DNA of 64,000 nucleotides from Phytoactinopolyspora limicola (GTDB lineage Bacteria; Actinomycetota; Actinomycetes; Jiangellales; Jiangellaceae): assembly GCF_011320225.1 (NCBI RefSeq), contig NZ_JAAOEN010000001.1:849652-913651 (forward strand), given 5' to 3'. Position numbers and translations under genes: made by a program. Positions 1 through 64,000 of the stretch are shown piece after piece. How positions within the stretch are numbered: position 1 is the first letter of the stretch; every line of letters starts with the position of its first letter. A model generated the notes under the pieces. It was not told the origin of the DNA. It ran no database searches and saw only the letters and a program-made list of their open reading frames with translations.

Positions 1-725
1 TCCTCGTCGCGCTGCTGCCGACGGCCGACTCGGCTGGCGACGAACCACCACAGCGCGAAGACGACCACTACTACACCGACCGCCACCGCCGCGTAGAGAT
101 ACCACGGCTGCTTCACCTGGGAAGCCCGATCGATGAATCGATCCAGCATGGCGTGGTAGTCCGGTGCACAACAGTCGACGGCCTGGTCGACGGCGCTTTC
201 CACGTTGTAGGTAGGGCCGGAGTCGGCGTGCTGCACACCCCAGAAACCACGGCCGTCGTCGGAGGAATCGGCGTCCACGAGTATGGCGTAGACGCCATCC
301 AGGCCGACCCGCTCGTAGAGCTCGGTGGCCATCACCGGGCTCTCCCACAGCAGCTCGGTGCGGAATGCTCGCTCGTCGGGGATGGCCAGGACCGACGCCG
401 GGATCACCGCGATCCGCATCGGCACCGGCGCTCCCTTGGCTGCGCGGTCGAGTTCGGCGGCGGACCGCCCGCTGAGGCGTTGCTGGCTCTCCGGCGCGAC
501 CCACACTCCGGGCTCGGATAGGTGCAGCGCTAACTCGTCGAAATACACCTCGACGGCTCGTTCGTGTTCCGCGGCGCTGGTGGCGGCGGGCTGGGCGACC
601 GCCGTCGACCCCGGACTGGCGACGACGGAGCCGGAGACGCCGAGCGATCCCACGACGCCCAGTGCGGCGACGGCGGCGACTGCCCGTACCCTTCGCACCA
701 CCGAGGTTCGGCTATGTGTGGTCAT
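1..725 (-). CDS. Secreted, C-terminally membrane-anchored protein of unknown function (3' end outside window)
   Basis: The frame starts at ATG 723-725 and runs off the left edge, giving about 241 residues. It begins MTTHSRTSVVRRVRAVAAVA, a basic then hydrophobic signal peptide with a likely cut near VVAS or VAQP. An extracellular domain of roughly 150 residues follows, then a single membrane segment (YLYAAVAVGVVVVVFALWWF) and a basic stretch (SRVGRRQQRDEE) that should face the cytoplasm. The start overlaps the stop of the upstream gene by ATGA, so the two are probably translationally coupled. The layout and several short motifs (an 'IAVIPASVL' strand; the upstream gene has 'IAVVPAVAL') show that the two are paralogues. 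I do not recognise the family; a TPM-like fold is only a thought. Confidence 0.8.
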   Translation of the reverse strand, partial: MTTHSRTSVVRRVRAVAAVAALGVVGSLGVSGSVVASPGSTAVAQPAATSAAEHERAVEVYFDELALHLSEPGVWVAPESQQRLSGRSAAELDRAAKGAPVPMRIAVIPASVLAIPDERAFRTELLWESPVMATELYERVGLDGVYAILVDADSSDDGRGFWGVQHADSGPTYNVESAVDQAVDCCAPDYHAMLDRFIDRASQVKQPWYLYAAVAVGVVVVVFALWWFVASRVGRRQQRDE

Positions 726-1801
726 CCGGTCACCGCCATCCGCTCGTCCCGGCAGTTCGCGCAGACCGGGACCTCACGTTTCACCCCACCGGCCGGTGTG
801 TACAGCCAGTCGGTCACCGAGACGCCGTGGCGGGCGTCGAAGAAACAGTCCACCCGCCGGGCGGGTAGCGGCTCTCCAGCCAACCGGGCCTTCCCGCAGG
901 CGAGTCGCCATCGTCCGTATTCGCTGCGAGCACGGACGGCCCGCAGGATCAGGTCGTCCGGGTCGGCGTCGACAGCGTGGCCGACCTCCGAGTATGCGTC
1001 CATGGCTGCCTGGACATCGGCGGCGACGGCAGGGTCGTCCAGCGGGAGCCCTGCGGAGCTGATCTCCTCGCCGAAGCGGGTGACGTCTTCGCGGGCCAGC
1101 GCCTGCCGGCCCTCCAGAGTGTCCATCTCGTCCGGTAGAGCGTCGAACGACGGGCGGTACAGCGCTGGGCCGTGCGCCCGGGAGCGGCGCATCCGCCGCC
1201 AGAGGAAGAGCCCGCCCCCGGCCAGCAGGACGACGACGGCGCCGAGGCCGACCAGCACCACTGGTGATACACCGCTGTTGGTGCCGTCGTCCGGCAGCGA
1301 CGGAACGCCGAGTTCGTCGAGAACCGCGTTGAGGAGTCCAGCAGGTTCGCCGCGGGTGAAGTTGTCGAGTTGCCCGACGAGGATCTGGTCGGCGGCGACG
1401 CCCACGCCGACGGAGCCGCTGTAGGTGCCGCTACCGCCGAACACGACGAAGTAATGGCCGTCCGCACCGATCCGCTCGGTGGCGGCCTGGACGAAAGCGA
1501 CGCCGCGCTCGTCGTCCGTGCGGCCGGACATGGTGGACAATGCCACCGCGGGTACAACGGCGATGTGGATGGGCGGTGTGTTCCCGTCGACCCGAGCGGC
1601 GAGTGAGGCGGCGGCGTCGTCGGTCATCAGGAGGTGTTGGCTGGCGTCAACATAAACGTTGCCGGATTGCCACCCGGCCAGAACCTCATCGAGGTACGGA
1701 TTGCTCGGCTCGTCGGCGTGAACCGGACTGGCGATCAAGCTCAGAGTGGCGCCGGCGACGAGCGCCGTGAGCAGCGTACGTAAAGGTCGAATGGTCCTCA
1801 C
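722..1801 (-). CDS. Secreted domain plus membrane anchor plus Cys-containing cytoplasmic tail, unknown function
   Basis: 359 residues from a GTG start. Residues 1-30 are a signal peptide ending in SPVHA. An extracellular domain of about 150 residues follows, containing 'IHIAVVPAVAL' and a Gly-rich 'YFVVFGGSGTYSGSVGVG'. A membrane helix lies near residues 183-202 (PVVLVGLGAVVVLLAGGGLF). The remaining 150 residues are predicted cytoplasmic, helical, and end with a possible metal knuckle: one Cys in 'RVDCFFDARHG' and CxxC in 'VCANCRDER'. The gene overlaps its downstream paralogue by 4 bp. The pair could be a surface sensor or envelope factor, but nothing in the sequence fixes a function. No good ribosome site precedes the GTG, so the start is only moderately certain. 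Confidence 0.8.
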   Translation of the reverse strand: MRTIRPLRTLLTALVAGATLSLIASPVHADEPSNPYLDEVLAGWQSGNVYVDASQHLLMTDDAAASLAARVDGNTPPIHIAVVPAVALSTMSGRTDDERGVAFVQAATERIGADGHYFVVFGGSGTYSGSVGVGVAADQILVGQLDNFTRGEPAGLLNAVLDELGVPSLPDDGTNSGVSPVVLVGLGAVVVLLAGGGLFLWRRMRRSRAHGPALYRPSFDALPDEMDTLEGRQALAREDVTRFGEEISSAGLPLDDPAVAADVQAAMDAYSEVGHAVDADPDDLILRAVRARSEYGRWRLACGKARLAGEPLPARRVDCFFDARHGVSVTDWLYTPAGGVKREVPVCANCRDERMAVTG

Positions 1802-1898
1802 CGGGGTGAGGGTACCGGTCGCGGTGGGAAGGCACGAATCGGTTGGTGGCGCAACCGTCCGTGTTGGTTCGGCACCAGACGGGGACGGTGACGGAGGG

Positions 1899-1972
1899 AG
1901 CCCGAAGTCGGATTCGAACCGACGACCTGCTGTTTACAAGACAGCTGCTCTGACCAACTGAGCTATTCGGGC
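1899..1972 (-). tRNA. tRNA-Thr (anticodon TGT)
   Basis: Read on the minus strand, acceptor GCCCGAA pairs with TTCGGGC. The D arm (GCTC/GAGC) is complete, the anticodon stem GCTGT/ACAGC encloses loop CTTGTAA with anticodon TGT, and the T arm GTCGG-TTCGAAT-CCGAC is canonical. The discriminator base is T and no CCA is encoded. The tRNA reads ACA and other Thr codons by wobble. It is a single tRNA gene with no integrase or att-like duplication next to it. Confidence 0.97.
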
Positions 1973-2082
1973 ACGGAGACAACCCGCGCGGGATGCCCGA
2001 AAGTACGGTACCCGAGCCACCGTCGAGTTCTCCACTCCGCCCCGCTCCGGCCAGCAGGCCTGAATCCCAGGCCGACCCGACC

Positions 2083-2151
2083 GGGATTCCTGACCCGACC
2101 GGGCCGGGATTCCTGACCCGACCGGGCCGGGATTCCCGACCCCACCACGGT
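2083..2151. repeat. Three tandem 23-bp repeats
   Basis: Copies start at 2083, 2106 and 2129 with period 23. The unit opens GGGATTCCTGACCCGACC; the third copy is diverged. A related, less regular copy lies just upstream (about 2060-2082). The array sits between the 3' end of secDF and the start of tRNA-Thr. No coding frame is convincing here, and the function is unknown. Confidence 0.8.
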
Positions 2152-2195
2152 TGGTAGGGCGGAAACCCGGCCCGACGGGCGAGCTGGGGTGGTCG

Positions 2196-4742
2196 TCAGA
2201 CCACGGCGCCGTAGTTCGGATCCTCCCGGCCACCCTTGCCAGCCTTGGGCTTCTCCGCACGCTCCGGCGCCGGGTACTTCGTCTCCAACTCCACGGCCAG
2301 CGGGGTGGACGTGAAGTTCGACGAGTAGGTCCCGATGACGATGCCGATGATGAGCGCGAACGCGAAGTCGGACAAGGAGTCACCGCCCAGGAAGTACAAC
2401 GCCAGCAGTGGGAACAGCGTGCTCAGCCCGGTGTTGAACGACCGCGGCAAGGTGTTGAGCACCGCCGAGTTGGCCACCCCGGCGAAGTTCTCGCCCGGCT
2501 TTCTTGTCCACATCTCCCGGATCCGGTCGAAGACCACCACGGAGTCGTTGACGGTGTACCCGATGACGGTGAGGATCGCGGCCAGGAAGATACCGTCGAT
2601 GGGTTTGCCCAACCAGGCGAAGATCCCGACGGTGATGACGACGTTCTGGAGGAGCGCGGTCACCGCCCCGGCGCTGAACGTCCACCTGAACCGGATCGCG
2701 AGATAGGTCAGCTGGGCCGCGAGCGCCACCGCCAGTGCGATGAGCGCGTTGCGTTGCAGCTCGGAGCCGAGACTGGGGCCGATGAGCTCGTCCCGGATCA
2801 GCTGTCCGCCGCCGCCGAGTTCGGAGATCGCGTCGATCACCTCACGCGCCTCGGTATCACTCATCTCCACGGTGCGCACCGAGATCGCGTCTTCACCGGC
2901 CGCCCCCGACTCGTTGACGATGGCGGTGGGGAAGCCGAGGTCGGTCACTGCATCCCGGGCATCGTCGATGTCGACGATCTGTTCTGGCTGGACCTCTACC
3001 AGACGTCCACCGGTGAACTCGATGCCGAAGTTGAGCCCGCGCAGCGCGATGCCGGCCCCGCCGAGGATGATGGCGATCAACGACGCCGCCAGCAGCCTTC
3101 GGCTGTGCCGCATCAGGTCCGGGTTGCGCTCACGCAACCAGAGCCGGATGCGGCCGTGTTTGGCCAGCCCGCTGAGGTGCGGGCGGGTCCGGATCCAGCG
3201 TTGGCGGACCAACCATTCGGCCAACGCGCGGCTGAGCACCAGGGCGGACAGCAGCGACGCGAGTACACCGATCGTCAACGTCACACCGAAGCCCCGAACC
3301 GGCCCGGCCGCCAGGAAGAACAGCAACATCGCTGCGAGCAGCGTGGTGACGTTGGAGTCGGCGATGGCGGAGATCGCCTTCTTGAATCCACTGGGGATGG
3401 CGTTGCGCAGGCTGTTCACCGCGCCGTCGACGTAGTCTTCCCTAGCTCGTTCGAAGATCAGCACGTTGGCGTCCACTGCCATACCGATGGCGAGGACGAA
3501 TCCGGCCAGGCCTGGCAGGGTCAGGGTGGCACCGAGCGCGGTCAGCGAGCCGTACGCCATAGCGGCGTAACCAATCAGCGCACCGACGGCCATCAAACCC
3601 ACCAGGCGGTAGACGACGACGATGAATATCGCGGTGAGAGAGATACCGATGATGGCTGCCCAGGCGCTGGCCCGGATGGCTGCCTCACCGAGCGTGGGGC
3701 CAACAACCCGCTGTTCGATCACCTCGACGGGCAGTGGTAGCGCACCACCCTCGATGAGCGCCGCGAGTTCTTCAGATGACTCTTGGTCGAAGTCTCCGGT
3801 GATCCGTGAGGTCCCGGCGCGGTGGCCGATGTCGCAGGTGGCGTCCACCACTCGTGGTGATGAGATGACCTGTTCGTCCAAGACGATGGCGATGCGCCGC
3901 TGGGGATCGTCCATCGAGAAACATGCCGCGTGGCCGGTCATGTCCGCCCAGACGTTGCCGCCCTGGCCGGTGAAGTTGATATCGACGAACCAGCCGCCGG
4001 CCTGCTGGATGTCGAACTGGGCGTTCGCGTTCGACACCAGCTCGCCGGTCATGGCCGACGGGCCTAGCACGATCGGACCGCCCCGTTCGTCGAGGATGTC
4101 GATCTCTGCCGCGGATGGGTCGAACTCGTCCTCTTCGGCACCGTCGTCGTCGGTCGCCGCTTCGTCTTCGGTACCGGCGTCTTCGCTTGTGTCCTCGGCA
4201 GCGTCGGCGGTGGCGTCGTCGGTGGCGTCGGCGGTGGCGTCGTCGTCGGGTTGATCATCGGCCGGGTCCTGGGGCGGCTGACCGTAACCGAGCACCGGGT
4301 GGAAGGTTAGCTGGGCGGTCTGGCCGAGCGTGGCCGCCGCCTCGGTGGGGTCGTCCAGGCCGGGAAGTTCGACGATGATGCGGTTCTCACCCGAGCGGGA
4401 GAGTGAAGGCTCTGACACACCGAGTGCATCGACCCGGCGGCGCAGAACCTCTACGGCGCGGTCGGTTGCCTCGGAGTCGGCCTTGACGGTGGGGGTGTCC
4501 TGCGCTTGCAGCGTGATCTGGGCGCCCCCCTCGAGGTCGAGACCCAGGTTGGGTGTTGCGGTGAGGGTTGCCCACGCCGAGGCGCCGAGCAGGAGGAATG
4601 CCACGGCGACACGGAGTACACGGCCCGGTTCGGTGACCGACCGGTCGCCTCGTTTCGCGGCCCTCAGGCGGAACAGTGCATAGGTGGCCGAACAGGCGGC
4701 GACGACGGCAAGGACAAGATAGAACGCGGCGGTGCCTTCCAC
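2196..4742 (-). CDS. secDF: Fused protein translocase subunit SecDF
   Basis: 848 residues from a GTG start chosen because GGAG lies 7 nt upstream. SecD and SecF are the membrane partners that use proton motive force to complete Sec-dependent export. An additional helix opens the protein (residues 5-22), followed by the usual first SecD helix and the D1 motif GLDLEGG (67-73). An extremely acidic low-complexity stretch (about 158-213, Asp/Glu/Ala/Thr) interrupts the periplasmic P1 region. Six SecD helices follow, with the 'IGMAVDANVLIFERAREDY' signature. The SecF half starts with GIEFTGG (about 573) and ends with five helices and a polar tail. SecD and SecF are often separate genes in actinobacteria, next to yajC and ruvB. 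Here they are fused and stand alone beside tRNA-Thr, so this may be a second, paralogous system. Confidence 0.95.
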   Translation of the reverse strand: MEGTAAFYLVLAVVAACSATYALFRLRAAKRGDRSVTEPGRVLRVAVAFLLLGASAWATLTATPNLGLDLEGGAQITLQAQDTPTVKADSEATDRAVEVLRRRVDALGVSEPSLSRSGENRIIVELPGLDDPTEAAATLGQTAQLTFHPVLGYGQPPQDPADDQPDDDATADATDDATADAAEDTSEDAGTEDEAATDDDGAEEDEFDPSAAEIDILDERGGPIVLGPSAMTGELVSNANAQFDIQQAGGWFVDINFTGQGGNVWADMTGHAACFSMDDPQRRIAIVLDEQVISSPRVVDATCDIGHRAGTSRITGDFDQESSEELAALIEGGALPLPVEVIEQRVVGPTLGEAAIRASAWAAIIGISLTAIFIVVVYRLVGLMAVGALIGYAAMAYGSLTALGATLTLPGLAGFVLAIGMAVDANVLIFERAREDYVDGAVNSLRNAIPSGFKKAISAIADSNVTTLLAAMLLFFLAAGPVRGFGVTLTIGVLASLLSALVLSRALAEWLVRQRWIRTRPHLSGLAKHGRIRLWLRERNPDLMRHSRRLLAASLIAIILGGAGIALRGLNFGIEFTGGRLVEVQPEQIVDIDDARDAVTDLGFPTAIVNESGAAGEDAISVRTVEMSDTEAREVIDAISELGGGGQLIRDELIGPSLGSELQRNALIALAVALAAQLTYLAIRFRWTFSAGAVTALLQNVVITVGIFAWLGKPIDGIFLAAILTVIGYTVNDSVVVFDRIREMWTRKPGENFAGVANSAVLNTLPRSFNTGLSTLFPLLALYFLGGDSLSDFAFALIIGIVIGTYSSNFTSTPLAVELETKYPAPERAEKPKAGKGGREDPNYGAVV

Positions 4743-4835
4743 GGGTGATCTCCACGGGCTACCGCCCGGCGACCGAACCTCGGGTGCCGAGGCCGGCAAG
4801 GTTAGGCCGGGCGTTGGACGGACAGGACGGTGCGT

Positions 4836-5225
4836 CTAGTGCTGTCCGGACACGGGAGGCCCGCGGGTATGCCGGGGCGTGTGCGTCGCTGAGCTGGGTG
4901 TGACGACGTCGGTGCGGCCCATGAGGCCGGGCAACGGGTAGAGGTCGCGTGGGTCGACAGTGGTGCCGGTTGACGGTGGTACCGCGACATCGGGCCCGGA
5001 GCTGACCTGGGCGGCGGTGAGCACCTGGCCGGGAAGGTCGGCCATTCCGGCGAGGACCTGTGGTTCGGATGCCTGCTGGTAGGTGCCGGAGTGTTCACGC
5101 GACGGCACGGTGGCCGCGGACGCCGACATACCCGCCGTGAGGATCATGAACAGACCCGAAAGCACGACGGCTGGGAGTGTTCGCGCGAGGCGCCGCAATC
5201 GGCGAGAGGCGCGGCGATCGGGCAC
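4836..5225 (-). CDS. Small secreted protein of unknown function
   Basis: 129 residues. An Arg-rich N terminus (RRASRRLRRLARTLP) precedes a hydrophobic segment (AVVLSGLFMILTAGMSASA), which is a clear signal peptide with cleavage after SASA. The mature part, about 90 residues, is rich in Pro, Ser, Thr and Val, has no cysteines and shows no domain I recognise; it is probably largely disordered. The gene lies downstream of the GHL10 hydrolase and a 60-bp palindrome and upstream of secDF, all on the same strand. A cell-wall-associated or exported peptide is possible but unproven. Confidence 0.65.
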   Translation of the reverse strand: MPDRRASRRLRRLARTLPAVVLSGLFMILTAGMSASAATVPSREHSGTYQQASEPQVLAGMADLPGQVLTAAQVSSGPDVAVPPSTGTTVDPRDLYPLPGLMGRTDVVTPSSATHTPRHTRGPPVSGQH

Positions 5226-5285
5226 GGCCCCAACCCTCCCTCAAGCTACGTTGGCGCCCCTCACCATACACGGTGGCCGACCAAC

Positions 5286-5345
5286 CCCCATGATCATTGG
5301 CTTTTGACTACCGGATCCGGTAGTCAAAAGCCAATGATCATGGGG
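5286..5345. repeat. Perfect 60-bp palindrome (30-bp arms, no loop)
   Basis: The two arms meet at CCGGA|TCCGG (axis between 5315 and 5316) and match over all 30 bases. The outer end reads CCCCATGATCATTGGC. It lies 11 bp downstream of the stop of the hydrolase gene, so it could serve as its terminator, but no T run follows. Two other palindromes in the window (28407-28466 and 36027-36086) have exactly the same overall length; the one at 36027 shares the outer CCCCATGATCAT. Confidence 0.95.
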
Positions 5346-5356
5346 TGGTGTGGGGG

Positions 5357-6949
5357 TTAGCGGACCCTGATCAGAGGGGAGACGTCCGCGACGGCGATCT
5401 CACCGTTGTGGACCTGGACGGGGACGACGGGTTTGCCGACGACGCCCTTCGGGAGGTCGACGTGCAGCAGGTACCGCCCGTCGGGCACGTGGGCGAACCC
5501 GAACCAGCCAGTACCGTCACTGGTCCGCGTGACCGGGTCCCCGCCCGCGGTGAGTGGGCGCAGTGTCACGTCGACGTTGTCGAGGGCCTCTCCACCGCGG
5601 GTGACCAGCGACCCCGCCACGTGACCGTCGGTGGGGTTCTCCTTCCACGGCATCGACGGCACGGCGGCGGGCTCGCCGAACGGCGCGTCGGGCCCTTCGG
5701 TCAGCGCTGCCGCGAGCTCCTCCCGTTCTGCGTTCTTGACCGCCGGGTCGGAGCTGCCGGCCGCCGTCAGGCTCGCGTTGGCATACGAGTAGCCGCTCCA
5801 GCCGACCACCGTGTTGCCGGCATCGGTGGGAGTGAGCAATTCGTGGACTTGCTCAACGCTGTCCTCGATCTCGTTGAGATACAACGCCGGACCGGAGACC
5901 GACTGCCGGTCGCCTTGCCAGTCGGCCAGGACCTCGTTCCATTCCGCGAACATCTGGGCCTGGTCAGGCATCCACTGGCGCTTGTAGTTCATGGCCACGA
6001 CCGTGTCCATGATCCCTTCCTCCTGCCAGCCCTTCCAGTCTTGAAGCACCTCAGCGTACGTTCGGGTCTTCTCCCAGCCGCCGACGGACTGTGGCCCGAA
6101 GCCGTAGGTGATGGCGTCCATGGTGAGCCGGACCGATGGGTCGACCTCCCAGAGGCCTAGGTAGATCTTGCGCACCAGGTTGGTCAGCTGGTCGCGCCGC
6201 CACTCTCCCCACTCCGGGTCGGAAGCGGCCGGGACGTCCGTCCGCCCGGTGGCCTCCTGGAAGCGGGCGACGGAGACGTCGTTGTAGCCCCAGTCGCTGT
6301 GGGTGGTGGTGGAGTTGAAGTCCGGGTAACGGACGTAGTCGAGGTTGATCCCGTCGACGTCGTACTCGGTCACGATGCTCTGGATCGCTTCGACGATGTA
6401 GTTGCCGGCATCCGGATGCCCGGGGTCGATGAAGACGTTGTTGCCCTGGAACTCGGTGCCGTCCTCTTTTTTGTTCAGCCAGCGGTCATCGCCCTCGGCG
6501 GTGGGTCCGTGCTGGTTGAACACGTGGTCGGGTGAACTGGGCGGGGTGGCGAGGTTCCACACCGTGTTGACGTTGACCCAGGCGTGGACCTCGAGGCCGG
6601 CGGCGTGCCCGGCTTCGATGATGGCGTCGAGTGGATCGTACGGTGCGGGGTCGATGGCGGCGTCGGTCCGCGGGTAGAGCGCGCGGTTGCAGAAGCAGTC
6701 GTAGCGACGTGCCGTTTGGACGATCAACGCGTTGGCGTTGGCTTCCAATGCGTCATCGACGAGCTTCTCGACCTGCTCCGGGTTGTAGATCCCCGGGTTG
6801 AAGGCGTCGACCCAGTAGCTGCGCCACTGTTCCGGGGGGTCGTCGGCACCGGCGGCCGTGGTGGGCACGGCCAGCGACGCGACGAGGAGTCCGGCGGCGG
6901 CCGTTGCTGCGGTGGTGAGGATGCGGGACGTGCGGAGTGATCGTGCCAT
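5357..6949 (-). CDS. Secreted glycosyl hydrolase of the GHL10 (DUF187, YngK-like) family
   Basis: 530 residues. The ATG is preceded by GGGAGG at 8 nt. Residues 1-33 form a signal peptide (TTAATAAAGLLVASLAVPTT). The GHL10 domain spans roughly 40-400: 'WVDAFNPGIYNPEQVEKLVD' at its start, then TIM-barrel strands such as 'GLEVHAWVNVNTVWN', 'VDGINLDYVRYPD' and 'MDTVVAMNYKRQW'. The Asp in 'NLDYVRYP' lies where barrel glycosidases of this type carry acidic catalytic residues. A C-terminal β-sandwich (about 425-530: 'GHVAGSLVTRGGEALDNVDVTLRP') resembles a carboxypeptidase-regulatory or carbohydrate-binding module. The protein should cleave or bind cell-wall or external polysaccharide; the substrate is unknown. 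The divergent GntR regulator and operator-like sites suggest induction by an amino-sugar derivative. Confidence 0.9.
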   Translation of the reverse strand: MARSLRTSRILTTAATAAAGLLVASLAVPTTAAGADDPPEQWRSYWVDAFNPGIYNPEQVEKLVDDALEANANALIVQTARRYDCFCNRALYPRTDAAIDPAPYDPLDAIIEAGHAAGLEVHAWVNVNTVWNLATPPSSPDHVFNQHGPTAEGDDRWLNKKEDGTEFQGNNVFIDPGHPDAGNYIVEAIQSIVTEYDVDGINLDYVRYPDFNSTTTHSDWGYNDVSVARFQEATGRTDVPAASDPEWGEWRRDQLTNLVRKIYLGLWEVDPSVRLTMDAITYGFGPQSVGGWEKTRTYAEVLQDWKGWQEEGIMDTVVAMNYKRQWMPDQAQMFAEWNEVLADWQGDRQSVSGPALYLNEIEDSVEQVHELLTPTDAGNTVVGWSGYSYANASLTAAGSSDPAVKNAEREELAAALTEGPDAPFGEPAAVPSMPWKENPTDGHVAGSLVTRGGEALDNVDVTLRPLTAGGDPVTRTSDGTGWFGFAHVPDGRYLLHVDLPKGVVGKPVVPVQVHNGEIAVADVSPLIRVR

Positions 6950-6965
6950 GGAAGGGACCTCCCAA

Positions 6966-7026
6966 ATGGACTAGACCAATGTCCGTCCACAGTGTGGTCT
7001 ATTGCCGCCGATACGTCTAGACCTCT
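6966..7026. promoter_or_regulatory. GntR-type operator region, three TGGTCTAGACCA-like sites
   Basis: Between the divergent hydrolase and GntR genes lie ATGGACTAGACCAAT (6966-6980), a half site GTGTGGTCTATTG (6991-7003) and TACGTCTAGACCTCT (7012-7026). All share the CTAGACC or GGTCTA core of the dre consensus (TGGTCTAGACCA) known for the amino-sugar regulator DasR, which has the same HTH plus UTRA architecture. I infer that the divergent regulator, or a DasR-like protein, binds here. Confidence 0.65.
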
Positions 7027-7150
7027 TGCGTCGCGGATTACGCTGGACTCCGGCCCGACAGGTGGGGTGCCGCAGCGCACCCGGTTTCTCCGACCTGAAA
7101 AAATCGAGCCGGCCTGTCAGAATGCCAGGGAGCTAACCCCGGAGGGCAGC

Positions 7151-7873
7151 GTGGCAGCGAAATACCTCTCGATCCGGGACCAGATCCTGGATCTCATCGC
7201 GGAAATGGACGTGGGCGAGGCCTTACCGCCGGAGCGGACCCTGGCTCCACAGTTCGGTGTGGCCAGGATGACGCTGCGACGAGGCATCGAAGAGGTCGTC
7301 CGTGAGGGGCGGCTGAAGCGCAAACACGGTGCCGGCACGTTCGTCGCGGGGCCGAAGATCGCTCAAGGGCTCGCCGTCACGTCGTTCTCCGAAGACATGC
7401 GCCAGCGTGGAGCCACTCCTAGCAGTCGGACACTCGACGCCGGGGAACTCTCCGCTGGCCCGAAGCTGGCCAAACGGCTCGAGATCTCCACCGGTGAGCC
7501 CGTGATGCGGGTGGTGCGGCTGCGGCTCGCCGACGACGCCCCGATGGCGGTCGAGACGTTGCACGTCCCCGGCCGGGTGGCGCCGGACCTCGATGGCTCC
7601 GCACTCGACGATGCCTCGTTCTACGAACTGCTCCACGAGGACTACGGCATCGTCTTGGCCGGTGGTGTACAAACCATCGAGGCGACCGTCACCGACGAGC
7701 CCGAGTCGGAGATACTCGAGGTACCGCTTCACTCGCCGGCTTTCCTGTTCGAGCGGGTGTCGCGCGCTCGCGACGGTCAGGTCGTCGAGTTCGTCCGCTC
7801 GGTGTACCGAGGTGATCGGTACCAATTCCGGGTGGAGCTGCAACCGGCGCGGGGGCCGCGGGACCCGTCGTGA
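7151..7873 (+). CDS. GntR family transcriptional regulator (HutC/UTRA type)
   Basis: 240 residues from GTG 7151, chosen because GGAGG sits 5 nt upstream and because the winged helix starts right there; the open frame extends upstream without protein-like sequence. The N-terminal winged HTH (about 1-70) includes 'ALPPERTLAPQFGVARMTLR' and the wing 'RKHGAGTFVAGP'. The UTRA effector domain (about 85-235) shows 'GEPVMRVVRLRLADDAPMAV', 'FYELLHEDYGI' and 'PAFLFERVSRARDGQVVEFV'. UTRA regulators sense small sugars or amino-sugar phosphates. Its position, divergent from a secreted GHL10 hydrolase with dre-like sites between, makes that gene the obvious target together with itself. Confidence 0.92.
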   Translation: MAAKYLSIRDQILDLIAEMDVGEALPPERTLAPQFGVARMTLRRGIEEVVREGRLKRKHGAGTFVAGPKIAQGLAVTSFSEDMRQRGATPSSRTLDAGELSAGPKLAKRLEISTGEPVMRVVRLRLADDAPMAVETLHVPGRVAPDLDGSALDDASFYELLHEDYGIVLAGGVQTIEATVTDEPESEILEVPLHSPAFLFERVSRARDGQVVEFVRSVYRGDRYQFRVELQPARGPRDPS

Positions 7874-8320
7874 CAGCTGGCCGACGTGGCGGTGTCGCGG
7901 GTGAGGCGCCCGCGCCTGACGCTGTCCGCACCCGCCGTTTCCACGCCACTCGCCCGAGACTACGACACTCGCTGGTGCCTCAAATCAGTCAGCAGCACAA
8001 CCATAACCTCAGGTCACAGCCCCGTCGCTTGTCCAGCATGCTCCAAGTGGCCAAACTCAGGTCGTAGGGGTAGAGGGTTCGGGGACGAAGTTGCCTAGAA
8101 ATCGCCGACGATTGCGCCTAAAAATCATCGACGTTTCTGTCTACTTGAGCACGGCTCGTCGGGCCGGCGCCGCGTGGTGCCATTCTTGGTGTCAAATGGA
8201 GTCAACGGGGGTGGTTTGAGGCGTGTGGTGTGGATGCGAATGTGGCTGTTGTTGCTGGCAGTGGCTATTCTGAGGTGTGGTTCTGTGGCCTTCCGGTCCG
8301 TGACACGGGGCGGTCATGAG
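7874..8320. other. Gene-free stretch with a pair of 18-bp direct repeats
   Basis: Between gntR (plus) and the next gene (minus, convergent) I find no convincing gene. A near-identical 18-bp direct repeat, GCCTAGAAATCGCCGACG (8093-8110) and GCCTAAAAATCATCGACG (8116-8133), lies with a 23-bp period, about two helical turns, as expected of paired protein-binding sites. A short protein-like frame follows at about 8225-8320 (VDANVAVVAGSGYSEVWFCG) but lacks a start and a match to a known family; it may be a gene remnant. Confidence 0.5.
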
Positions 8321-9295
8321 TTAACGCCGGCCGGCTGACTCCTCCGAAGGTTCAGAACGGCGTCGGTGCCGTCCGCCCGAACGTCGTTGCGAGGGGATCG
8401 ACGCCTCGTCGAGATCGGGCAGAATATCGCGGCCATCATCACCCCGGTCCGGTCCGGATCGGACCGTCCGGCGCTCGGTGCCGGGCCACTGCGCCGTTAT
8501 GTAGTCACTGGGCGGGGGAGGCGGCGCGGGTGGTGCTGCCGACGGACCGTGGCGCGGTGCCGGGTCCGGCTCGGTGCTCTCCCATTCAGCTGTCTCCGGT
8601 CCGGCCACGGTTGGCTCTGTCGGAGCGGCGTCGCGTGGTGGTGCTGGATCTCTCGGCGCAGCGTCAGCGGGCGAGGGAGCAGGCGAGGTGGGCTCGGCCT
8701 GGTCGGGTAGACGGCGTAGGCGGTCGACCCGAGCGGGCTGGGCTTGGATCGGTGCCGTGGGGATCGGTTCAATGGGCCTGGGGTTGGTGGGTGCTGGCTC
8801 GACCGGTGCGGCTTCGGCGGGTGCTGGCTCGGCGGGCGCGGCTTCGCCGGATGGTGGGTCTTGTCCGACGGGTGCGGGCTCGGGCCTGGCTGGGCCAGCT
8901 TGGCCGCCGAAAGAGCCATCGGTGACCTCATGGCCCGCCGGTCGGGATGTCCGCGCCTGGCGCGCGGCCCCGGGGGAGGCGGCTTCCGAGTGAGGTGAGC
9001 TGGCCTGCCGTCTGGCTCGCCGCCCCCGCTGTGGAGGGGAGGCTCCGAGAGTGTCCATCGCCTCGCGTAGGCGGTCGGTGGTGTCGTCGATCCATTGCAC
9101 GCTGGTGGCGTCGCCATGGCCGTGTACGGTCAGCAGATCGTCGATAGAGTTCCACAGGCTGGTCGCCGGGTAGTCCGAACACCAACGAAGCACGACATGC
9201 CCGTCGAAGAACACCACGCCGTAGGCGACGACGCCGACACCGGATATGCCGGTGTAGTCGACGTGCCGGACGAGGGCGAATCTGCGAGGGAACAA
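8321..9295 (-). CDS. Hypothetical protein, small N-terminal domain with long Pro/Ala-rich tail
   Basis: 324 residues from a TTG start that has no strong ribosome site. Residues 5-85 form a compact conserved-looking domain: 'RHVDYTGISGVGVVAYGVVF', 'FDGHVVLRWCSDYPATSLWN' and 'VHGHGDATSVQWID'. Short actinobacterial proteins of this type, with the 'D-x-TG-S-G-G' and 'HGHGGAT' motifs, exist, but their function is unknown to me. The remaining 230 residues are Pro, Ala, Glu and Arg rich with imperfect 'PAPAEAAPVEPAP' repeats, then a basic end, and are surely disordered. No signal peptide or membrane helix is present. Confidence 0.7.
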   Translation of the reverse strand: MFPRRFALVRHVDYTGISGVGVVAYGVVFFDGHVVLRWCSDYPATSLWNSIDDLLTVHGHGDATSVQWIDDTTDRLREAMDTLGASPPQRGRRARRQASSPHSEAASPGAARQARTSRPAGHEVTDGSFGGQAGPARPEPAPVGQDPPSGEAAPAEPAPAEAAPVEPAPTNPRPIEPIPTAPIQAQPARVDRLRRLPDQAEPTSPAPSPADAAPRDPAPPRDAAPTEPTVAGPETAEWESTEPDPAPRHGPSAAPPAPPPPPSDYITAQWPGTERRTVRSGPDRGDDGRDILPDLDEASIPSQRRSGGRHRRRSEPSEESAGRR

Positions 9296-9581
9296 TCGAC
9301 CACCGTGGATTGAGTCGGGCTGTTGTGGTTCGGCCGCCTGTGCCCCCGCACCACTCGGCCTATATGCTGCTCATCTTGCTCGATCCGCGCTCATGGTGTC
9401 ACGGCGGCCTGCCGGGCACGAGCTCTGTGATTCGCCCCACCGTCCTATTTCGTGGGCATTTGTCCGATTCGCTTCGCGTGACCACCCTCACATTCGACAC
9501 CAAGCCGGTGTGCCTGATCCGACGACCAAGCCAGGTGGCAGGTTACGGTAGAGAGCCGCGGCGAACGATGAGGGGAGCGCA

Positions 9582-9860
9582 ATGATGCAGGGGTCCGATC
9601 CCGCCCGGCCGGAGGTCGATCCGATGGTCCTCGAGGCGGTGAAATCGGTTCGTGACCGATTCGGCGCGGCCGGGCTGCGCCATCTGGTCACCCTGGCACA
9701 GGACGAGCTCACCCGAGTTGAGCAGGCTGAGGCGCATCTGGCCGCCATCGACGAGCCCGCGCAGCCGGCCAGCCCAGCGGAGCCGCTGGACGCGGCTGAC
9801 ACGCAGGCTTGGCTGGCCTATACCGAACAAGCGCCGGACGAAGACGCCGAGCGGTCGTAG
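9582..9860 (+). CDS. Small acidic helical protein, unknown
   Basis: 92 residues; GGGGAG precedes the ATG by 6 nt. The sequence is Ala, Glu and Asp rich, with a predicted amphipathic helical stretch (VKSVRDRFGAAGLRHLVTLA, then EQAEAHLAAIDE), no cysteines and no membrane segment. The helix-loop-helix character could suit a protein partner or regulator, but no family is recognised. It is convergent with otsA, 34 bp away, separated only by a weak hairpin (AGCCG 9862-9866 with CGGCT 9878-9882). Confidence 0.6.
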   Translation: MMQGSDPARPEVDPMVLEAVKSVRDRFGAAGLRHLVTLAQDELTRVEQAEAHLAAIDEPAQPASPAEPLDAADTQAWLAYTEQAPDEDAERS

Positions 9861-9894
9861 TAGCCGCCAGTCCGTAGCGGCTCAGCCAGGCGGT

Positions 9895-11295
9895 TCAGGC
9901 AGCGCGCAACGAGGTCAGGAAGCTCTCCGCCCACCGCGTAATGTCATTGCTGAGCACTCGCTCACGCAGCAGCTTCATGCGCTGGGTGGCTTCGGCCGCA
10001 TCGAGTCGCATCGCGGCTAGCAGCGTGCGCTTTAGTCCGTCGATGTCGTGCGGGTTGACCAGGAACGCGCCGTCGCCGAGTTCGTCGGCGGCGCCGGCGA
10101 ACTCGGACAACACCAAGGCTCCGCCGAGGTCGGTGCGGGCCGCGACGTACTCTTTGGCCACGAGGTTCATGCCGTCGCGCAGCGGCGTGACGACCATGAC
10201 GTCGGCGGCCCGCAGCAGCGACACGAGCTCGACGCGTTCATACGAGGAGTGCAGGTAGTGCACGGCCGGCTGGCCAATGGTGCCGTACTCGCCGTTCATC
10301 CGGCCGACCTGTAGCTCGATATCGTCGCGCAGCGTCTGATACGCCTCGACCCGTTCTCGGCTGGGGGTGGCCACCTGCACCATGACGGCTTCGTCCGGGG
10401 TGAGGTCGCCCGCGGCCAGTAGCTCTCCGAACGCCTTGAGGCGATGGCCGATCCCCTTCGTGTAATCCAGCCGGTCGACGCCCAGCAGCATGTGTTTCGG
10501 AGCGCCCACCTCTTCGCGGATGTGGTCGCTACGTGCCAGCACGTCGGGATCGGAGACGAGGTCGGTGATCTCGCTGACGTCGATCGAGATCGGGAACGAC
10601 TGCACGTGGACCGTCCGCCCATCGGCGGTGCGGACCTGGCGGCTCTCAGCGGTGGCGTCGGTATAACGTTCGGCCAGGCTGGCGAAGTTTTCGGCCGCGC
10701 CTTCTCGCTGGAAACCCACGAGATCCGCGCCGAGTAGCCCTTCCAAGATCTGGCGCCGCCAGGGGAGCTGCGCGAACAGCTCGGTGGGCGGGAACGGGAT
10801 GTGTAGGAAGAAGCCGATCTTCAGGTCCGGGCGCAGGCGGCGCAGAATGGCGGGGACCAGTTGTAGCTGATAGTCCTGCACGAAAACGACTGCTTCTTCG
10901 GCGGCGACGCCCGCGACGGCGTGGGCGAAGCGGTCGTTCACCCGGCGGTAGGCATCCCACCACTCCCGGTGATACTCAGGCGCCACGATCACGTCGTGAT
11001 AGAGCGGCCACAGCGTGGCATTGGAGAAACCTTCGTAGTACTCGCCGACCTCCTGGGCGGACAGTGGGACCGCGACGAGGTCCATGTCGTCCGTGGAGAA
11101 CGGATCTGGTGCGTCATCAGGGGATCCGGTCCAGCCGACCCACGCTCCTTCGACGGAACGCATCACCGGTGCCAGTGCGGTGACCAATCCGCCCGGACTA
11201 CGGCGCCAGGTGGCCGAACCGTCTATTGAGACGACTCGATCCACTGGGAGCCGGTTGGCGACGACGACGAAGCTACTCTTTCCGATATCTGCCAC
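9895..11295 (-). CDS. otsA: Trehalose-6-phosphate synthase (GT20)
   Basis: 466 residues, full length for OtsA. It joins a nucleoside-diphosphate glucose and glucose-6-phosphate to make trehalose-6-phosphate in the cytosol. Visible GT20 signatures are '[11 protein letters not shown]' at the N terminus, '[20 protein letters not shown]', '[20 protein letters not shown]' in the nucleotide-binding half and '[17 protein letters not shown]' near the end. The phosphatase gene otsB lies 1.1 kb away on the opposite strand with DUF3263 and LytR_C genes between. Trehalose acts as osmoprotectant and carbon store; no specific stress operator is obvious in the short divergent region. Confidence 0.97.
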
Positions 11296-11437
11296 GTGGC
11301 CTCCTCGTCCGTTCTACGGTAGCGGGCGATGCGCCGATATGGTGCATCGGTACCGATCTTGATTGATTCCCGGCCGGCCGCCGTATACGCCTGAATCTGG
11401 CTCAGCAGCTGTGTCGAACGTGCCCACGGAGGCGCTT

Positions 11438-11749
11438 GTGCTTACCATGGCCGGCATGGAAGCAGTAGCCGACCGGTCGGCGAACGTCCCGTCCTCGGGT
11501 TCGCTCGATGAGCGCGAACGCGAGATCTTGGACTTCGAGCGACAGTGGTGGAAGTACGCTGGCTCCAAAGAGCAGGGCATCCACGAACGTTTCGACATGA
11601 CCGCTACCCGCTACTACCAGGTGCTCAACGCCCTCATCGACCGGCCTGAGGCGCTGGCCCACGCCCCCATGTTGGTCAAGCGGCTCCGCCGCCTGCGGTC
11701 GTCGCGCACCCGCGCCAGATCCGCGCGACGATTGGCAGCCGAGGCCTGA
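11438..11749 (+). CDS. DUF3263 family protein, probable small DNA-binding protein
   Basis: 103 residues. The GTG at 11438 has GGAGG 5 nt upstream; the frame is open further upstream but without a start of comparable quality. The conserved core is 'LDEREREILDFERQWWKYAG' followed by 'SKEQGIHERFDMTATRYYQV' and 'NALIDRPEALAHAPMLVKRL', ending in a strongly basic tail (RRLRSSRTRARSARRLAAEA). The 'F-x-M-(T/S)-x-TRYYQ-x-LN' segment looks like a recognition helix, so DUF3263 is probably a small HTH protein. In actinobacteria it is commonly found beside otsA and the LytR_C gene, as here. Confidence 0.92.
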   Translation: MLTMAGMEAVADRSANVPSSGSLDEREREILDFERQWWKYAGSKEQGIHERFDMTATRYYQVLNALIDRPEALAHAPMLVKRLRRLRSSRTRARSARRLAAEA

Positions 11750-11849
11750 GACACGAGACCGCGATGAACGCCACGCCGGGTACCGGCTCAGACGGTAACC
11801 TCGCCGACGTGACGTCGGCGAGGCTCGGTTGGTGTCTGCTGGGGATTCG

Positions 11850-12443
11850 GTGACTATGGGTGAACGTCTTGGCCGTATCTGGCCGTCCCTGGTAGCTCTG
11901 CTCGGCACTGTGGGCGTGGTGCTCGTGTTGCTGTTCGTCTTCGGCGACAACACCGGCGACACTCCGGACGACGATCTCGGTGACATCGTGGTCGGGGGTG
12001 GCGACGACACCTCAACCGATGGCGCCGAGGAAGGTGAGGGCGGCCCCACCGATCAGCCGACCGACACGCCGAACGACGGGGGCGACGAAGGCGACGAGGA
12101 CGCGGGCGACGACACCAGTGAAGAGCCGTCCACGGAGGTCACGACGGCTCCGCCGGAACTGCGTAGCCCGGTCGGCATCGCCAACCAGACCTCGGTAGCC
12201 GACCTTGAGCTGCGGGCCCGGGAGCGGCTCGAAGCTGGTGGTTGGGAGGTCGCTGCCACCAGTGGGTTCAACGGCAACGTCCCAGAAACCACGGTGTACT
12301 ACCCGCCGGGTATGGAGGAGTCGGCGCGGGCGTTGTCCCGGCAGTTCCCCGAGATCAGCCGGGTAGAGCCCACGTTCGAGGGCATCAACCAGAGCCGGCT
12401 CGTCATCATCCTCGTGGACGACTATGCCGATGTCGATGGCTGA
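11850..12443 (+). CDS. Membrane-anchored LytR C-terminal domain protein
   Basis: 197 residues. Starts GTG 11850 and ATG 11856 both follow GGGGA; the former is used here. A single membrane helix (VALLGTVGVVLVLLFVFG) is followed by an acidic, disordered stalk (about 85 residues of Asp, Glu, Gly and Thr). The LytR_C domain occupies the last 80 residues: 'VGIANQTSVADLELRARERL', then 'GWEVAATSGFNGNVPETTVY' and 'VIILVDDYADVDG'. LytR_C domains occur in cell-envelope proteins; here it is alone without the LCP catalytic domain. Its end overlaps otsB by 20 nt. Confidence 0.9.
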   Translation: MTMGERLGRIWPSLVALLGTVGVVLVLLFVFGDNTGDTPDDDLGDIVVGGGDDTSTDGAEEGEGGPTDQPTDTPNDGGDEGDEDAGDDTSEEPSTEVTTAPPELRSPVGIANQTSVADLELRARERLEAGGWEVAATSGFNGNVPETTVYYPPGMEESARALSRQFPEISRVEPTFEGINQSRLVIILVDDYADVDG

Positions 12444-13245
12444 TGGCGATGGGCGCATAGCCGCCCTTCGGTCCGCCCTCGAGCCGCATCTGCCCCACAC
12501 ACTCGTCGCGCTCGATTTCGACGGGGTGCTGGCGCCCATCGTGGACCGTCCGGAAGACGCCCGTGCCCTACCCGGAACGGCGAGGCTGCTGGCCAGAATT
12601 GCGGAGCGGGTGGCGCGGGTCGCGATCGTCACTGGTCGCCCCGCGGCCGACGCCGTTCGGCTGGGGGAGCTGGCCGATGTTCCTGGACTGGTGGTGCTGG
12701 GCCACTACGGCCTACAGCGGTGGTCGAGTGGCCGGCTGGAGACCCCGGATGTGGTCCGTGGGGTGACGTTGGCGCGGCCTCGGCTGGCCGCCTTGGTCGA
12801 GCGCACGTCGGGTGTAACGCTGGAGGACAAGCACCATTCGCTGGCGGTACATACCCGCCGCGCGGTAGACCCTCAGGGTGTTCTCGACGCGCTGCACGAG
12901 GAGGTCGCCACGATCGCGGCCGAGAGTGGGCTTCAGCTCACGCCGGGCCGGTTTGTGCTGGAGGTACGCCCAGCGGGTATCGACAAAGGTGTGGCGGTCC
13001 GGCAGTTGGTCGACGAGGTGGGGGCTCGTGCCGTTGTCTACGCCGGCGACGACCTCGGTGACTTGCCTGCGGTCGACGCCGTCCGGCAGTTGGCGACATC
13101 GGGGGTCACCGGCGTGGTGATCTGTAGCGACACCAACGAGTCTGTCCCCGGCCTACGTGAACGCGCCGACGTGGTGGTGCCTGGCCCGGCCGGGGTGCGG
13201 GATGCGCTCGACGTGCTGGTGCTCTCTGAACCAGGCGGAGCTTGA
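12424..13245 (+). CDS. otsB: Trehalose-6-phosphate phosphatase (HAD superfamily)
   Basis: 273 residues. Hydrolyses trehalose-6-phosphate to trehalose, completing the OtsAB pathway. HAD motif I is 'LVALDFDGVLAPIV' (DxD), motif II 'VAIVTGRPA', a cap region includes 'GVTLEDKHHSLAVHTRRA', and motif IV is 'VVYAGDDLGDLPAVDAV'. 'GYDKG'-type substrate contact appears as 'AGIDKGVAVRQL'. ATG codons at 12424, 12430 and 12436 are all possible starts; the gene begins inside the end of the LytR_C gene, so translation is probably coupled to it. Confidence 0.95.
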   Translation: MPMSMADGDGRIAALRSALEPHLPHTLVALDFDGVLAPIVDRPEDARALPGTARLLARIAERVARVAIVTGRPAADAVRLGELADVPGLVVLGHYGLQRWSSGRLETPDVVRGVTLARPRLAALVERTSGVTLEDKHHSLAVHTRRAVDPQGVLDALHEEVATIAAESGLQLTPGRFVLEVRPAGIDKGVAVRQLVDEVGARAVVYAGDDLGDLPAVDAVRQLATSGVTGVVICSDTNESVPGLRERADVVVPGPAGVRDALDVLVLSEPGGA

Positions 13246-13288
13246 CGGGCAGCGGGTCCGGTCAGATGTGCCGCCCACAGAGCCATGT

Positions 13289-13326
13289 GACCACATTGTA
13301 AGACAGTTTTGTCTCATAATATGGTC
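13289..13326 (+). promoter_or_regulatory. Promoter with a 38-bp operator-like dyad upstream of the SAM riboswitch
   Basis: GACCACATT (13289-13297) mirrors AATATGGTC (13318-13326), and AGACA (13301-13305) mirrors TGTCT (13310-13314), all about one axis at 13307.5. A -35-like TTGTAA (13296-13301) and -10-like TAATAT (13317-13322) with a 15-bp spacer lie inside the dyad, so a bound protein would block transcription. The inner AAGAC-N6-GTCTC resembles the TAGAC-N6-GTCTA site of the corynebacterial sulfur regulator McbR. The assignment to a specific regulator is inference. Confidence 0.5.
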
Positions 13327-13370
13327 GATCCTGCGGGTGTTGACGCTATTCCGCTTACGCTTCTCGCAGT

Positions 13371-13478
13371 ACTCATCCAGAGGGGCAGAGGGACCGGCCC
13401 GGTGAAGCCCCGGCAACCACTCGCAATCCAGCGAGTTCGGTGCCAAGTCCGGCCCGCTGGATTGCGGGGAAGATGAGG
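13371..13478 (+). promoter_or_regulatory. SAM riboswitch (SAM-I clan)
   Basis: The aptamer is recognisable from its conserved core. P1 is CTCATC (13372-13377) with GATGAG (13472-13477). After it come AGAGGGGCAGAGGGACCGGC and CCGGTGAAGCCCCGGCAACC, then a P3 hairpin (CTCGCAATCCAGCGAG) and GGTGCCAAGTCC, then a P4 stem and GGGGAAGATGAGG. These match the SAM-I consensus (GGGACnGGCCC, GAnnCCnGGCAACC, GGUGCCAAnUCC). It ends 17 nt before the downstream ATG; the ribosome site GAGGAGG overlaps the 3' side of P1, so ligand binding probably sequesters the ribosome site and represses translation when SAM is high. Confidence 0.93.
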
Positions 13479-13494
13479 AGGTTACTCCGAGATC

Positions 13495-14772
13495 ATGACC
13501 ATCACCGACACGCCCGCCGCGACGAGTTCCACCACGTCGGCACCCGACCTCGGCCGGGCTACCCACCTGTCATGTCGTGAGTGCGCGGCCACCATCGAGC
13601 TTGGGCCCCACTACGCATGTATGGAGTGCTTCGGCCCGCTGGAGGTGGCGTACGACTACGGGCACATCACCCGGGAAAGCATCGAGGCCGGGCCGCGGTC
13701 GATCTGGCGCTACAAAGACCTGCTGCCGGTCCCGGCTGACGTCGCCTCGACGCCGAACACCGAACCCGGGCTGACCCCGCTGCTTCGGGCCGACAATCTC
13801 GCCCGCGAGTTGGGTCTCAAGACCTTGTGGGTCAAGAACGACGCGGCCAACCCAACACACTCGTTCAAGGACCGAGTCGTCGCGGTGGCGCTGGCGGCCG
13901 CCCGTGAACTCGGCTTCACGGTCTTGGCGTGCCCCTCCACGGGCAACCTGGCCAATGCGGTAGCCGCCGCGGCCGCCCGGGCCGGCATCCGTAGCTTCGT
14001 CTTCATTCCGAGCAACCTCGAGCAGCAGAAGGTCGTCACCAGCGCGGTGTACGGCACCACGTTGGTGGCCGTCGAAGGTAACTACGACGACGTCAACCGG
14101 CTCGCATCCGAGCTGGCCGGGCAACATGAGGATTGGGCGTTCGTCAACGTCAACGTCCGGCCGTATTACGCCGAGGGGTCGAAGACACTCGGCTATGAGG
14201 TCGCCGAGCAACTCGGTTGGCGGCTACCACGCCAGGTGGTGATCCCGGTGGCCAGCGGCGCTCAACTGGTCAAGGTCGACAAAGCCTTCGCGGAGCTGGT
14301 CCAGCTTGGTCTCGTCGAGGGTGAGGCGCCGATCATCTTCGGGGCACAGGCCGCCGGCTGCTCGCCGGTCTCGGCCGCTTTCAAAGCCGGGCACGACGTC
14401 GTCCGCCCGGTGCGCCCGGACACGATCGCGAAGTCGCTGGCCATCGGCAACCCAGCTGACGGCCCGTATGTCCTGGACGTCGCCCGTCGCACGGGTGGTG
14501 CGGTCGAGGATGTGACCGACGACGAGGTCGTCGAAGGTATCCGGCTACTAGCCCGGACCGAGGGGGTCTTCGCCGAGACCGCCGGCGGGGTGACCGTCGC
14601 TGTTCTGGCGAAGTTGCTGCGCGACGGGCTGCTCGATCCAGACGCCGAGACGGTGATCTTCAACACTGGTGAGGGTCTGAAGACCCTCGACGCGGTCGCG
14701 CCCGTCGTCGGGCCGGCCGGGACCATCGCACCAACAACCGAGGCATTCCATACCCTCGTCCCGGAGGCTTAG
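13495..14772 (+). CDS. thrC: Threonine synthase family PLP enzyme with N-terminal zinc ribbon
   Basis: 425 residues. Fold-type II PLP enzyme; the annotated reaction is O-phosphohomoserine to threonine plus phosphate. An N-terminal zinc ribbon carries Cys27, Cys30, Cys42 and Cys45 ('CRECAATI', 'CMEC'). The PLP Lys is K125 in 'NPTHSFKDRVV', with the phosphate-binding loop 'ACPSTGNLANAVAAAAARAG'. Substrate-side motifs 'PYYAEGSKTLGYEVAEQLGW' and 'PVASGAQLVKV' follow. The gene lies under a SAM riboswitch and 8 nt ahead of a CysO-like sulfur carrier, an odd setting for threonine synthesis. Because CysM, another fold-type II enzyme, uses CysO thiocarboxylate and a phosphorylated amino acid, this enzyme could instead make homocysteine from O-phosphohomoserine. 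That is a hypothesis; sequence alone supports the ThrC family. Confidence 0.93.
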   Translation: MTITDTPAATSSTTSAPDLGRATHLSCRECAATIELGPHYACMECFGPLEVAYDYGHITRESIEAGPRSIWRYKDLLPVPADVASTPNTEPGLTPLLRADNLARELGLKTLWVKNDAANPTHSFKDRVVAVALAAARELGFTVLACPSTGNLANAVAAAAARAGIRSFVFIPSNLEQQKVVTSAVYGTTLVAVEGNYDDVNRLASELAGQHEDWAFVNVNVRPYYAEGSKTLGYEVAEQLGWRLPRQVVIPVASGAQLVKVDKAFAELVQLGLVEGEAPIIFGAQAAGCSPVSAAFKAGHDVVRPVRPDTIAKSLAIGNPADGPYVLDVARRTGGAVEDVTDDEVVEGIRLLARTEGVFAETAGGVTVAVLAKLLRDGLLDPDAETVIFNTGEGLKTLDAVAPVVGPAGTIAPTTEAFHTLVPEA

Positions 14773-14780
14773 AGAAGACC

Positions 14781-15068
14781 ATGAGTGTTGCCGTACGAGT
14801 CCCCACCATCCTGCGTACTTACACCAAGGGGGAAGCCGACGTCAGCGTCGATGTCGCCGACGACGCCGTGCTGGCTAACGTCGTTGATGCACTCGAAGCC
14901 GCCTACCCCGGCATCAAGGCGCGGATTCTCGACGACACCGGTGAGATCCGGCGGTTCGTCAACGTCTACGTGAACGACGACGACGTACGCTTCGCCTCCG
15001 GCCTCAAGACCCCTACGCCGGCCGGCACCAAGGTGGCCGTCATCCCTGCTGTCGCCGGTGGCTGTTAA
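14781..15068 (+). CDS. CysO/MoaD-like sulfur carrier protein with Gly-Gly-Cys end
   Basis: 95 residues with a β-grasp fold. It aligns end to end with mycobacterial CysO: 'VRVPTILRTYTKGE' at the start, 'LEAAYPGIKARILDD', 'IRRFVNVYVNDDDVRFASGL' and the end 'VAVIPAVAGGC'. Carriers of this class are adenylated and thiocarboxylated at a terminal Gly-Gly. Here one Cys follows the di-Gly (residues 93-95), so a JAMM-type peptidase (Mec+ in Mycobacterium, HcyD or QbsD elsewhere) should trim it first; none is encoded in the window. Eight nucleotides separate it from thrC, so both share the SAM riboswitch. Likely role: sulfur donor in amino-acid synthesis. Confidence 0.93.
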   Translation: MSVAVRVPTILRTYTKGEADVSVDVADDAVLANVVDALEAAYPGIKARILDDTGEIRRFVNVYVNDDDVRFASGLKTPTPAGTKVAVIPAVAGGC

Positions 15069-15082
15069 CCCGGGACAGCCTT

Positions 15083-15111
15083 CGGTGGGGGCGTGGTTCG
15101 CGGCCCCACCG
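15083..15111 (+). terminator. Hairpin after the thrC-cysO-like operon
   Basis: CGGTGGGG (15083-15090) pairs with CCCCACCG (15104-15111) around a 13-nt loop, 15 nt after the stop codon. There is no long T run, as is usual in high-GC actinobacteria. Confidence 0.6.
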
Positions 15112-15215
15112 GATGATTCACGTAGTTTCCTGTGGTCGACGGCACTGTTTGCGTGGCAGCTGAGCCTGCCGTCCAGTCTCCCGCGATGGCGGTGGTCGTA
15201 GCCGCAGTCCTGCCC

Positions 15216-15417
15216 GCACCTGATCGCTACCACGAAAAAGATCAGGTGCTAGCGACGACGATTTCGCCCGACCGGCGCCGCGCTGTGTCACCTGATCGCC
15301 TCCAGCATGCGGACGCCGAACGATCAGATGCGCAAACAGTGCTGACGCGTCGCGTGGAGCATCTGATCGTCCGATGTCGACATGCGGGTGCCCACATGTT
15401 GGAGCCGATCAGGTGCA
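15216..15417. repeat. Six GATCAGRTGC motifs in three inverted pairs
   Basis: The 10-bp motif occurs at 15216-15225 (reverse), 15240-15249, 15288-15297 (reverse), 15322-15331, 15359-15368 (reverse) and 15407-15416, strictly alternating in orientation. The first pair makes a perfect hairpin with a 14-nt loop. The same motif forms a larger cluster at 38625-39123. The gene-free stretch 15112-15628 otherwise holds no gene I can support; frames on the minus strand near 15420-15560 look partly protein-like (LVDEPLLRVSGDEPASALRQ) and might be a decayed gene. Confidence 0.85.
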
Positions 15418-15628
15418 TCAGGCGCGGCAGGCAGCTTTGGCCGGCCAGTGAATGAGCCCGATCGATTCGAGATCTCGTCGCCCAACGTCTGGCGCAACGC
15501 CGACGCCGGCTCGTCGCCCGACACCCGGAGCAGCGGCTCGTCGACCAAGCCTGGCACACCGGAGACGCGCGCCGTGACCCGCTGTTGCCAACGTGCTGGG
15601 GCCGGACGTCATCTGTGGACGGGGTCGG

Positions 15629-15784
15629 TCAGCCAACCGTGACGCGGTTGATCTCGAACGTCTCCTCGACCCACGGGAACACCCAGAGAAACAATGCGAC
15701 CGCGACCGCGAAGAGCACGACCAGGAAGATCAAGAGGCGCAGGGGCCACGGGCCGGGCAGGTGTCGCCACATCCACGCGTACAT
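15629..15784 (-). CDS. 51-residue membrane microprotein downstream of sortase
   Basis: A short frame from ATG 15784 to TGA 15629 encodes 51 residues beginning MYAWMWRHLPGPWPLRLL. One membrane helix (LIFLVVLFAVAVALFLWVF) is followed by an acidic end, 'PWVEETFEINRVTVG'. It starts 6 nt after the sortase stop with GAGGAG inside the sortase end as ribosome site, so it is the second gene of that operon. Similar Trp/Pro-rich small proteins (MYxWxWRxLPGP type) are, as I recall, widespread in actinobacteria. Function unknown; it may assist the sortase or simply sit in the membrane. Confidence 0.85.
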   Translation of the reverse strand: MYAWMWRHLPGPWPLRLLIFLVVLFAVAVALFLWVFPWVEETFEINRVTVG

Positions 15785-15790
15785 ATCTGT

Positions 15791-16486
15791 CTATCGCTCC
15801 TCGACGTCGACCAGGAGGCCGCTTGCGTACATCCGATGAGAAGAACCCCAACGCGGCCAGCACGTCGTCAACGTGAGACGCGCTTCGGTTGGTTCCGTGC
15901 TGCGCGGCTCGCCAGGAACCGGGTCTACCACCCAGCTGTCGGTGATATTGATCCGGTTGCCGTCGGCGTTGCCGTTCGGGGCGGTGTCGAGCTCGTATCG
16001 GTAGACGCCGGTGTGTGTTTCTATCTCGATGATGTCGCCCTCGTGGAGCTCGGGGAACTTGGCGAAGGGTTCGCCGTGGCCGGACCGGTGGGCGGCGATG
16101 GCGAAGTTGCCGATCTCGCCGGCATGCACATTGTCGGGATACCGGCCGGGGCCGTTCTTGAGGTCGTCGTCCTCGACACCTTCGACGACGAGCCACTCCC
16201 AGTTCTCGCCGAACCGCTCGATGCGGAGGATGCCGTAGGCGGCACCGAGTTCGAGGCCGTCGTAGACCTCTTCGGGCTCCTCGTTGTCAATCTGGAGTGC
16301 GAACTGGCTGCGCAGGTCGCTCTGGGCAGCGGCAGTCTGGATGCCGGTACCCCAGAGCTGGTAACCCACAAAGAGCAGAACCAGGACGCCGGCGGTCAGC
16401 AGCAACTCCCCCAGGCCGCCCGCGATGGCGGCGACGGGGCTACGTTTAGGTGCGCGGCGGCGTCCCCGCCGTGCCTTGCGATGCAT
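15791..16486 (-). CDS. Class E sortase
   Basis: 231 residues. A basic N terminus (MHRKARRGRRRAPKR) and one membrane helix (LGELLLTAGVLVLLFVGYQL) anchor it with the catalytic domain outside. The sortase domain (about 80-225) shows 'GILRIERFGENWEWLVVEGV', the catalytic His in 'FAIAAHRSGHGEPFAKFPEL', catalytic Cys in 'LTLTTCWPRWGSS' and the Arg in 'SHRMYASGLLVDVEE'. Class E sortases cross-link surface proteins with LAxTG-type signals to peptidoglycan or to each other. I see no obvious LAxTG protein in the window. The operon includes the downstream microprotein. Confidence 0.93.
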   Translation of the reverse strand: MHRKARRGRRRAPKRSPVAAIAGGLGELLLTAGVLVLLFVGYQLWGTGIQTAAAQSDLRSQFALQIDNEEPEEVYDGLELGAAYGILRIERFGENWEWLVVEGVEDDDLKNGPGRYPDNVHAGEIGNFAIAAHRSGHGEPFAKFPELHEGDIIEIETHTGVYRYELDTAPNGNADGNRINITDSWVVDPVPGEPRSTEPTEARLTLTTCWPRWGSSHRMYASGLLVDVEER

Positions 16487-16746
16487 GGCACGAGCTTAAC
16501 GTGCAATGGGCGCCCGGCTTAAACCCAAGCGTCGCGTCGCGCACCTGCGTTCGGTCGTCAGGTGCCATCAAGCCGGTGACGGGGTACCGCGGCGACGGCG
16601 TCCACAGGTGTCGGTGGCTCGTTCCTTGTGGCCGACGTCGGGGTCCGGCGGCGAACGCGCAATCATGGAACCGGTAGCCGTGACGATACGTCCCATCGGT
16701 GCCAGGAGTAAGACGTTCAGGATGAATACGAAGGAGGCGGCCAAAC

Positions 16747-17229
16747 GTGACCGGGATTTCGGAGCGCCGCAAGCTCATTGCCGTTGTGGCCGTGGCGGCG
16801 GCAGCCGTGGTCATCGTCGCAATTGGCGCGGCCGCTATCGGGCTTCTCGCCGACCGTGACGACGACGCGGTAGCGACCCAGGACGCCGACGACGATGCCA
16901 CCCCGTCCCCGTCCGATGACGCATCCGACGACGAGCAGGATGTCCGGGAGGGCGACCCGTCCAACGATGGCGACGAGACCGATGCCGCCGAGGAACGCGG
17001 CGATGTGGCGCCTAATCCGGCTGGTGCGGACTTCCTCTCCGAGCCCATGAGTGGGCAGGAGGCCATCGACGCGCTGGGTGACGATCTCGAGGCGGTCGCC
17101 AGGCTGAACCACCGTGACGTGGACGAGCTGCGTGATCTGCTGCTGCGAGACTCGACTCTTCACGTGAGCCCCAGCGGGTTCCTGCTCTACATCGACACCG
17201 CAACTCCGAACGCCCCCGGTGACGACTGA
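16747..17229 (+). CDS. Membrane-anchored acidic protein, unknown; possibly truncated surface protein
   Basis: 160 residues from GTG 16747 with GGAGG 10 nt upstream. An N-terminal membrane helix (IAVVAVAAAAVVIVAIGAAA) is followed by a 65-residue acidic linker. A short globular end follows: 'AIDALGDDLEAVARLNHRDV', then 'DELRDLLLRDSTLHVSPSGF' and 'LLYIDTATPNAPGDD'. This last part resembles the entry to larger exported peptidase-like proteins ('LxxDPxLxVDxxGRLFYVD'), where a catalytic region would follow, but here the frame stops. Either a short stand-alone protein or a remnant; I cannot tell which. Confidence 0.7.
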   Translation: MTGISERRKLIAVVAVAAAAVVIVAIGAAAIGLLADRDDDAVATQDADDDATPSPSDDASDDEQDVREGDPSNDGDETDAAEERGDVAPNPAGADFLSEPMSGQEAIDALGDDLEAVARLNHRDVDELRDLLLRDSTLHVSPSGFLLYIDTATPNAPGDD

Positions 17230-17314
17230 CCAAGCCGCGGGTTGTGCCCGGATCTGGATCTCCGAACGCCTACGATGAGGCGTGGAGGTTCGACGGTCGG
17301 CGCAGGAGGCGAGG

Positions 17315-18784
17315 GTGGGCCCAGCGGAACGGTGCGACGTGGTCGTGGTGGGCTCCGGTCCGAACGGCCTCGCCGCTGCTGTCACGATGGCTCGGGCCGG
17401 GCTCGACGTCCGCGTGTACGAGGCACAGTCCACACTCGGCGGCGGTGCCCGCACACTCGACTTCGGTATGGCGCCCGGCCTGGTGCACGACATCTGCTCG
17501 GCGGTCCATCCACTGGCGGCGGCTTCACCGTTCTTCCGTGAGTTCGACCTTGCCGCGCGGGGTGTCGAGCTGCGTTATTCCGACGTCTCCTACGCGCAGC
17601 CCCTGGATGGCGGACGTGCCGGCGTGGCCTACCGCGATCTGGACCGAACCGTGGAAGGTCTGGGCGCGGACGGCCGGGGCTGGCGGCGGCTGCTCGGACC
17701 GCTGGTGCGGCACGTGCCAGGCGTTGTTGATGCGGCCCTGTCGGACCGGCGGAGTCTGCCCAAGGATCCGCTCTCGGCTGTCCAGCTTGGGCGTGCCGTG
17801 GTCGAACAGGGCACCCGGTTGTGGAATCTCCGCTGGAAGGACGAGGTCGCTCCGGCGTTGCTGACCGGCGTAGGGGCGCACGCGATCTCCACCCTGCCCA
17901 GCCTCCCGGTAGCGGGTACCGCCGTGATGCTCGCCGCGCTGGCTCATTCGCCGGGGTGGGCACTACCGGTCGGGGGTAGTCAGGCCATCGTCGACGCCAT
18001 GATCGACGACCTCAAGGCGCACGGCGCCATGGTGACCACCGGGGCCGAGATCACCGACTTCGAGCAGCTACCGACGGCACGGGCGTATCTGTTCGACACC
18101 ACCCCCAGAAATCTCCTCCAGGTCATGGGCGAACGGCTGCCGAACCGATACCGCAGGACACTGGCTGGGTATCGCTACGGCGACGCCGTCTGCAAGGTCG
18201 ACTTCGTGCTGTCCGGTCCCGTCCCGTGGACCCATCCGGAGGTTGGCCGGGCCAGCACGGTGCACGTGTGCGGCACCCGAGAGGAGATGGCCCGTGCCGA
18301 GGCGGAGGTAGCCGCCGGTCGGCATGCGGAGTACCCGATGACGCTTGTGTCGGATCCTACGGTGACCGATGACGCCCGTGAGGTGGACGGACTACGCCCA
18401 CTGTGGGCGTATGCTCACGTCCCGGCGGGCTCCACCGTCGACATCGGGGCGACCGTCCAGGCCGGGATCGAGCGCTTCGCCCCCGGATTCGGTGATGTCG
18501 TCGTCGAGCGTCGGGCTATCCCAGCGGCGCAGATGGCCCACCACAACGCCAACTACATCGGTGGCGACTTCGCTGCCGGTGCGTTGACGACGTGGCAGCT
18601 GCTGGCCCGGCCGGCCCTGCGGTGGGATCCGTGGGCCACCCCGGTGCCGGGTGTGTACCTGTGCTCGTCGGCCAGCCCACCGGCACCCGGGGTGCACGGC
18701 ATGTGTGGCTGGCACGCGGCTCGGCGGGCGCTTCGAGCCGTATTCGGCATCAAGCGCCCGCCCAGCCTCGCCCCACACGTCTGA
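17315..18784 (+). CDS. FAD-dependent oxidoreductase, phytoene-dehydrogenase-like
   Basis: 489 residues from GTG 17315, chosen because AGGAGG lies 5 nt upstream; an earlier in-frame GTG (17282) lacks one. The N-terminal Rossmann motif 'VVVVGSGPNGLAAAVTMARA' with acceptor 'VRVYEAQ' binds FAD, followed by 'LGGGARTLDF'. A central substrate domain follows, then the C-terminal FAD-contacting segment 'GVYLCSSASPPAPGVHGMCG'. Proteins of this group are related to CrtI and to human PYROXD2; no carotenoid genes lie nearby, so the substrate is unknown. Monocistronic, ending at a hairpin shared with the convergent gene. Confidence 0.9.
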   Translation: MGPAERCDVVVVGSGPNGLAAAVTMARAGLDVRVYEAQSTLGGGARTLDFGMAPGLVHDICSAVHPLAAASPFFREFDLAARGVELRYSDVSYAQPLDGGRAGVAYRDLDRTVEGLGADGRGWRRLLGPLVRHVPGVVDAALSDRRSLPKDPLSAVQLGRAVVEQGTRLWNLRWKDEVAPALLTGVGAHAISTLPSLPVAGTAVMLAALAHSPGWALPVGGSQAIVDAMIDDLKAHGAMVTTGAEITDFEQLPTARAYLFDTTPRNLLQVMGERLPNRYRRTLAGYRYGDAVCKVDFVLSGPVPWTHPEVGRASTVHVCGTREEMARAEAEVAAGRHAEYPMTLVSDPTVTDDAREVDGLRPLWAYAHVPAGSTVDIGATVQAGIERFAPGFGDVVVERRAIPAAQMAHHNANYIGGDFAAGALTTWQLLARPALRWDPWATPVPGVYLCSSASPPAPGVHGMCGWHAARRALRAVFGIKRPPSLAPHV

Positions 18785-18817
18785 AGTGACCATGGCCCCG
18801 CGGGCCTCAGGCAACGC

Positions 18818-18872
18818 AGCGGCCCCGCGGGGCCCCGAAGCCTGGAATGCCTCGGAGCCTTGCGGGGCCGCT
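18818..18872. terminator. Bidirectional hairpin between convergent genes
   Basis: AGCGGCCCCGC (18818-18828) pairs with GCGGGGCCGCT (18862-18872), and a second GC-rich fold lies inside. It sits between the oxidoreductase (ends 18784) and the convergent gene (ends 18882), so it can stop transcription in both directions. Confidence 0.7.
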
Positions 18873-18881
18873 TGGGGTGGA

Positions 18882-20219
18882 TTACCGGTCGTCGGCGCGG
18901 GTATAGGGGTTCTCCCCCACCCACGGAATATGTTCGGTCACTGCATTCGAAGCGTACGACGCCTTGTTCTCGAACTCGAGGTATGCCGTGTCCGGTGGAG
19001 CTTCCTCCGATTCCTCGGAATCGGGCAGGCCATCCGATAGTCCTGTCTCGAGGGTCACAGCCACACCCGAGCCACCAGTGATGGGGGTGTACACGCTTGC
19101 CGCGTGGTATCCGGTTGTTTCGTCAGACTCCTCGGACAGTCCAGGTAGCACGGCACATCCAGCGAGGCGATCGTGGCAGAAGGTGTCGTAGAGTCTGCCT
19201 TTCTGCCAGATCAGTACGTCCACGTTGAGTCCATCTTCGGTGGTGTAGCGAGCTGTGATGGTTCCGGACTGCCATTGTTCGTCGATATCGGCGAGGGCAC
19301 CGGTCTCCGGGTCGAAGACCCCCCCTTCCCGTGCGCCGTCATCCGGCTCCACCGGGGTGAGTGGGCCCAGATCGAGCGCCTCTTCCACGTCGGCACGTAC
19401 GTCGGGCCACGCCGCTAGAGTTCCCACTAGATCGATGCCGTTGAACAGGTCGTCGTTATCGTGGCGTTCGCCCACAGCCAGCGCGGCATCAGCGATCGTG
19501 TCCGCATGTTCCTTCGACAGGATTTCGTATGCCGACTGATCGGCACCCATCACGTCCCACTGCACGATGACCGATGCTGACTCGTTTTCGAGGATGGTGA
19601 CGCCTGTCGTTCCGACCTCGGCCGCGATCCGCCAGTGGTCGTTGTTGGTGCGTCCCTCCTCGCATTCGTCAGGTTCCTGCCAGGTAAACGAGGTCGGCGG
19701 TGGATTGGTGCATGGGCGGAATGCGTCAAGGTCCGGTCGCGCAGGCGCCAGGTAGATGTTCAGCCAGAATTCCCGGTCGCCGTTGTCGCCGCGCTGTAGG
19801 TTGAGGACGATGCTCGGAGTTCCATAGGGCCCCTGGCTCACGCCCACGGGAGGATTCTCGGCAAAGTGCACGTCCTCGGGCAGGACGGCGCTCACGGCCT
19901 CCCACATCTCCAGCAGCAGAGGATCGTCGGCGACCTCGGGGCTGAGCGGTGCACCGTCCAGCGAAGTGGCAGCTGCCGGCTGGACCGAGTTGGGACTGCC
20001 GTCGCGTTCGCCTTCGATTAACGACAACGGCGACGCGGGGACTACCAGGGCGGCCGCCACCAGCGCGGCCGCCCCGGCGCCGGACCCTGCCACTCGCCGG
20101 CGCAGGTGCCGGGCTCGGCGAGCTCGGCCGCGGGTGATGTCGTCGTCGGGTAGGCCTGGCGACGGCGGATCCTGGGTCACGGCATCAGCGAACAGTGCCC
20201 GTAACCTTTCGTGGTTCAT
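18882..20219 (-). CDS. Membrane-anchored partner of the SigE-type sigma factor, probable anti-sigma-like protein
   Basis: 445 residues. A short cytoplasmic N terminus (MNHERLRALFADAVTQDPPS) is followed by a very basic stretch (RGRARRARHLRRRVAGSG), one membrane helix (AGAAALVAAALVVPASPLSL) and an extracellular portion of about 370 residues with several acidic clusters and paired Cys ('DTFCHDRLAGCAVLPG', 'FRPCTNPP'). The start overlaps the sigma factor's stop by 4 bp, a typical arrangement for SigE-family sigma factors and their membrane partners, though the cytoplasmic part is too short for a classical zinc anti-sigma domain. Extracytoplasmic sensing is inferred. Confidence 0.85.
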   Translation of the reverse strand: MNHERLRALFADAVTQDPPSPGLPDDDITRGRARRARHLRRRVAGSGAGAAALVAAALVVPASPLSLIEGERDGSPNSVQPAAATSLDGAPLSPEVADDPLLLEMWEAVSAVLPEDVHFAENPPVGVSQGPYGTPSIVLNLQRGDNGDREFWLNIYLAPARPDLDAFRPCTNPPPTSFTWQEPDECEEGRTNNDHWRIAAEVGTTGVTILENESASVIVQWDVMGADQSAYEILSKEHADTIADAALAVGERHDNDDLFNGIDLVGTLAAWPDVRADVEEALDLGPLTPVEPDDGAREGGVFDPETGALADIDEQWQSGTITARYTTEDGLNVDVLIWQKGRLYDTFCHDRLAGCAVLPGLSEESDETTGYHAASVYTPITGGSGVAVTLETGLSDGLPDSEESEEAPPDTAYLEFENKASYASNAVTEHIPWVGENPYTRADDR

Positions 20220-20758
20220 AGCTGCTCCTTCATCTCGGCCAGTGTGGTGGTGCCGAGCAGGTCCCGGAGCCGATCCAGACCGCGCGCCGTTTGGCTCTTC
20301 ACGGTGCCGGAGCGGCAGTTGAGTAGATCAGCGACCTGTTCGACCGAGAGGTCTTCCCAAAACCGCAGGACCAGTACGGCCCGTTGTCGAGCGGGAAGTT
20401 CCGCCAGCGCGGAGAGCAGCCGATGACGAACCCCGGGGTCCGCCAGGTCGGCCGGATCACCCGTGGAGACGCCCACGGTCTGCCGTGACCCGTCGGTCGC
20501 GGTGTCGGTGGCGTGCTCGCGGCGCCACGGGCGGCGGCTGTTGTCGATGTACACGTTGAGCAGCGTCCTGCGCGCATACCCGTCGGCGTCGTCACGTCGC
20601 CGTACTCTGCGCCATGCCACATACAACTTGGCGAGGGTCTCTTGAACAAGATCCTCGGCCAGGTGCCAATCACCGCAGAGCAGGTAGGCCGTACGTAACA
20701 GGGCGCGCCGTCGGGCGACGACGAACTCCCGGTACGACCCCTCGTCGATCTTCAGCAC
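20216..20758 (-). CDS. SigE family ECF RNA polymerase sigma factor
   Basis: 180 residues. Region 2: 'FVVARRRALLRTAYLLCGDW' with 'AEDLVQETLAKLYVAWRRV', the -10-binding core. Region 4: 'LPARQRAVLVLRFWEDLSVE' and 'QVADLLNCRSGTVKSQTARG' with the HTH that reads the -35. The 'Y..F(V/A)..R...L.R.AYLL.GD...AEDL.Q' pattern defines the actinobacterial SigE group. It is the first gene of a two-gene operon with a membrane partner; no obvious self-promoter motif was identified in the short upstream spacer. Confidence 0.95.
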   Translation of the reverse strand: MLKIDEGSYREFVVARRRALLRTAYLLCGDWHLAEDLVQETLAKLYVAWRRVRRRDDADGYARRTLLNVYIDNSRRPWRREHATDTATDGSRQTVGVSTGDPADLADPGVRHRLLSALAELPARQRAVLVLRFWEDLSVEQVADLLNCRSGTVKSQTARGLDRLRDLLGTTTLAEMKEQL

Positions 20759-20832
20759 AATCGCCTCCGCCGGTGGTGAACTAACCTCTCACCCGGTATC
20801 ACGGAACAGGCGGCCAATCAGGTTGCATGACG

Positions 20833-21753
20833 TCACTCGGGCCGGAACCGTCGAGGCAGCAGCTTCTCAGTGGGGAAGAACGCCAACCAGCACACCACCG
20901 TGGGCAGGAAGTGGATACCCAGCGTCAGGAATGTGATCACGTGGAAGCCCAAGAAGAAGGCCGCGCCGAGGTACAGCGCCTTTCCGCGGAGGAAGAGAAT
21001 AACGGGCGACAGGTACTCGGCGATCAACATCACCCACTGGCCGATCCGCAACAGCCAGGGGTAATCGAGAGACCACCGGGCGAGATCCGTGCCACGGCGA
21101 ATGAACGCCCAGGTGAGCACAGCGCTGTTGCCCCAGGCGAACGGGGCACCATTGCGCACCCATTTGGCCACGGCCGCACCGAAGTAGGTAGCGATGACGC
21201 AGACTTGCAGACAGCGGAACGCCCAACCGCCGGCCTGTGTGGTGCCGTGGTCGCTGATGCGCGCCCGGCCGATGGTGGGCAGCACGAAGGCGGCCACCAC
21301 CAGCGCCAGGTGGTCGTGGTCGACCTTGCCGAACGACATGCTCAAGATCAGCCACTCGAAATAACACAGCGCCACCGTCCACCCGGCCAGCCGTGGCAGC
21401 CGCCCGGTGGCGGCGATCAGGCAGCCGACGATGATGACGATCTGCAGGGTTTGGGCCAGGCCCACCGACGGTTCGGGTAGCGGCAGCGCGCGCCCGATCC
21501 ATAGCGGCTGGTAAAGCTCCGGTGCGTAACCATGCGGAATGACGTCGTTGCGCAGGTACAGGATGTCGTAGATCAGGAACAGGTAGATGACCGCCCGCAT
21601 GATGCCCACCCGCGAGCGGGGGATATCCGGTAGCCACCAGTCGGCGACGCGGGTGCCGAGACGGCGGGCTCGGGTGGGATGACGGGGACCGGCGGGAGCG
21701 TCCGGCGCCGCAACGCGCGAAGTGACGGTGGTCTGTTCGGTGCCCTCGTTCAC
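20833..21753 (-). CDS. HTTM domain integral membrane protein
   Basis: 306 residues from GTG 21753, which overlaps the upstream stop as GTGA; the frame is open further upstream, but only inside the preceding gene. Several membrane helices: 'VGIMRAVIYLFLIYDILYL', 'LAQTLQIVIIVGCLIAATG', 'LCYFEWLILSMSFGKVDHDH', 'CLQVCVIATYFGAAVAKW' and 'FFLGFHVITFLTLGIHFL'. The 'KVDHDH' and 'YFGAAVAKW' motifs fit the HTTM family (horizontally transferred transmembrane domain, related to vitamin-K-dependent γ-carboxylase). Some HTTM proteins carry out lipid or peptide modification, but the activity of this lineage is unknown. Paired with the upstream single-helix protein. Confidence 0.88.
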   Translation of the reverse strand: MNEGTEQTTVTSRVAAPDAPAGPRHPTRARRLGTRVADWWLPDIPRSRVGIMRAVIYLFLIYDILYLRNDVIPHGYAPELYQPLWIGRALPLPEPSVGLAQTLQIVIIVGCLIAATGRLPRLAGWTVALCYFEWLILSMSFGKVDHDHLALVVAAFVLPTIGRARISDHGTTQAGGWAFRCLQVCVIATYFGAAVAKWVRNGAPFAWGNSAVLTWAFIRRGTDLARWSLDYPWLLRIGQWVMLIAEYLSPVILFLRGKALYLGAAFFLGFHVITFLTLGIHFLPTVVCWLAFFPTEKLLPRRFRPE

Positions 21754-22271
21754 CGGACTACCTCCCACTCGGCGAGCAGCTCGGTCTCCGGATCTCCGAC
21801 GACGTAACCGTCCCGCAATTGGTAGACGCTTCGCTTGAGATACATATGTGTGTATTGGTCTCGGTCCGGGTGGAGCTGGCGGAAGGCATCGGCGATTACC
21901 TGCATGAGGGAGGGGTCCTCGATGAACCGGCCTAGCTGTCCTTCCACTTCGGCGCGGCCGATACCGGTGCCCGTGGCGTTTAGCGGTACCCGCACCTCGT
22001 CGCCCGATTCGGTCTCGGCCAGGATGTAGGTGGAACGCGTCTGTCCGTCGAGGTTGTGCGCGGTGGCGTACTGCGCCATGGAACCAAACGGGAAGTAATC
22101 GTCGGAGTCTTTGAGCGTGCCGTGCAGCAGGGCCAGCAGGCCGAGGCCGGCGGCGGCCAGCCGCCACGCCTTCGCCCATCGGGGCAAAAGGCCGCGGCCT
22201 TGCGGCGGCGACGTCGTGGTGCGGGGGATCACGTCGTAGAGACTACGCATCCGGGCCGGTGGGTCGTCCAC
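21750..22271 (-). CDS. Single-helix membrane protein paired with HTTM protein
   Basis: 173 residues from GTG 22271; ATG 22250 is an equally possible start, and neither has a good ribosome site. One membrane helix near residues 32-50 (AWRLAAAGLGLLALLHGTLK) precedes an extracellular domain of about 120 residues with 'DDYFPFGSMAQYATAHNLDG', 'STYILAETESGDEVRVPLNA' and 'HMYLKRSVYQLRDGYVVGDP'. The same two-gene arrangement with an HTTM protein is, as I recall, common in actinobacteria, so the two probably act as a complex. No catalytic motif is evident. Confidence 0.85.
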   Translation of the reverse strand: MDDPPARMRSLYDVIPRTTTSPPQGRGLLPRWAKAWRLAAAGLGLLALLHGTLKDSDDYFPFGSMAQYATAHNLDGQTRSTYILAETESGDEVRVPLNATGTGIGRAEVEGQLGRFIEDPSLMQVIADAFRQLHPDRDQYTHMYLKRSVYQLRDGYVVGDPETELLAEWEVVR

Positions 22272-22379
22272 ACCTCGACTACATCCGAGATGGGCCCGTG
22301 GTCGGACACCCAGGTGGTCGGATCATCCTCTGGGATGACCGGTGCCGGTGGCGACGAGTGCGGGCGCCTGATCTCGTGG

Positions 22380-22440
22380 CTTGCACTCCAAGGGTGAGAG
22401 TGCTAAAACAGCGTTAGCACTCTTAAGGTGAGAGTGACAA
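22380..22440 (+). promoter_or_regulatory. Two CIRCE operators (HrcA binding sites) upstream of groEL
   Basis: The CIRCE consensus is TTAGCACTC-N9-GAGTGCTAA. Site 1 (22380-22406) has CTTGCACTC-N9-GAGTGCTAA; site 2 (22414-22440) has TTAGCACTC-N9-GAGTGACAA. Each has one perfect and one degenerate arm, and they lie 34 bp apart. They imply repression of groEL by HrcA and release on heat shock. Confidence 0.95.
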
Positions 22441-22476
22441 GGAAGCCGGGTCGGCGAGGTCCCGGAAACTCGGTGA

Positions 22477-24186
<1,710 letters not shown>

Positions 24187-24223
24187 ACCCTTAGGTCGTT
24201 TAGTCCGCTTCACCACCGAACAA

Positions 24224-24259
24224 CGACGGTGCCCCGGTCTACTGGCCGGGGCACCGTCG
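24224..24259 (+). terminator. Rho-independent-like terminator of groEL
   Basis: CGACGGTGCCCCGG (24224-24237) and CCGGGGCACCGTCG (24246-24259) form a perfect 14-bp stem with an 8-nt loop, 37 nt after the groEL stop. A short T-rich trace (GTCATT) follows. Confidence 0.88.
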
Positions 24260-24321
24260 GTCATTGCGGAGCCCGGTCGGGCGGGAGGAAATCCCGCCTC
24301 ACCGGGCATGCGTATCTCGGT

Positions 24322-24879
24322 CTAGTGCGACACCAACGACGACGGGGTGACGGTCACCGGGTAGGGCCGGTTGAGTGTGACGGCGTCGTGGCTAGCGCCT
24401 CGTGCTACCTCAACGTACTGACCATCGTGCAGGTCATACGCCACCAAAGACGGCTCGGCCGGGTCGACGATCCAGTACGACGCCACGCCACCCTCGGCAT
24501 ACTTGGCGTATTTCAGTTTCGTGTCACGTAATCGGCTGCTCGGCGAGAGCACCTCCACCGCTAGCCGCAGTGGCGCGGTGATCGGCCCGTCACCGAGGTC
24601 ATCCTTGGCGACGACGAGCAGGTCGGGTTCGAGCGAGTTCCGCCTATCCGGCTGCCAGTCGAGCGGAGCGAAGAAGACCTCCAGATGCGGCGGACAGGCT
24701 TCTTCGAGAAGCAAAGTGAGCCGCCGTGCGACACGCTGATGTGTGAAATTGGGTGCTGGGCTCACGATCAGCGTTCCATCGATGAGCTCGTAACGCAGGC
24801 CGTCGTCTTCGGGTAGCTGGGTGAGGTCGTCGACCGTCCAGTCGTCCGTGGCACGGGGCATCACCGCCATAGTTGTCAT
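24322..24879 (-). CDS. Uma2 family protein (DUF820, PD-(D/E)XK nuclease fold)
   Basis: 185 residues from ATG 24879, chosen because AGGAGG lies 5 nt upstream. Characteristic segments: 'LTQLPEDDGLRYELIDGTLI', 'SPAPNFTHQRVARRLTLLLE', 'LEPDLLVVAKDD' (catalytic Asp of the PD-ExK core) and 'RLAVEVLSPSSRLRDTKLKY' with Glu and later Lys, then 'ASYWIVDPAEPSLVAYDL'. Uma2 proteins are abundant in actinobacteria and cyanobacteria; their nuclease activity and target are largely untested. It stands alone after groEL, on the opposite strand, with no mobile element nearby. Confidence 0.92.
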   Translation of the reverse strand: MTTMAVMPRATDDWTVDDLTQLPEDDGLRYELIDGTLIVSPAPNFTHQRVARRLTLLLEEACPPHLEVFFAPLDWQPDRRNSLEPDLLVVAKDDLGDGPITAPLRLAVEVLSPSSRLRDTKLKYAKYAEGGVASYWIVDPAEPSLVAYDLHDGQYVEVARGASHDAVTLNRPYPVTVTPSSLVSH

Positions 24880-24995
24880 AGTGCCCTCCTGGGCCGAGAT
24901 TTTCCACGTCATCATCCACTGCACGCACGAGAATGCCAAGCTGGTTATCCACAGGCGAATGGCAGGTAACGTGTGCTAATCGGAGAAAGCGACCT

Positions 24996-25691
24996 CTATT
25001 TGTGTGCTGCCAGTGGGATCTCGCCGAGCAGGAGGGCGGCACGGGCGGCCGCGTCGGCTTTGACGCGGTTGATCGTCGCTGGATCCAGATCGGCTTCGGC
25101 GCCCGCAGGTCCCGCGGCGTGATCAGCGTTGCGGGCCTGCAACTCGGCCAGCAACTCGTCGTCGCCGCGACCACGCATCAGGAGCAGCAGGAACGGGTCG
25201 GCGTCCAGCAGCCACGACGCCTGATAGCACAGCGCGGCCGCGTGGGTGCAAGGGTGGCCCCAGTCGTCGCAGGTGCAGCTCGGTTCGAGATCGTCGATAC
25301 CCGGCAGAAGGGGCACGCCGGCGTCGGATGCGGTCTCGGCGAGTTCATACGGCATGTCTCGTTCGAGAAGCGCGGCGACGTGCCCGGCCTGGGACGCGAC
25401 GGCGTCCAGCAGCCGTTCCCAGGTGGTGGCGGAGAACTCTTCGAGCGCGACGACGGTCTCATGTGGCGCGTGGTCCTCGCCGTAGACGGTTGCGGAGATC
25501 CGGCCCGGGCTGACCGTGATGGTCCCGACGTGGCCGCCATGGGCGAAGGCGCGGCCCCGCCGCAACGCGTCGGAGTCGAGGGAGGTGTCTTCGAGCGCGG
25601 CGATCCAGGCGTTGCCCCACCACGTCTGCGCGCGTCGGGTGCGGCGTTTGCGAGCCGGGAACGCCGGAAACCCCTTGGCCAATTCGGTCAT
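24996..25691 (-). CDS. SWIM zinc-finger protein paired with SNF2 helicase
   Basis: 231 residues from ATG 25691, which overlaps the helicase stop by ATGA. It starts 'FPAFPARKRRTRRAQTWWGN' and then 'AWIAALEDTSLDSDALRRGR', the usual opening of this family. The SWIM motif CxCx(n)CxH is 'CTCDDWGHPCTHAAALCY' (about residues 143-160), a zinc module that mediates DNA or protein binding. The C-terminal 70 residues are helical and Ala rich. In actinobacteria SWIM proteins of this kind are regularly encoded next to a SNF2 helicase, so they likely act as one DNA-remodelling or repair machine. Confidence 0.93.
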   Translation of the reverse strand: MTELAKGFPAFPARKRRTRRAQTWWGNAWIAALEDTSLDSDALRRGRAFAHGGHVGTITVSPGRISATVYGEDHAPHETVVALEEFSATTWERLLDAVASQAGHVAALLERDMPYELAETASDAGVPLLPGIDDLEPSCTCDDWGHPCTHAAALCYQASWLLDADPFLLLLMRGRGDDELLAELQARNADHAAGPAGAEADLDPATINRVKADAAARAALLLGEIPLAAHK

Positions 25692-28309
25692 GGTGTCCTC
25701 CGCAGTTCGACGAGTTCGCTCAGCTCGGCATCGGAGAGTTCGCTCAGAGCCGCCTCGCCGCGGTTCAGCACCGCCGCCGCCAGCTCTCGTTTGGACTCCA
25801 GCATGGCGGCGATCCGGTCCTCGACGGTCCCCTCGGCGATCAGCCGGTGCACCTGGACCGGGCGGGTCTGGCCGATCCGGTAGGCGCGGTCGGTCGCTTG
25901 CTCTTCTACGGCGGGATTCCACCAGCGGTCGTAGTGGATCACGTGTCCGGCTCGGGTGAGGTTGAGCCCCGTTCCGGCGGCTTTGAGGGAGAGGACGAAC
26001 ACCGGCGCCTGTCCCGCCGGGCTCTCCTGGAACTGGCGGACCAGGTGTTCCCGCCGATCCACCGGGGTGCCGCCGTGCAGGACCTGAACGGGCACCTGCC
26101 GGTTCCGTAGGTGATTCTCGATCAGGTTGGCCATCCCGACGTACTGGGTGAACACCAGCACCGCGTCGTCTTCGGCGACGATCGTACTGACCAACTCGTC
26201 GAGCAACTCCAGCTTGCCCGAGCGGCCGGCCTCCCCCAGGGGCTCCTTGAGGTACTGAGCCGGATGGTTGCAGATCTGCTTCAGCTTGGTGAGGAGCGCC
26301 AGGACCAGGCCGCGGCGGGTTATGCCGCTGCTGGCGGCGATCTTGGCCATGGTTTCGTCCACCACCGTTTGATAGAGAGCCACCTGCTCGGCGGTCAGCG
26401 TCACCGGGTGGTCGGACTCGGTTTTGGGCGGCAGCTCCGGAGCGATTCCAGGATCGGACTTCCGGCGGCGCAACAGGAACGGCCCGACGAGGCGGGCGAG
26501 CCGGTCGGCGGTGTCTGATGCGGCTGGCTCGGTCCCGGATTCGATTGGTTCCGCCCAGCGAGCCCGGAAGGTGTGCGACGAACCCAATAGCCCGGGGGTG
26601 GCCCAGTCCAGGATGGCCCACAGCTCCGCCAGGTTGTTCTCCATAGGGGTGCCGGTGAGGGCCACCCGTGCGGCGGCCGGAATGGTGCGTAAGGCCTGTG
26701 CGGTCTTGGATCGGGCGTTCTTGACGTGCTGCGCTTCGTCGGCGACGACCATCCCCCAGTCGGCCGTGGACAGCACGCCGCCGGCCCCCGCATCGGCGCG
26801 CATGGTGCCGTAGGTGGTGAGGACGAAACCGCCGGCGGTGTCCGACACGATGGCGTCGAGCTCACGCCCGCTCCCGTGGTAGCGGCGGACCGCCACGCCG
26901 GGGGCGAAGCGTTCGATTTCCCGCTCCCAGTTGCCCAGCAACGACGCCGGGCAGACCACCAGGGTGCGGCCAGCGGTAGCGGGGTCCACCTGCCGATGTA
27001 GGTGCAATGCGATGAGCGTCACGGTTTTGCCCAGCCCCATGTCGTCGGCGAGGCAGGCACCTAAGCCGAGTGAGGTCATCCGGTGCAGCCACCGCAACCC
27101 GCGCAACTGATAGTCGCGCAAAGACGCGTTCAGGGAAGCCGGCGGATCGATACGTTCGACGGCCCGCTCCGGATCGGCGATGCGACGACGTAGCTCCTCC
27201 AGCCATCCGGTCGGCGTCACCGCAACCCGTTCGCCGTCGATCTCGGTGGTGCCGGTCAGCGCCGCACCGAGTGCGTCGAGGGCGCCGAGCGGTTTCGGAT
27301 CGTCGTCGTTGGCCTTACTGGCGAGTCTCGGGTCAACCAGCACCCATCGGTCGCGGAGCCGGACGAAGGGTCGGCGGCTCGTCGCGAGCAGATCCCGCTC
27401 CTCGTCGGTCAGCGCGCTCTCACCGAGAGTTATCCGCCAGCTCAGGTGGAGCAACTCAGTGCTATCGAAGGGTGTGGGCTCACCCCGGGTACTGCGACGC
27501 CGGGTCAGTGGCCCTTGGGTGGGCACAACAGCGGCGACGGTCAGCTCATGCGCGAGTTCACGTGGCCATTGCGCGCCGGTACCGCCCGCCGCCAGCCGTT
27601 CTGCCGCTCCACCCAACAGTTCGGCGAACTCGTCGTCGTCCAGCCATAACTGGTCAGGGACCTGCCGGCGCAGCAGCCGGTCGAGTGGCGGCCACGTCTG
27701 CGCCGCGCGGCGTAGCGCGAGCATGGCGCCGGAACGTGCGGCCGGGCCGTATCGGTCGGTGTGGGCCCACAACTCTGCCGCGTCGGTGGTCAGGTCGGGG
27801 TCGGCCACCGCGTGGACTTCCACAACGGCTAGAAAGCGGTCGTCGGGGGTGTCCTGCTCCAAGGCCGCGACCCCGCCCGGGAGTTCGATCCGCAGTGACA
27901 CCCGCACTCCCGCATCGAGGTCGGGAGTGGCGAGGAGGTCCGCCACCGCGTCCAGGAAGGCCCCGGGCGGACCGGCACTGTCCGGGACAGTCGACTCCAG
28001 GTCGGCCACGGCCGCTGTGTCGGTGTCGTCCAATCCAGCGACGTGCCAGGTGACTGGCCGCGCGGTCGGGTTCGGCGCGATCTTTCCGGCGTGTACGAGT
28101 CCGACGGCGAAGCGGGCGGCCCGGCGCCAGAACTCGACGGTGGGATCTGCCGGGTGATGTGGCGCCGCACAGAGGAGGGGAATGGCTTCGGCCATCGGCA
28201 ACTCGACGAGAACGTCGGCGGTGTCCGGTGACCTGAAGGTGAGATGGCTGCTCCTGGGTGGGTCGGCGGGTTCGAAGGTGGCCTGGCAGTGTCGAAGCTC
28301 TGCTCGCAC
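25688..28309 (-). CDS. SNF2/RapA-type DEAD-like helicase
   Basis: 873 residues from GTG 28309, chosen because GAGG precedes it and because upstream codons lie in the intergenic palindrome. An N-terminal SNF2-associated region (about 1-400) is followed by the ATPase. Walker A is 'CLADDMGLGKTVTLIALHLH', motif II 'WGMVVADEAQHVKNARSKTA' (DEAQ), motif III 'VALTGTPMENNLAELWAILD', and helicase C shows 'VFTQYVGMANLIENHL', 'LSLKAAGTGLNLTRAGHVIH' and 'YDRWWNPAVEEQATDRAYRI'. It is a double-stranded DNA translocase; the role may be repair, transcription recycling or defence. Coupled by 4-bp overlap to the SWIM gene. Confidence 0.95.
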   Translation of the reverse strand: MRAELRHCQATFEPADPPRSSHLTFRSPDTADVLVELPMAEAIPLLCAAPHHPADPTVEFWRRAARFAVGLVHAGKIAPNPTARPVTWHVAGLDDTDTAAVADLESTVPDSAGPPGAFLDAVADLLATPDLDAGVRVSLRIELPGGVAALEQDTPDDRFLAVVEVHAVADPDLTTDAAELWAHTDRYGPAARSGAMLALRRAAQTWPPLDRLLRRQVPDQLWLDDDEFAELLGGAAERLAAGGTGAQWPRELAHELTVAAVVPTQGPLTRRRSTRGEPTPFDSTELLHLSWRITLGESALTDEERDLLATSRRPFVRLRDRWVLVDPRLASKANDDDPKPLGALDALGAALTGTTEIDGERVAVTPTGWLEELRRRIADPERAVERIDPPASLNASLRDYQLRGLRWLHRMTSLGLGACLADDMGLGKTVTLIALHLHRQVDPATAGRTLVVCPASLLGNWEREIERFAPGVAVRRYHGSGRELDAIVSDTAGGFVLTTYGTMRADAGAGGVLSTADWGMVVADEAQHVKNARSKTAQALRTIPAAARVALTGTPMENNLAELWAILDWATPGLLGSSHTFRARWAEPIESGTEPAASDTADRLARLVGPFLLRRRKSDPGIAPELPPKTESDHPVTLTAEQVALYQTVVDETMAKIAASSGITRRGLVLALLTKLKQICNHPAQYLKEPLGEAGRSGKLELLDELVSTIVAEDDAVLVFTQYVGMANLIENHLRNRQVPVQVLHGGTPVDRREHLVRQFQESPAGQAPVFVLSLKAAGTGLNLTRAGHVIHYDRWWNPAVEEQATDRAYRIGQTRPVQVHRLIAEGTVEDRIAAMLESKRELAAAVLNRGEAALSELSDAELSELVELRRTP

Positions 28310-28406
28310 GCACAACCTCTTCCGTCGTCGTCGCGCTGGGGCGGAGGGGTATAACGCTCGCCGTGCCCGCGGATGTTCCCGGCCGGCGGCGGGAGCTTCA
28401 TCCAAG

Positions 28407-28466
28407 CCGGTGATCGTTGCCGTCTTCGCGTCGCTATAGCGACGCGAAGACGGCAACGATCACCGG
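28407..28466. repeat. Perfect 60-bp palindrome followed by a 13-G run
   Basis: Thirty-base arms meet at TCGCTA|TAGCGA (axis between 28436 and 28437) without any mismatch; the outer end is CCGGTGATCGTTGCCGTC. A run of 13 G (28465-28477) begins at its edge. It lies between the SNF2 gene and an upstream same-strand gene, whose frame runs into it and stops at TAG 28434-28436 in its centre. It has exactly the same total length as the palindromes at 5286 and 36027. Confidence 0.95.
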
Positions 28467-28832
28467 GGGGGGGGGGGTGGGGGCCCGGGCCCAGGGGGCG
28501 AGGGCGGCCACGACGATGCCGCCCTTCACGCAGACCCAGTGTGGGTCCGGCCCCAAGTCGGGGTCGATCCGCAGCTCGTGTGGTGTGGCGTCGGCACAGG
28601 TGGTGCAGAGCGGCCAGCGGCCGAGGCCGCCGTCGAGGAGCCGTTCTTGGACATCCTGGGCGACCTGTCCGGCGACGTACGCCGCACCGGCCGGCCACTG
28701 CTCCACCCACCAGCGGCGCGCGGTGACGGCGTCGTCGAGAACGTTCACCGCGGCGGCGGAGTCGATGCCCCTGGTGTTGAGGTCACGTAGCACCAGGGCC
28801 CGGGCAGCGAGGATGGCGTCGTCAGCCGACAT
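28434..28832 (-). CDS. Hypothetical protein whose 3' end runs into a palindrome
   Basis: 132 residues from ATG 28832. The N-terminal 110 residues look like a normal protein: 'SADDAILAARALVLRDLNTR', 'AAAVNVLDDAVTARRWWVEQ', 'WPAGAAYVAGQVAQDVQERL' and a possible zinc pair 'WPLCTTCADATPHELRIDPD' with a later Cys in 'HWVCVKGGIVVAAL'. The last 20 residues (APWARAPTPPPPVIVAVFAS) come from the poly-G tract and the 60-bp palindrome, so the original end has probably been replaced. Zinc-binding is a guess; the family is not known to me. It precedes the SNF2 gene on the same strand, though the palindrome separates them. Confidence 0.65.
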   Translation of the reverse strand: MSADDAILAARALVLRDLNTRGIDSAAAVNVLDDAVTARRWWVEQWPAGAAYVAGQVAQDVQERLLDGGLGRWPLCTTCADATPHELRIDPDLGPDPHWVCVKGGIVVAALAPWARAPTPPPPVIVAVFASL

Positions 28833-28982
28833 ACCCGCGCTTCTTCCGTATGGTGCGTTCCTCGCCCCCGACACCATCCGGTGTGCTGAAAGTGTCCACG
28901 GCCCCGATCTTGCCAGCCGGGGCCGGAATTCGCGTCCCATGGGGGTCACCGGCAGCCGGGGGAAGGTGGCACACTGTGCTCT

Positions 28983-29687
28983 GTGCAGCCGCTGCTCGAA
29001 GTCATCGCCCTCGGTCCCGCCGACGCGCGCGGCGCGGTGGAAGGTGGGGCCGACCGGTTGGAGGTCGTGACCGACATGGCCGCTGACGGCCTGACCCCCA
29101 GCGTGCAGACGATCCGGGATCTCAAGCGCGAGTGCGACCTCCCACTGCGCGTGATGCTGCGGGCCAATGACGGCTTCGCCACCAGCGGATCGGAGCTGTC
29201 CCGGCTCATGGGGGCCGCTCACCAGCTGTACGCGGCGGGCGCCGACGGCTTCGTGTTGGGTTTCCTCAACCCGGCGGTGGAGGTAGACGTCGAGGCCACC
29301 CTACGGCTGGTGGAAGAGCTCGGCGATGCTCCGTGGACATTCCATCGCGCCATCGATCACACCCTCGACCACGATCACGCCTGGCAGCAGGTGATCGGCC
29401 TGCACGGGATCGACACCGTACTCACGGCAGGCTCGGCGCGTGGCGTCGGCGCTGGTCTGGACGACCTGTGTCGACGGGCCGCGGACTCGGCCGTGGTGGC
29501 CCAGTTGATGATGGCGGGAGGTGGCCTCGCCCCTGATCACGTGCCGTGGTTGGCGCGGGCCGGGGTGCGCAAGTTCCACATTGGTGGCGCGGCCCGCCCC
29601 GGACGGTCGTGGAAGGCGTACGTCGACGCCAGCTTGGTTCGGTCGTGGCGGACTCTGATCGACGACTCCGTGGCCGCAGCGCTGTGA
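28983..29687 (+). CDS. cutC: CutC family protein (TIM barrel)
   Basis: 234 residues from a GTG start. CutC motifs: 'LEVIALGPADARGAVEGGAD', 'RLEVVTDMAADGLTPSVQTI', 'LPLRVMLRA', 'GADGFVLGFLNP', 'TFHRAIDHTLDHDHAWQQVI', 'TVLTAGSARGVGAGLDDLCR' and 'VRKFHIGGAARPG'. The family was named for copper homeostasis in Escherichia coli, but its biochemical role remains unclear. It is the first gene of a likely operon with DUF4031 (GTGA overlap) and perhaps the acyltransferase 17 nt further on. Confidence 0.94.
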   Translation: MQPLLEVIALGPADARGAVEGGADRLEVVTDMAADGLTPSVQTIRDLKRECDLPLRVMLRANDGFATSGSELSRLMGAAHQLYAAGADGFVLGFLNPAVEVDVEATLRLVEELGDAPWTFHRAIDHTLDHDHAWQQVIGLHGIDTVLTAGSARGVGAGLDDLCRRAADSAVVAQLMMAGGGLAPDHVPWLARAGVRKFHIGGAARPGRSWKAYVDASLVRSWRTLIDDSVAAAL

Positions 29688-29956
29688 TCTTGATAGATTC
29701 GCCGATCTGGCCCGGCCATGGTCGGCGCTGGTCGCATCTGGTGTCCGACGAGTCCTATGCGGAGTTGCACACGTTCGCCGCCGAGCTGGGGTTGTCGCGA
29801 CGCGCCTTCGACGGTGATCACTACGACCTGCCCGAGTCGATGTACCAGCAGGCCATCGACGCCGGTGCCACCGCCGTCACCGGACGTGAGTTGGTCACCC
29901 GGTTGAACGCTGCCGGCCTGCGCCGACGCAAGACCCGCCGCACCGACGACACATAA
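29684..29956 (+). CDS. DUF4031 family protein
   Basis: 90 residues from GTG 29684, overlapping the cutC stop by 4 bp. The sequence has the family signature: 'VILIDSPIWPGHGRRWSHLV', then 'SDESYAELHTFAAELGLSRR' with 'AFDGDHYDLPESMYQQAIDA' and a basic end 'LNAAGLRRRKTRRTDDT'. The conserved Asp, Trp, His, Arg and Tyr residues suggest a small enzyme or nucleotide-binding domain, but none has, to my knowledge, a proven function. Likely cotranscribed with cutC. Confidence 0.92.
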   Translation: MILIDSPIWPGHGRRWSHLVSDESYAELHTFAAELGLSRRAFDGDHYDLPESMYQQAIDAGATAVTGRELVTRLNAAGLRRRKTRRTDDT

Positions 29957-29973
29957 CGGAGCACACTGGTCCT

Positions 29974-31122
29974 ATGGCGTCTCGGAGCCGGCTCGCCAGC
30001 GCGATGGAGCGCCTGGACGAGCGCGTCGACGCGACCCCACCGGATCGCAACCGTGCGGTCGACTTCCTGCGGGTGGCCGCCATCTGCGTCGTGATCACCT
30101 GGCATTGGACCTTGTCGGTCAACCATCGCCGCGACGGACAGCTGGTCAACCCCAACCCGGTCGAGGATGTCCCCGGCGGGTGGTTGCTGACCTGGGTCTT
30201 CCAGATCATGCCGTTGTTCTTCATCATCGGTGGTTATGCCAACTTGACTGGCTGGGACTCGGTGACGCGGGCCGGCCGCGGCGCCGCTGAGTTCCTACGC
30301 CGCCGCCTGTCGCGGTTGCTTGTACCCGCCATCGTTTTCGCCGCGATCTGGGTGATCATCGACGCGGTGTGCCGGATCGTCATCGACGACTATGCCGGCG
30401 CGCTGACCGTTATGCCGATCCTGTTCACGCCACTATGGTTCCTGGGCGCTTACGTCTGGGTCACCCTCTGGGTGCCGATCACCGCGCGCCTGCACCGGCG
30501 GTACGGGATCGGCGCCGCGGCGGTCATCGGTGTGGTGGTGATAGGTGCCGACGCCGGACGGTTCGGCCTCGGGCAGGAATGGATGGGGTGGATCAACACC
30601 GCCCTGGTGTGGATCTTCGCCCACCAGCTTGGATATCTGTGGCGCGATGGCCTGCTCCAGGCGGCCTGGCGCCGATGGATCTTCGCTCTCGGAGGTCTCG
30701 CTGGCTTGGTGGTGTTGACCGGCATCGACGTATACCCGCGGTCGATGGTCTCGGTGCCAGGTGAAGACATCAGCCACATGTTGCCGACCACGGCCGTCAT
30801 CGCCTCGTTGGCGATCTCGCAGGTGGGGTTCGCCACCCTGGTAGCTCCGGCATTGTCGCGGTGGTTGCGGCGACGCTGGCCGTGGCGCATCGTGATCGTG
30901 CTGGGTGCGGTCCTGCTGACGATCTTCCTATGGCACATGACGGCGCTGCTGATCGTCTTTCTGGGTGTGGAGGCGCTGGGCTTTACCCCAGGTGCGGAGC
31001 CGACGCTCGAGTGGTGGGCTCTGCGGCCATTCTGGCTGGTTGCCCCGGCGGTTGTGCTCGCGGTGCTGGTGGCCGTTTTCGCACCCGTGGAGCAACGGGT
31101 GCGGCCCGGGCGTCGATCATGA
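29974..31122 (+). CDS. Acyltransferase 3 family integral membrane protein
   Basis: 382 residues with about ten membrane helices. The opening 'DRNRAVDFLRVAAICVVITW' with 'HWTLSVNHR' supplies the Arg and His typical of the acyltransferase-3 fold, and 'FFIIGGYANLTGWD' and 'RRLSRLLVPAIVFAAIWVII' follow the family pattern. These enzymes move acyl groups from cytosolic donors onto sugars, peptidoglycan or lipids at the outer face. No SGNH partner domain is attached, and no polysaccharide genes adjoin, so the acceptor is unknown. Possibly the last gene of the cutC operon (17-nt gap). Confidence 0.9.
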   Translation: MASRSRLASAMERLDERVDATPPDRNRAVDFLRVAAICVVITWHWTLSVNHRRDGQLVNPNPVEDVPGGWLLTWVFQIMPLFFIIGGYANLTGWDSVTRAGRGAAEFLRRRLSRLLVPAIVFAAIWVIIDAVCRIVIDDYAGALTVMPILFTPLWFLGAYVWVTLWVPITARLHRRYGIGAAAVIGVVVIGADAGRFGLGQEWMGWINTALVWIFAHQLGYLWRDGLLQAAWRRWIFALGGLAGLVVLTGIDVYPRSMVSVPGEDISHMLPTTAVIASLAISQVGFATLVAPALSRWLRRRWPWRIVIVLGAVLLTIFLWHMTALLIVFLGVEALGFTPGAEPTLEWWALRPFWLVAPAVVLAVLVAVFAPVEQRVRPGRRS

Positions 31123-31163
31123 CCACCGGCGACGACCACCGGCGCAGGACACTAGTTCCCACA

Positions 31164-31781
31164 CTAGGTGCGAAGCTGGTCGAGCTCGTCAGTTATGTTG
31201 CGCCGAGCGGTAGCCTCCCATAGCTGTCTCCCGGTCTTGGTACGGAACAGCGATCGGTGACTCAGTAGCCGTTCGAGTACGTCGATCCGTCCGGCCCGGA
31301 AGTGGTGATCGTCGATGTGTGCGTAGTCCCGACGCACCGCGGTGACGTAGGCCCGGTAATCGTCTGGGGCGCTGGCGAGGACGGAGAGGTCCGCGTCGCA
31401 GAGCGCGGCACCGTCGGCATCGTCCGTCGCGGGATCGTGGGCCCTGGTGATCATCACGAGGCGCTGCACCTCGGCGACCTCGGCGAGGTTTCGGCCCAAC
31501 CGGGTGAGCTGCTGCGCGGCCAGCGCGGCGCTGGCGGTCTCGTCGTCACCCGGGCGGCCGTCGTAGACCGCGTCGTGGAACCATGCGGCTAGCCGGACGG
31601 CCGTCGCCGAGCGGATCTCGGCGTCCAGGATGTCCAAGGCGTCGAGCACGGCGCGCAGGTGTGGCACCGAGTGATAATGGCGGTGTGGCTGCGACCATCG
31701 GTCGAGCAGGTCCAGTCCGACACCGACGGCTGACTCCGTGTGGCCGACGAGCGCTGTCCAGCGGCTGAGCAGGTCTGGCAC
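31164..31781 (-). CDS. HD-domain phosphohydrolase-like protein
   Basis: 205 residues from GTG 31781. The metal-binding His/Asp set of the HD superfamily is visible: 'HYHSVPHLRAVLDAL' early and 'RLAAWFHDAVYDGRPGDDE' (HD pair), then 'VMITRAHDPATDDADGAALC' and 'DADLSVLASAPDDYRAYVTA'. Proteins with this exact pattern are annotated as predicted metal-dependent phosphohydrolases; the substrate may be a nucleotide. It stands alone, convergent with the acyltransferase gene. Confidence 0.9.
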   Translation of the reverse strand: MPDLLSRWTALVGHTESAVGVGLDLLDRWSQPHRHYHSVPHLRAVLDALDILDAEIRSATAVRLAAWFHDAVYDGRPGDDETASAALAAQQLTRLGRNLAEVAEVQRLVMITRAHDPATDDADGAALCDADLSVLASAPDDYRAYVTAVRRDYAHIDDHHFRAGRIDVLERLLSHRSLFRTKTGRQLWEATARRNITDELDQLRT

Positions 31782-31860
31782 GTCCCCATTGTCGTGACAT
31801 GGCTAACGATTCGCCAATTGCGTGTGCGTTTGGACCGCCCGGGGGTCCATACTCTGCCGT

Positions 31861-32127
31861 ATGAGTGACGTTCAGGACGACTCCTTTGAGCGGCCCGCGT
31901 TTTCGGACGTGCTCGTCACCGTGACCCGGCGGGGAAGGTTGATGCCGGCGCGGCGCGGCGGGATGCTCGAACTCGAGACGGACGACGAGCGGGTTGAACT
32001 CTTAGGCCCGTTCGCCAGCGCGGCCGAGCTCGGTGATGAGGTCGAGGTCGTGGGTATTCCCGCGCCCGAGCCCGATGAAGGACCGAGTGAACCTGGCCTG
32101 CTGGTGCGGGAAGTTCGCAAGCTCTGA
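31861..32127 (+). CDS. Small acidic hypothetical protein
   Basis: 88 residues from ATG 31861; a -10-like CATACT lies 7 nt upstream, so the message may be leaderless. The sequence 'DVLVTVTRRGRLMPARRGGM' and 'LELETDDERVELLGPFASAA' followed by 'ELGDEVEVVGIPAPEPDEGP' reads as a small β-rich (OB-like) domain with acidic linker. No cysteines, signal or membrane helix. Function unknown. It converges on the DtxR-type regulator, with a hairpin between. Confidence 0.7.
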   Translation: MSDVQDDSFERPAFSDVLVTVTRRGRLMPARRGGMLELETDDERVELLGPFASAAELGDEVEVVGIPAPEPDEGPSEPGLLVREVRKL

Positions 32128-32229
32128 GATCCGGCTCATCGAACAGCCCGAGCGGGTAGGCCGAACGGGTAGGACGAACGATGCGGGCAGGCCCGCTGCT
32201 GGCGCGGGCAATGACGTTAGCACTGGGGT

Positions 32230-32273
32230 GATCCGCCGGCCGGCTGCCGAGGCACGCCGGCGCGCGGCGGATC
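32230..32273. terminator. Hairpin between convergent genes
   Basis: GATCCGCCG (32230-32238) pairs with CGGCGGATC (32265-32273) around a GC-rich loop that can fold further. It lies 102 bp after the small acidic gene and 14 bp beyond the 3' end of the convergent regulator gene. Confidence 0.6.
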
Positions 32274-32286
32274 GCCGGGCGTGTGG

Positions 32287-32970
32287 TCAGGCAGTGGTGA
32301 CGAAGATGTGGCCGGCGTCCGCTGGGGCCAACTCGACCAGTTCGGAGCCGCGTAGCTCCACTCCGGAGTCAGTGGTGTGAACGTGGATCGTCCGGCCCGG
32401 AATCAGCTCGGCTCGCCGAAGAGTGGCCAGCAGTTTCTCGTCGACCTGCAGTGGTTCACCAATGTGCTGGATGGTGACATCCACGCCGCCAGGTGTGCTG
32501 GCGTGTCTCAGCGTGGACACGCCGGTGCGGGAATCATCAACCTTGATCTTGCTGTCGAGTTCTTCGAGACCGGGAATGGGATTGCCGTAGGGATCGGTGG
32601 ACGGTTCATGCAGCAGCTCGACCAGCCGGCGCTCAACGGCCTCGGAGACGACATGCTCCCATCGGCACGCCTCGTTGTGTACGAACTCCCAGTCGAGCCC
32701 GATGACGTCGACGAGCAGCCGTTCGACCAGCCGGTGTTTGCGCATGACCCGGGTGGCTAGCGCACGCCCCTTCTCGGTGAGCTCCAGATGTCGGTCTTCG
32801 TCGACATGGAGCAGACCGTCGCGTTCCATGCGGGCTACGGTCTGGCTGACCGTGGGGCCAGACTGATGCAGTCGCTCGGCGATCCTCGCCCGCAACGGCA
32901 CGATCCCCTCTTCCTCAAGCTCGAAGATCGTCTTGAGGTACATCTCAGTGGTGTCGATCAGGTCGCTCAC
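32287..32970 (-). CDS. DtxR/IdeR/MntR family metal-dependent regulator
   Basis: 227 residues from GTG 32970 with AAGGAG 8 nt upstream. Domain 1: winged HTH 'DLIDTTEMYLKTIFELEEEG' and 'RIAERLHQSGPTVSQTVARM'. Domain 2: dimerisation and metal sites 'EHVVSEAVERRLVELLHEPS' with 'TDPYGNPIPG'. Domain 3: SH3-like FeoA domain in the last 75 residues ('LRRAELIPGRTIHVHTTDSG'). The opening helices and spacing fit the iron-dependent IdeR/DtxR type more than MntR. It would repress iron uptake genes and activate storage when Fe(II) is bound. No metal-uptake gene adjoins and no iron-box operator was seen nearby. Confidence 0.93.
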   Translation of the reverse strand: MSDLIDTTEMYLKTIFELEEEGIVPLRARIAERLHQSGPTVSQTVARMERDGLLHVDEDRHLELTEKGRALATRVMRKHRLVERLLVDVIGLDWEFVHNEACRWEHVVSEAVERRLVELLHEPSTDPYGNPIPGLEELDSKIKVDDSRTGVSTLRHASTPGGVDVTIQHIGEPLQVDEKLLATLRRAELIPGRTIHVHTTDSGVELRGSELVELAPADAGHIFVTTA

Positions 32971-33104
32971 CGGACCGCTCTCCTTGGTCGTCCCGAATCC
33001 CACTTCAACCTTATCTCGCCGCGGGGACAACACCGACGCATATTGCCGCCTGTCCAGCTATTGCCCGCTGAGGTCGAGCTGTGAACACCGGGCCACCCGC
33101 CGGC

Positions 33105-34232
33105 CTACTCGACCCAACTGCCGCGAGACATGACCCCGCGTACGGCGAAGTCCTCGTCGAGGATGACGAGGTCGGCATCGTACCCTTCGGCGAGTGCGCC
33201 ACGGCGCTCGGCCAGCCCGAGGAGCCGCGCGGGATTTGTGGCGGTGGCGAGGACGGCTTCGTCGACGGAGAAACCGGCCTGAGTTACGGCGAACCGGAAG
33301 GCGGCATCCATGGTCAGCGTGCTTCCGGCGATGGATCCGCCATCGACGAGCCGGGCTACCCCGTCGGTCACCCGGACCGCCAGCCCACCCAGCACGTAGT
33401 CGCCGTCGCCCACGCCGGTGGCCGCCATGGCGTCGGTGACGAGGGCCACCCGTCCGGCTCCCGCCGAGCGCAGCACATGTGCGGCCACGGCGGCGTGCAG
33501 ATGTGCCCCGTCGAGGATGAGCTCGACAGTGACCCGCTCGTCCTCGAGGAGCGCGATGATGGGGCCTGGCTCGCGATGGTGTACTGGCGTCATCGCGTTG
33601 AACAGGTGGGTCGCCACGGTGGCGCCGGCATCGATCGCCTGATGGATGACGGCGTAGCTGCCGTCCGTGTGTCCGACCGCGGCGATCGCCCCCGCATCGA
33701 CCACCGATCGAACCGCGTCGAGGCCGCCGTCGAGTTCAGGCGCCAGGGTGACCATGCGTACCCGGCCCGCACCGGCGCTGAGCATGCGCTGCACCACGGC
33801 CGGCTCGGGTGCGGCCAGCGCGTCGGGGTCGTGGGCACCACGACGGCTCGGTGATATCCACGGGCCCTCCAGGTGAATCCCGGCGACAAGTCCGTCGTCG
33901 ACGAGTTCCACGAGGCCACGCACATCGCGTTCGAGCTGGTCGGGCTGGCCCGTGACCAGGCTGGCCATCAGGGTCGTGGTCCCGTGCCGGCGGTGGGTGT
34001 CGGCGAAGATCCGCACCTGGTCCGCGTCCGCGCCGACGACGGTGGCACCTCCTCCGCCGTGGCTGTGGATGTCGACGAAGCCGGGGACGATCCAGCCGTC
34101 CACCACACGGTCCGCCGGATGAGGTGGTGGGCCCGATCCGATGGCCGCGATGCGGGTTCCGTCGACGCGGATCCAGCCGCCGTCGACCACACCATCGGGA
34201 GTCGCTACTCTGCTGCCCACTATCAACGTCAT
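33105..34232 (-). CDS. nagA: N-acetylglucosamine-6-phosphate deacetylase
   Basis: 375 residues from ATG 34232; a much longer open frame upstream is not protein-like and is antisense to the next gene. An amidohydrolase: it removes acetate from GlcNAc-6-P, feeding amino sugars to glycolysis or cell-wall synthesis. Metal ligands and active site: 'FVDIHSHGGGGATVVGADAD', 'VAGIHLEGPWISPSRRGAHD', 'IAAVGHTDGSY', 'ATHLFNAMTPVHHREPG', 'LILDGAHLHAAVAAHVLRSA' and the catalytic Asp in 'VALVTDAMAATGVGDGDYVL'. The C-terminal strand region 'LGLAERRGALAEGYDADLVI' completes the small β-domain. No nagB or transporter adjoins. Confidence 0.95.
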   Translation of the reverse strand: MTLIVGSRVATPDGVVDGGWIRVDGTRIAAIGSGPPPHPADRVVDGWIVPGFVDIHSHGGGGATVVGADADQVRIFADTHRRHGTTTLMASLVTGQPDQLERDVRGLVELVDDGLVAGIHLEGPWISPSRRGAHDPDALAAPEPAVVQRMLSAGAGRVRMVTLAPELDGGLDAVRSVVDAGAIAAVGHTDGSYAVIHQAIDAGATVATHLFNAMTPVHHREPGPIIALLEDERVTVELILDGAHLHAAVAAHVLRSAGAGRVALVTDAMAATGVGDGDYVLGGLAVRVTDGVARLVDGGSIAGSTLTMDAAFRFAVTQAGFSVDEAVLATATNPARLLGLAERRGALAEGYDADLVILDEDFAVRGVMSRGSWVE

Positions 34233-34262
34233 GGGATGACGGTAGCGGGTACGGTCTAGGCC

Positions 34263-34943
34263 ATGAAGCTCACCATCGACCGCCGATTTCGCGGCCCGTC
34301 GACGTCGGGCAACGGCGGTTATGTCGCGGCGCTCGTCGCCGGTGGTCTCCGCGTGCAAGCAGCAACGGTCACCCTGCGCACCCCACCGCCGCTCGAGGTC
34401 CCATTGCGGCTCGTGGCGGAACCCGCCGGGGTGCGGCTGCTCGACGGCGACGCCGAGGTGGCGGTGGGTGTCGACGCGGGTTCGGTCGAGCTCGATGCGG
34501 TTCCGGCCGTCGACGCCAGCATCGCCGGAGGGGCGTCGGCGGATTACCCCGGGCTCCGTCGGCATCCCTTCCCCGAGTGTTTCGTCTGCGGTCCGCAGCG
34601 TGAGCCTGGGGACGGCCTGCGGCTGTTCCCAGGGCGGCTCGGTGACGGTCGAACGGCCTGCCTGTGGAACGTCGCCGCCGATGTAGCTGGCGAGCCAAGG
34701 TTCGTGTGGGCGGCGCTGGACTGTCCTGGAGGCTGGAGCGCCCCGATCGAGGGCCGGCCGATGGTGCTCGGGCGGATGACAGCCCGAGTGATCGATGTCC
34801 CCGCGGTAGGCGAAGAGTGCGTCGTGATGGGTCAGCTCCTGGGTAGTGAGGGACGTAAGACCTGGACCGCGACAACAGCGTTTGGCAGCGATGGACGCGA
34901 GCTGGGCCGGGCACACGCGACATGGATCAGCGTCCCGGTCTGA
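34263..34943 (+). CDS. Hotdog-fold thioesterase-like protein
   Basis: 226 residues, divergent from nagA with 30 bp between starts. The first half contains 'SGNGGYVAALVAGGL' and the second half 'FVCGPQREPGDGLRLFPGRL', 'FVWAALDCPGGWSAPIEGRP' and 'ECVVMGQLLGSEGRKTWTAT', the two half-hotdog patterns common to acyl-CoA thioesterase-like proteins. The single CxxG knuckle in 'CFVCGPQ' recurs in relatives. Substrate unknown; probably acyl-CoA related. A tRNA-like or mobile context is absent. Confidence 0.8.
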   Translation: MKLTIDRRFRGPSTSGNGGYVAALVAGGLRVQAATVTLRTPPPLEVPLRLVAEPAGVRLLDGDAEVAVGVDAGSVELDAVPAVDASIAGGASADYPGLRRHPFPECFVCGPQREPGDGLRLFPGRLGDGRTACLWNVAADVAGEPRFVWAALDCPGGWSAPIEGRPMVLGRMTARVIDVPAVGEECVVMGQLLGSEGRKTWTATTAFGSDGRELGRAHATWISVPV

Positions 34944-35078
34944 CGGCTCCTGGTCATGGGTGCGGCGTTCGCACACCACCGGTGCCCCTGTTGGGGGCGC
35001 CGCCGCGACCTGCCCGATTTCGCCGGCAGAAAACCCATTGCCCGGCATGGCCGTCGAGGTCTAACGTTTTCAGTACAC

Positions 35079-35285
35079 GGAAAGGAGGTGGTCCAAGAAT
35101 ATGAATGGCTATTGGACTCGTGAGGTGGCTGCTCGTTAGCCGCCTGCTCGACGCAGGACCTGGGGTGACACCCGGTTCGCCGGCCGGTCGGCTGGCAATC
35201 TAGAGCAGTCACCCGGCCCGTGGGCTTCCAGGATCAGTCCGCCTGGACCGCGTATTCGCGGAAGTAGCCCACGGGCTGTCCCTTT
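35079..35285 (+). ncRNA. Candidate structured RNA with super-Shine-Dalgarno and tiny ORF
   Basis: The 392-bp spacer between the thioesterase-like gene and pdxH holds an apparent transcription unit. GGAAAGGAGGTGGTCCA (35079-35095) is complementary to the 3' end of 16S rRNA over 17 positions, two of them G-U. A 12-codon ORF starts at 35101. At the end, CCCGTGGGCT (35217-35226) pairs with AGCCCACGGG (35266-35275), extended by TCC/GGA, enclosing two small hairpins (GTCC-GCCT-GGAC at 35237-35248 and CGCG-TATT-CGCG at 35249-35260, the last base shared with the outer stem). CCCTTTTCC follows (35280-35288), as in a terminator. No promoter could be assigned with confidence. I infer a regulatory or leader-type RNA. 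Confidence 0.5.
35101..35139 (+). CDS. 12-residue ORF behind a super-Shine-Dalgarno
   Basis: ATG AAT GGC TAT TGG ACT CGT GAG GTG GCT GCT CGT TAG encodes MNGYWTREVAAR. The ribosome site AGGAGG (35083-35088) is embedded in a 17-nt match to the anti-Shine-Dalgarno region, 12 nt from the ATG, far stronger than any other in the window. I have an impression of similar W-T-R-E-V peptides in other actinobacteria but cannot verify it. It could be a leader peptide that senses ribosome state, or a ribosome-sequestering element. Confidence 0.5.
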   Translation: MNGYWTREVAAR

Positions 35286-35335
35286 TCCGACACCCTGTGC
35301 CAGTTCCTGATTTGACGGTGTGAACACAGGTGGTT

Positions 35336-35974
35336 CTATGGGGCAAGACGGTCCAGGGCCCAACCGTCGTCAGCGCGGCGGTAACGCAACCGATCGTGCA
35401 ACCTCCCTGGGCCGCCCTGCCAGAACTCGATCGTGTGCGGTTTGACCCGGTGCCCGCCCCAGAAAGCCGGCAATGGGATCTCGTCCGGGAACCGCCGGGC
35501 CACCGCCTTGGCCGCCTCCTCCAGGTCTGTGCGGGTCGAGATGACCGCGGACTGGGCGCTCGCCCACGCTCCGATCTGTGAGTCTCGCGGCCGCGTGCGC
35601 CAGTAGGCTTCGCTATCCGCCAACGGCAACGGTGCGGCCGTTCCGCCGACCACGACCTGGCGCTCCATGGCAAACCATGGGAAGCACAATGAGACATGGG
35701 TGTTCTGCGCCATGTCCGCGCCTTTGCGGGAGCCGTGGTTGGTGAAGAAGACGAACCCCTCCGCGTCAAGCTCCTTGAGCAGCACGTGACGGGTACTGGG
35801 CACCGCGTCGGTGGAAGCGGTGGCCAGGACCATGGCGTTTGGCTCGGGCAGGCCGGCGGTGACGGCGTCGTGTAGCCAATGGCGGAACTGAACGAACGGG
35901 TCGTCGGCGACGTCGGCCTCGAGCAGTCGGGTCGATGCGTAGCGGCGTCGCATTCGGGCCAGTGTGCTCTTCAC
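35336..35974 (-). CDS. pdxH: Pyridoxamine/pyridoxine 5'-phosphate oxidase
   Basis: 212 residues. FMN-dependent oxidation of PNP or PMP to pyridoxal 5'-phosphate. Conserved segments: 'NAMVLATASTDAVPSTRHVL', 'LKELDAEGFVFFTNHGSRKG', 'FPWFAMERQVVVGGTAAPLP', 'RPRDSQIGAWASAQSAVIST' and the C terminus 'FWQGGPGRLHDRLRYRR...RLAP' (Arg and His of the active site). It is divergent from citrate synthase, with a 60-bp palindrome in between. Its product is the cofactor of the nearby SerC and ThrC-type enzymes, although these are not cotranscribed. Confidence 0.96.
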   Translation of the reverse strand: MKSTLARMRRRYASTRLLEADVADDPFVQFRHWLHDAVTAGLPEPNAMVLATASTDAVPSTRHVLLKELDAEGFVFFTNHGSRKGADMAQNTHVSLCFPWFAMERQVVVGGTAAPLPLADSEAYWRTRPRDSQIGAWASAQSAVISTRTDLEEAAKAVARRFPDEIPLPAFWGGHRVKPHTIEFWQGGPGRLHDRLRYRRADDGWALDRLAP

Positions 35975-36026
35975 ATGGCCACTCTGTCACCGTCGCGGCG
36001 GGTCGGGTAACCGAGACACCTCCCCT

Positions 36027-36086
36027 CCCCATGATCATGAACACTTTGCCGTGCTATGACCCGGCAAAGTGTTCATGATCATGGGG
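36027..36086. repeat. 60-bp inverted repeat (25-bp arms, 10-nt loop)
   Basis: Arm CCCCATGATCATGAACACTT... (36027-36051) is matched perfectly by 36062-36086. Total length is 60 bp, as in the palindromes at 5286 and 28407, and the outer CCCCATGATCAT equals that of the first. It lies between the divergent pdxH and citrate synthase genes, so it cannot be a terminator of either. Confidence 0.95.
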
Positions 36087-36245
36087 GTGAAGGGGGTAAC
36101 TGTGGGAAACAGCACATTCGGTGCGTCTCAACTTGTCATGAGTCACCATGTCCTTGGCATGATGGGTGTCGAGTGTGACCTTGATACGTCCCGTGCGCGC
36201 AGTTCGAAGGCTTCGAGAGCATGGGCCCAACACGAAGGAGTGTGC

Positions 36246-37346
36246 ATGGCGGAGGTCCAGCACGGGCTAGAAGGCGTCATCGCGTTCGAGACACAGATCG
36301 CCGAGCCGGACAAGCAGGGCAGCGCTCTCCGATATCGCGGCGTGGACATCGACGATCTCGTCGGGAAGGTGCCGTTCGAGCGTGTGTGGGGGCTTCTCGT
36401 CGACGGCCGGTTCGATCCGGGCTTGCCTGCCGATGTGCCTTTCGAACTCCCGTTGCGCACCGGAGACGTCCGTGTCGACGTCCAGAGTTCGCTCGCCACG
36501 CTTGCGCCAGCCTGGGGGTTGGCGCCGCTGTTGGATGTCGACGAAACGCAGGCCCGTGAACACCTAGCCCGAGTCACCGCTACGGCGCTGTCGTTCGTCG
36601 CCCAGTCGGCGCGCGGCGCTGAGCCGCCGGTATCCGAAGCCAGGGTCGACGAGGCCCGAACGACGGTGGAGCGCTTCATGACGCGCTGGCGGGGCGAGCC
36701 GGACCCACGGCACGTCCAAGCGGTCGACGCCTACTTCACGTCGGCGGCAGAACACGGCATGAACGCCTCGACGTTCACCGCCCGAGTAGTGGCGTCCACC
36801 GGTGCTGATGCCGCAGCCGCGTTGTCGGCCGCGATAGGTGCCATGAGTGGCCCGCTCCACGGCGGTGCGCCGTCCCGCGTACTGGCCATGATCGAGGAGA
36901 TCGAACGGACCGGCGACGCCCGGGGTTATGTCAAAGGTGTCCTCGACCGCGGTGAGCGGCTGATGGGGTTCGGGCACCGGGTTTACCGGGCCGAAGATCC
37001 CCGTGCGCGAACGCTGCGCCGGGTCGCGCGCGAGCTCGCGGCGCCGCGCTACGAGGTCGCCGAAGCGTTCGAGACTGCCGCTCTCGCCGAACTCGCCGAG
37101 CGTAAGCCGGACCGGGTCCTCGCCACCAACGTCGAGTTCTGGGCGGCGATCATCCTCGACTTCGCCGAGGTTCCAGCGTCCATGTTCACGTCGATGTTCA
37201 CCTGTGCCCGTACCGCCGGGTGGAGCGCACACGTGCTCGAGCAGAAGAAGACCGGTCGCTTGGTGCGCCCCTCGGCGGTGTATGCCGGCCCGGGTGAGTC
37301 GAGCCCTGACGCGGTCGACGGCTGGAACCCCGCCTGGGCGGCCTGA
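36246..37346 (+). CDS. Citrate synthase (actinobacterial citrate synthase 2 type)
   Basis: 366 residues from ATG 36246; AAGGAG lies 5 nt upstream and the family motif begins at once ('GLEGVIAFETQIAEPDKQGS', 'ALRYRGVDIDDLVGKVPFER'). Condenses acetyl-CoA with oxaloacetate. Active-site His in 'GPLHGGAPSRVLAMIEEIER' and in 'LMGFGHRVYRAEDPRARTLR', and the Asp region 'FWAAIILDFAEVPASMFTSM'. The short length fits the second actinobacterial citrate synthase (CitA-like), which may also take propionyl-CoA. Adjacent to pdxH and serC, a grouping I recall from Streptomyces. Confidence 0.95.
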   Translation: MAEVQHGLEGVIAFETQIAEPDKQGSALRYRGVDIDDLVGKVPFERVWGLLVDGRFDPGLPADVPFELPLRTGDVRVDVQSSLATLAPAWGLAPLLDVDETQAREHLARVTATALSFVAQSARGAEPPVSEARVDEARTTVERFMTRWRGEPDPRHVQAVDAYFTSAAEHGMNASTFTARVVASTGADAAAALSAAIGAMSGPLHGGAPSRVLAMIEEIERTGDARGYVKGVLDRGERLMGFGHRVYRAEDPRARTLRRVARELAAPRYEVAEAFETAALAELAERKPDRVLATNVEFWAAIILDFAEVPASMFTSMFTCARTAGWSAHVLEQKKTGRLVRPSAVYAGPGESSPDAVDGWNPAWAA

Positions 37347-37428
37347 CCCGCCCGTCGCCCACAGAGTTACGTACGGCACAATGGCATAACGACAGCGTGG
37401 TCAGCGATTACCTATCGTCCTGCCCTGA

Positions 37429-38574
<1,146 letters not shown>

Positions 38575-38624
38575 GGCCATTGGCCAAAGTGTGCGTGCCC
38601 GCCTCGGGCGCCCGCCCCGGGTGT

Positions 38625-39130
38625 GCACCTGATCTCCGTTTGTGCGCCTGATCGTTTATGTGGCGACGATCAGGTGCGCCGCGGGTGGGCGATAGCGGGG
38701 TAGCGGCGGACCGGTGTGCATCTGATCGCGTCCCGTGATGTGGACGCGCGGCGATCAGATGTATGGTCGGCGTTCGTGGGGCTGGTTGTGCATCTGATCG
38801 GTAGCGGGTCTGGTGAGCGGATCCGTGACAGGTCCGGCAAGTGATCGGTGACGGGGTCTGGCGCGGCCTTATGGTCGCGTCGTTGTTGGGCGTGTGCACC
38901 TCGTCGTCTGTACTTCGCGCGGGGGACGCGATGTCTGGTGATCAGATGCATCAACTGACCGGCGAGCCGCGTTCGCGCATCTGATCGGTGGGCGTCCGCA
39001 CTCTGAGACGGAATCGGATGCGCCACACCGTGCCGTTGCCCGCCGTTGATACACCTGATCGCCCCAGGGAAAAAGATCAGGTGACAAAACGGAGATCAGG
39101 TGCACAAAGCGGAGATCAGGTGCACAAAGC
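38625..39130. repeat. Cluster of 12 GATCAGRTGC-type motifs
   Basis: Copies (10 bp, one or two variant bases) begin at 38625, 38644, 38668, 38718, 38753, 38790, 38940, 38977, 39051, 39075, 39094 and 39114. The first ten mostly alternate orientation, giving hairpins such as 38644/38668 and 39051/39075. The last two lie in a 20-bp direct repeat, GGAGATCAGGTGCACAAAGC (39091-39110 and 39111-39130). No open frame in the stretch is convincing. The same motif occurs six times at 15216-15416; I did not see it in the intervening genes. Confidence 0.85.
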
Positions 39131-39163
39131 GGCCCGGAACTCGTCAGGAGTTCCGGGCCGCTT
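39127..39163. terminator. Strong 16-bp hairpin
   Basis: AAGCGGCCCGGAACTC (39127-39142) and GAGTTCCGGGCCGCTT (39148-39163) form a perfect stem with a 5-nt loop, and CTTG follows. It overlaps the end of the motif cluster. It would stop transcription coming from serC or from within the cluster. Confidence 0.8.
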
Positions 39164-39176
39164 GCTATGTGGAAGT

Positions 39177-39302
39177 CTCCCGCTTCACCAGAGAGCCGGT
39201 CATAGTGGAGCGGGAGAAGCTGGTGTGTTCGACGAATCACAGCGGAGGACACCCGGTCGCAGAAGGCGACCGGGTGCTACCCCGAATGCCTCCGTATGGA
39301 GG
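39177..39302. other. String of further hairpins, possible structured RNA or DNA
   Basis: Directly after the terminator-like stem lie CTCCCGCTTCAC/GTGGAGCGGGAG (39177-39188 with 39205-39216; one G-U), a small hairpin around GTGTTCGACGAATCAC, CACCCGGTCGC/GCGACCGGGTG (39250-39260 with 39266-39276) and CCTCC/GGAGG (39289-39293 with 39298-39302). Four stems in 126 nt without coding potential suggest a folded RNA or a mobile-element end. I recognise no known RNA family. Confidence 0.45.
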
Positions 39303-39534
39303 ACTTCAATCCCCCGTCGTGTTCGTTGACACGATATTAGGCGCGCGGCCATCCCCGCGGCGATCACCCATTCGGCTGAATTTGACTGGACCTATCGGAG
39401 CTTGACATTCAGCTTTTCGATTAGTCGATCTCCGGTCAGAGGCTTGTTTAGGGGCGTTGACCAGTGCAGATCTCCGTCATGCAAGACTTGGAGGCGCGGC
39501 CGGACGTGCTGCGGCCAACCGGGCAAGGGAGAAC

Positions 39535-39618
39535 GTGAAACCGAGGACCACGCGACGGATCGTCGCCTTCGTGCTGGCCGCTATGGTGGCGGCCGTCATT
39601 GTGGCGGCCCTGATCTGA
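39535..39618 (+). CDS. 27-residue single-helix microprotein
   Basis: GTG 39535 to TGA 39618 encodes MKPRTTRRIVAFVLAAMVAA plus VIVAALI: a basic start and one membrane helix. AAGGGAG lies just upstream. A promoter-like TTGACA (39402-39407) precedes it at a distance. Tiny membrane peptides of this shape occur downstream of serC in actinobacteria as I recall, but the call rests mainly on composition. Confidence 0.45.
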   Translation: MKPRTTRRIVAFVLAAMVAAVIVAALI

Positions 39619-39653
39619 GTCTGCTCACCATGGGCGCCCCGGCTCACTGGGTC

Positions 39654-40199
39654 TCACTCGGTGAGCGGAAAACGTGCCACGGGTTCGTGTAGCGCTCGTC
39701 CGCCAGCGCCGGCGCCGAGGTGTGAGCGCACCAATGTGAGATGGTCGGCGCGCCACGTCGGACCGTCGTAGTCGGACAGGGCCGCCATGCAGGGCCGCAC
39801 GTTGTGCCGGGCGGAGTTACGCGCCAAAGTAACGTGTGGCCGATACCGGCGCGGCTCACGTCTACCGAGGCCCAATCGACGGCCCGCCGCTACCGTCGCG
39901 GCCGCCAGCCGTCGCAACTCCTCGACGTCGCCGCGGATGCCCACCCACAGCACCGTGCCGCCGAACTGTCCGGCACCACCGAGGCGTAGCGACATTGGGT
40001 GGTGTCGCCGGGCAGCCCGGGCGAGGCGTTCCTGGAGCTCGGCAACCGCTGAGTCCGCCACCTCGCCGTAGAAGGCCGTCGTCACATGCCATGTCGTGGC
40101 ATCCGACCAACGCAGCCCAGCGTCCCTTATGGCGGCGATGTGGTCGGCGAGATGGGTGACGGCATCCTCGGGCGGGGTAACAGCGGCGAACAGTCTCAT
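39654..40199 (-). CDS. thpR: RNA 2',3'-cyclic phosphodiesterase (2H family)
   Basis: 181 residues. Two HxTx motifs define the active site: His in 'TTWHVTTAFYGEVAD' and in 'RRYRPHVTLARNSARHNV'. The protein opens 'MRLFAAVTPPEDAVTHLADH', the usual ThpR start. It hydrolyses RNA 2',3'-cyclic phosphates to 2'-phosphates and was first called 2'-5' RNA ligase. Monocistronic by position; 28 bp separate it from the MFS gene upstream, so it may be the third gene of the marR operon. Confidence 0.94.
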   Translation of the reverse strand: MRLFAAVTPPEDAVTHLADHIAAIRDAGLRWSDATTWHVTTAFYGEVADSAVAELQERLARAARRHHPMSLRLGGAGQFGGTVLWVGIRGDVEELRRLAAATVAAGRRLGLGRREPRRYRPHVTLARNSARHNVRPCMAALSDYDGPTWRADHLTLVRSHLGAGAGGRALHEPVARFPLTE

Positions 40200-40227
40200 G
40201 GAGCGCTTCCGGTCCCGGGTGGCGGGG

Positions 40228-41580
40228 TCAGGCCGCTGCGCGCGGACCGGTGTCGGCGCCCGGGCCGCGTGGAGGAACGTGGTCCGGTGCCGTGCCCGCT
40301 GTGGTGTCGGCCGGTCGAGGCAGGTCGACGATCACTGCCAAGCCTGGCCGCGGCCGGAAGCGGGGACGCACGACAATTCCGCTACGAGGAGCGATGAAGA
40401 CGAGGGCGGCGATCGCGAAGATGATGGTGAGGATCCCGCCGCCGATGAACGACCACTGAGCGCCGAATAGGTCGGCGACCCAGCCCACCACCGGTGCCCC
40501 GACGGGTTTACCGCCCATGAGGATCATCATGTAGAGAGCCAGGACCCGGCCCCGCACGTGGGCTGGAACCGTGGTTTGGACGTAGGTGTTCGCGGAGATC
40601 AGGACCGTCATCGTGATCAAACCGAGTGGAACGAGGGCGATGGCGAACAACACGTAGTTCGGCATGAGCGCCGCTACAATCTGGAACAGCCCGAAGATCA
40701 CCGCTCCACCGACGATCAGCCGGCGTCTCGGATGTTTACGGCGAGCCGATAGCAGCGCTCCGGTCAGAGTGCCGATAGCCAGGATCGACCCGAGGACGCC
40801 GTACTCGCCGGAGCCCTTCTCATAGACCTCGGTGGCCATCAATGCCATGGTCATCTCGAAGTTCATCCCGAACGTCCCGAGCCCGAAGATGATCAACATG
40901 ATCATCAGCAGGTCAGGGCGGCCGCGGACGTAGCGCACGCCCTCACTGAGCCTGCTGATGACACCACCGGTGTCTTGGCCGACCGCACCGTGTGGCGGGC
41001 GGTACCGGAGCAGGAGCAGTGCGATGATCGGCGAGGCGAAGGTAACCGCGTTGATGACGAACACCCAGCCGGTGCCGATGGCGTGGATGAGGAGCCCGGC
41101 CAAGGCGGGTCCGATGAGTCGGGCGGCGTTAAACGAGGTGCTGTTCAACGCGATGGCATTGGGTAGGTCTTCAGGGCCGACGAGTTCGGACACGAACGCC
41201 TGTCGTGCCGGATTGTCCAGCGCCTTCCCGGCACCTAACAGGAATGCGAGTAGATAGACCTGCCAGATCTGTGCGACGCCGGTGAGGGTGAGGATTCCGA
41301 GGACCAGCCCGATGATTCCCATGAAGGCGTTGCTGAAGATCAACAGGTTGCGCTTGGGTAACCGGTCGGCGAGCAGGCCGCCGAACGGCGCCACGAGGAG
41401 GAACGGCAGGAACTGTAGGCCGAGGGTGATGCCGGTGGCCCGAGCGCCGCCGTCCAGGACAACGAGGACCAGCCATAACTGAGTGATCTGTTGCATCCAC
41501 GTCCCGATATTCGAGACGAGCATGCTCGACCAGTACAGTCGGAAGTCGCGATGTCGGAGGGAACGAAAAGTAGATTTCAC
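40228..41580 (-). CDS. MFS transporter (enterobactin-exporter/TetV-like)
   Basis: 450 residues from GTG 41580, which overlaps the MarR stop (GTGA). Twelve helices are predicted; the opening 'FRSLRHRDFRLYWSSMLVSN' and 'IGTWMQQITQLWLVLVVLDG' are typical of the MFS group TIGR00900/EntS-like. 'APFGGLLADRLPKRNLLIFS' is the loop 2-3 motif, 'DNPARQAFVSELVGPEDLPN' the next, and the C terminus is a basic and Pro-rich tail. Likely a drug or siderophore exporter controlled by the cotranscribed MarR regulator. Confidence 0.93.
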   Translation of the reverse strand: MKSTFRSLRHRDFRLYWSSMLVSNIGTWMQQITQLWLVLVVLDGGARATGITLGLQFLPFLLVAPFGGLLADRLPKRNLLIFSNAFMGIIGLVLGILTLTGVAQIWQVYLLAFLLGAGKALDNPARQAFVSELVGPEDLPNAIALNSTSFNAARLIGPALAGLLIHAIGTGWVFVINAVTFASPIIALLLLRYRPPHGAVGQDTGGVISRLSEGVRYVRGRPDLLMIMLIIFGLGTFGMNFEMTMALMATEVYEKGSGEYGVLGSILAIGTLTGALLSARRKHPRRRLIVGGAVIFGLFQIVAALMPNYVLFAIALVPLGLITMTVLISANTYVQTTVPAHVRGRVLALYMMILMGGKPVGAPVVGWVADLFGAQWSFIGGGILTIIFAIAALVFIAPRSGIVVRPRFRPRPGLAVIVDLPRPADTTAGTAPDHVPPRGPGADTGPRAAA

Positions 41581-42056
41581 GAGCGAGTCAGTTTCTCGAG
41601 GATGGGTAATACGTCGCGCAGTTGCCGCCGTTCTTCCTGGGTGAGGTCGCGCAGCCGGTGCGTCAGCCACGCGTCTCGGCGTTTGCGGTCGGCCGCGGTG
41701 CGGCCAAGGCCTGCCTCGGTGATCCGGACGACGGCGAGTCGGCGGTCGACGGGGTGTGGCTCCCGCACTACCAGGCCGAGCTCCTCCAGTGCGCTGACGG
41801 TTCTGGTCATGGATGGCGGACGAACCCGTTCGAGGGCGGCAAGTTCGCCAACCGGAAGCGGCCCGTGCCGTTCGAGGACCCCCAGCGCGGATAGCTGGTT
41901 GAGGGTCAGCGAGTCGTCTTCGCGCTCGTTGCGGATGCGGCGGTTGAGCCTGCCGATGGCGATGCGCAGCGAGCTGGCTAGGCCGGCCTGGGTGCGGGGC
42001 TGAGCCGCCTTGGGCCGAGGCGAGGCGGACGACGGGGAACGGTTCGATGCAGGCAC
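41577..42056 (-). CDS. MarR family regulator
   Basis: 159 residues. The winged helix is 'TLNQLSALGVLERHGPLPVG', 'ELAALERVRPPSMTRTVSAL' (recognition helix) and the wing 'ELGLVVREPHPVDRRLAVVR', followed by the dimerisation helices. A -10-like TATAGT lies 7 nt upstream of the GTG, so the transcript may begin at the start codon. A 13-bp dyad covers this -10, as expected for autorepression. It is coupled by 4 bp to the MFS exporter, the probable target. Confidence 0.93.
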   Translation of the reverse strand: MPASNRSPSSASPRPKAAQPRTQAGLASSLRIAIGRLNRRIRNEREDDSLTLNQLSALGVLERHGPLPVGELAALERVRPPSMTRTVSALEELGLVVREPHPVDRRLAVVRITEAGLGRTAADRKRRDAWLTHRLRDLTQEERRQLRDVLPILEKLTRS

Positions 42057-42059
42057 TTT

Positions 42060-42072
42060 AGTTACTATAACT
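42060..42072 (-). promoter_or_regulatory. marR promoter -10 with overlapping operator dyad
   Basis: AGTTA-CTA-TAACT (42060-42072) is a perfect 5-bp inverted repeat centred on the -10-like TATAGT of the minus strand (42064-42069), 7 nt from the GTG. MarR proteins bind such dyads. The rest of the spacer to 42400 shows no gene I can support. Confidence 0.55.
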
Positions 42073-42400
42073 CATTACCTTTGCTAAGTGCCAGTCGTGT
42101 CAATGATCTATGCACCTGTCTCGCCTTGGTCTCTCGCTCGCCGATGCTGGCGAGGGTGCGGCCGCGTCGCGCCGTCAGGGCGGCATGGTGCCTTGGTGGT
42201 AGCTCGCCCCACGCGGCCGCCTGAGCAGCGCATCTGTCTGAACGCCGCCGCGTCCCGGGGCAAGAGTCCGCGTGCCATAGGGCACCTCGTTGTGGTCAGG
42301 GCGACAGCGAGGTTCCTTGTGGCAGCGAGCTCGCGACAAGTTTCCTTGGGCTCAAGCCGGGCACCGCGGGTGAGCGCCCTCGAGGCGGGTTGGGAACGGA

Positions 42401-43822
42401 TCAGGCGCTGTCGGGTCGCCGCCGGGCCCGGCGCCCCCGATACACAGTGCCGCCCCCTTCGGTGATCTGCTGGATCTCGCCGGTGAGTTCCTGGATCTCT
42501 TCGGTGAGGTCATAGCGTCGAGCCCGGCGTCCACTGAGCGTCGAATCGTCGAGCAGGAGATCGCCGGTGTCCGCGGGATCGGTGGGAGGTGTCGACGGTT
42601 CGGCGGGTGGGGTCGTATCGATCAGCTCCGACCACATCGGGCCGGCGCTGGCTGGCGCCCCGGAGTCGGGGGACGGCATCGACGGGTCGACGTTGGCGAC
42701 GTCGACCCGGCCGGGCCTCGCCGGACCCTGTGACTGGCGGCGCCGGCGCCGCGGCGGGGGAGCTTCGTCGACGGCATCGAGTGACGGTGAAGCGGGCCAT
42801 GGGCGCTCTCCACCGTCGCGGGCCGCATGCCGTGGGCCAGACTCCTCGCCAGTGTCGACGTCGCCGGTCTCGTATCCGGGAGTGGTGGGTGCGGCCATCG
42901 GGTCGGGCGTGGGTGCGGCCATCGGGTCGGGCAGGGGGGCGGGTTCCGGCGTTGGTCTCGATGGCGCCGGACCGGTCACGGCAGCCGACGTGGCGGGCGG
43001 GTCGGTGGAGGCGCGACGGCGTCGTTGCGGCGGCTCGGGCGCGGCGGCCCGGTGGCCGGGGCTGAGGTGCGGGTCGCTCGCGTGTGCCACGGCATCGCGG
43101 GGGCCGGTGGTGTCGTGTAGGTCGTGTGGGCCGGTGGTGTCGTGTAGATCGTGAGGGCCGGTGGTGTCGCGTAGATCGTGAGGGCCGGTGGTGTCGCGTA
43201 GATCGTGAGGGCCGGTGGTGTCGCGTAGATCGTGAGGGCCGGTGGTGTCATGTAGGTCGTGAGGGCCGGTGGTGTCATGTGGATCGCGGGGGCCCGGGGA
43301 CGGCAAGGGCCGGGTGGTCAGCTCGTCTTGTCGCCTCGCCCCAGCCGCACCGCGTACCGGCGGCACCGGCGGCACCGGCGCGGAAGGTGCGGGCTGAGCG
43401 GAGGCGGGATTGTGCCGGATCGCGGGATTGGCCTCCGGTGCGGGTGAAGCACCGTGGTCCACGTCCGTCTCGGCAGGCTCAAGGCCCCGACGTGGGGGAT
43501 CGTCGGCAGCGGGCTCGTACTCGTCGGCCAGCTCGGCTTCGGCCTCCAGCTCGGCTTCGGCTTCGGCCTCCAGCTCGGCTTCGGCGATGGCGTCTCGGCG
43601 CTTGCGGGTGTATTCGATGCCGAGTAGGCCCAGCCCAACACCTGCCAGGCAGGTCCACAGCAGCCAGTCGAGGCCAGCATCGTTCAGCTGGGCCCGGTTG
43701 AACGCCAGCACCACGAAAGTCACGGCCCACAAGATGGTGAGAATGGCGACAGTGCGTACGCCATCCACGTCCAACGGCCGGACGTGGGGCACGTCACGGA
43801 GACGCCGCCGTCCTTTCCCCAT
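42401..43822 (-). CDS. DUF2530 membrane protein with a long repetitive C-terminal extension
   Basis: 473 residues. The first 80 form DUF2530: 'RPLDVDGVRTVAILTILWAV', 'TFVVLAFNRAQLNDAGLDWL' and 'LWTCLAGVGLGLLGIEYTRK', two helices. Typical DUF2530 proteins end here. This one continues for 390 residues: an Ala/Glu heptad-like stretch (AEAELEAEAEAELEAEAELA), a Pro-rich part, seven 9-residue repeats of the PHDLRDTTG type encoded by a 27-bp minisatellite (43101-43289), then a basic and acidic tail. All of the extension should be cytoplasmic and disordered. The gene adjoins the purine permease and MarR-MFS genes, an actinobacterial neighbourhood. Function unknown. Confidence 0.85.
   Translation of the reverse strand: MGKGRRRLRDVPHVRPLDVDGVRTVAILTILWAVTFVVLAFNRAQLNDAGLDWLLWTCLAGVGLGLLGIEYTRKRRDAIAEAELEAEAEAELEAEAELADEYEPAADDPPRRGLEPAETDVDHGASPAPEANPAIRHNPASAQPAPSAPVPPVPPVRGAAGARRQDELTTRPLPSPGPRDPHDTTGPHDLHDTTGPHDLRDTTGPHDLRDTTGPHDLRDTTGPHDLHDTTGPHDLHDTTGPRDAVAHASDPHLSPGHRAAAPEPPQRRRRASTDPPATSAAVTGPAPSRPTPEPAPLPDPMAAPTPDPMAAPTTPGYETGDVDTGEESGPRHAARDGGERPWPASPSLDAVDEAPPPRRRRRQSQGPARPGRVDVANVDPSMPSPDSGAPASAGPMWSELIDTTPPAEPSTPPTDPADTGDLLLDDSTLSGRRARRYDLTEEIQELTGEIQQITEGGGTVYRGRRARRRPDSA
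43101..43289. repeat. 27-bp minisatellite, seven copies, in frame in the DUF2530 gene
   Basis: Units start at 43101, 43128, 43155, 43182, 43209, 43236 and 43263 (period exactly 27). The plus-strand unit starts GGGCCGGTGGTGTCGCGTAG; copies 3-5 are nearly identical. On the coding strand each unit gives nine residues. The near identity points to recent slippage expansion; copy number probably varies between strains. Confidence 0.95.
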
Positions 43823-44158
43823 ATGACAACAGACTAGTCGGCCGTCCGGTTCGCGGCGAACCGACTGCTAAATCCAGTCATCAACCTGCCCTCAACCCAG
43901 GTGACCGGCGCTAGTGCAGGCGACACTAGTTTCGGCGGCGCTCCCCTCCGCCGAGGGCAGAAAGCCGCCAACGTTCACCTGGCCTTGGCGGAGGTCGCCC
44001 GGCGCGCCCGGATGCCTTCTGGCATGCTCAGAGCCTGTCCTCGACATGCGGCGATTCCGCCCGGATCCCCGCATGCCAGCCGGGCCGGCCGGCGTCGTCC
44101 GGCCATGTCCTCCCATGTCCTCCCATGTCCTGCCAGCTGCCGTCATCAAGGAGTGTCC
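43823..44158. other. Divergent spacer between DUF2530 and purine permease genes
   Basis: No gene supported. It contains a small hairpin (GGTTCG-CGG-CGAACC near 43848-43862) and three tandem 10-bp repeats CATGTCCTCC at 44104, 44114 and 44124 shortly before the permease ribosome site. Promoters for both genes should lie here, but I cannot place them. Confidence 0.4.
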
Positions 44159-45613
44159 ATGTCCGTGGTTTCGCCGCGCGCTGCGCTTGACCGGTACTTC
44201 CGGATCAGCGAGCGCGGTTCCACGTTCGGCCGGGAAGTGCGTGGCGGCGTCGTCACCTTCTTCGCGATGGCCTACATCGTCGTCCTCAACCCGCTGATCA
44301 TCGGCAATGCCCCCGACGTCGATGGTGCGTTCCTCGGTGTCGGCATCGGGGAGGAACCGAACCTGGCCAAGATCGCCGCAGCAACGGCGCTGGTGGCGGG
44401 GGTCTTGACCATCGCCATGGGGGTGGTCGCCAACTTCCCGTTGGCGGTGGCCGCCGGGCTGGGCCTGAACGCGTTCGTCGCGTTCGGGTTGGCCACCCAG
44501 ATGACCTGGGCGGACGCGATGGGCTTGGTGGTCATCGAGGGCATCCTCATCGTGATCTTGGTGCTCACCGGCTTTCGGCAGGCCGTCTTCAACGCCGTCC
44601 CCCGTTCGCTGAAGACCGCCATCAGTGTCGGCATCGGCTTGTTCATCGCCCTAGTGGGGCTGGTGAACGCGGGGTTCGTCACGTCCACGGGGGTCCCATC
44701 GCCGCCCATCGGTCTGGGTGCGGACGGCGCGTTGTCGACGCTGCCGGTCGCGGTGTTCGTGGTGGGGCTGATCACCCTGATCGTGCTGTATATCCGCAAG
44801 GTCAAAGGTGCGATTCTCTGGACCATCGTCGGAACGGCCGTGCTGGCTGTCATCGTCGAGCAGATCGCGGATCTCGGCACGACGTACGACAATCCCGCCG
44901 GATGGAACTTGAACGCGCCTGCCGTGCCAGACCGCGTCGTCGACCTTCCCGACCTCGGGCTGTTGGGCGAGTTCAGCCTGCTCGGGTCGTGGGAGTCGGT
45001 GGGCGTCGTCAGCGTGCTGCTGTTCGTCTTCACGCTGATGCTGGCCGACTTCTTCGACACGATGGGCACGATGGTGGCGGTTGGCTCCGAGGGAGACCTT
45101 CTCGATGCCGACGGCAACCCGCACAACTCGCGGGAGATCTTGCTCGTCGACGGGATCGCGACGGTGGCCGGCGGCACCGCGGCCGTCTCTAGCAACACCT
45201 CGTACATCGAGTCGGCCTCCGGCGTCGGTGAGGGCGCCCGGACCGGCCTGGCCAGCGTGATCACCGGGTTGTGTTTCCTCTTGGCGATGTTCTTCGCACC
45301 ACTGGTGGGAATGGTGCCGAACGAGGCTGCCGCGCCGGCGCTGGTGCTGGTCGGTTTCCTCATGATGACCCAGGTCAAGAACATCCCGTGGGACGATCTG
45401 GAGCTGGCGATCCCGGCGTTCCTGACGATCGCCTTGATGCCGTTCACATACTCGATCACTACCGGTATCGGCGCCGGATTCCTCGGTTACGTGCTGGTCA
45501 AACTGGCTCGCGGCAAAGTGCGCGACGTTCATCCGCTGCTGTGGGTGGTGGCGGCGTTCTTCCTGGTCTACTTCGCGATCCATCCGATCGAGATGTTGCT
45601 CGGGATCTCCTGA
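44159..45613 (+). CDS. NCS2 family adenine/guanine/hypoxanthine permease (AzgA-like)
   Basis: 484 residues from ATG 44159, with AAGGAG 5 nt upstream; upstream in-frame codons are not protein-like. A proton-coupled purine importer. AzgA-type features: 'LDRYFRISERGSTFGREVRG', 'GVVTFFAMAYIVVLNPLIIG' (first helix), 'ANFPLAVAAGLGLNAFVAFG', 'LMLADFFDTMGTMVAVGSEG', 'GTAAVSSNTSYIESASGVGE' and 'GARTGLASVITGLCFLLAMF'. Twelve or so helices follow the family pattern. A hairpin terminates it before the convergent sacsin-like gene. Confidence 0.95.
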   Translation: MSVVSPRAALDRYFRISERGSTFGREVRGGVVTFFAMAYIVVLNPLIIGNAPDVDGAFLGVGIGEEPNLAKIAAATALVAGVLTIAMGVVANFPLAVAAGLGLNAFVAFGLATQMTWADAMGLVVIEGILIVILVLTGFRQAVFNAVPRSLKTAISVGIGLFIALVGLVNAGFVTSTGVPSPPIGLGADGALSTLPVAVFVVGLITLIVLYIRKVKGAILWTIVGTAVLAVIVEQIADLGTTYDNPAGWNLNAPAVPDRVVDLPDLGLLGEFSLLGSWESVGVVSVLLFVFTLMLADFFDTMGTMVAVGSEGDLLDADGNPHNSREILLVDGIATVAGGTAAVSSNTSYIESASGVGEGARTGLASVITGLCFLLAMFFAPLVGMVPNEAAAPALVLVGFLMMTQVKNIPWDDLELAIPAFLTIALMPFTYSITTGIGAGFLGYVLVKLARGKVRDVHPLLWVVAAFFLVYFAIHPIEMLLGIS

Positions 45614-45642
45614 TCGTCGGTACGCGACATCCGTACGGCGGA

Positions 45643-45677
45643 CGGCCGGCCCGCGAGAGGCTCACGCGGGCCGGCCG
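45643..45677. terminator. Hairpin between convergent permease and sacsin-like genes
   Basis: CGGCCGGCCCGCG (45643-45655) and CGCGGGCCGGCCG (45665-45677) make a 13-bp stem with a 9-nt loop. The stem overlaps the last codons of the minus-strand gene. Confidence 0.75.
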
Positions 45678-48600
45678 AAAGACTCCTCGGCCAGGAGAAC
45701 CGGCAAGCTCGTCGGGTCTTCCAACACCTGTGCCAGCACCCAGCGGCGATCCCAATGGCCGCCCGCCCAAGCCAACCCCCGGGCTAGGCCGTCGAGAGTC
45801 GCGGCGTGGACACGACCGTCGAACCACCAGTCGACTGGCTGACCGTCGACGATCAGCTCGTCGTGCTCGATGTAACTGTCCGGTGCGGCCGGCAGTAACT
45901 CCCTCGTGATGTCGGGGACGGGTGCGGGCTGGCCCGGGCTGCTGGGTGCGCACGGGTGGGCCTGCGACGCCAGATCCAGGTCCAACACGTCGGCCAGCTC
46001 GGGTGGCCCGGGCACGAGTCCGGGCCGGTCCAGCTGGAGCCAGTGCGGGCCGTCGGCGATCACTGCGAGATCAGCGTCTATGAGCCGGCTTCCGGTGCCG
46101 TCCGGCACTCGGATGTGCGCCGGAGGGTGCAGCGTCGACGGATGCCGGGTGGCCAGTTCGGCGTAGATCGCCGCCAGGTCGGCAACGGGCAGCCGCAGAG
46201 CCGGGTCGCCCAGTCGAGCCACAAGTGTTTGGGCGGCGACCTCGGACAGTCGGCCGGCGACACCGAGCGCCGCCATGAATGTGTCGTCGATCTCCGCCGC
46301 CACCGCGTCGAGCGGAGTGAGCAGGGCACGAACCGTCGAATCAGCGCCGTGGGCGCAGAACTCCGCGAGGCGTCGCCCGCCGAGCTGAACGTGTCGACGC
46401 AGCCACCAGGCGGTGTAGGAGAGCGCGACGCGGCTCGTGCCATCGGCCAGCAGGAGCCGGACCGGATCGACCACCGCGGCCCGCGCCGCGGGGTCGCCGG
46501 CCAGCCAGCCGAGCACCCGCGGCCACGCCGAGTGTTGGATGAGGTCGAGGTCGCGTACGGCGGCGAACTCCGCCATCACTGGCGGCGCTGTCTCCTCCGG
46601 CAGGGTGGCGAGGGTCTCTTGTACCCAACGGTCTTCGTCGTCGAGGTCGTTCCAGAGATCCTGGTCGAGCGGGATGTCGGGGAGACGGAGAACCGCGAAT
46701 CCGGTCCGAACGCCGATGGCCTCAAGCGTCGTGGTGCCGTGGTCGTGGACGACGTCGCTGGCGACGGTGCACTCGGCGGGATCGGCGTCGAGGGCGTCGA
46801 GGAGGGGCACACCGGGCAACCACAGCTCCTCGGCCGGGACTAGTTCCCCGGTGCCGTCGGGCAGCGGTATCCGACGTAGCCATGGTTCGTCGTCAGCGGT
46901 CAGGCCGGAGGCGGCGACCAGCCGTATCACAGCCGCGGTGGGCTCCTCAGGTGCGTCGTCGTCGGGGTTGTCCACGGTGGCCCGGACGACCGGATCGCGT
47001 AGCACCGAACGGGCGGTCGCCACGGCGGCGCCCAGCCGGCCGAGAAGGGGATGTACCGCATCCGGATGAGCTACTCGCAGCCGAAATGGCGCCAGTACGT
47101 CAGCGTCGACCTCACCGGGCAGGAGCACACTCCGGGGTCCCTGCACGAGTCTCCCGTCGGTCAAGGGCACAGGGAGGGCGCCGAGATCCTCGAGATCGCA
47201 ACCATCGAGCGCGGCGTAGATGTCCCGCCACGTCGAAGGCGGCAGCTCGGTGCCGGCGAGCCGGTCCACGAGCTCGGACATGGTGACGCGGCGAGCGCCC
47301 AGCCGTTGCAGCACGCCGTCGTGCTCCCAACCGGGTGCGGGAAGCCCCGGCACGAAGGGCGCTAGCCGCGACGGATCGGTGGCCCGCCTCAGGCCGTCCA
47401 CGAGGACCACACCGTCGGGCCGGAGTCGACCGGCGGTACCGGCGTCGGGGACGAAAGGTGTGCGAGAAAGCGCCCCGACGGCGGCCCGGCGTACAGCGGT
47501 GTCCAGCTCGCCCACTCCTACCGGGGTAGGGATGAGGTCCAGGGCGGCGGGGGTCCTGAACGACGCGACCAGGTGGGCATAGGCGGCGCCGATGTGTTCG
47601 ACGAGGTGATCGGTCAACGGTCCAGGGGCAGTCCGCCGCCTCGCCGAATCGAGCGGCAGGGTGGCGATCACCAGGACGGGAAGGTCGATGGTGTCGTCGG
47701 TGGGTGTGGGCGCGTGGATCACGGCGGGTACGGATGACGGTAGTGGGGCCGGAATGGCGGCGCCGGCAGTGTCGGATCCGGTGTCTGATCCGGTGTCGTC
47801 GGATACGCCGAACCCTCCGAGCGGGCCGGTGGATTGATGGACGTCCGTCACCGGCACCGCGACCGCCACCGACCAGCCCGGCCGTTCGCGCTCTTCGACC
47901 GGCCGATCGCTCATCAGGGTAGGTTCGGCGACACCCTCGGCACGGACCAGCCGCCAGCGACGTGCGCCGATGCGGCGCTCCGCCAACCCCAGGGAAGCGT
48001 CAACGATGTCGGGTAGCTCCGCGGTCAGCGTGTGGTGCTCGCCGTCGATCTCGATGGTCACGGCGGACAATGCCGGCAAAGCCAGCAGGAGCGCGTCGTC
48101 CACGGCTCTCAGCAGACGGGTGACGCCGGCGACAGCCTCGTCGTCGCGCAGCGGAAGTACCACGGAGGTGTCGTAGCCGGCGGGGATGTCCCCCGGGGCG
48201 GGGTCGGTGATGAGGTCGGCATCGGTGGTGCGGGCAGGTCCGGCGGGAAACGGTAGCCGCAGCATGGGGACCGACGTGCCGCGTCGGGCGAGTTCCTCGC
48301 TGAGTTGCGGAATGTCGGCGACCACGGCACGTGCGGCCTGCCGTGACCACCGGACACCGCCAAGGGCCGAGACGATGGCGGGTTCGTCGCTGACCGCCAG
48401 CACCGCCGCGAAGCCCACACCGAACCGCCCGACGGTGTCCGCCGAGCGTTTGGGTGAAGCTCTGAGGGTGGACAGACCCGCCACGCCCGCGGCGTCCAGG
48501 GACGCTCCGGTGTTGGCGGCGGTCAATGTCGACCCGGTCAACCGGAACAGCACCCGGCCAGGTACGCCGGCCCGCGCCGCTGCGTCGGCGGCGTTCTGCG

Positions 48601-48760
48601 CCAGTTCGACGACCACGCGGTCGCGGTAGGCGCCGAGAGTGAGTTCTTCTTCGGCGTTGGCGTCTTCCCGGAATCGTGCGGGCGCCGCTGCCCACGCGTG
48701 CAGCACTTGGTCTCTGAGTTCGGCCGTCCCGTACGTGTCCACCCGCCCAGTGTGCTGCAC
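45662..48760 (-). CDS. Large HSP90-like ATPase domain protein (sacsin N-terminal type)
   Basis: 1032 residues from GTG 48760 (GGGAG 9 nt upstream). The N-terminal 200 residues are a GHKL/HSP90-type nucleotide-binding domain: 'VVVELAQNAADAAARAGVPG' (the ELAQNA Asn/Asp box), 'LTAANTGASLDAAGVAGLST' and 'ADTVGRFGVGFAAVLAVSDE' (the GxGxG ATP lid), as in sacsin and related 'sacsin N-terminal ATPase-like' proteins. The remaining 800 residues have no recognised domain and are mostly α/β with Asp, Leu and Val rich repeats. Such proteins occur singly in actinobacteria; a chaperone-like function is suspected. No partner gene is coupled. Confidence 0.88.
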   Translation of the reverse strand: MQHTGRVDTYGTAELRDQVLHAWAAAPARFREDANAEEELTLGAYRDRVVVELAQNAADAAARAGVPGRVLFRLTGSTLTAANTGASLDAAGVAGLSTLRASPKRSADTVGRFGVGFAAVLAVSDEPAIVSALGGVRWSRQAARAVVADIPQLSEELARRGTSVPMLRLPFPAGPARTTDADLITDPAPGDIPAGYDTSVVLPLRDDEAVAGVTRLLRAVDDALLLALPALSAVTIEIDGEHHTLTAELPDIVDASLGLAERRIGARRWRLVRAEGVAEPTLMSDRPVEERERPGWSVAVAVPVTDVHQSTGPLGGFGVSDDTGSDTGSDTAGAAIPAPLPSSVPAVIHAPTPTDDTIDLPVLVIATLPLDSARRRTAPGPLTDHLVEHIGAAYAHLVASFRTPAALDLIPTPVGVGELDTAVRRAAVGALSRTPFVPDAGTAGRLRPDGVVLVDGLRRATDPSRLAPFVPGLPAPGWEHDGVLQRLGARRVTMSELVDRLAGTELPPSTWRDIYAALDGCDLEDLGALPVPLTDGRLVQGPRSVLLPGEVDADVLAPFRLRVAHPDAVHPLLGRLGAAVATARSVLRDPVVRATVDNPDDDAPEEPTAAVIRLVAASGLTADDEPWLRRIPLPDGTGELVPAEELWLPGVPLLDALDADPAECTVASDVVHDHGTTTLEAIGVRTGFAVLRLPDIPLDQDLWNDLDDEDRWVQETLATLPEETAPPVMAEFAAVRDLDLIQHSAWPRVLGWLAGDPAARAAVVDPVRLLLADGTSRVALSYTAWWLRRHVQLGGRRLAEFCAHGADSTVRALLTPLDAVAAEIDDTFMAALGVAGRLSEVAAQTLVARLGDPALRLPVADLAAIYAELATRHPSTLHPPAHIRVPDGTGSRLIDADLAVIADGPHWLQLDRPGLVPGPPELADVLDLDLASQAHPCAPSSPGQPAPVPDITRELLPAAPDSYIEHDELIVDGQPVDWWFDGRVHAATLDGLARGLAWAGGHWDRRWVLAQVLEDPTSLPVLLAEESFGRPA

Positions 48761-48854
48761 CGGCGAACTCTCCCACCGGTCGCCCGCCGGGCTTCATGAT
48801 CGTGTCGGACCGTGGGGAGCTACTCGCTGGTGACGGAGGCGGAACGGCCGTGGC

Positions 48855-49631
48855 TCAGGCTCCCGTGGTGTCCGGCTCCAGGGGGACGAGCTCGTAGGTG
48901 AGGGTGTCGATGACGTGCTCGGGCGATTCGCCGGTGCCGACGGACAGGCGGACGTCGCTGTGCCCACCGCAGCCGTGGGCATGGTTGACGACGTGGCCGT
49001 CGAACGGGGTCCGTTCATTGGTGCACACGCTGAACGCTTGCCCGAGGGAACCAGCCAGGGGAACCGCGAAGCCGCAGGTACCGCAGCGTCCGGGGGCCGC
49101 CTTGGCGATCTCGGTGTGTGGCCCGGCCTCGCCTTCGTGCCAGCGTTCCGCCGCTGAATCCCGGCCGTCGCGCGACAACACCCACTCTCGGCCGAGCCCC
49201 AACTCTTCAACCACGCCCATCACCTCGGGGTCGCCGATGGCGACGTAGCCAGGCTCGAGCCGGGTGTCGTCGTCGGCCACCGGTATGAGGTCGCCGGCGC
49301 CGAGGTCGTCGGGAGAGATCCGCTCCTCCCACGGCACCCACGGCGGGGCCAGTACGGACTCGTCGCCGGGCAGCAGCACACATTCGTCGATGGTGACGCG
49401 CTTGGACCGAGAGGCCCGCGCAAGCGTGACCGCCCATCGCCAGCCGACGTATCCGGGCAGCTCACAGCCGAAATAGTGGGTCAGGACTCGCTCACCCTCA
49501 GCCTGGCAGCCGAGGTGTTCGCCAACGGCGTCGGGGCCGCCGGCCTCGACGGCGCACGCGCGGGCGGTATCGACCGCCTCGGCTGCGACGGCGTCGGGTT
49601 TGGGGGCTCGGGCACGGCGGGTGGTACTCAC
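48855..49631 (-). CDS. DUF3027 family protein
   Basis: 258 residues. Matches the actinobacterial DUF3027 pattern: 'AVEAGGPDAVGEHLGCQAEG', 'ERVLTHYFGCELPGYVGWRW', 'AVTLARASRSKRVTIDECVL', 'PPWVPWEERISPDDLGAGDL', and in the C-terminal part a zinc-ribbon-like pair, 'CGTCGFAVPLAGSLGQAFSV' with 'CTNERTPFDGHVVNHAHGCG'. The CxxC...C...HxxxC set could bind zinc. Function unknown. It is divergent from an MFS gene and near a cold-shock gene, a grouping common in this phylum. Confidence 0.92.
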   Translation of the reverse strand: MSTTRRARAPKPDAVAAEAVDTARACAVEAGGPDAVGEHLGCQAEGERVLTHYFGCELPGYVGWRWAVTLARASRSKRVTIDECVLLPGDESVLAPPWVPWEERISPDDLGAGDLIPVADDDTRLEPGYVAIGDPEVMGVVEELGLGREWVLSRDGRDSAAERWHEGEAGPHTEIAKAAPGRCGTCGFAVPLAGSLGQAFSVCTNERTPFDGHVVNHAHGCGGHSDVRLSVGTGESPEHVIDTLTYELVPLEPDTTGA

Positions 49632-49744
49632 GAGGGACGATTATCGCGCAAAGGTAAGGTCGACGCCGAATCAGGTGGGTACCGGCTCGTGCCGAGGGCG
49701 GTGCCGGCATCGCCCTCGGCGCTGCGATGCGATTGGATGGTGCC

Positions 49745-51265
49745 GTGTCCGACGTCCCGCCCCCACCGCGTCCACCGGCCGACGGTGATCAGTCCGGTGG
49801 CGGCTCGGCGCGCGAGCCCGGAGGCGACTCTAGGTCCGACGGCCCACCCATCCACGGCCCCATCCACGGCCCCATCCACGGCCCCATCCACGGCCCCAGC
49901 CAGGTGGACCAGGTGGGTGGACGGGCTCGGCGGGTGGCTGGTGTCTCGGCCCGCGCCGCCCGGCGCGCGGCTGTTGGGACCGCTCGGGTCACCCGCGCCG
50001 GTGCTGGCCGGTTGCATCGCGCCGCCGAGGCGAAAGGGGCCGGGCAGACCGGCTTGGCCCGCCTGATCGAGTTGAACGCTTTCAGCGCCTTCGCTGACGC
50101 GATGGTCATGGTGGCGCTCGCGGGCACATTGTTTTTCTCGGTGCCGTCCGACGAGGCGCGTGGCAACGTCGCTCTTTACCTAGCCCTGACGATGGCTCCG
50201 TTCGCGGTGGTGGCCCCGCTCATCGGGCCTTTCCTCGATCGTTTCGCCCACGGGCGGCGTTGGGCGATCGGTATCACCGCGGGTACCCGCGGTTTCCTGG
50301 CCTGGGTGGCCGCCGACGCGGTGATGGACGAGGGTGTGTGGTTGTACCCGGCGGCGTTGGGCATCCTGGTGGGGCAGAAGGCATACGCGGTGACCCGGGC
50401 AGCCGCGGTGCCGAGGTTGTTGCCGGAAGGCATCACCTTGGTGGCGGCGAATTCCCGGATGCAGTTGGCGGCAACGTTCGGAACGGCGGTGGGGGCGCCC
50501 ATCGGGCTTGGCCTGGCTCAGATCGGCGACGACTGGCCCCTACGTGCGGCGTTCTTCGCGTACATAGGCACCACCATCTTCGCCGTGTTGTTGTCGAAGA
50601 AGGTGGACTCCGAGGCCGCTGAGGCGCGGGTGCAGCAGCTCCGGCAGAAGAAGGCCGGCCGGCGGTTTCGGGTTGGTGGGACGGTGGTCCGGGCGTTGCG
50701 CGCCAACGCCGGCCTGCGGTTCTTCTCTGGTTTCATGATCATGTTCTTTGCCTTCGTGCTCCGGGAGGAACCGGTCGGCGGGCTCGACGGTCTGGTCCTC
50801 CTCGGCATCGTGGCGGCAGCGGCCTGGCTCGGCAGCGCTGCCGGGACGTCGTTCGGGGCGCTGGTCAAGTCGCGCAGTCCCGACGGCGCGATCCTTGTCC
50901 TGGTTGGTTTGGCGGCGGGTGTCGCCCTCGTGGGCGCTATCTGGTGGAACCTCGTGACGGTGTTGGCCGCAGGATTTATGGGCGGGTTCGGTCAACAACT
51001 CGGGCGGCTCTCGCTCGACGCCATCATTCAGCGCGACATCCCGGACCGGATCCGGTCGAACGCCTTCGCCCGGTCGGAGACGTCGTTACAGCTGGCGTGG
51101 GTGGTCGGTGGCGGTGTCGGCATCTTGCTGCCTTTGTTGCCGGCACTGGGCATGGGGATCGCGGCTGCAGTGCTGGCTTTCGCTGTGGTGTGGGCGATGC
51201 AGGTCAAGCCACGAGCGGTGGAGCCGCCGGAGAGCAGCGCGGCACCGTCGCCCCCGCCTGCCTAG
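49745..51265 (+). CDS. MFS transporter with repetitive N-terminal extension
   Basis: 506 residues from GTG 49745 (ATG 49727 is also in frame; neither has a strong ribosome site). The first 100 residues are Pro, Gly and Arg rich and include four IHGP repeats from a 12-bp minisatellite. The transporter part starts near 'LARLIELNAFSAFADAMVMV' and has about twelve helices, with 'APLIGPFLDRFAHGRRWAIG' and 'LPEGITLVAANSRMQLAATF' typical of actinobacterial MFS proteins next to DUF3027. Substrate unknown. The region 'LGRLSLDAIIQRDIPDRIRS' is a conserved loop of this group. Confidence 0.9.
   Translation: MSDVPPPPRPPADGDQSGGGSAREPGGDSRSDGPPIHGPIHGPIHGPIHGPSQVDQVGGRARRVAGVSARAARRAAVGTARVTRAGAGRLHRAAEAKGAGQTGLARLIELNAFSAFADAMVMVALAGTLFFSVPSDEARGNVALYLALTMAPFAVVAPLIGPFLDRFAHGRRWAIGITAGTRGFLAWVAADAVMDEGVWLYPAALGILVGQKAYAVTRAAAVPRLLPEGITLVAANSRMQLAATFGTAVGAPIGLGLAQIGDDWPLRAAFFAYIGTTIFAVLLSKKVDSEAAEARVQQLRQKKAGRRFRVGGTVVRALRANAGLRFFSGFMIMFFAFVLREEPVGGLDGLVLLGIVAAAAWLGSAAGTSFGALVKSRSPDGAILVLVGLAAGVALVGAIWWNLVTVLAAGFMGGFGQQLGRLSLDAIIQRDIPDRIRSNAFARSETSLQLAWVVGGGVGILLPLLPALGMGIAAAVLAFAVVWAMQVKPRAVEPPESSAAPSPPPA
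49849..49896. repeat. 12-bp minisatellite, four perfect copies
   Basis: CATCCACGGCCC repeats exactly from 49849 to 49896, encoding IHGP units in the N-terminal extension of the MFS gene. The flanking sequence GGCCCAC and GGCCCCAGCC are decayed units. Confidence 0.95.
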
Positions 51266-51293
51266 GGCCACCGCACACTCCAGCGCCCGCGGC

Positions 51294-51325
51294 GATGATC
51301 ACCGGGACAAGATGATCACCGGGAC
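51294..51325. repeat. Direct repeat GATGATCACCGGGAC, two copies
   Basis: The 15-bp unit lies at 51294-51308 and 51311-51325 in the 114-bp spacer between the convergent MFS and cold-shock genes. Its TGATCACCGG core resembles the outer end of the palindrome at 28407 (CCGGTGATC on the complementary strand). Confidence 0.75.
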
Positions 51326-51379
51326 GAGTGGGGGACGACGAGCCTTGCCGGCCTGGTCGGGACGGACTCCGCGGCGGGG

Positions 51380-51763
51380 TCAGAGCTCAAGATCATCGGC
51401 GACCGCACGCAGGACGGTTGCCACCTTCCGCGCGGTTTTGGCATCCGGATGCCGGTCGCGGCGGTAGCTGTTGGAGAGCCCGTCCAGCAGCTTGATGAGA
51501 TCTTCGACGATGGTGACCATCTCGTCGGGCTTCTTGCGGGTGGCGGCCGACACCGATGGCAGCGGATCCAGCACGCGCACCGACAACGCCTGCTCTCCAC
51601 GTTTTCCGGCGGCCACGCCAAACTCGACCCGCTGGCCGGGTTTGAGGGCGCTCACGCCGCTCGGGAGGACGGAAGAGTGCACGAAGACGTCGCCGCCCTC
51701 GTCTTTGCTGAGAAAGCCGAAGCCCTTCTCAGTGTCGTACCACTTGACCTTGCCGGTTGGCAC
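51380..51763 (-). CDS. Cold-shock domain protein with C-terminal extension
   Basis: 127 residues from GTG 51763 (GAGG 6 nt upstream); codons further upstream are not family-like. The cold-shock domain (1-66) has RNP1 'GFGFLS' in '[20 protein letters not shown]' and RNP2 '[20 protein letters not shown]'. A 60-residue extension follows, helical and charged ('[20 protein letters not shown]', '[16 protein letters not shown]'). Such long CspB-type proteins are usual beside DUF3027 in actinobacteria. It binds RNA or single-stranded DNA, probably as a general RNA chaperone. Confidence 0.93.
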
Positions 51764-51887
51764 CGCAGACCTCGTTCGTCGTCGGATGTCGGACCGCCGC
51801 GACTCCAGCCGTCGACCACGGCGCCGGCGGTGACCGCCGGCGGCTCGGCACTGGTGGAGCCTCGTGTTTTGACCGTGCCGTAGTGTC

Positions 51888-52679
51888 ATGAGCATGGCCA
51901 CGACGGCGACGGCGGACACCACACTACCCGTCGTCCGCGCTGTCCGGTATGTGCAGGCGTTGCGAGAGGGTGGTTCACTTCCCGGGTTGATGGAAACCGA
52001 CAACCTGGGGACGTACGTCGTCAAGTTCCGTGGAGCCGGTCAAGGCACCGCCGCCCTCGTGGCGGAGATCGTGGTGGGAGAGCTGGGCCGCCGCCTCGGG
52101 GTGCGGGTCCCCGAACTGGCTCTCGTGGATCTTGACGATGCGATCAGCCGGCGCGAACCCGACCCGGATATCCAGCAGTTGATGCTGGCCAGCCCGGGAA
52201 TCAATCTCGGGATGGACTTTCTGCCCCGTGCTCTCGGGTACGACGGGCGCGGCGGGCGGCCACCAGCGGATGACGCCGCCGCGGTGTTGTGGCTCGATGC
52301 CTTCACCGCGAACGTGGATCGCAGCTGGCGAAACCCGAACCTGCTGATCTGGCATGGCGACCTGTGGGCGATCGATCACGGCGCCTCGTTGGTCTTCCAT
52401 CATGGCTGGCCCGATGTGTCGGCGTTCGCCGCCAGGGCCTACCCACTGGACGATCATGTATTGGCGCCGTTCGCCGGCCACCTGTCGGCGGCGCATGGCC
52501 GGCTCGCGCCGATGATCACCGACGAGTTGGTATCGGAGGTTATGGCGTTGGTGCCCGACGAATGGCTGCCGGTGCCGCCTGATGTCGACGGCCCAAACGC
52601 GATCCGCCGACGTTATGCCGAATACCTCGGCGAACGGCTGGCCATGGCTGACCGCTGGTTGCCAGGGGCGGCGTCATGA
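51888..52679 (+). CDS. HipA-like kinase family protein
   Basis: 263 residues; ATG 51888 is used, 51894 is possible. Kinase features of the HipA fold: '[20 protein letters not shown]' (Lys), '[20 protein letters not shown]', the catalytic loop '[20 protein letters not shown]' (D-x4-N-x-DR) and the metal Asp in '[20 protein letters not shown]'. It lacks the N-terminal HipA_N region, and no HipB-type antitoxin adjoins. Instead a DUF3037 gene overlaps its stop by ATGA. The pair recurs in actinobacteria and other phyla; toxin activity is unproven. Confidence 0.9.
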
Positions 52680-53089
52680 CCGTGTGGCATCCCTTCGAAT
52701 ACCTCACCGTTCGGGTCGTCCCGAGGGTCGAGCGGGCGGAATTCGTCAATGTTGGTGTTGTTGTGTATTGCCAAGCGCTCGAGTACCTGGATGCGACGGT
52801 CGACGTCGACCCAGGGCGGTTGATGGCGCTTGATCCTGGCGCCGACGCCAATACGGTGACCGAGGCGGCTACTGCCTACGTCGCACCATGTTGGGCGGCG
52901 TCGGCCGACCCAGCAGCGGCGACAAGCGCCGGAGAACGCTTCCGGTGGATGGCGGCACCACGCAGCACGGTGGTCCAACCAGGCCCGGTGCATCCGGGCC
53001 TGACGACCGATCCGGCCCATGAACTCGATCGCCTGATGGAGCTTCTCGTCCGAGTAGCCCCGGTCTCCCACCGGCAGCCTGGACGTTGA
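52676..53089 (+). CDS. DUF3037 family protein, partner of the HipA-like kinase
   Basis: 137 residues. Begins 'VWHPFEYLTVRVVPRVERAE', then 'FVNVGVVVYCQALEYLDATV' and 'RFRWMAAPRSTVVQPGPVHP', the family hallmark (R-F-x-W-M-A-A-P-R-S-T). It overlaps the HipA-like gene by 4 bp and must be cotranslated. Its role is unknown; being coupled to a kinase, it may be substrate, inhibitor or cofactor. Confidence 0.92.
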   Translation: MTVWHPFEYLTVRVVPRVERAEFVNVGVVVYCQALEYLDATVDVDPGRLMALDPGADANTVTEAATAYVAPCWAASADPAAATSAGERFRWMAAPRSTVVQPGPVHPGLTTDPAHELDRLMELLVRVAPVSHRQPGR

Positions 53090-53101
53090 CCGCGCTCCTG
53101 G

Positions 53102-54319
53102 TCACGGACGCCCGGCACCGTCGGTGGAGAGGTACATGTAGGAGTCGAGCAGTCGTTGTTCGGCGTCGGCCGCGGCCAGCTTGACGGCCCCAAGGGCGAC
53201 GGCGTCGTCACCTAGTGCGGACAATTCCAGTCGGGGGGTGGCTAGTGCACGCACCTGGAGATGATGCGCCACCCTGCTGCGGATGGTTTCGCCGGCGAGG
53301 GTGATCCGGCCACCGATGATCACCAGTTCTGGGTCGATGGCGGCGAGGAAAGGGGCGAAGCCGCGGGCGAACTGCGCGGCCACCTCGTCGATTACTTGGA
53401 GCGCGCGCTGTTCGCCCTGGGTCGCCGCGGCGAGGACGTCGGCAGCTCCGCGGCTCGTGATGTCGCCGAGTTCGCGGGCCCGCCGCACGATCGCGGCAGT
53501 ACCGATAGCGGACTCGAGGGGGCCCAGCCCATCTGGCTGCACACCCTGGGGTTCGGCGGCGAGGTCGACGAAGCCGATCTCGCCGGCGGCGCCGTGGGCG
53601 CCGCGATGGAGCTGGCCTTGGACGAGAACAGCGGCGCCGACCCGGGATCCCCATTGCACCAGGACGAGGTTGTCGGTTGCGCTGCCGGCGCCGATCCATT
53701 GTTCGGCCATCACCGCGAGGTTGACATCGTTGTCGATGTGCACGGGGCAGTCGACGCTCTGCCGGAGCCATCGGGCTAGTTCGAGTGAGTTCCAGCCTGG
53801 CACGGACGGTGCCTGGACGATGGCTCCGCGTCGTTCGTCGACGATTCCGGGTGTACCGACGCCGACGGCGGCGAGTGATGTCGGTTCGACGCCGGCCTCG
53901 TCCAGAGCTCGTACGATGGCCAGCCTGACGTGGTCGAGCAGGTCGGCATGGGTGGTGACGGACGTGATGTCTCGCCGCACATGGGCCACGACCGTTCCGT
54001 TGAAGTCGGCGACGGCGCAGTAGACCTTGTGCGGGCCGACGTCGATGCCGAGGACATGGCGGGCGTCGGCGCGGAAGCGCAGTACTCGGGCCGGTCGTCC
54101 CATTCGGGGGGTGTCGGACTCGGTGGCCTCGACCTCTTCGACCCATCCGTCGGTAGTCAACGTTGATACCGCTGCAGTGACTGTTGGGCGCGATAGGCCG
54201 GTTGCGGCGACCAGTTCCGTGACCCGTGCTGAACCCGTATCACGCAGGGCACGGAGCACCGCGGCGCAGTTGAGCTGCCGGAGGAGCTGGGGCCCTCCAC
54301 TGTGTCCAGATTGTGCCAA
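53102..54319 (-). CDS. ROK family transcriptional repressor
   Basis: 405 residues from TTG 54319, with AAGGGG 5 nt upstream. An N-terminal HTH (about 15-65: 'LRALRDTGSARVTELVAATG', 'LSRPTVTAAVSTLTTDGWVE') precedes the ROK fold: 'HVLGIDVGPHKVYCAVADFN' (ATP-site Asp, Gly), 'VGVGTPGIVDERRGAIVQAP', 'CPVHIDNDVNLAVMAEQW' (catalytic-type Asp) and 'GAHGAAGEIGFVDLAAEPQG'. The usual zinc-binding C-G-x-x-G-C-x-E signature after the last motif is missing, so sugar phosphorylation is unlikely and it acts as a sensor-repressor. Divergent from the ABC sugar operon, with a ROK-type operator between. Confidence 0.92.
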   Translation of the reverse strand: MAQSGHSGGPQLLRQLNCAAVLRALRDTGSARVTELVAATGLSRPTVTAAVSTLTTDGWVEEVEATESDTPRMGRPARVLRFRADARHVLGIDVGPHKVYCAVADFNGTVVAHVRRDITSVTTHADLLDHVRLAIVRALDEAGVEPTSLAAVGVGTPGIVDERRGAIVQAPSVPGWNSLELARWLRQSVDCPVHIDNDVNLAVMAEQWIGAGSATDNLVLVQWGSRVGAAVLVQGQLHRGAHGAAGEIGFVDLAAEPQGVQPDGLGPLESAIGTAAIVRRARELGDITSRGAADVLAAATQGEQRALQVIDEVAAQFARGFAPFLAAIDPELVIIGGRITLAGETIRSRVAHHLQVRALATPRLELSALGDDAVALGAVKLAAADAEQRLLDSYMYLSTDGAGRP

Positions 54320-54355
54320 AGCAACCCCTTGACAGGCCAGATTCGACTATTACAT

Positions 54356-54380
54356 AGTGAGGAAAGTTTCTTTAGTAAGT
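54356..54380. promoter_or_regulatory. ROK-type operator upstream of the sugar ABC operon
   Basis: AGTGAGGAAAGTTTCTTTAG (54356-54375, followed by TAAGT) contains an imperfect dyad around GAAAGTTTC, resembling the TTAGTAAAGTTTCTTTACTAA-like sites bound by actinobacterial ROK repressors. It is 37 bp from the ROK start and about 490 bp from the operon's first gene. Confidence 0.55.
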
Positions 54381-54866
54381 GTAAGCGAGATCTTCGACTC
54401 CGTGGGCGATGGACGGACCAAAGAGGCGAGATCATGATCGATAGGCGTTCCGGACCAGTGTCGAACTTCCCAGCGACGACGATATCGGTACTGGTCGGCG
54501 CCATGGCGTGGGGCGGAGCTCGCAGCGCTGTCCCAGCGGACGACGTCGGCGACAGTGTGGAGGATGCCCGCCTGTTCTACATCCACCGAACCCCGCATGC
54601 TGGTACCGCAGCTCCGGTCCCGGCCACGAGGGCCGGCCAGACGAGTGAATTAACGATCCGCGCCCGGCTCGCCGGGTGTACGATCAACGACCTCATCGAG
54701 GACGACGAGCAGCCGCAGCGCGGCGGTCCAAACCCGCGGCACATCGGGTACGGCATCGTCCGCGCCGGCGGCCGAGGGCACGGTTGGGTACCACGGCCAC
54801 CCCGAGGCGGCCGGGCCTCGAGACTCGCCTAGCGCGAATCCCTTCCTACGTACAGGAGAGCAACAC
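54381..54866. other. Long leader of the ABC operon, no supported gene
   Basis: Short frames run through it on both strands but none has a good ribosome site, family motif or consistent protein composition; the plus frame from 54434 starts 'MIDRRSGPVSNFPATTISVL' and loses character soon after. It may be a long untranslated leader or a decayed gene. No strong hairpin was seen. Confidence 0.35.
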
Positions 54867-56225
54867 ATGTCGAAACCACTTCGCTGGGTGGCCCCGATAG
54901 CGGGGCTAGTTCTAGTGCTCGCCAGCTGCGGTGACAGCGACGACCCGCGTGAGGACACCGAGGCGCCGGACAACGGCGCCGCGGCCGACGACGACAACGG
55001 TGACGAGAACGGCGACGTCGACGGCAACGGTGATGACGTCTCCGGCTCGCTGATCATCGAGAGCTGGCGTAACGACGACCTTGGCATCTGGGAGGACGTC
55101 ATCCTGCCGGCGTTCCACGAGCAGTACCCGGACATCCAGGTGTCGTTCCAGCCGACCGCACCAGACGAATACAACGCCGCGCTGGAGGCGAAATTGCAGG
55201 GCGGTACCGCCGGTGACCTGATCACCTGCCGTCCGTTCGACGTCGCCTTGGACCTCTTCAACGACGGTCACCTCGCGTCCCTGAACGACCTTCCGGGTAT
55301 GGACGCGTTTAGCGATGTCGCCCGCAGCGCCTGGGTGACCGACGACGGCTCGGACGTGTTCTGCGTCCCCATGGCCGCGGTGATCCACGGCTTCATCTAC
55401 AACGCCGAGATCTTCGACGAGCTCGGTGTCGAGGAGCCGACGACCGAGGCTGAGTTCCACCAGCTGCTCCAGGAGATCTCCGACGACGGCACGTATGCAC
55501 CACTGGTCATGGGCACCGCCGACCAGTGGGAGGCGGCCACGATGGGTTTCCAGAACGTCGGCCCGAACTACTGGAACGGTGAGGACGGACGGCAGGCGCT
55601 GATCGCTGGCGAGCAGAGCTTCGCCGACGAGCCTTACGTGGCGACCTTCGAGGAGCTGGCGGCGTGGGCGGACTACTTGCCCACCGGTTATGAGGCGATT
55701 ACCTATCCGGATGCACAGAACCTGTTCACCCTGGGTAACGGTGCCATCTACCCGGCCGGTTCGTGGGAGATCGGACTGTTCCGGGAGCAGGCCGACTTCG
55801 AGATGGGGGTGTTCCCGCCGCCGCTGCCGGAGGGCCAGGACACCTGCTACATCAGCGACCACACCGACATCGCGATCGGCATGAACCCCAACGGTGGCAA
55901 CTCCGAGGCGGCACGGGTGTTCTTGGAGTGGGTGACCAGCGCCGAGTTCGCGAGTCTGTACGCAAGTTCGGTGCCCGGGTTCTTCCCGTTGGCCGATCAC
56001 GACGTCCAGCTCGATGACCCGCTGGCCCAGGAGTTCCTGAGCTGGCGCGACGAGTGCGAGTCGACCATCCGCAACTCCTACCAGATCCTTTCTCGCGGTG
56101 AGCCCAACCTCGAGAACGAGTTGTGGGACCTCAGCGCACAGGTGATCAACGGCACCATCGATCCGGCCGACGCCGCTGAACGGGCGCAGGACGGCCTCGA
56201 GCGCTGGTACGAGCCGCAGCAGTAA
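54867..56225 (+). CDS. Sugar ABC transporter substrate-binding lipoprotein
   Basis: 452 residues with ACAGGAGAGCAACAC before the ATG. The lipobox is 'LVLVLASCGDSDD' (Cys at about residue 22), followed by an acidic Asp/Glu/Asn linker. The extracytoplasmic solute-binding family 1 domain shows 'SLIIESWRNDDLGIWEDVIL', 'FHEQYPDIQVSFQPTAPDEY', 'NAALEAKLQGGTAGDLITCR' and 'LVMGTADQWEAATMGFQNVG', ending 'LSAQVINGTIDPADAAERAQ'. It delivers a mono- or oligosaccharide to the permeases behind it. A strong hairpin follows the gene, so it may be made in excess of the permeases. Confidence 0.95.
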   Translation: MSKPLRWVAPIAGLVLVLASCGDSDDPREDTEAPDNGAAADDDNGDENGDVDGNGDDVSGSLIIESWRNDDLGIWEDVILPAFHEQYPDIQVSFQPTAPDEYNAALEAKLQGGTAGDLITCRPFDVALDLFNDGHLASLNDLPGMDAFSDVARSAWVTDDGSDVFCVPMAAVIHGFIYNAEIFDELGVEEPTTEAEFHQLLQEISDDGTYAPLVMGTADQWEAATMGFQNVGPNYWNGEDGRQALIAGEQSFADEPYVATFEELAAWADYLPTGYEAITYPDAQNLFTLGNGAIYPAGSWEIGLFREQADFEMGVFPPPLPEGQDTCYISDHTDIAIGMNPNGGNSEAARVFLEWVTSAEFASLYASSVPGFFPLADHDVQLDDPLAQEFLSWRDECESTIRNSYQILSRGEPNLENELWDLSAQVINGTIDPADAAERAQDGLERWYEPQQ

Positions 56226-56237
56226 TCACACTGGTCC

Positions 56238-56278
56238 GCGTGCCGGCGGGTGGCCGAGGGAAGCACCCGCCGGCACGC
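56238..56278 (+). terminator. Intercistronic 15-bp hairpin (attenuator)
   Basis: GCGTGCCGGCGGGTG (56238-56252) and CACCCGCCGGCACGC (56264-56278) form a perfect stem with an 11-nt loop between the binding-protein gene and the first permease gene, 12 nt after the stop. It probably reduces read-through or protects the 5' message. Confidence 0.8.
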
Positions 56279-56298
56279 TCTCATGGAAAGGCACCCCC

Positions 56299-57270
56299 AT
56301 GAGTCACACGCAGGCCTCGGGTCCACCCGACGACGCCCCCGCGGACGTCGTCGAGAGTGCACCCACAGCCGTGGTCCGGCCGGTTCCCCGGCGGCCACGG
56401 CAGCGATTCCGCCCGCATTTGCTGGTGTTCCTCCTTCCGGCGGCTGCCGTGTACACGATCTTCATGGTGTACCCGCTGATCGACTCGATGCGGCTGAGCC
56501 TGTACGCCCCGGTGGACGGTGTGCGGGCCTTCGTGGGACTCGACAACTTCGTGCACCTCCTGACCGATGACCTTCTCTCCGCCAGGTTCTGGAACGCGGT
56601 GTGGAACAACCTGGTGTTCTTCGCGGTGCACTTCTTCGTCCAGAACCCCATTGGGTTGCTGCTGGCCGCACTGCTCAGCTCGGCCACACTCAAGGGCCGG
56701 TCGGTCTACCGGACACTGCTGTTCATTCCCACCACGCTGAGCGTGGTGATCGTCGGGTTCATCTGGCAGCTGGTCCTCAACCCGATCTGGGGCCTGGTAG
56801 AGACCCCGCTTCTCGGGCAGTCCAGTACGGCGCTGATCACCTTGTCGCTGATGTCGGTCTGGCAGTACATCGGAATCCCGATGATCCTTTTCTATGCCGT
56901 GCTGATCGCGATCCCCGACGAGCTGCTGGAGGCGGCCAAGGTAGATGGTGCCAACGGCTGGCAAACCTTCTGGCGGGTCAAGTTCCCGCTGGTGTTGCCG
57001 ACCATCGGGATCGTGTCGGTGATCACGTATGTGGCCAACATGAACGCCTTCGACTTGATCTACACCGTCAAAGGTGCCCTCGCGGGGCCGGACTTCTCCA
57101 CGGACATCATGGGAACGCTCTTCTTCCGCACCTTCTTCGGGTTCCAGCTACAACGCGGCTCGTCCACGATGGGCGCCACGGTGGCCACACTGATGTTCCT
57201 GCTCATCCTGGCCGGCGTCTTGCTGTACTTCTTCGTCTGGCAGCGCCGTGTCGAGCACTACGAGCTATGA
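56299..57270 (+). CDS. Sugar ABC transporter permease (MalF/UgpA-like)
   Basis: 323 residues with six helices after a basic, Pro-rich cytoplasmic start. The first helix is 'HLLVFLLPAAAVYTIFMVYP'; the EAA loop that contacts the ATPase is 'DELLEAAKVDGANGWQTFWR' followed by 'VKFPLVLPTIGIVSVITYVA'. The final helix is followed by 'YFFVWQRRVEHYEL'. It forms the channel with the next gene. No ATPase gene is present in the operon, as is common in actinobacteria where MsiK or another shared ATPase is used. Confidence 0.95.
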   Translation: MSHTQASGPPDDAPADVVESAPTAVVRPVPRRPRQRFRPHLLVFLLPAAAVYTIFMVYPLIDSMRLSLYAPVDGVRAFVGLDNFVHLLTDDLLSARFWNAVWNNLVFFAVHFFVQNPIGLLLAALLSSATLKGRSVYRTLLFIPTTLSVVIVGFIWQLVLNPIWGLVETPLLGQSSTALITLSLMSVWQYIGIPMILFYAVLIAIPDELLEAAKVDGANGWQTFWRVKFPLVLPTIGIVSVITYVANMNAFDLIYTVKGALAGPDFSTDIMGTLFFRTFFGFQLQRGSSTMGATVATLMFLLILAGVLLYFFVWQRRVEHYEL

Positions 57271-57280
57271 GGGGGATCTG

Positions 57281-58168
57281 GTGACGACTGTCGTAGACGC
57301 TCAACCCACCCGCCCACCACTGCGGGAGAAGCCGCGCAAGCCGTGGCCGGCCCGTCTCGGCGCCGCTGTTCCACACGTCATTCTGGTCACGTACGTGCTG
57401 ATCGCCTGCGGTCCGATCCTGATGATCGTCATGAACTCCTTCAAGTCGCGGCAGGCGATCTTCGGGGAACCCTTCGCACCTCCGAACGCGTCGACGTTTG
57501 ATCTCAGTGGCTTCGAGACGGTGTTCGACCGCTCCCGGTTCGAGCTGTACTTCCTCAACAGCTTCATCATCACGGTGTGCTCGGTCTTCCTGGTGTTGTT
57601 GCTGGGCTCCATGGCGGCGTTCGCGCTGGCCGAGTACCGGTTCGTTGGGATGACCCTGCTGGCTTTGTACATGGCGGTGGGCATCATGATCCCCATTCGG
57701 CTGGGCACGGTCGGGATCCTCGAGTTGCTCGTCACCATCGGTCTGGTGAACTCGCTTGCCGGGTTGGTGCTCGTCTATACGGCGATGGGGTTGCCACTGG
57801 CGGTCTTCGTGCTCACGTCGTTCTTCAAACAGGTGCCCAAGGAGCTGAAGGATGCCGCCCGGATCGACGGGGCCAACGAGTACCGCGTGTTCAGCCTCGC
57901 GGTACCGCTGATCCGACCTGGCCTAGCCGCCATCGGTATCTACACGATGCTCCCGATCTGGAACGACCTCTGGTTCCCACTGATTCTGGCGCCGGCCGAA
58001 AACGTCCGCACGGTGACGTTAGGCGCGCAAGCGTTCCTCGGCCAGTTCGTCAGCGACTGGAACGCGGTGCTGGCGGTCTTGACCCTGGCGATGCTGCCTA
58101 TGATCGCGTTGTACATCATCTTCTCCAAGCAGTTCGTCCGCGGGTTGACGGGAGGGGCGCTCAAATGA
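57281..58168 (+). CDS. Sugar ABC transporter permease (MalG/UgpE-like)
   Basis: 295 residues from GTG 57281, with GGGGG 5 nt upstream; an earlier in-frame GTG lies inside the preceding gene. Six helices; the EAA loop is 'KELKDAARIDGANEYRVFSL' and then 'AVPLIRPGLAAIGIYTMLPI'. The C terminus 'MLPMIALYIIFSKQFVRGLT' ends with 'GGALK', the signature of this permease type. It starts 10 nt after the first permease and overlaps the first dehydrogenase by ATGA. Confidence 0.95.
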   Translation: MTTVVDAQPTRPPLREKPRKPWPARLGAAVPHVILVTYVLIACGPILMIVMNSFKSRQAIFGEPFAPPNASTFDLSGFETVFDRSRFELYFLNSFIITVCSVFLVLLLGSMAAFALAEYRFVGMTLLALYMAVGIMIPIRLGTVGILELLVTIGLVNSLAGLVLVYTAMGLPLAVFVLTSFFKQVPKELKDAARIDGANEYRVFSLAVPLIRPGLAAIGIYTMLPIWNDLWFPLILAPAENVRTVTLGAQAFLGQFVSDWNAVLAVLTLAMLPMIALYIIFSKQFVRGLTGGALK

Positions 58169-59169
58169 GCCGGACCCGGATCGGCATCGTTGGTGCCGGT
58201 TTTATGGGCACGATCCATGCGGCCGGCTGGGCTACCTGCGCCGACGCCGAGCTGACCGCTGTACTGGCCGGGCCGGCCAGCCCACCGGACACGCTGGCCC
58301 GCCGATACGGGATGCGCGCCTGCGACACCCTCGCCGAACTCCTCGAGCTGGTGGACGTGGTGGACGTCTGCGCCCCGACCGACCTCCATCTCGAGATCAC
58401 CTTGGCGGCGGCTGCCGCTGGGCGGGCGGTGATCTGCGAGAAGCCCTTGGCCCGGACCCCCGACGATGGGGAGCGGATGATCGCCGCCTGCCGCGATGCG
58501 GGCGTCCCGCTCCTGGTGGGGCACGTCGTGCGATTCTTCCCCGAGTACTCCACGTTGAAGGAGGCGGTCGACCGCGGCGACATCGGCGACCCGGCGGTGC
58601 TGCGGTTCACCCGCGCCACCTTCCAGCCGAAGCGCCCGGCGGGCAACTGGTTCGCCGACGAACGACGCTCCGGCGGTTTGGCCCTCGACCTGATGATTCA
58701 CGACCTCGACTACGCCCGGTGGGTGGGTGGTGAGGTCTCGACGGTGTACGCCCGAAGCCTGCGCGCGGCCCGACCCGATACCGCCGCCGACCACGTGTTG
58801 GCTATCCTGCGGCACCGATCGGGCGCCATCAGCCACGTGGAGGCGTCGTGGGCATTCCCGCCGCCAGTCTTCCGGACCCGTGGCGAGGTCGCCGGCACCA
58901 CCGGGGTGCTGACGTTCGACTCCGACCGTACCGCGCCGGTGCGGCCGCTTCTGCGGACGAAGCCGGAGGCCGGCGATACACCGCTGGCGGCCAGCCCGTT
59001 GGCGGAGACCCCGTACGCGACGGAGTTGAAGCACTTCTTGACGGTGCTGCGGGACGGCGCCAAACCGATCGTCACGGCTGAGGATGGGTTGGCCGCGCTG
59101 CGGATCGCCACCGCGGTCGTCGAGTCGATCGGCTCGGGCCGGGCCATCGACATGGAGGTGGCGGCATGA
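58165..59169 (+). CDS. Gfo/Idh/MocA family sugar oxidoreductase (first of two)
   Basis: 334 residues from ATG 58165, in a 4-bp overlap with the permease stop. The Rossmann start is 'RIGIVGAGFMGTIHAAGWAT', the 'EKPLARTPDDGERMIAACRD' motif holds the catalytic-type Lys, and 'GGLALDLMIHDLDYARWVGG' carries the Asp and His of the C-terminal sheet. NAD(P)-dependent oxidation or reduction of a sugar or cyclitol. Paired with a second member, it could carry out a coupled oxidation at one carbon and reduction at another on the imported sugar. Confidence 0.94.
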   Translation: MSRTRIGIVGAGFMGTIHAAGWATCADAELTAVLAGPASPPDTLARRYGMRACDTLAELLELVDVVDVCAPTDLHLEITLAAAAAGRAVICEKPLARTPDDGERMIAACRDAGVPLLVGHVVRFFPEYSTLKEAVDRGDIGDPAVLRFTRATFQPKRPAGNWFADERRSGGLALDLMIHDLDYARWVGGEVSTVYARSLRAARPDTAADHVLAILRHRSGAISHVEASWAFPPPVFRTRGEVAGTTGVLTFDSDRTAPVRPLLRTKPEAGDTPLAASPLAETPYATELKHFLTVLRDGAKPIVTAEDGLAALRIATAVVESIGSGRAIDMEVAA

Positions 59170-60152
59170 GGGTCGGTTTCCTGTCGGCAGCACACGTGCA
59201 CGCCGACGCGTACGTAGCGAACTTCCGCGCCGCCGGAGTAGACGTCGTGGGGGTTGCCGACGACGACGCCGAGCGGGGGGCCCGTTGGGCCGACGAGCAT
59301 GACGTCCCATGGCTGGGTGAGCCGGCCGCGTTGCTCGATGCCGGGGTCGACGCGGTTGCCGTGTGCTCCGAGACGGTGCATCATCGTCGTCTCGTCGAGC
59401 TGGCCGCCGCCGCGGGTGTGGCGGTCTTGTGTGAGAAACCGCTGGCCACCTCCGAGTCGGACGCCCGGGCGATCGTCGAGGTGTGCGCCGCGGCCGGGGT
59501 GCCGCTGATGACCGCCTTCCCGATGCGGTTCAGCCCGCCATTCCAGGAGGTCGCCGAGGTCCTCGCGGCCGGAACCCTGGGGACGGTCCACGCCTGCACC
59601 GGAACCAACCAGAGTGTGCTGCCGACCCACCACGGTGCCTGGTTCGCCGATCCGGACCTGGCCGGCGGCGGCGCCATCATGGACCACACGGTCCACGTCG
59701 CGGACGTGTTGCGGTGGTACACCGGTCAGGACCCCGTCGAGGTCTACGCCGTGACCAACCGGGTTGTGGGCCGTGACGAGGTGGCGGTGGAAACCGGCGG
59801 TCTGCTGATGCTCACCTACGCCGACGGTATGTTCGCCACGATCGACTCCAGTTGGAGCCGGCCGCGAACCTATCCGAGCTGGGGCGGGTTGACGCTGGAA
59901 CTGGTCGGTGAAGAGGGTGTGATCGGCATCGACGGCTTCAGCCAACACCTGACTGCCTACGGCGGCGTACACGGACAGCTCGGCTGGCCGGGGTGGGGAT
60001 CGGACGCCAACCAGGGGCTGATCGACGAGTTCGTCACGGCCGTCCGCGAGGCTCGGACACCCAGCGTGACCGGTGAGGACGGACTAGCCGCGACGAGGGT
60101 GGCGCTGGCCGCGTATCGTTCGGCCGCGAGCGGCCAACCCGTCAGTCTGTGA
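59166..60152 (+). CDS. Gfo/Idh/MocA family sugar oxidoreductase (second of two)
   Basis: 328 residues from ATG 59166, overlapping the previous stop by 4 bp. 'FLSAAHVHADAYVANFRAAG' replaces the usual GxGxxG; 'VLCEKPLATSESDARAIVEV' holds the Lys; 'GAWFADPDLAGGGAIMDHTV' and 'HVADVLRWYTGQDPVEVYAV' the substrate-side Asp and His. The opening 'SAAHVHADAY' is characteristic of a separate subgroup from the first enzyme, so the two likely take different substrates or steps. Last gene of the operon; its end overlaps the convergent RidA gene by 11 bp. Confidence 0.93.
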   Translation: MRVGFLSAAHVHADAYVANFRAAGVDVVGVADDDAERGARWADEHDVPWLGEPAALLDAGVDAVAVCSETVHHRRLVELAAAAGVAVLCEKPLATSESDARAIVEVCAAAGVPLMTAFPMRFSPPFQEVAEVLAAGTLGTVHACTGTNQSVLPTHHGAWFADPDLAGGGAIMDHTVHVADVLRWYTGQDPVEVYAVTNRVVGRDEVAVETGGLLMLTYADGMFATIDSSWSRPRTYPSWGGLTLELVGEEGVIGIDGFSQHLTAYGGVHGQLGWPGWGSDANQGLIDEFVTAVREARTPSVTGEDGLAATRVALAAYRSAASGQPVSL

Positions 60153-60516
60153 CCGCGGTCACCTCCACTTCCACCACAGCCGCCGCTGGCGTCAAACCCG
60201 TGACCTGAACTAGGGTGCTGGCCGGCCGGATGTGGCCGAACGTTTCGGCGTGCGCGTTGCTGACGCCCTCGAGGTCGGACATGTCGACGATGTAGACCGT
60301 CGTGCGGACAACGTCGGAGAGGCTGGCGCCCACGTCGGCCAGAGCACCATTGATGATCGACAACGCGCTGCGAGTCTGGGTGTAGGCGTCGCCGCCGAGA
60401 TCGGCGCCGCTGGCGGTAGTGCCGGAGACGTACACCTGGCCACCCACCCGGACCGCGCGTGAATACCCATAGGTTTCCTCGAACGGATTTCCAGAGCTGA
60501 CGTTCCGCCGGAACAC
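60142..60516 (-). CDS. RidA/YjgF family protein
   Basis: 124 residues from GTG 60516 with GGGAG 7 nt upstream. Conserved: 'YGYSRAVRVGGQVYVSGTTA', 'GDAYTQTRSALSIINGALAD', 'VVRTTVYIVDMSDLEGVSNA' and the Arg of 'HIRPASTLVQVTGLTPAAAV'. RidA proteins hydrolyse reactive enamine/imine intermediates (2-aminoacrylate) made by PLP enzymes. It converges on the ABC operon and precedes nothing obvious; likely a housekeeping role. Confidence 0.93.
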   Translation of the reverse strand: MFRRNVSSGNPFEETYGYSRAVRVGGQVYVSGTTASGADLGGDAYTQTRSALSIINGALADVGASLSDVVRTTVYIVDMSDLEGVSNAHAETFGHIRPASTLVQVTGLTPAAAVVEVEVTAVTD

Positions 60517-60541
60517 GGTATGTCTCCCAGGACGAGAAGTA

Positions 60542-61156
60542 TCAGGACAGGCCGGCGACGAAGTCGTCGAGCCAGTACGGAAAGTCGAGCAGGTCGGGGA
60601 AGACGACGTCGGCTCCGGCTTCGCGCAGCGCGACGTCGTCGTGTGAGCCAGTGGTCACCCCGACGGCATATGCCCCGGCAGCACGGGCCCCGATCATGTC
60701 GCCGGGATGGTCTCCGACGTGTGCGGCGGCGCCGTACTCCCGCAGCGCGTCACCTTTGGTCTCGGCGAAGCGCTCCCCGACGACGGCCGCAACCGACAGC
60801 CCGACGTGGTCGAGGACCAGCCGCACCGCGGCGGCGAGTTTGGCGCTGACCACCACTACCCGACCGCCCTTGGCGGTGACCGCGCTGACCGCATCCGCCG
60901 CGCCCGGGAGCAGTTTGGAGGCGGGGACGCCGAGCCGTGGGTATACCTCGCGGTAGTGGTCGACGGCGGCTTGGATGGAGTTGGCGGGGACGAACCGCGC
61001 CATGGTTTCCGGCAGAGGGAGGCCGATCAACGGGCGGAGCTCAGCCGGGTCGATGTGTGCACCGACCCGGCGGGCCGCCTCGACATATGAGGCCGTGATG
61101 CCGTCGGCGGAATCGACAAGTGTGAGGTCCAGGTCGAATCCGACGACGAAGCTCAT
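60542..61156 (-). CDS. HAD family hydrolase (phosphoglycolate-phosphatase-like)
   Basis: 204 residues from ATG 61156; the frame is open for ten more codons. Motif I 'VVGFDLDLTLVDSADGITAS' (DxD), motif II 'VVVVSAKLAAAVRLVLDHV', motif III Lys in 'VGERFAETKGDALREYGAAA' and motif IV 'AHVGDHPGDMIGARAAGAYA'. The α-helical cap lies between I and II. A small phosphate ester is the likely substrate. It is 25 nt upstream of ridA on the same strand, so the two may be cotranscribed. Confidence 0.92.
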   Translation of the reverse strand: MSFVVGFDLDLTLVDSADGITASYVEAARRVGAHIDPAELRPLIGLPLPETMARFVPANSIQAAVDHYREVYPRLGVPASKLLPGAADAVSAVTAKGGRVVVVSAKLAAAVRLVLDHVGLSVAAVVGERFAETKGDALREYGAAAHVGDHPGDMIGARAAGAYAVGVTTGSHDDVALREAGADVVFPDLLDFPYWLDDFVAGLS

Positions 61157-61312
61157 ACCCAGACACTTTACGTGGTGGGGCATCACCGAGGGTGACGGGC
61201 GCCTCTCGGCACGGCGGTCTCCGTTCCCCAGGGGATGTACCCCGAGTAGATTTCACCGTTGGACATGCGGGCAGAAGGCAAGCGAGCGGTGGGGCCAGAC
61301 GTAGGACGCGTC

Positions 61313-63928
61313 TCAGGCGGCGCCGAGCGCGAGGAAAGCCCACGCGGTGGCAGTAGCTACTGGGCCGTCCGCGGCCTCCCGGGCGGTGAGGAGCGCGCCG
61401 GCGAGGTCGGCTCCGGCGGCGAGCCGCTCATGGACCACCAGGCTGAACGGCACACTTTCGGTGTCGCTGATCGGCACGATGCTGGTCAGCACCCCGGCCG
61501 TCCCCAACGCGGACAGCGACGTCGCGAGGCCGAGCAACTCGTCGGCACCGGTGGGTGATCCCACGCCAGATTCACAGGCGGTCAGGAGCAGCCGGTAGGG
61601 CGGGCATTCCAGCTGCTCGAAGTCGAGGACGGTCACCGGCCCATCGGCCAGCTCCAGCGAGGAGAACATCGGGCTATCTCCGCGGTATCGGCCGTGGGCG
61701 CCGACATGTGCGAGGTCCACGCCGTCAATGGCCCGCAGTGTTTCGGCCACCGTGGCGCGTGATCCCGTGAGCACGGTGGCGTCTGGGTACAGGTCGGCCA
61801 GGGCGATCACCTCGGCGCCAGAGGTGTCCAGGTTCGCGCCAGCGATCAGTGCCGTGCGTCCTCGGCCGGCGGTCGACGGCGGCCGAGCGGTGCGAGCTCG
61901 CAGCCAGGCCGTGGCCGACGGAGCCACCGTGACCGGCCGGTGGCGTAGTGACGGCAGCGCGCCCCACGGTGCGGATTGGATCTTTCCCGGCGGCACGATG
62001 ACCACCGGACCATCCCCGATCATCCGTACTGCCGGCCCGAGCAGGACCTCCTCCAGCCGGGTGAGGCTGGCCTCCAGGCCATCCAGCAGCGCAGCCGCGG
62101 CGGACTCGGGTGCCAGGGCGGCCGCGCGCAGGGCGAACCGGGCGTAGTCGACCTCTGGATAGACGTCGGCGACTCGGCCTGCGACGCGCCTGGCGACCCG
62201 GCCGCGGCTGGCGACGGTGACATGGAAATGGCCATCTCGGACGCCGACGACACTCACCAGCGTGAGATCGTCGCCGAGGGAATCAAGCAGTTCGACCACG
62301 TCGAAACGCCGTCGACGGACCGACACGTCGCCCTCGCGGGTATGTACGTGCCGTCGGATCCGGTCCTCGATCAGCCGGCGGTGTGTCTCTTGCGCGGCAC
62401 CGGTCATAGCGCCAAGTTGTCGCCCGGCGGCCCGCAGTCGGCCAAGTTCGGCCACGAGGGTGGGGTCCCGCCGTTCGGCCGGAACGGGCAGGGCGTGCAC
62501 CGTCGCCCGCCAGCGCTCGGTCCAGCGCAATAGCTGCCGACCACTACCGTCGTGGATGATCTCCTCGGTGCCGAGGACGGCCAGGTCGGTGCCGTGGACG
62601 GTGGCCCGGGCCCGCAACTCCAAGGCGCCGAGGGACAACGCATGGGCATCGAGCACGTCGAGCCCGCGCATACATGCTCGAAGCATCCCCCGACGGTCGC
62701 CCCGCAGGCTGGCAAGCTGGGCCCGGGCATACCAGGCCGTGGCGCGGCGTAGCGCCGAGCCACGGCCTCGCTGCGCGGCGGCCGCGCTGAACGACACCTC
62801 AGCCAACTCGGTGAGTCCCGCGGTCAGCGCCATCCGGCCGGCGAGCACCTGAGCATCGAGCCGTTCGGACGAGTACCAGTCGCTGAGGCTGGCGGCCAGT
62901 TCGGCGGCGGCGAGCACGTGCCGGCGCGTCACCGAGCCGGCAGCTGCCTGGGCCCGCAGCAGCACGAAACGTGCATGCTGGGTCGTTTCGCTGTGTTTCT
63001 GCCGACGGCTCGACCGTTCGGCACGGCGAGCGAGTTCGATAGCCCGATGAGCGTTGCCGGCAGCCAGGTGGACGATCGCGGCGGCGATGCATCCGTCGAT
63101 CCGGTTGAGCACTGCGTTGCGGTCTTGTGCCAGGAGGTCGACGAGAACATCAGCAGTGGTCGCCGCCTCCTCCGTCAGGCCTGCCGCGAGCTGAATGACG
63201 GCGGTGTCGCGGACGATCTCCGTCGGGATCGAGCCCAGGTCCTCGTAGCGACGATGTGCCTGGTAGAGCAGGTGAAGTGCTTTCGGGAGACGCCCCTGGC
63301 GGTGGGCACAGTCGGCACGGTTGTGCAACGCCACGGTGGCGCTGTAGGAGTCGCCGTGTTCTTCTGCCATAGCCTGGGCATGTGCCAACTGTTGGTCCGC
63401 TGCGTCGAACCGACCCAGGTAGAGCAGAGCCGCGCCCGTGTTCTGACGGGCCCGGCACTCCCAGATGACATCTCCCAGCTGAGCCGCGATGCTGGCTGCT
63501 TCAGCGTTGTCGACGTAGCCGCCCTCGAAATCACCGAGGTGAACGCGTAGCGCACCACGGCGGACAAGTACCCGCGCACGGGCTTGGTGATCCGCGTCCG
63601 CGAGTGCCTCGTCGAACACGGCCAGCGCTTCACGCTTGCGGCCGGCCAGGCCGAGCGCGGTACCTAGGCTGGCGCTCAGCTCGATCCGCCGGTCAGTGAG
63701 TCCGGTGTCGACCGCGGTGCGTAGTCCTCGGCGGAGATAACGAAGGGCGCGTCCGATCTGACCGCGGTTTCGCTCGACGATGCCGAGCGCATGCAACGCG
63801 AATGTGACGTCGAGGGCAGGCGAGGTGACACCGAGGATGGCCCGGGCGTGACACGCCGCGGAGTCCGGGGCGGACATCGCGAGCGCCGGCAGCTCGTCGG
63901 CTGTGACCTGCGTTTCTCTGACCCGCAC
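61313..63928 (-). CDS. TPR-CHAT domain protein (caspase-like peptidase fold)
   Basis: 871 residues from GTG 63928 with GAGG 8 nt upstream. The first 400 or so residues are helical repeats of TPR type ('ARAILGVTSPALDVTFALHA', 'ALRYLRRGLRTAVDTGLTDR'). The C-terminal CHAT domain (about 560-871) has the catalytic His in 'DLAHVGAHGRYRGDSPMFSS' and the Cys in 'YRLLLTACESGVGSPTGADE', both intact. CHAT proteins are caspase-like peptidases, some of them effectors in CRISPR-Cas and other defence systems; stand-alone TPR-CHAT proteins are also common in actinobacteria, often beside sigma factors. The genes upstream lie outside the window, so the role is open. 72 bp of AT-richer sequence to the window end should hold its promoter. 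Confidence 0.92.
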   Translation of the reverse strand: MRVRETQVTADELPALAMSAPDSAACHARAILGVTSPALDVTFALHALGIVERNRGQIGRALRYLRRGLRTAVDTGLTDRRIELSASLGTALGLAGRKREALAVFDEALADADHQARARVLVRRGALRVHLGDFEGGYVDNAEAASIAAQLGDVIWECRARQNTGAALLYLGRFDAADQQLAHAQAMAEEHGDSYSATVALHNRADCAHRQGRLPKALHLLYQAHRRYEDLGSIPTEIVRDTAVIQLAAGLTEEAATTADVLVDLLAQDRNAVLNRIDGCIAAAIVHLAAGNAHRAIELARRAERSSRRQKHSETTQHARFVLLRAQAAAGSVTRRHVLAAAELAASLSDWYSSERLDAQVLAGRMALTAGLTELAEVSFSAAAAQRGRGSALRRATAWYARAQLASLRGDRRGMLRACMRGLDVLDAHALSLGALELRARATVHGTDLAVLGTEEIIHDGSGRQLLRWTERWRATVHALPVPAERRDPTLVAELGRLRAAGRQLGAMTGAAQETHRRLIEDRIRRHVHTREGDVSVRRRRFDVVELLDSLGDDLTLVSVVGVRDGHFHVTVASRGRVARRVAGRVADVYPEVDYARFALRAAALAPESAAAALLDGLEASLTRLEEVLLGPAVRMIGDGPVVIVPPGKIQSAPWGALPSLRHRPVTVAPSATAWLRARTARPPSTAGRGRTALIAGANLDTSGAEVIALADLYPDATVLTGSRATVAETLRAIDGVDLAHVGAHGRYRGDSPMFSSLELADGPVTVLDFEQLECPPYRLLLTACESGVGSPTGADELLGLATSLSALGTAGVLTSIVPISDTESVPFSLVVHERLAAGADLAGALLTAREAADGPVATATAWAFLALGAA

Positions 63929-64000
63929 CCGTCAACCCTCAATGTACGCCGAAACTTGCGCCAAGAATGATCGTATTTGTCGCGTTAATTCGGTATCGTC

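Follow-up and report, generated by a model that had tools for sequence, protein, structure and literature searches.

The window, by which we mean the whole stretch of 64,000 nucleotides of Phytoactinopolyspora limicola DNA analysed here, very probably carries a metM-metO operon under the control of a SAM riboswitch. A complete SAM-I aptamer precedes the gene of a threonine-synthase-like (ThrC-like) enzyme, the metM candidate, which is followed closely by the gene of a small sulfur carrier, the metO candidate. The pair most likely makes homocysteine for methionine, a product that would explain why SAM controls a 'threonine synthase'. The gene order, the aptamer, the protein families and their co-occurrence among genomes were observed in this analysis; the reaction we infer from the likeness of the enzyme to Streptomyces MetM. 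A preliminary description of this DNA had suggested that the ThrC-like enzyme uses O-phosphohomoserine and a carrier thiocarboxylate to make homocysteine. This is very probably right, as the published MetM/MetO route and our genome counts agree with it.

The window is Jiangellaceae DNA. Its assembly comprises 6.59 Mb, with a genome completeness of 99.45%, and Phytoactinopolyspora halophila (87%) and Jiangella ureilytica (89%) are among the named organisms whose enzyme is most similar. The region 5′ of the operon (9895–13245) contains the trehalose genes otsA (minus strand) and otsB (plus strand), with DUF3263 and LytR_C genes in between. Elsewhere in the window, a match to the actinobacterial sRNA Ms_IGR-5 was observed at 35075–35284 (96.5 bits). 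The 10-mer GATCAGGTGC and its near copies on both strands form clusters at 15216–15416 and 38625–39123; there are 24 matches in the window with at most one mismatch compared to 5.6 expected, and none of 100 shuffles reached 24.

A SAM-I riboswitch overlaps the ribosome site of metM

The SAM-I riboswitch aptamer (RF00162) was identified by cmscan on the plus strand at 13370–13479, with a score of 92.4 bits (E-value 7.8e-21) exceeding the gathering score of 44.4. The Infernal match spans model positions 1–108 of 108, in line with the complete SAM-I-clan aptamer noticed earlier in the sequence. No further RF00162 match was found in the 6.59-Mb assembly, leaving this aptamer as the sole one detected, and control loci of the same genome (thrC, metY, mec-cysO-cysM and moeZ, each including ca. 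1.5 kb of flanking DNA) were likewise free of RF00162. The 3′ strand of P1, GAUGAGGA at 13472–13479, overlaps the ribosome site GAGGAGG (13475–13481), sharing positions 13475–13479 with it, as had been proposed. The combined element at 13472–13481 of the plus strand (GAUGAGGAGG), delineated from the sequence and the consensus structure, is the presumed translational platform; the ATG of metM follows at 13495, 15 nt past the aptamer end.

A total of 110 out of 192 metM loci were examined (the 30 best and 80 hand-picked among the matches listed). RF00162 was detected upstream of metM and on the same strand in every one of the 110, with the lowest scores, 46.8–49.1 bits, at L127, L132 and L135. 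The distance from the aptamer end to the start codon, as chosen by script, is at most 20 nt in 109 loci, leaving no space for a terminator, and a Shine-Dalgarno-like sequence, defined by a loose pattern, overlaps the P1 3′ strand in 97. A simple scan of the window between 13240 and 15300 revealed no terminator-like sites, and a promoter scan found no sigma-70-like promoter on the plus strand 5′ of the aptamer. This layout of aptamer and ribosome site suggests that SAM control is presumably exerted at translation, with SAM repressing metM by masking the ribosome site.

A Shine-Dalgarno hairpin 3′ of P1, predicted when the window was folded to minimum energy, was also considered as a conserved platform and rejected after analysis of 98 of the 110 loci, 20% of which had a 4-pair stem vs 4 or more pairs in 13% of shuffles. 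We do not count a signal this close to shuffle level as a conserved platform. In two loci, matches to the c-di-AMP riboswitch were noticed on the opposite strand, about 0.8–0.9 kb past the metM end (L103:3083–3224 and L112:3024–3160).

An McbR-like palindrome is located 5′ of the aptamer

Alignment and a mismatch scan revealed a palindrome, TGTAAGAC-N6-GTCTCATA (TGTAAGACAGTTTTGTCTCATA), on the plus strand at 13297–13318, which from its sequence is a possible second control site. Its core, AGAC-N6-GTCT, is equal to the core of TAGAC-N6-GTCTA, described as the Corynebacterium operator of McbR, a regulator of sulfur metabolism (PMC2723105). The sequence TGTGAGAC-N6-GTCTCACA was found with 1–4 mismatches in 19 out of 20 Jiangellaceae loci, 73–79 nt 5′ of the aptamer, and the match in the 20th locus (L049) was at shuffle level. 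Outside Jiangellaceae, matches had 5–10 mismatches, as did shuffles (90 loci, minus 20 whose aptamer start the script missed; L055 was scored over the wrong stretch).

When 22 Jiangellaceae genomes were scanned allowing at most 2 mismatches, 21 places were found in 11 of them, 10 of the places being at metM as judged by position. Six non-metM places represent one recurring sequence, which a scan of three of these loci placed within 23S rRNA; this 22-mer is identical in L334, in the two copies of the host genome (within 600 identical bases) and in the copy of genome G102. The five remaining places are single occurrences. With 10 of the 21 places at metM and six accounted for by one recurring sequence, no wider regulon is apparent at this level of mismatch.

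MetM is related to threonine synthase and differs from it at fixed positions

The metM candidate (13495–14772, plus strand) encodes a zinc-ribbon ThrC-like PLP enzyme of fold type II, 425 aa long, as follows from profile matches, alignments and a structural model. The protein scores 235.5 bits with PALP and 274 bits with TIGR00260 (thrC; cut-off 167.1), compared to 43.4 bits with the NCBIfam CysM model (cut-off 413) and 75 bits with the cysteate synthase model TIGR03844, far below the cut-off of 324.9. Cysteines C27, C30, C42 and C45 of the N-terminal zinc ribbon (codons within 13573–13629, plus strand) are invariant in 17 MetM sequences, and each is conserved in at least 90% of a second set of 40. 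The PLP lysine K125 (codon 13867–13869, plus strand) belongs to an SFKDR motif aligned with SFKDR of housekeeping ThrC and is invariant in both sets. The reading of this gene as a zinc-ribbon threonine synthase homologue with Lys125 as its PLP lysine therefore holds.

The predicted model of MetM (mean pLDDT 87.5) has threonine synthases as its nearest folds; the top match is Arabidopsis ThrC (2c2b; Z 42.1, rmsd 2.4 over 372 residues, with the N-terminal region partly covered). A modelled ThrC fold is no proof of the reaction catalysed. Together with the TIGR00260 score above the cut-off, and with the threonine synthase activity reported for a Microcystis homologue (PMC12172450), these folds would also suit a second threonine synthase, with SAM control adjusting how much O-phosphohomoserine goes to threonine and how much to methionine, and with the neighbouring carrier serving CysM. 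We regard this possibility as very unlikely for reasons that become apparent from the genome survey below.

MetM was compared with 29 ThrC sequences of the class, two out of 31 being left out. The two groups have 89 fixed positions in common, SFKDR and STGN included, and 71 positions are fixed differently, of which 15 are gaps in ThrC and come mostly from the zinc ribbon. Within the ThrC loop GNAGN, GNA is replaced by ASG in MetM; EPASA is replaced by ETAGG, and the stretch SVNPxRIEGQKT by NVRPYYAEGSKT. With these 71 fixed differences, MetM departs from the positions fixed in housekeeping ThrC of the class.

In five loci that probably come from Streptomyces (L114, L115, L117, L121 and L130; group f19/g24), MetM is 66–68% identical and both the aptamer and metO are present. 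An enzyme with 79% identity was found in a record titled Spirochaetaceae MAG CAN_BIN15 (L225); the spirochaete label is probably wrong, the likely counterpart being G097:C150, of the window's class.

MetM co-occurs with a second ThrC and often with the absence of MetX

Following the checks that the preliminary description had proposed, we looked in the host genome for a second thrC, for metX/metY and for a JAMM (Mec+) gene, and all were present. The second thrC, on contig C12, scores 301.9 bits vs 274.7 bits for MetM, both over the cut-off. Genes metY and metX are located side by side on contig C24, making the MetM route an extra one here; their coexistence is a point against the need for MetM in this genome. 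The single JAMM match of the genome belongs to a mec-cysO-cysM cluster on contig C37 and is thus found beside cysO, not metO. Since CysM and CysO are together on that contig next to the JAMM gene, the CysM-CysO pairing does not extend to the window enzyme. Contig C12 also encodes a MoeZ-type protein that, like MoeZR, combines a ThiF with a rhodanese domain.

We next consider the distribution of these genes in 296 genomes of the window's class, bearing in mind that counts across genomes ignore shared ancestry. At the thresholds used (E-value 1e-100 or better for MetM, 1e-55 for TIGR00260 and 1e-80 for MetX), a close relative of MetM was detected in 192 out of 296 genomes. Two ThrC-type genes were counted in 187 of the MetM genomes, the five exceptions being G015, G070, G130, G160 and G246 (the last 99% complete), and in none of the 104 genomes without a MetM match. 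MetX was not found in 108/192 MetM genomes vs 11/104 others (Fisher test, P-value ~1e-15, kinship ignored), and MetM thus seems to replace the acylation route. Within the window's genus, MetX was found in the host genome (G000) and G217 and was not found in G102, G192 and G200. A JAMM match was detected in 188/192 MetM genomes vs 45/104 others. Judging by these counts, MetM goes together with sulfur-carrier chemistry and methionine supply, while ThrC is retained, and genomes with MetM often lack the acylation route. The 11 out of 104 genomes having neither MetM nor MetX imply that further routes exist, as judged by a search for MetX.

These data argue against the second threonine synthase considered above: a full ThrC is encoded in the same genome, the pairing of two ThrC-type genes is the rule in MetM genomes, and the co-occurrence of MetM with MetX absence points to methionine. 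The carrier would hardly be needed by CysM, which has its own CysO beside it. Besides, SAM would act in the wrong direction if it repressed an enzyme draining O-phosphohomoserine away from methionine. We therefore retain homocysteine synthesis as the most likely function. The survey suggests that many actinobacterial 'threonine synthase' genes preceded by a SAM riboswitch encode homocysteine synthases, which would alter the reading of methionine supply across much of the class.

MetO and its C-terminal Gly-Gly-Cys

The metO candidate (14781–15068, plus strand) starts 8 nt after the metM stop codon and encodes a CysO-like sulfur carrier of 95 aa, with scores of 48.2 bits for ThiS and 63.9 bits for SAMP1 (cut-off 60). 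Among solved structures, its best relatives are chain C of 3dwg (M. tuberculosis CysO) and chain B of 4n6e (a member of the ThiS/MoaD family), and it is 48% identical to CysO of the same genome. The protein ends with AVAGG-Cys (codons GGT GGC TGT TAA), a Cys following the presumptive thiocarboxylate-bearing Gly-Gly (Gly-Gly-Cys at 15057–15065, plus strand). The CysO-like β-grasp carrier with a VAGGC end, noticed at first from the letters, is thus confirmed.

Gene metO adjoins metM in 90 of the 110 loci. In the 20 others, all bearing the aptamer (L050–L055, L058, L060–L067, L095, L127, L132, L135 and L138), metO was not found within the 0.9–1.5 kb fetched downstream of metM, and in named Pseudonocardiaceae loci it was likewise not found within 2 kb in 6 out of 6 cases, with a SAM-box-like motif present. 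The carrier partnership of MetM is thus not strict, and the loci that lack metO would be accommodated if MetM took free sulfide or another nucleophile, MetO being a mere helper or CysO substituting for it in many species. We consider this unlikely given the adjacency of metO in the large majority of loci; since the search covered the neighbourhood only, the remaining ones may use CysO or a metO located elsewhere. A thiocarboxylated carrier as the sulfur donor of MetM remains our preferred reading.

Tails of the 90 adjacent MetO proteins comprise 69 GG, 19 GGC, 1 GGA and 1 GGAG. On the MetM tree (90 rows), the GGC tail requires 11–12 changes, at least 8 of them by well-supported branches, and thus comes and goes, its distribution being nonetheless more clustered than that of shuffles (mean of 17.5 changes). 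In the host genus, it was found in three examined species and not in one. A second, named set of 80 loci, which overlaps the first in some contigs (e.g., L210 is L036), contains 67 with metO, whose tails are 55 GG, 4 GGC and 8 others. A strong preference for Cys as the extra residue was considered on the basis of the first set (19 of 21 extended tails) and abandoned with the second (4 of 12), in which the near-exclusive Cys only partly holds.

The tails of JAMM-linked CysO were surveyed at 71 loci (that of the host genome, the 30 best JAMM matches and 40 hand-picked); 69 were readable, one of the two left out having no cysO in reach and the other being cut. Eighteen CysO proteins end with GG, and 51 have 1–20 residues past Gly-Gly, the first of which is mostly Ala, Ser, Met or Gly. 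GGC occurs once among these extended tails, and those of L154 and L169 end with Gly-Gly again. The CysO of the host genome ends with GGA. Extended CysO (G000:C37:47424–48300, loci L009 and L014, and L140–L209) looks precursor-like and occurs in many actinobacteria. Among extended tails, GGC is thus found in 19/21 and 4/12 MetO vs 1/51 CysO (Fisher test, P-values 3e-14 and 0.004, kinship ignored). A tandem duplication of CTG, which turns GGCTGA into GGCTGCTGA by adding 3 nt, could yield the GGC tail without selection, and we do not claim selection for Cys.

A link between JAMM presence and MetO tail type was tried as well: all 21 genomes with extended MetO in the first set have a JAMM match, but with 188 of 192 MetM genomes having one this comparison is powerless. 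Our literature search, weak because most subscription journals were outside its reach, found no description of a Gly-Gly-Cys carrier tail.

As encoded, the GGC end of MetO equals the CysO-Cys adduct that is hydrolysed by Mec+, which makes trimming of MetO by the single JAMM protein a natural guess. MetO-GGC could, more tentatively, be a gene-encoded copy of this adduct, locked until the JAMM protease of the cysteine route opens it, with one JAMM protein responsible for cysteine release and for the maturation of both CysO and MetO; we put this forward as a possibility and rate it below even chances. If true, a locked MetO would wire methionine supply to the cysteine pathway. The tail survey suggests a possible link, open to direct test, of a shared JAMM protease to two sulfur carriers.

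Model of SAM-controlled homocysteine synthesis

According to the model we favour, the last Cys of MetO would be removed by the single JAMM protease of the genome, and the Gly-Gly end exposed in this way would be activated to a C-terminal thiocarboxylate by the MoeZ-type enzyme. MetM, related to ThrC and altered in its active site, would then swap the phosphate of O-phospho-L-homoserine for the sulfur of MetO, producing L-homocysteine for methionine and SAM. When plentiful, SAM would bind the leader RNA, P1 would form and mask the ribosome site, and translation would decrease. In the host genome, this route would run beside metX-metY and the separate CysM-CysO route to cysteine. Besides the reaction itself, we infer the identity of the activator, the translational repression and the trimming of MetO by the single JAMM protease.

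Comparison with known systems

In Streptomyces albulus, MetM is a homocysteine synthase acting on O-phosphohomoserine (Hasebe et al. 2024, AEM e01247-24, via PMC12172450); metO belongs to a sulfur-carrier family and a SAM riboswitch is located before metM, according to PMC12172450. As far as that account goes, the window operon has the ThrC-like enzyme, the carrier gene metO and the upstream SAM riboswitch in common with S. albulus, and differs in its Jiangellaceae host, in the coexistence with metX-metY and in the McbR-like palindrome upstream. MetO of the window has an extra C-terminal Cys, which may be a further difference. In the work of Hasebe and colleagues, thiocarboxylated MetO is reportedly the sulfur donor, and metO is said to be downstream of metM. 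The homocysteine idea of the preliminary description was thus already in print for relatives.

A cyanobacterial (Microcystis) homologue that shares 51.6% identity with MetM of S. albulus reportedly forms threonine and also deaminates it, with no clear in vivo MetM function (PMC12172450); the wider MetM family is therefore possibly not uniform. In M. tuberculosis, MoeZR activates CysO and Mec+ hydrolyses the CysO-cysteine adduct, as described in PMC3227635. The CysM/CysO/Mec+ system has the PLP enzyme, the O-phospho amino acid and the carrier thiocarboxylate in common with the model proposed for the window operon. In contrast to CysM, MetM belongs to the ThrC branch and would use a four-carbon substrate, and its genome contains a separate mec-cysO-cysM cluster.

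In the HcyS/HcyD system of Wolinella, a protein thiocarboxylate is used to make homocysteine, and its precursor bears a residue past Gly-Gly; the enzyme is an O-acetylhomoserine sulfhydrylase, and a ThrC homologue is not known to take part. The carrier residue after Gly-Gly is thus the likeness and the sulfhydrylase, as opposed to ThrC-like MetM, the difference; by analogy with HcyS, a trimming protease for MetO is plausible. Cysteate synthase, a PLP enzyme of the ThrC branch that joins O-phosphoserine with a sulfur nucleophile, resembles MetM in branch and in its presumed sulfur nucleophile, although the TIGR03844 score of the window enzyme is far under the cut-off. We conclude that the window operon is a good new example of the 2024 Streptomyces operon and no new system; what may be new here is smaller in scale, namely the MetO tail with one additional Cys and the McbR-like palindrome before the aptamer.
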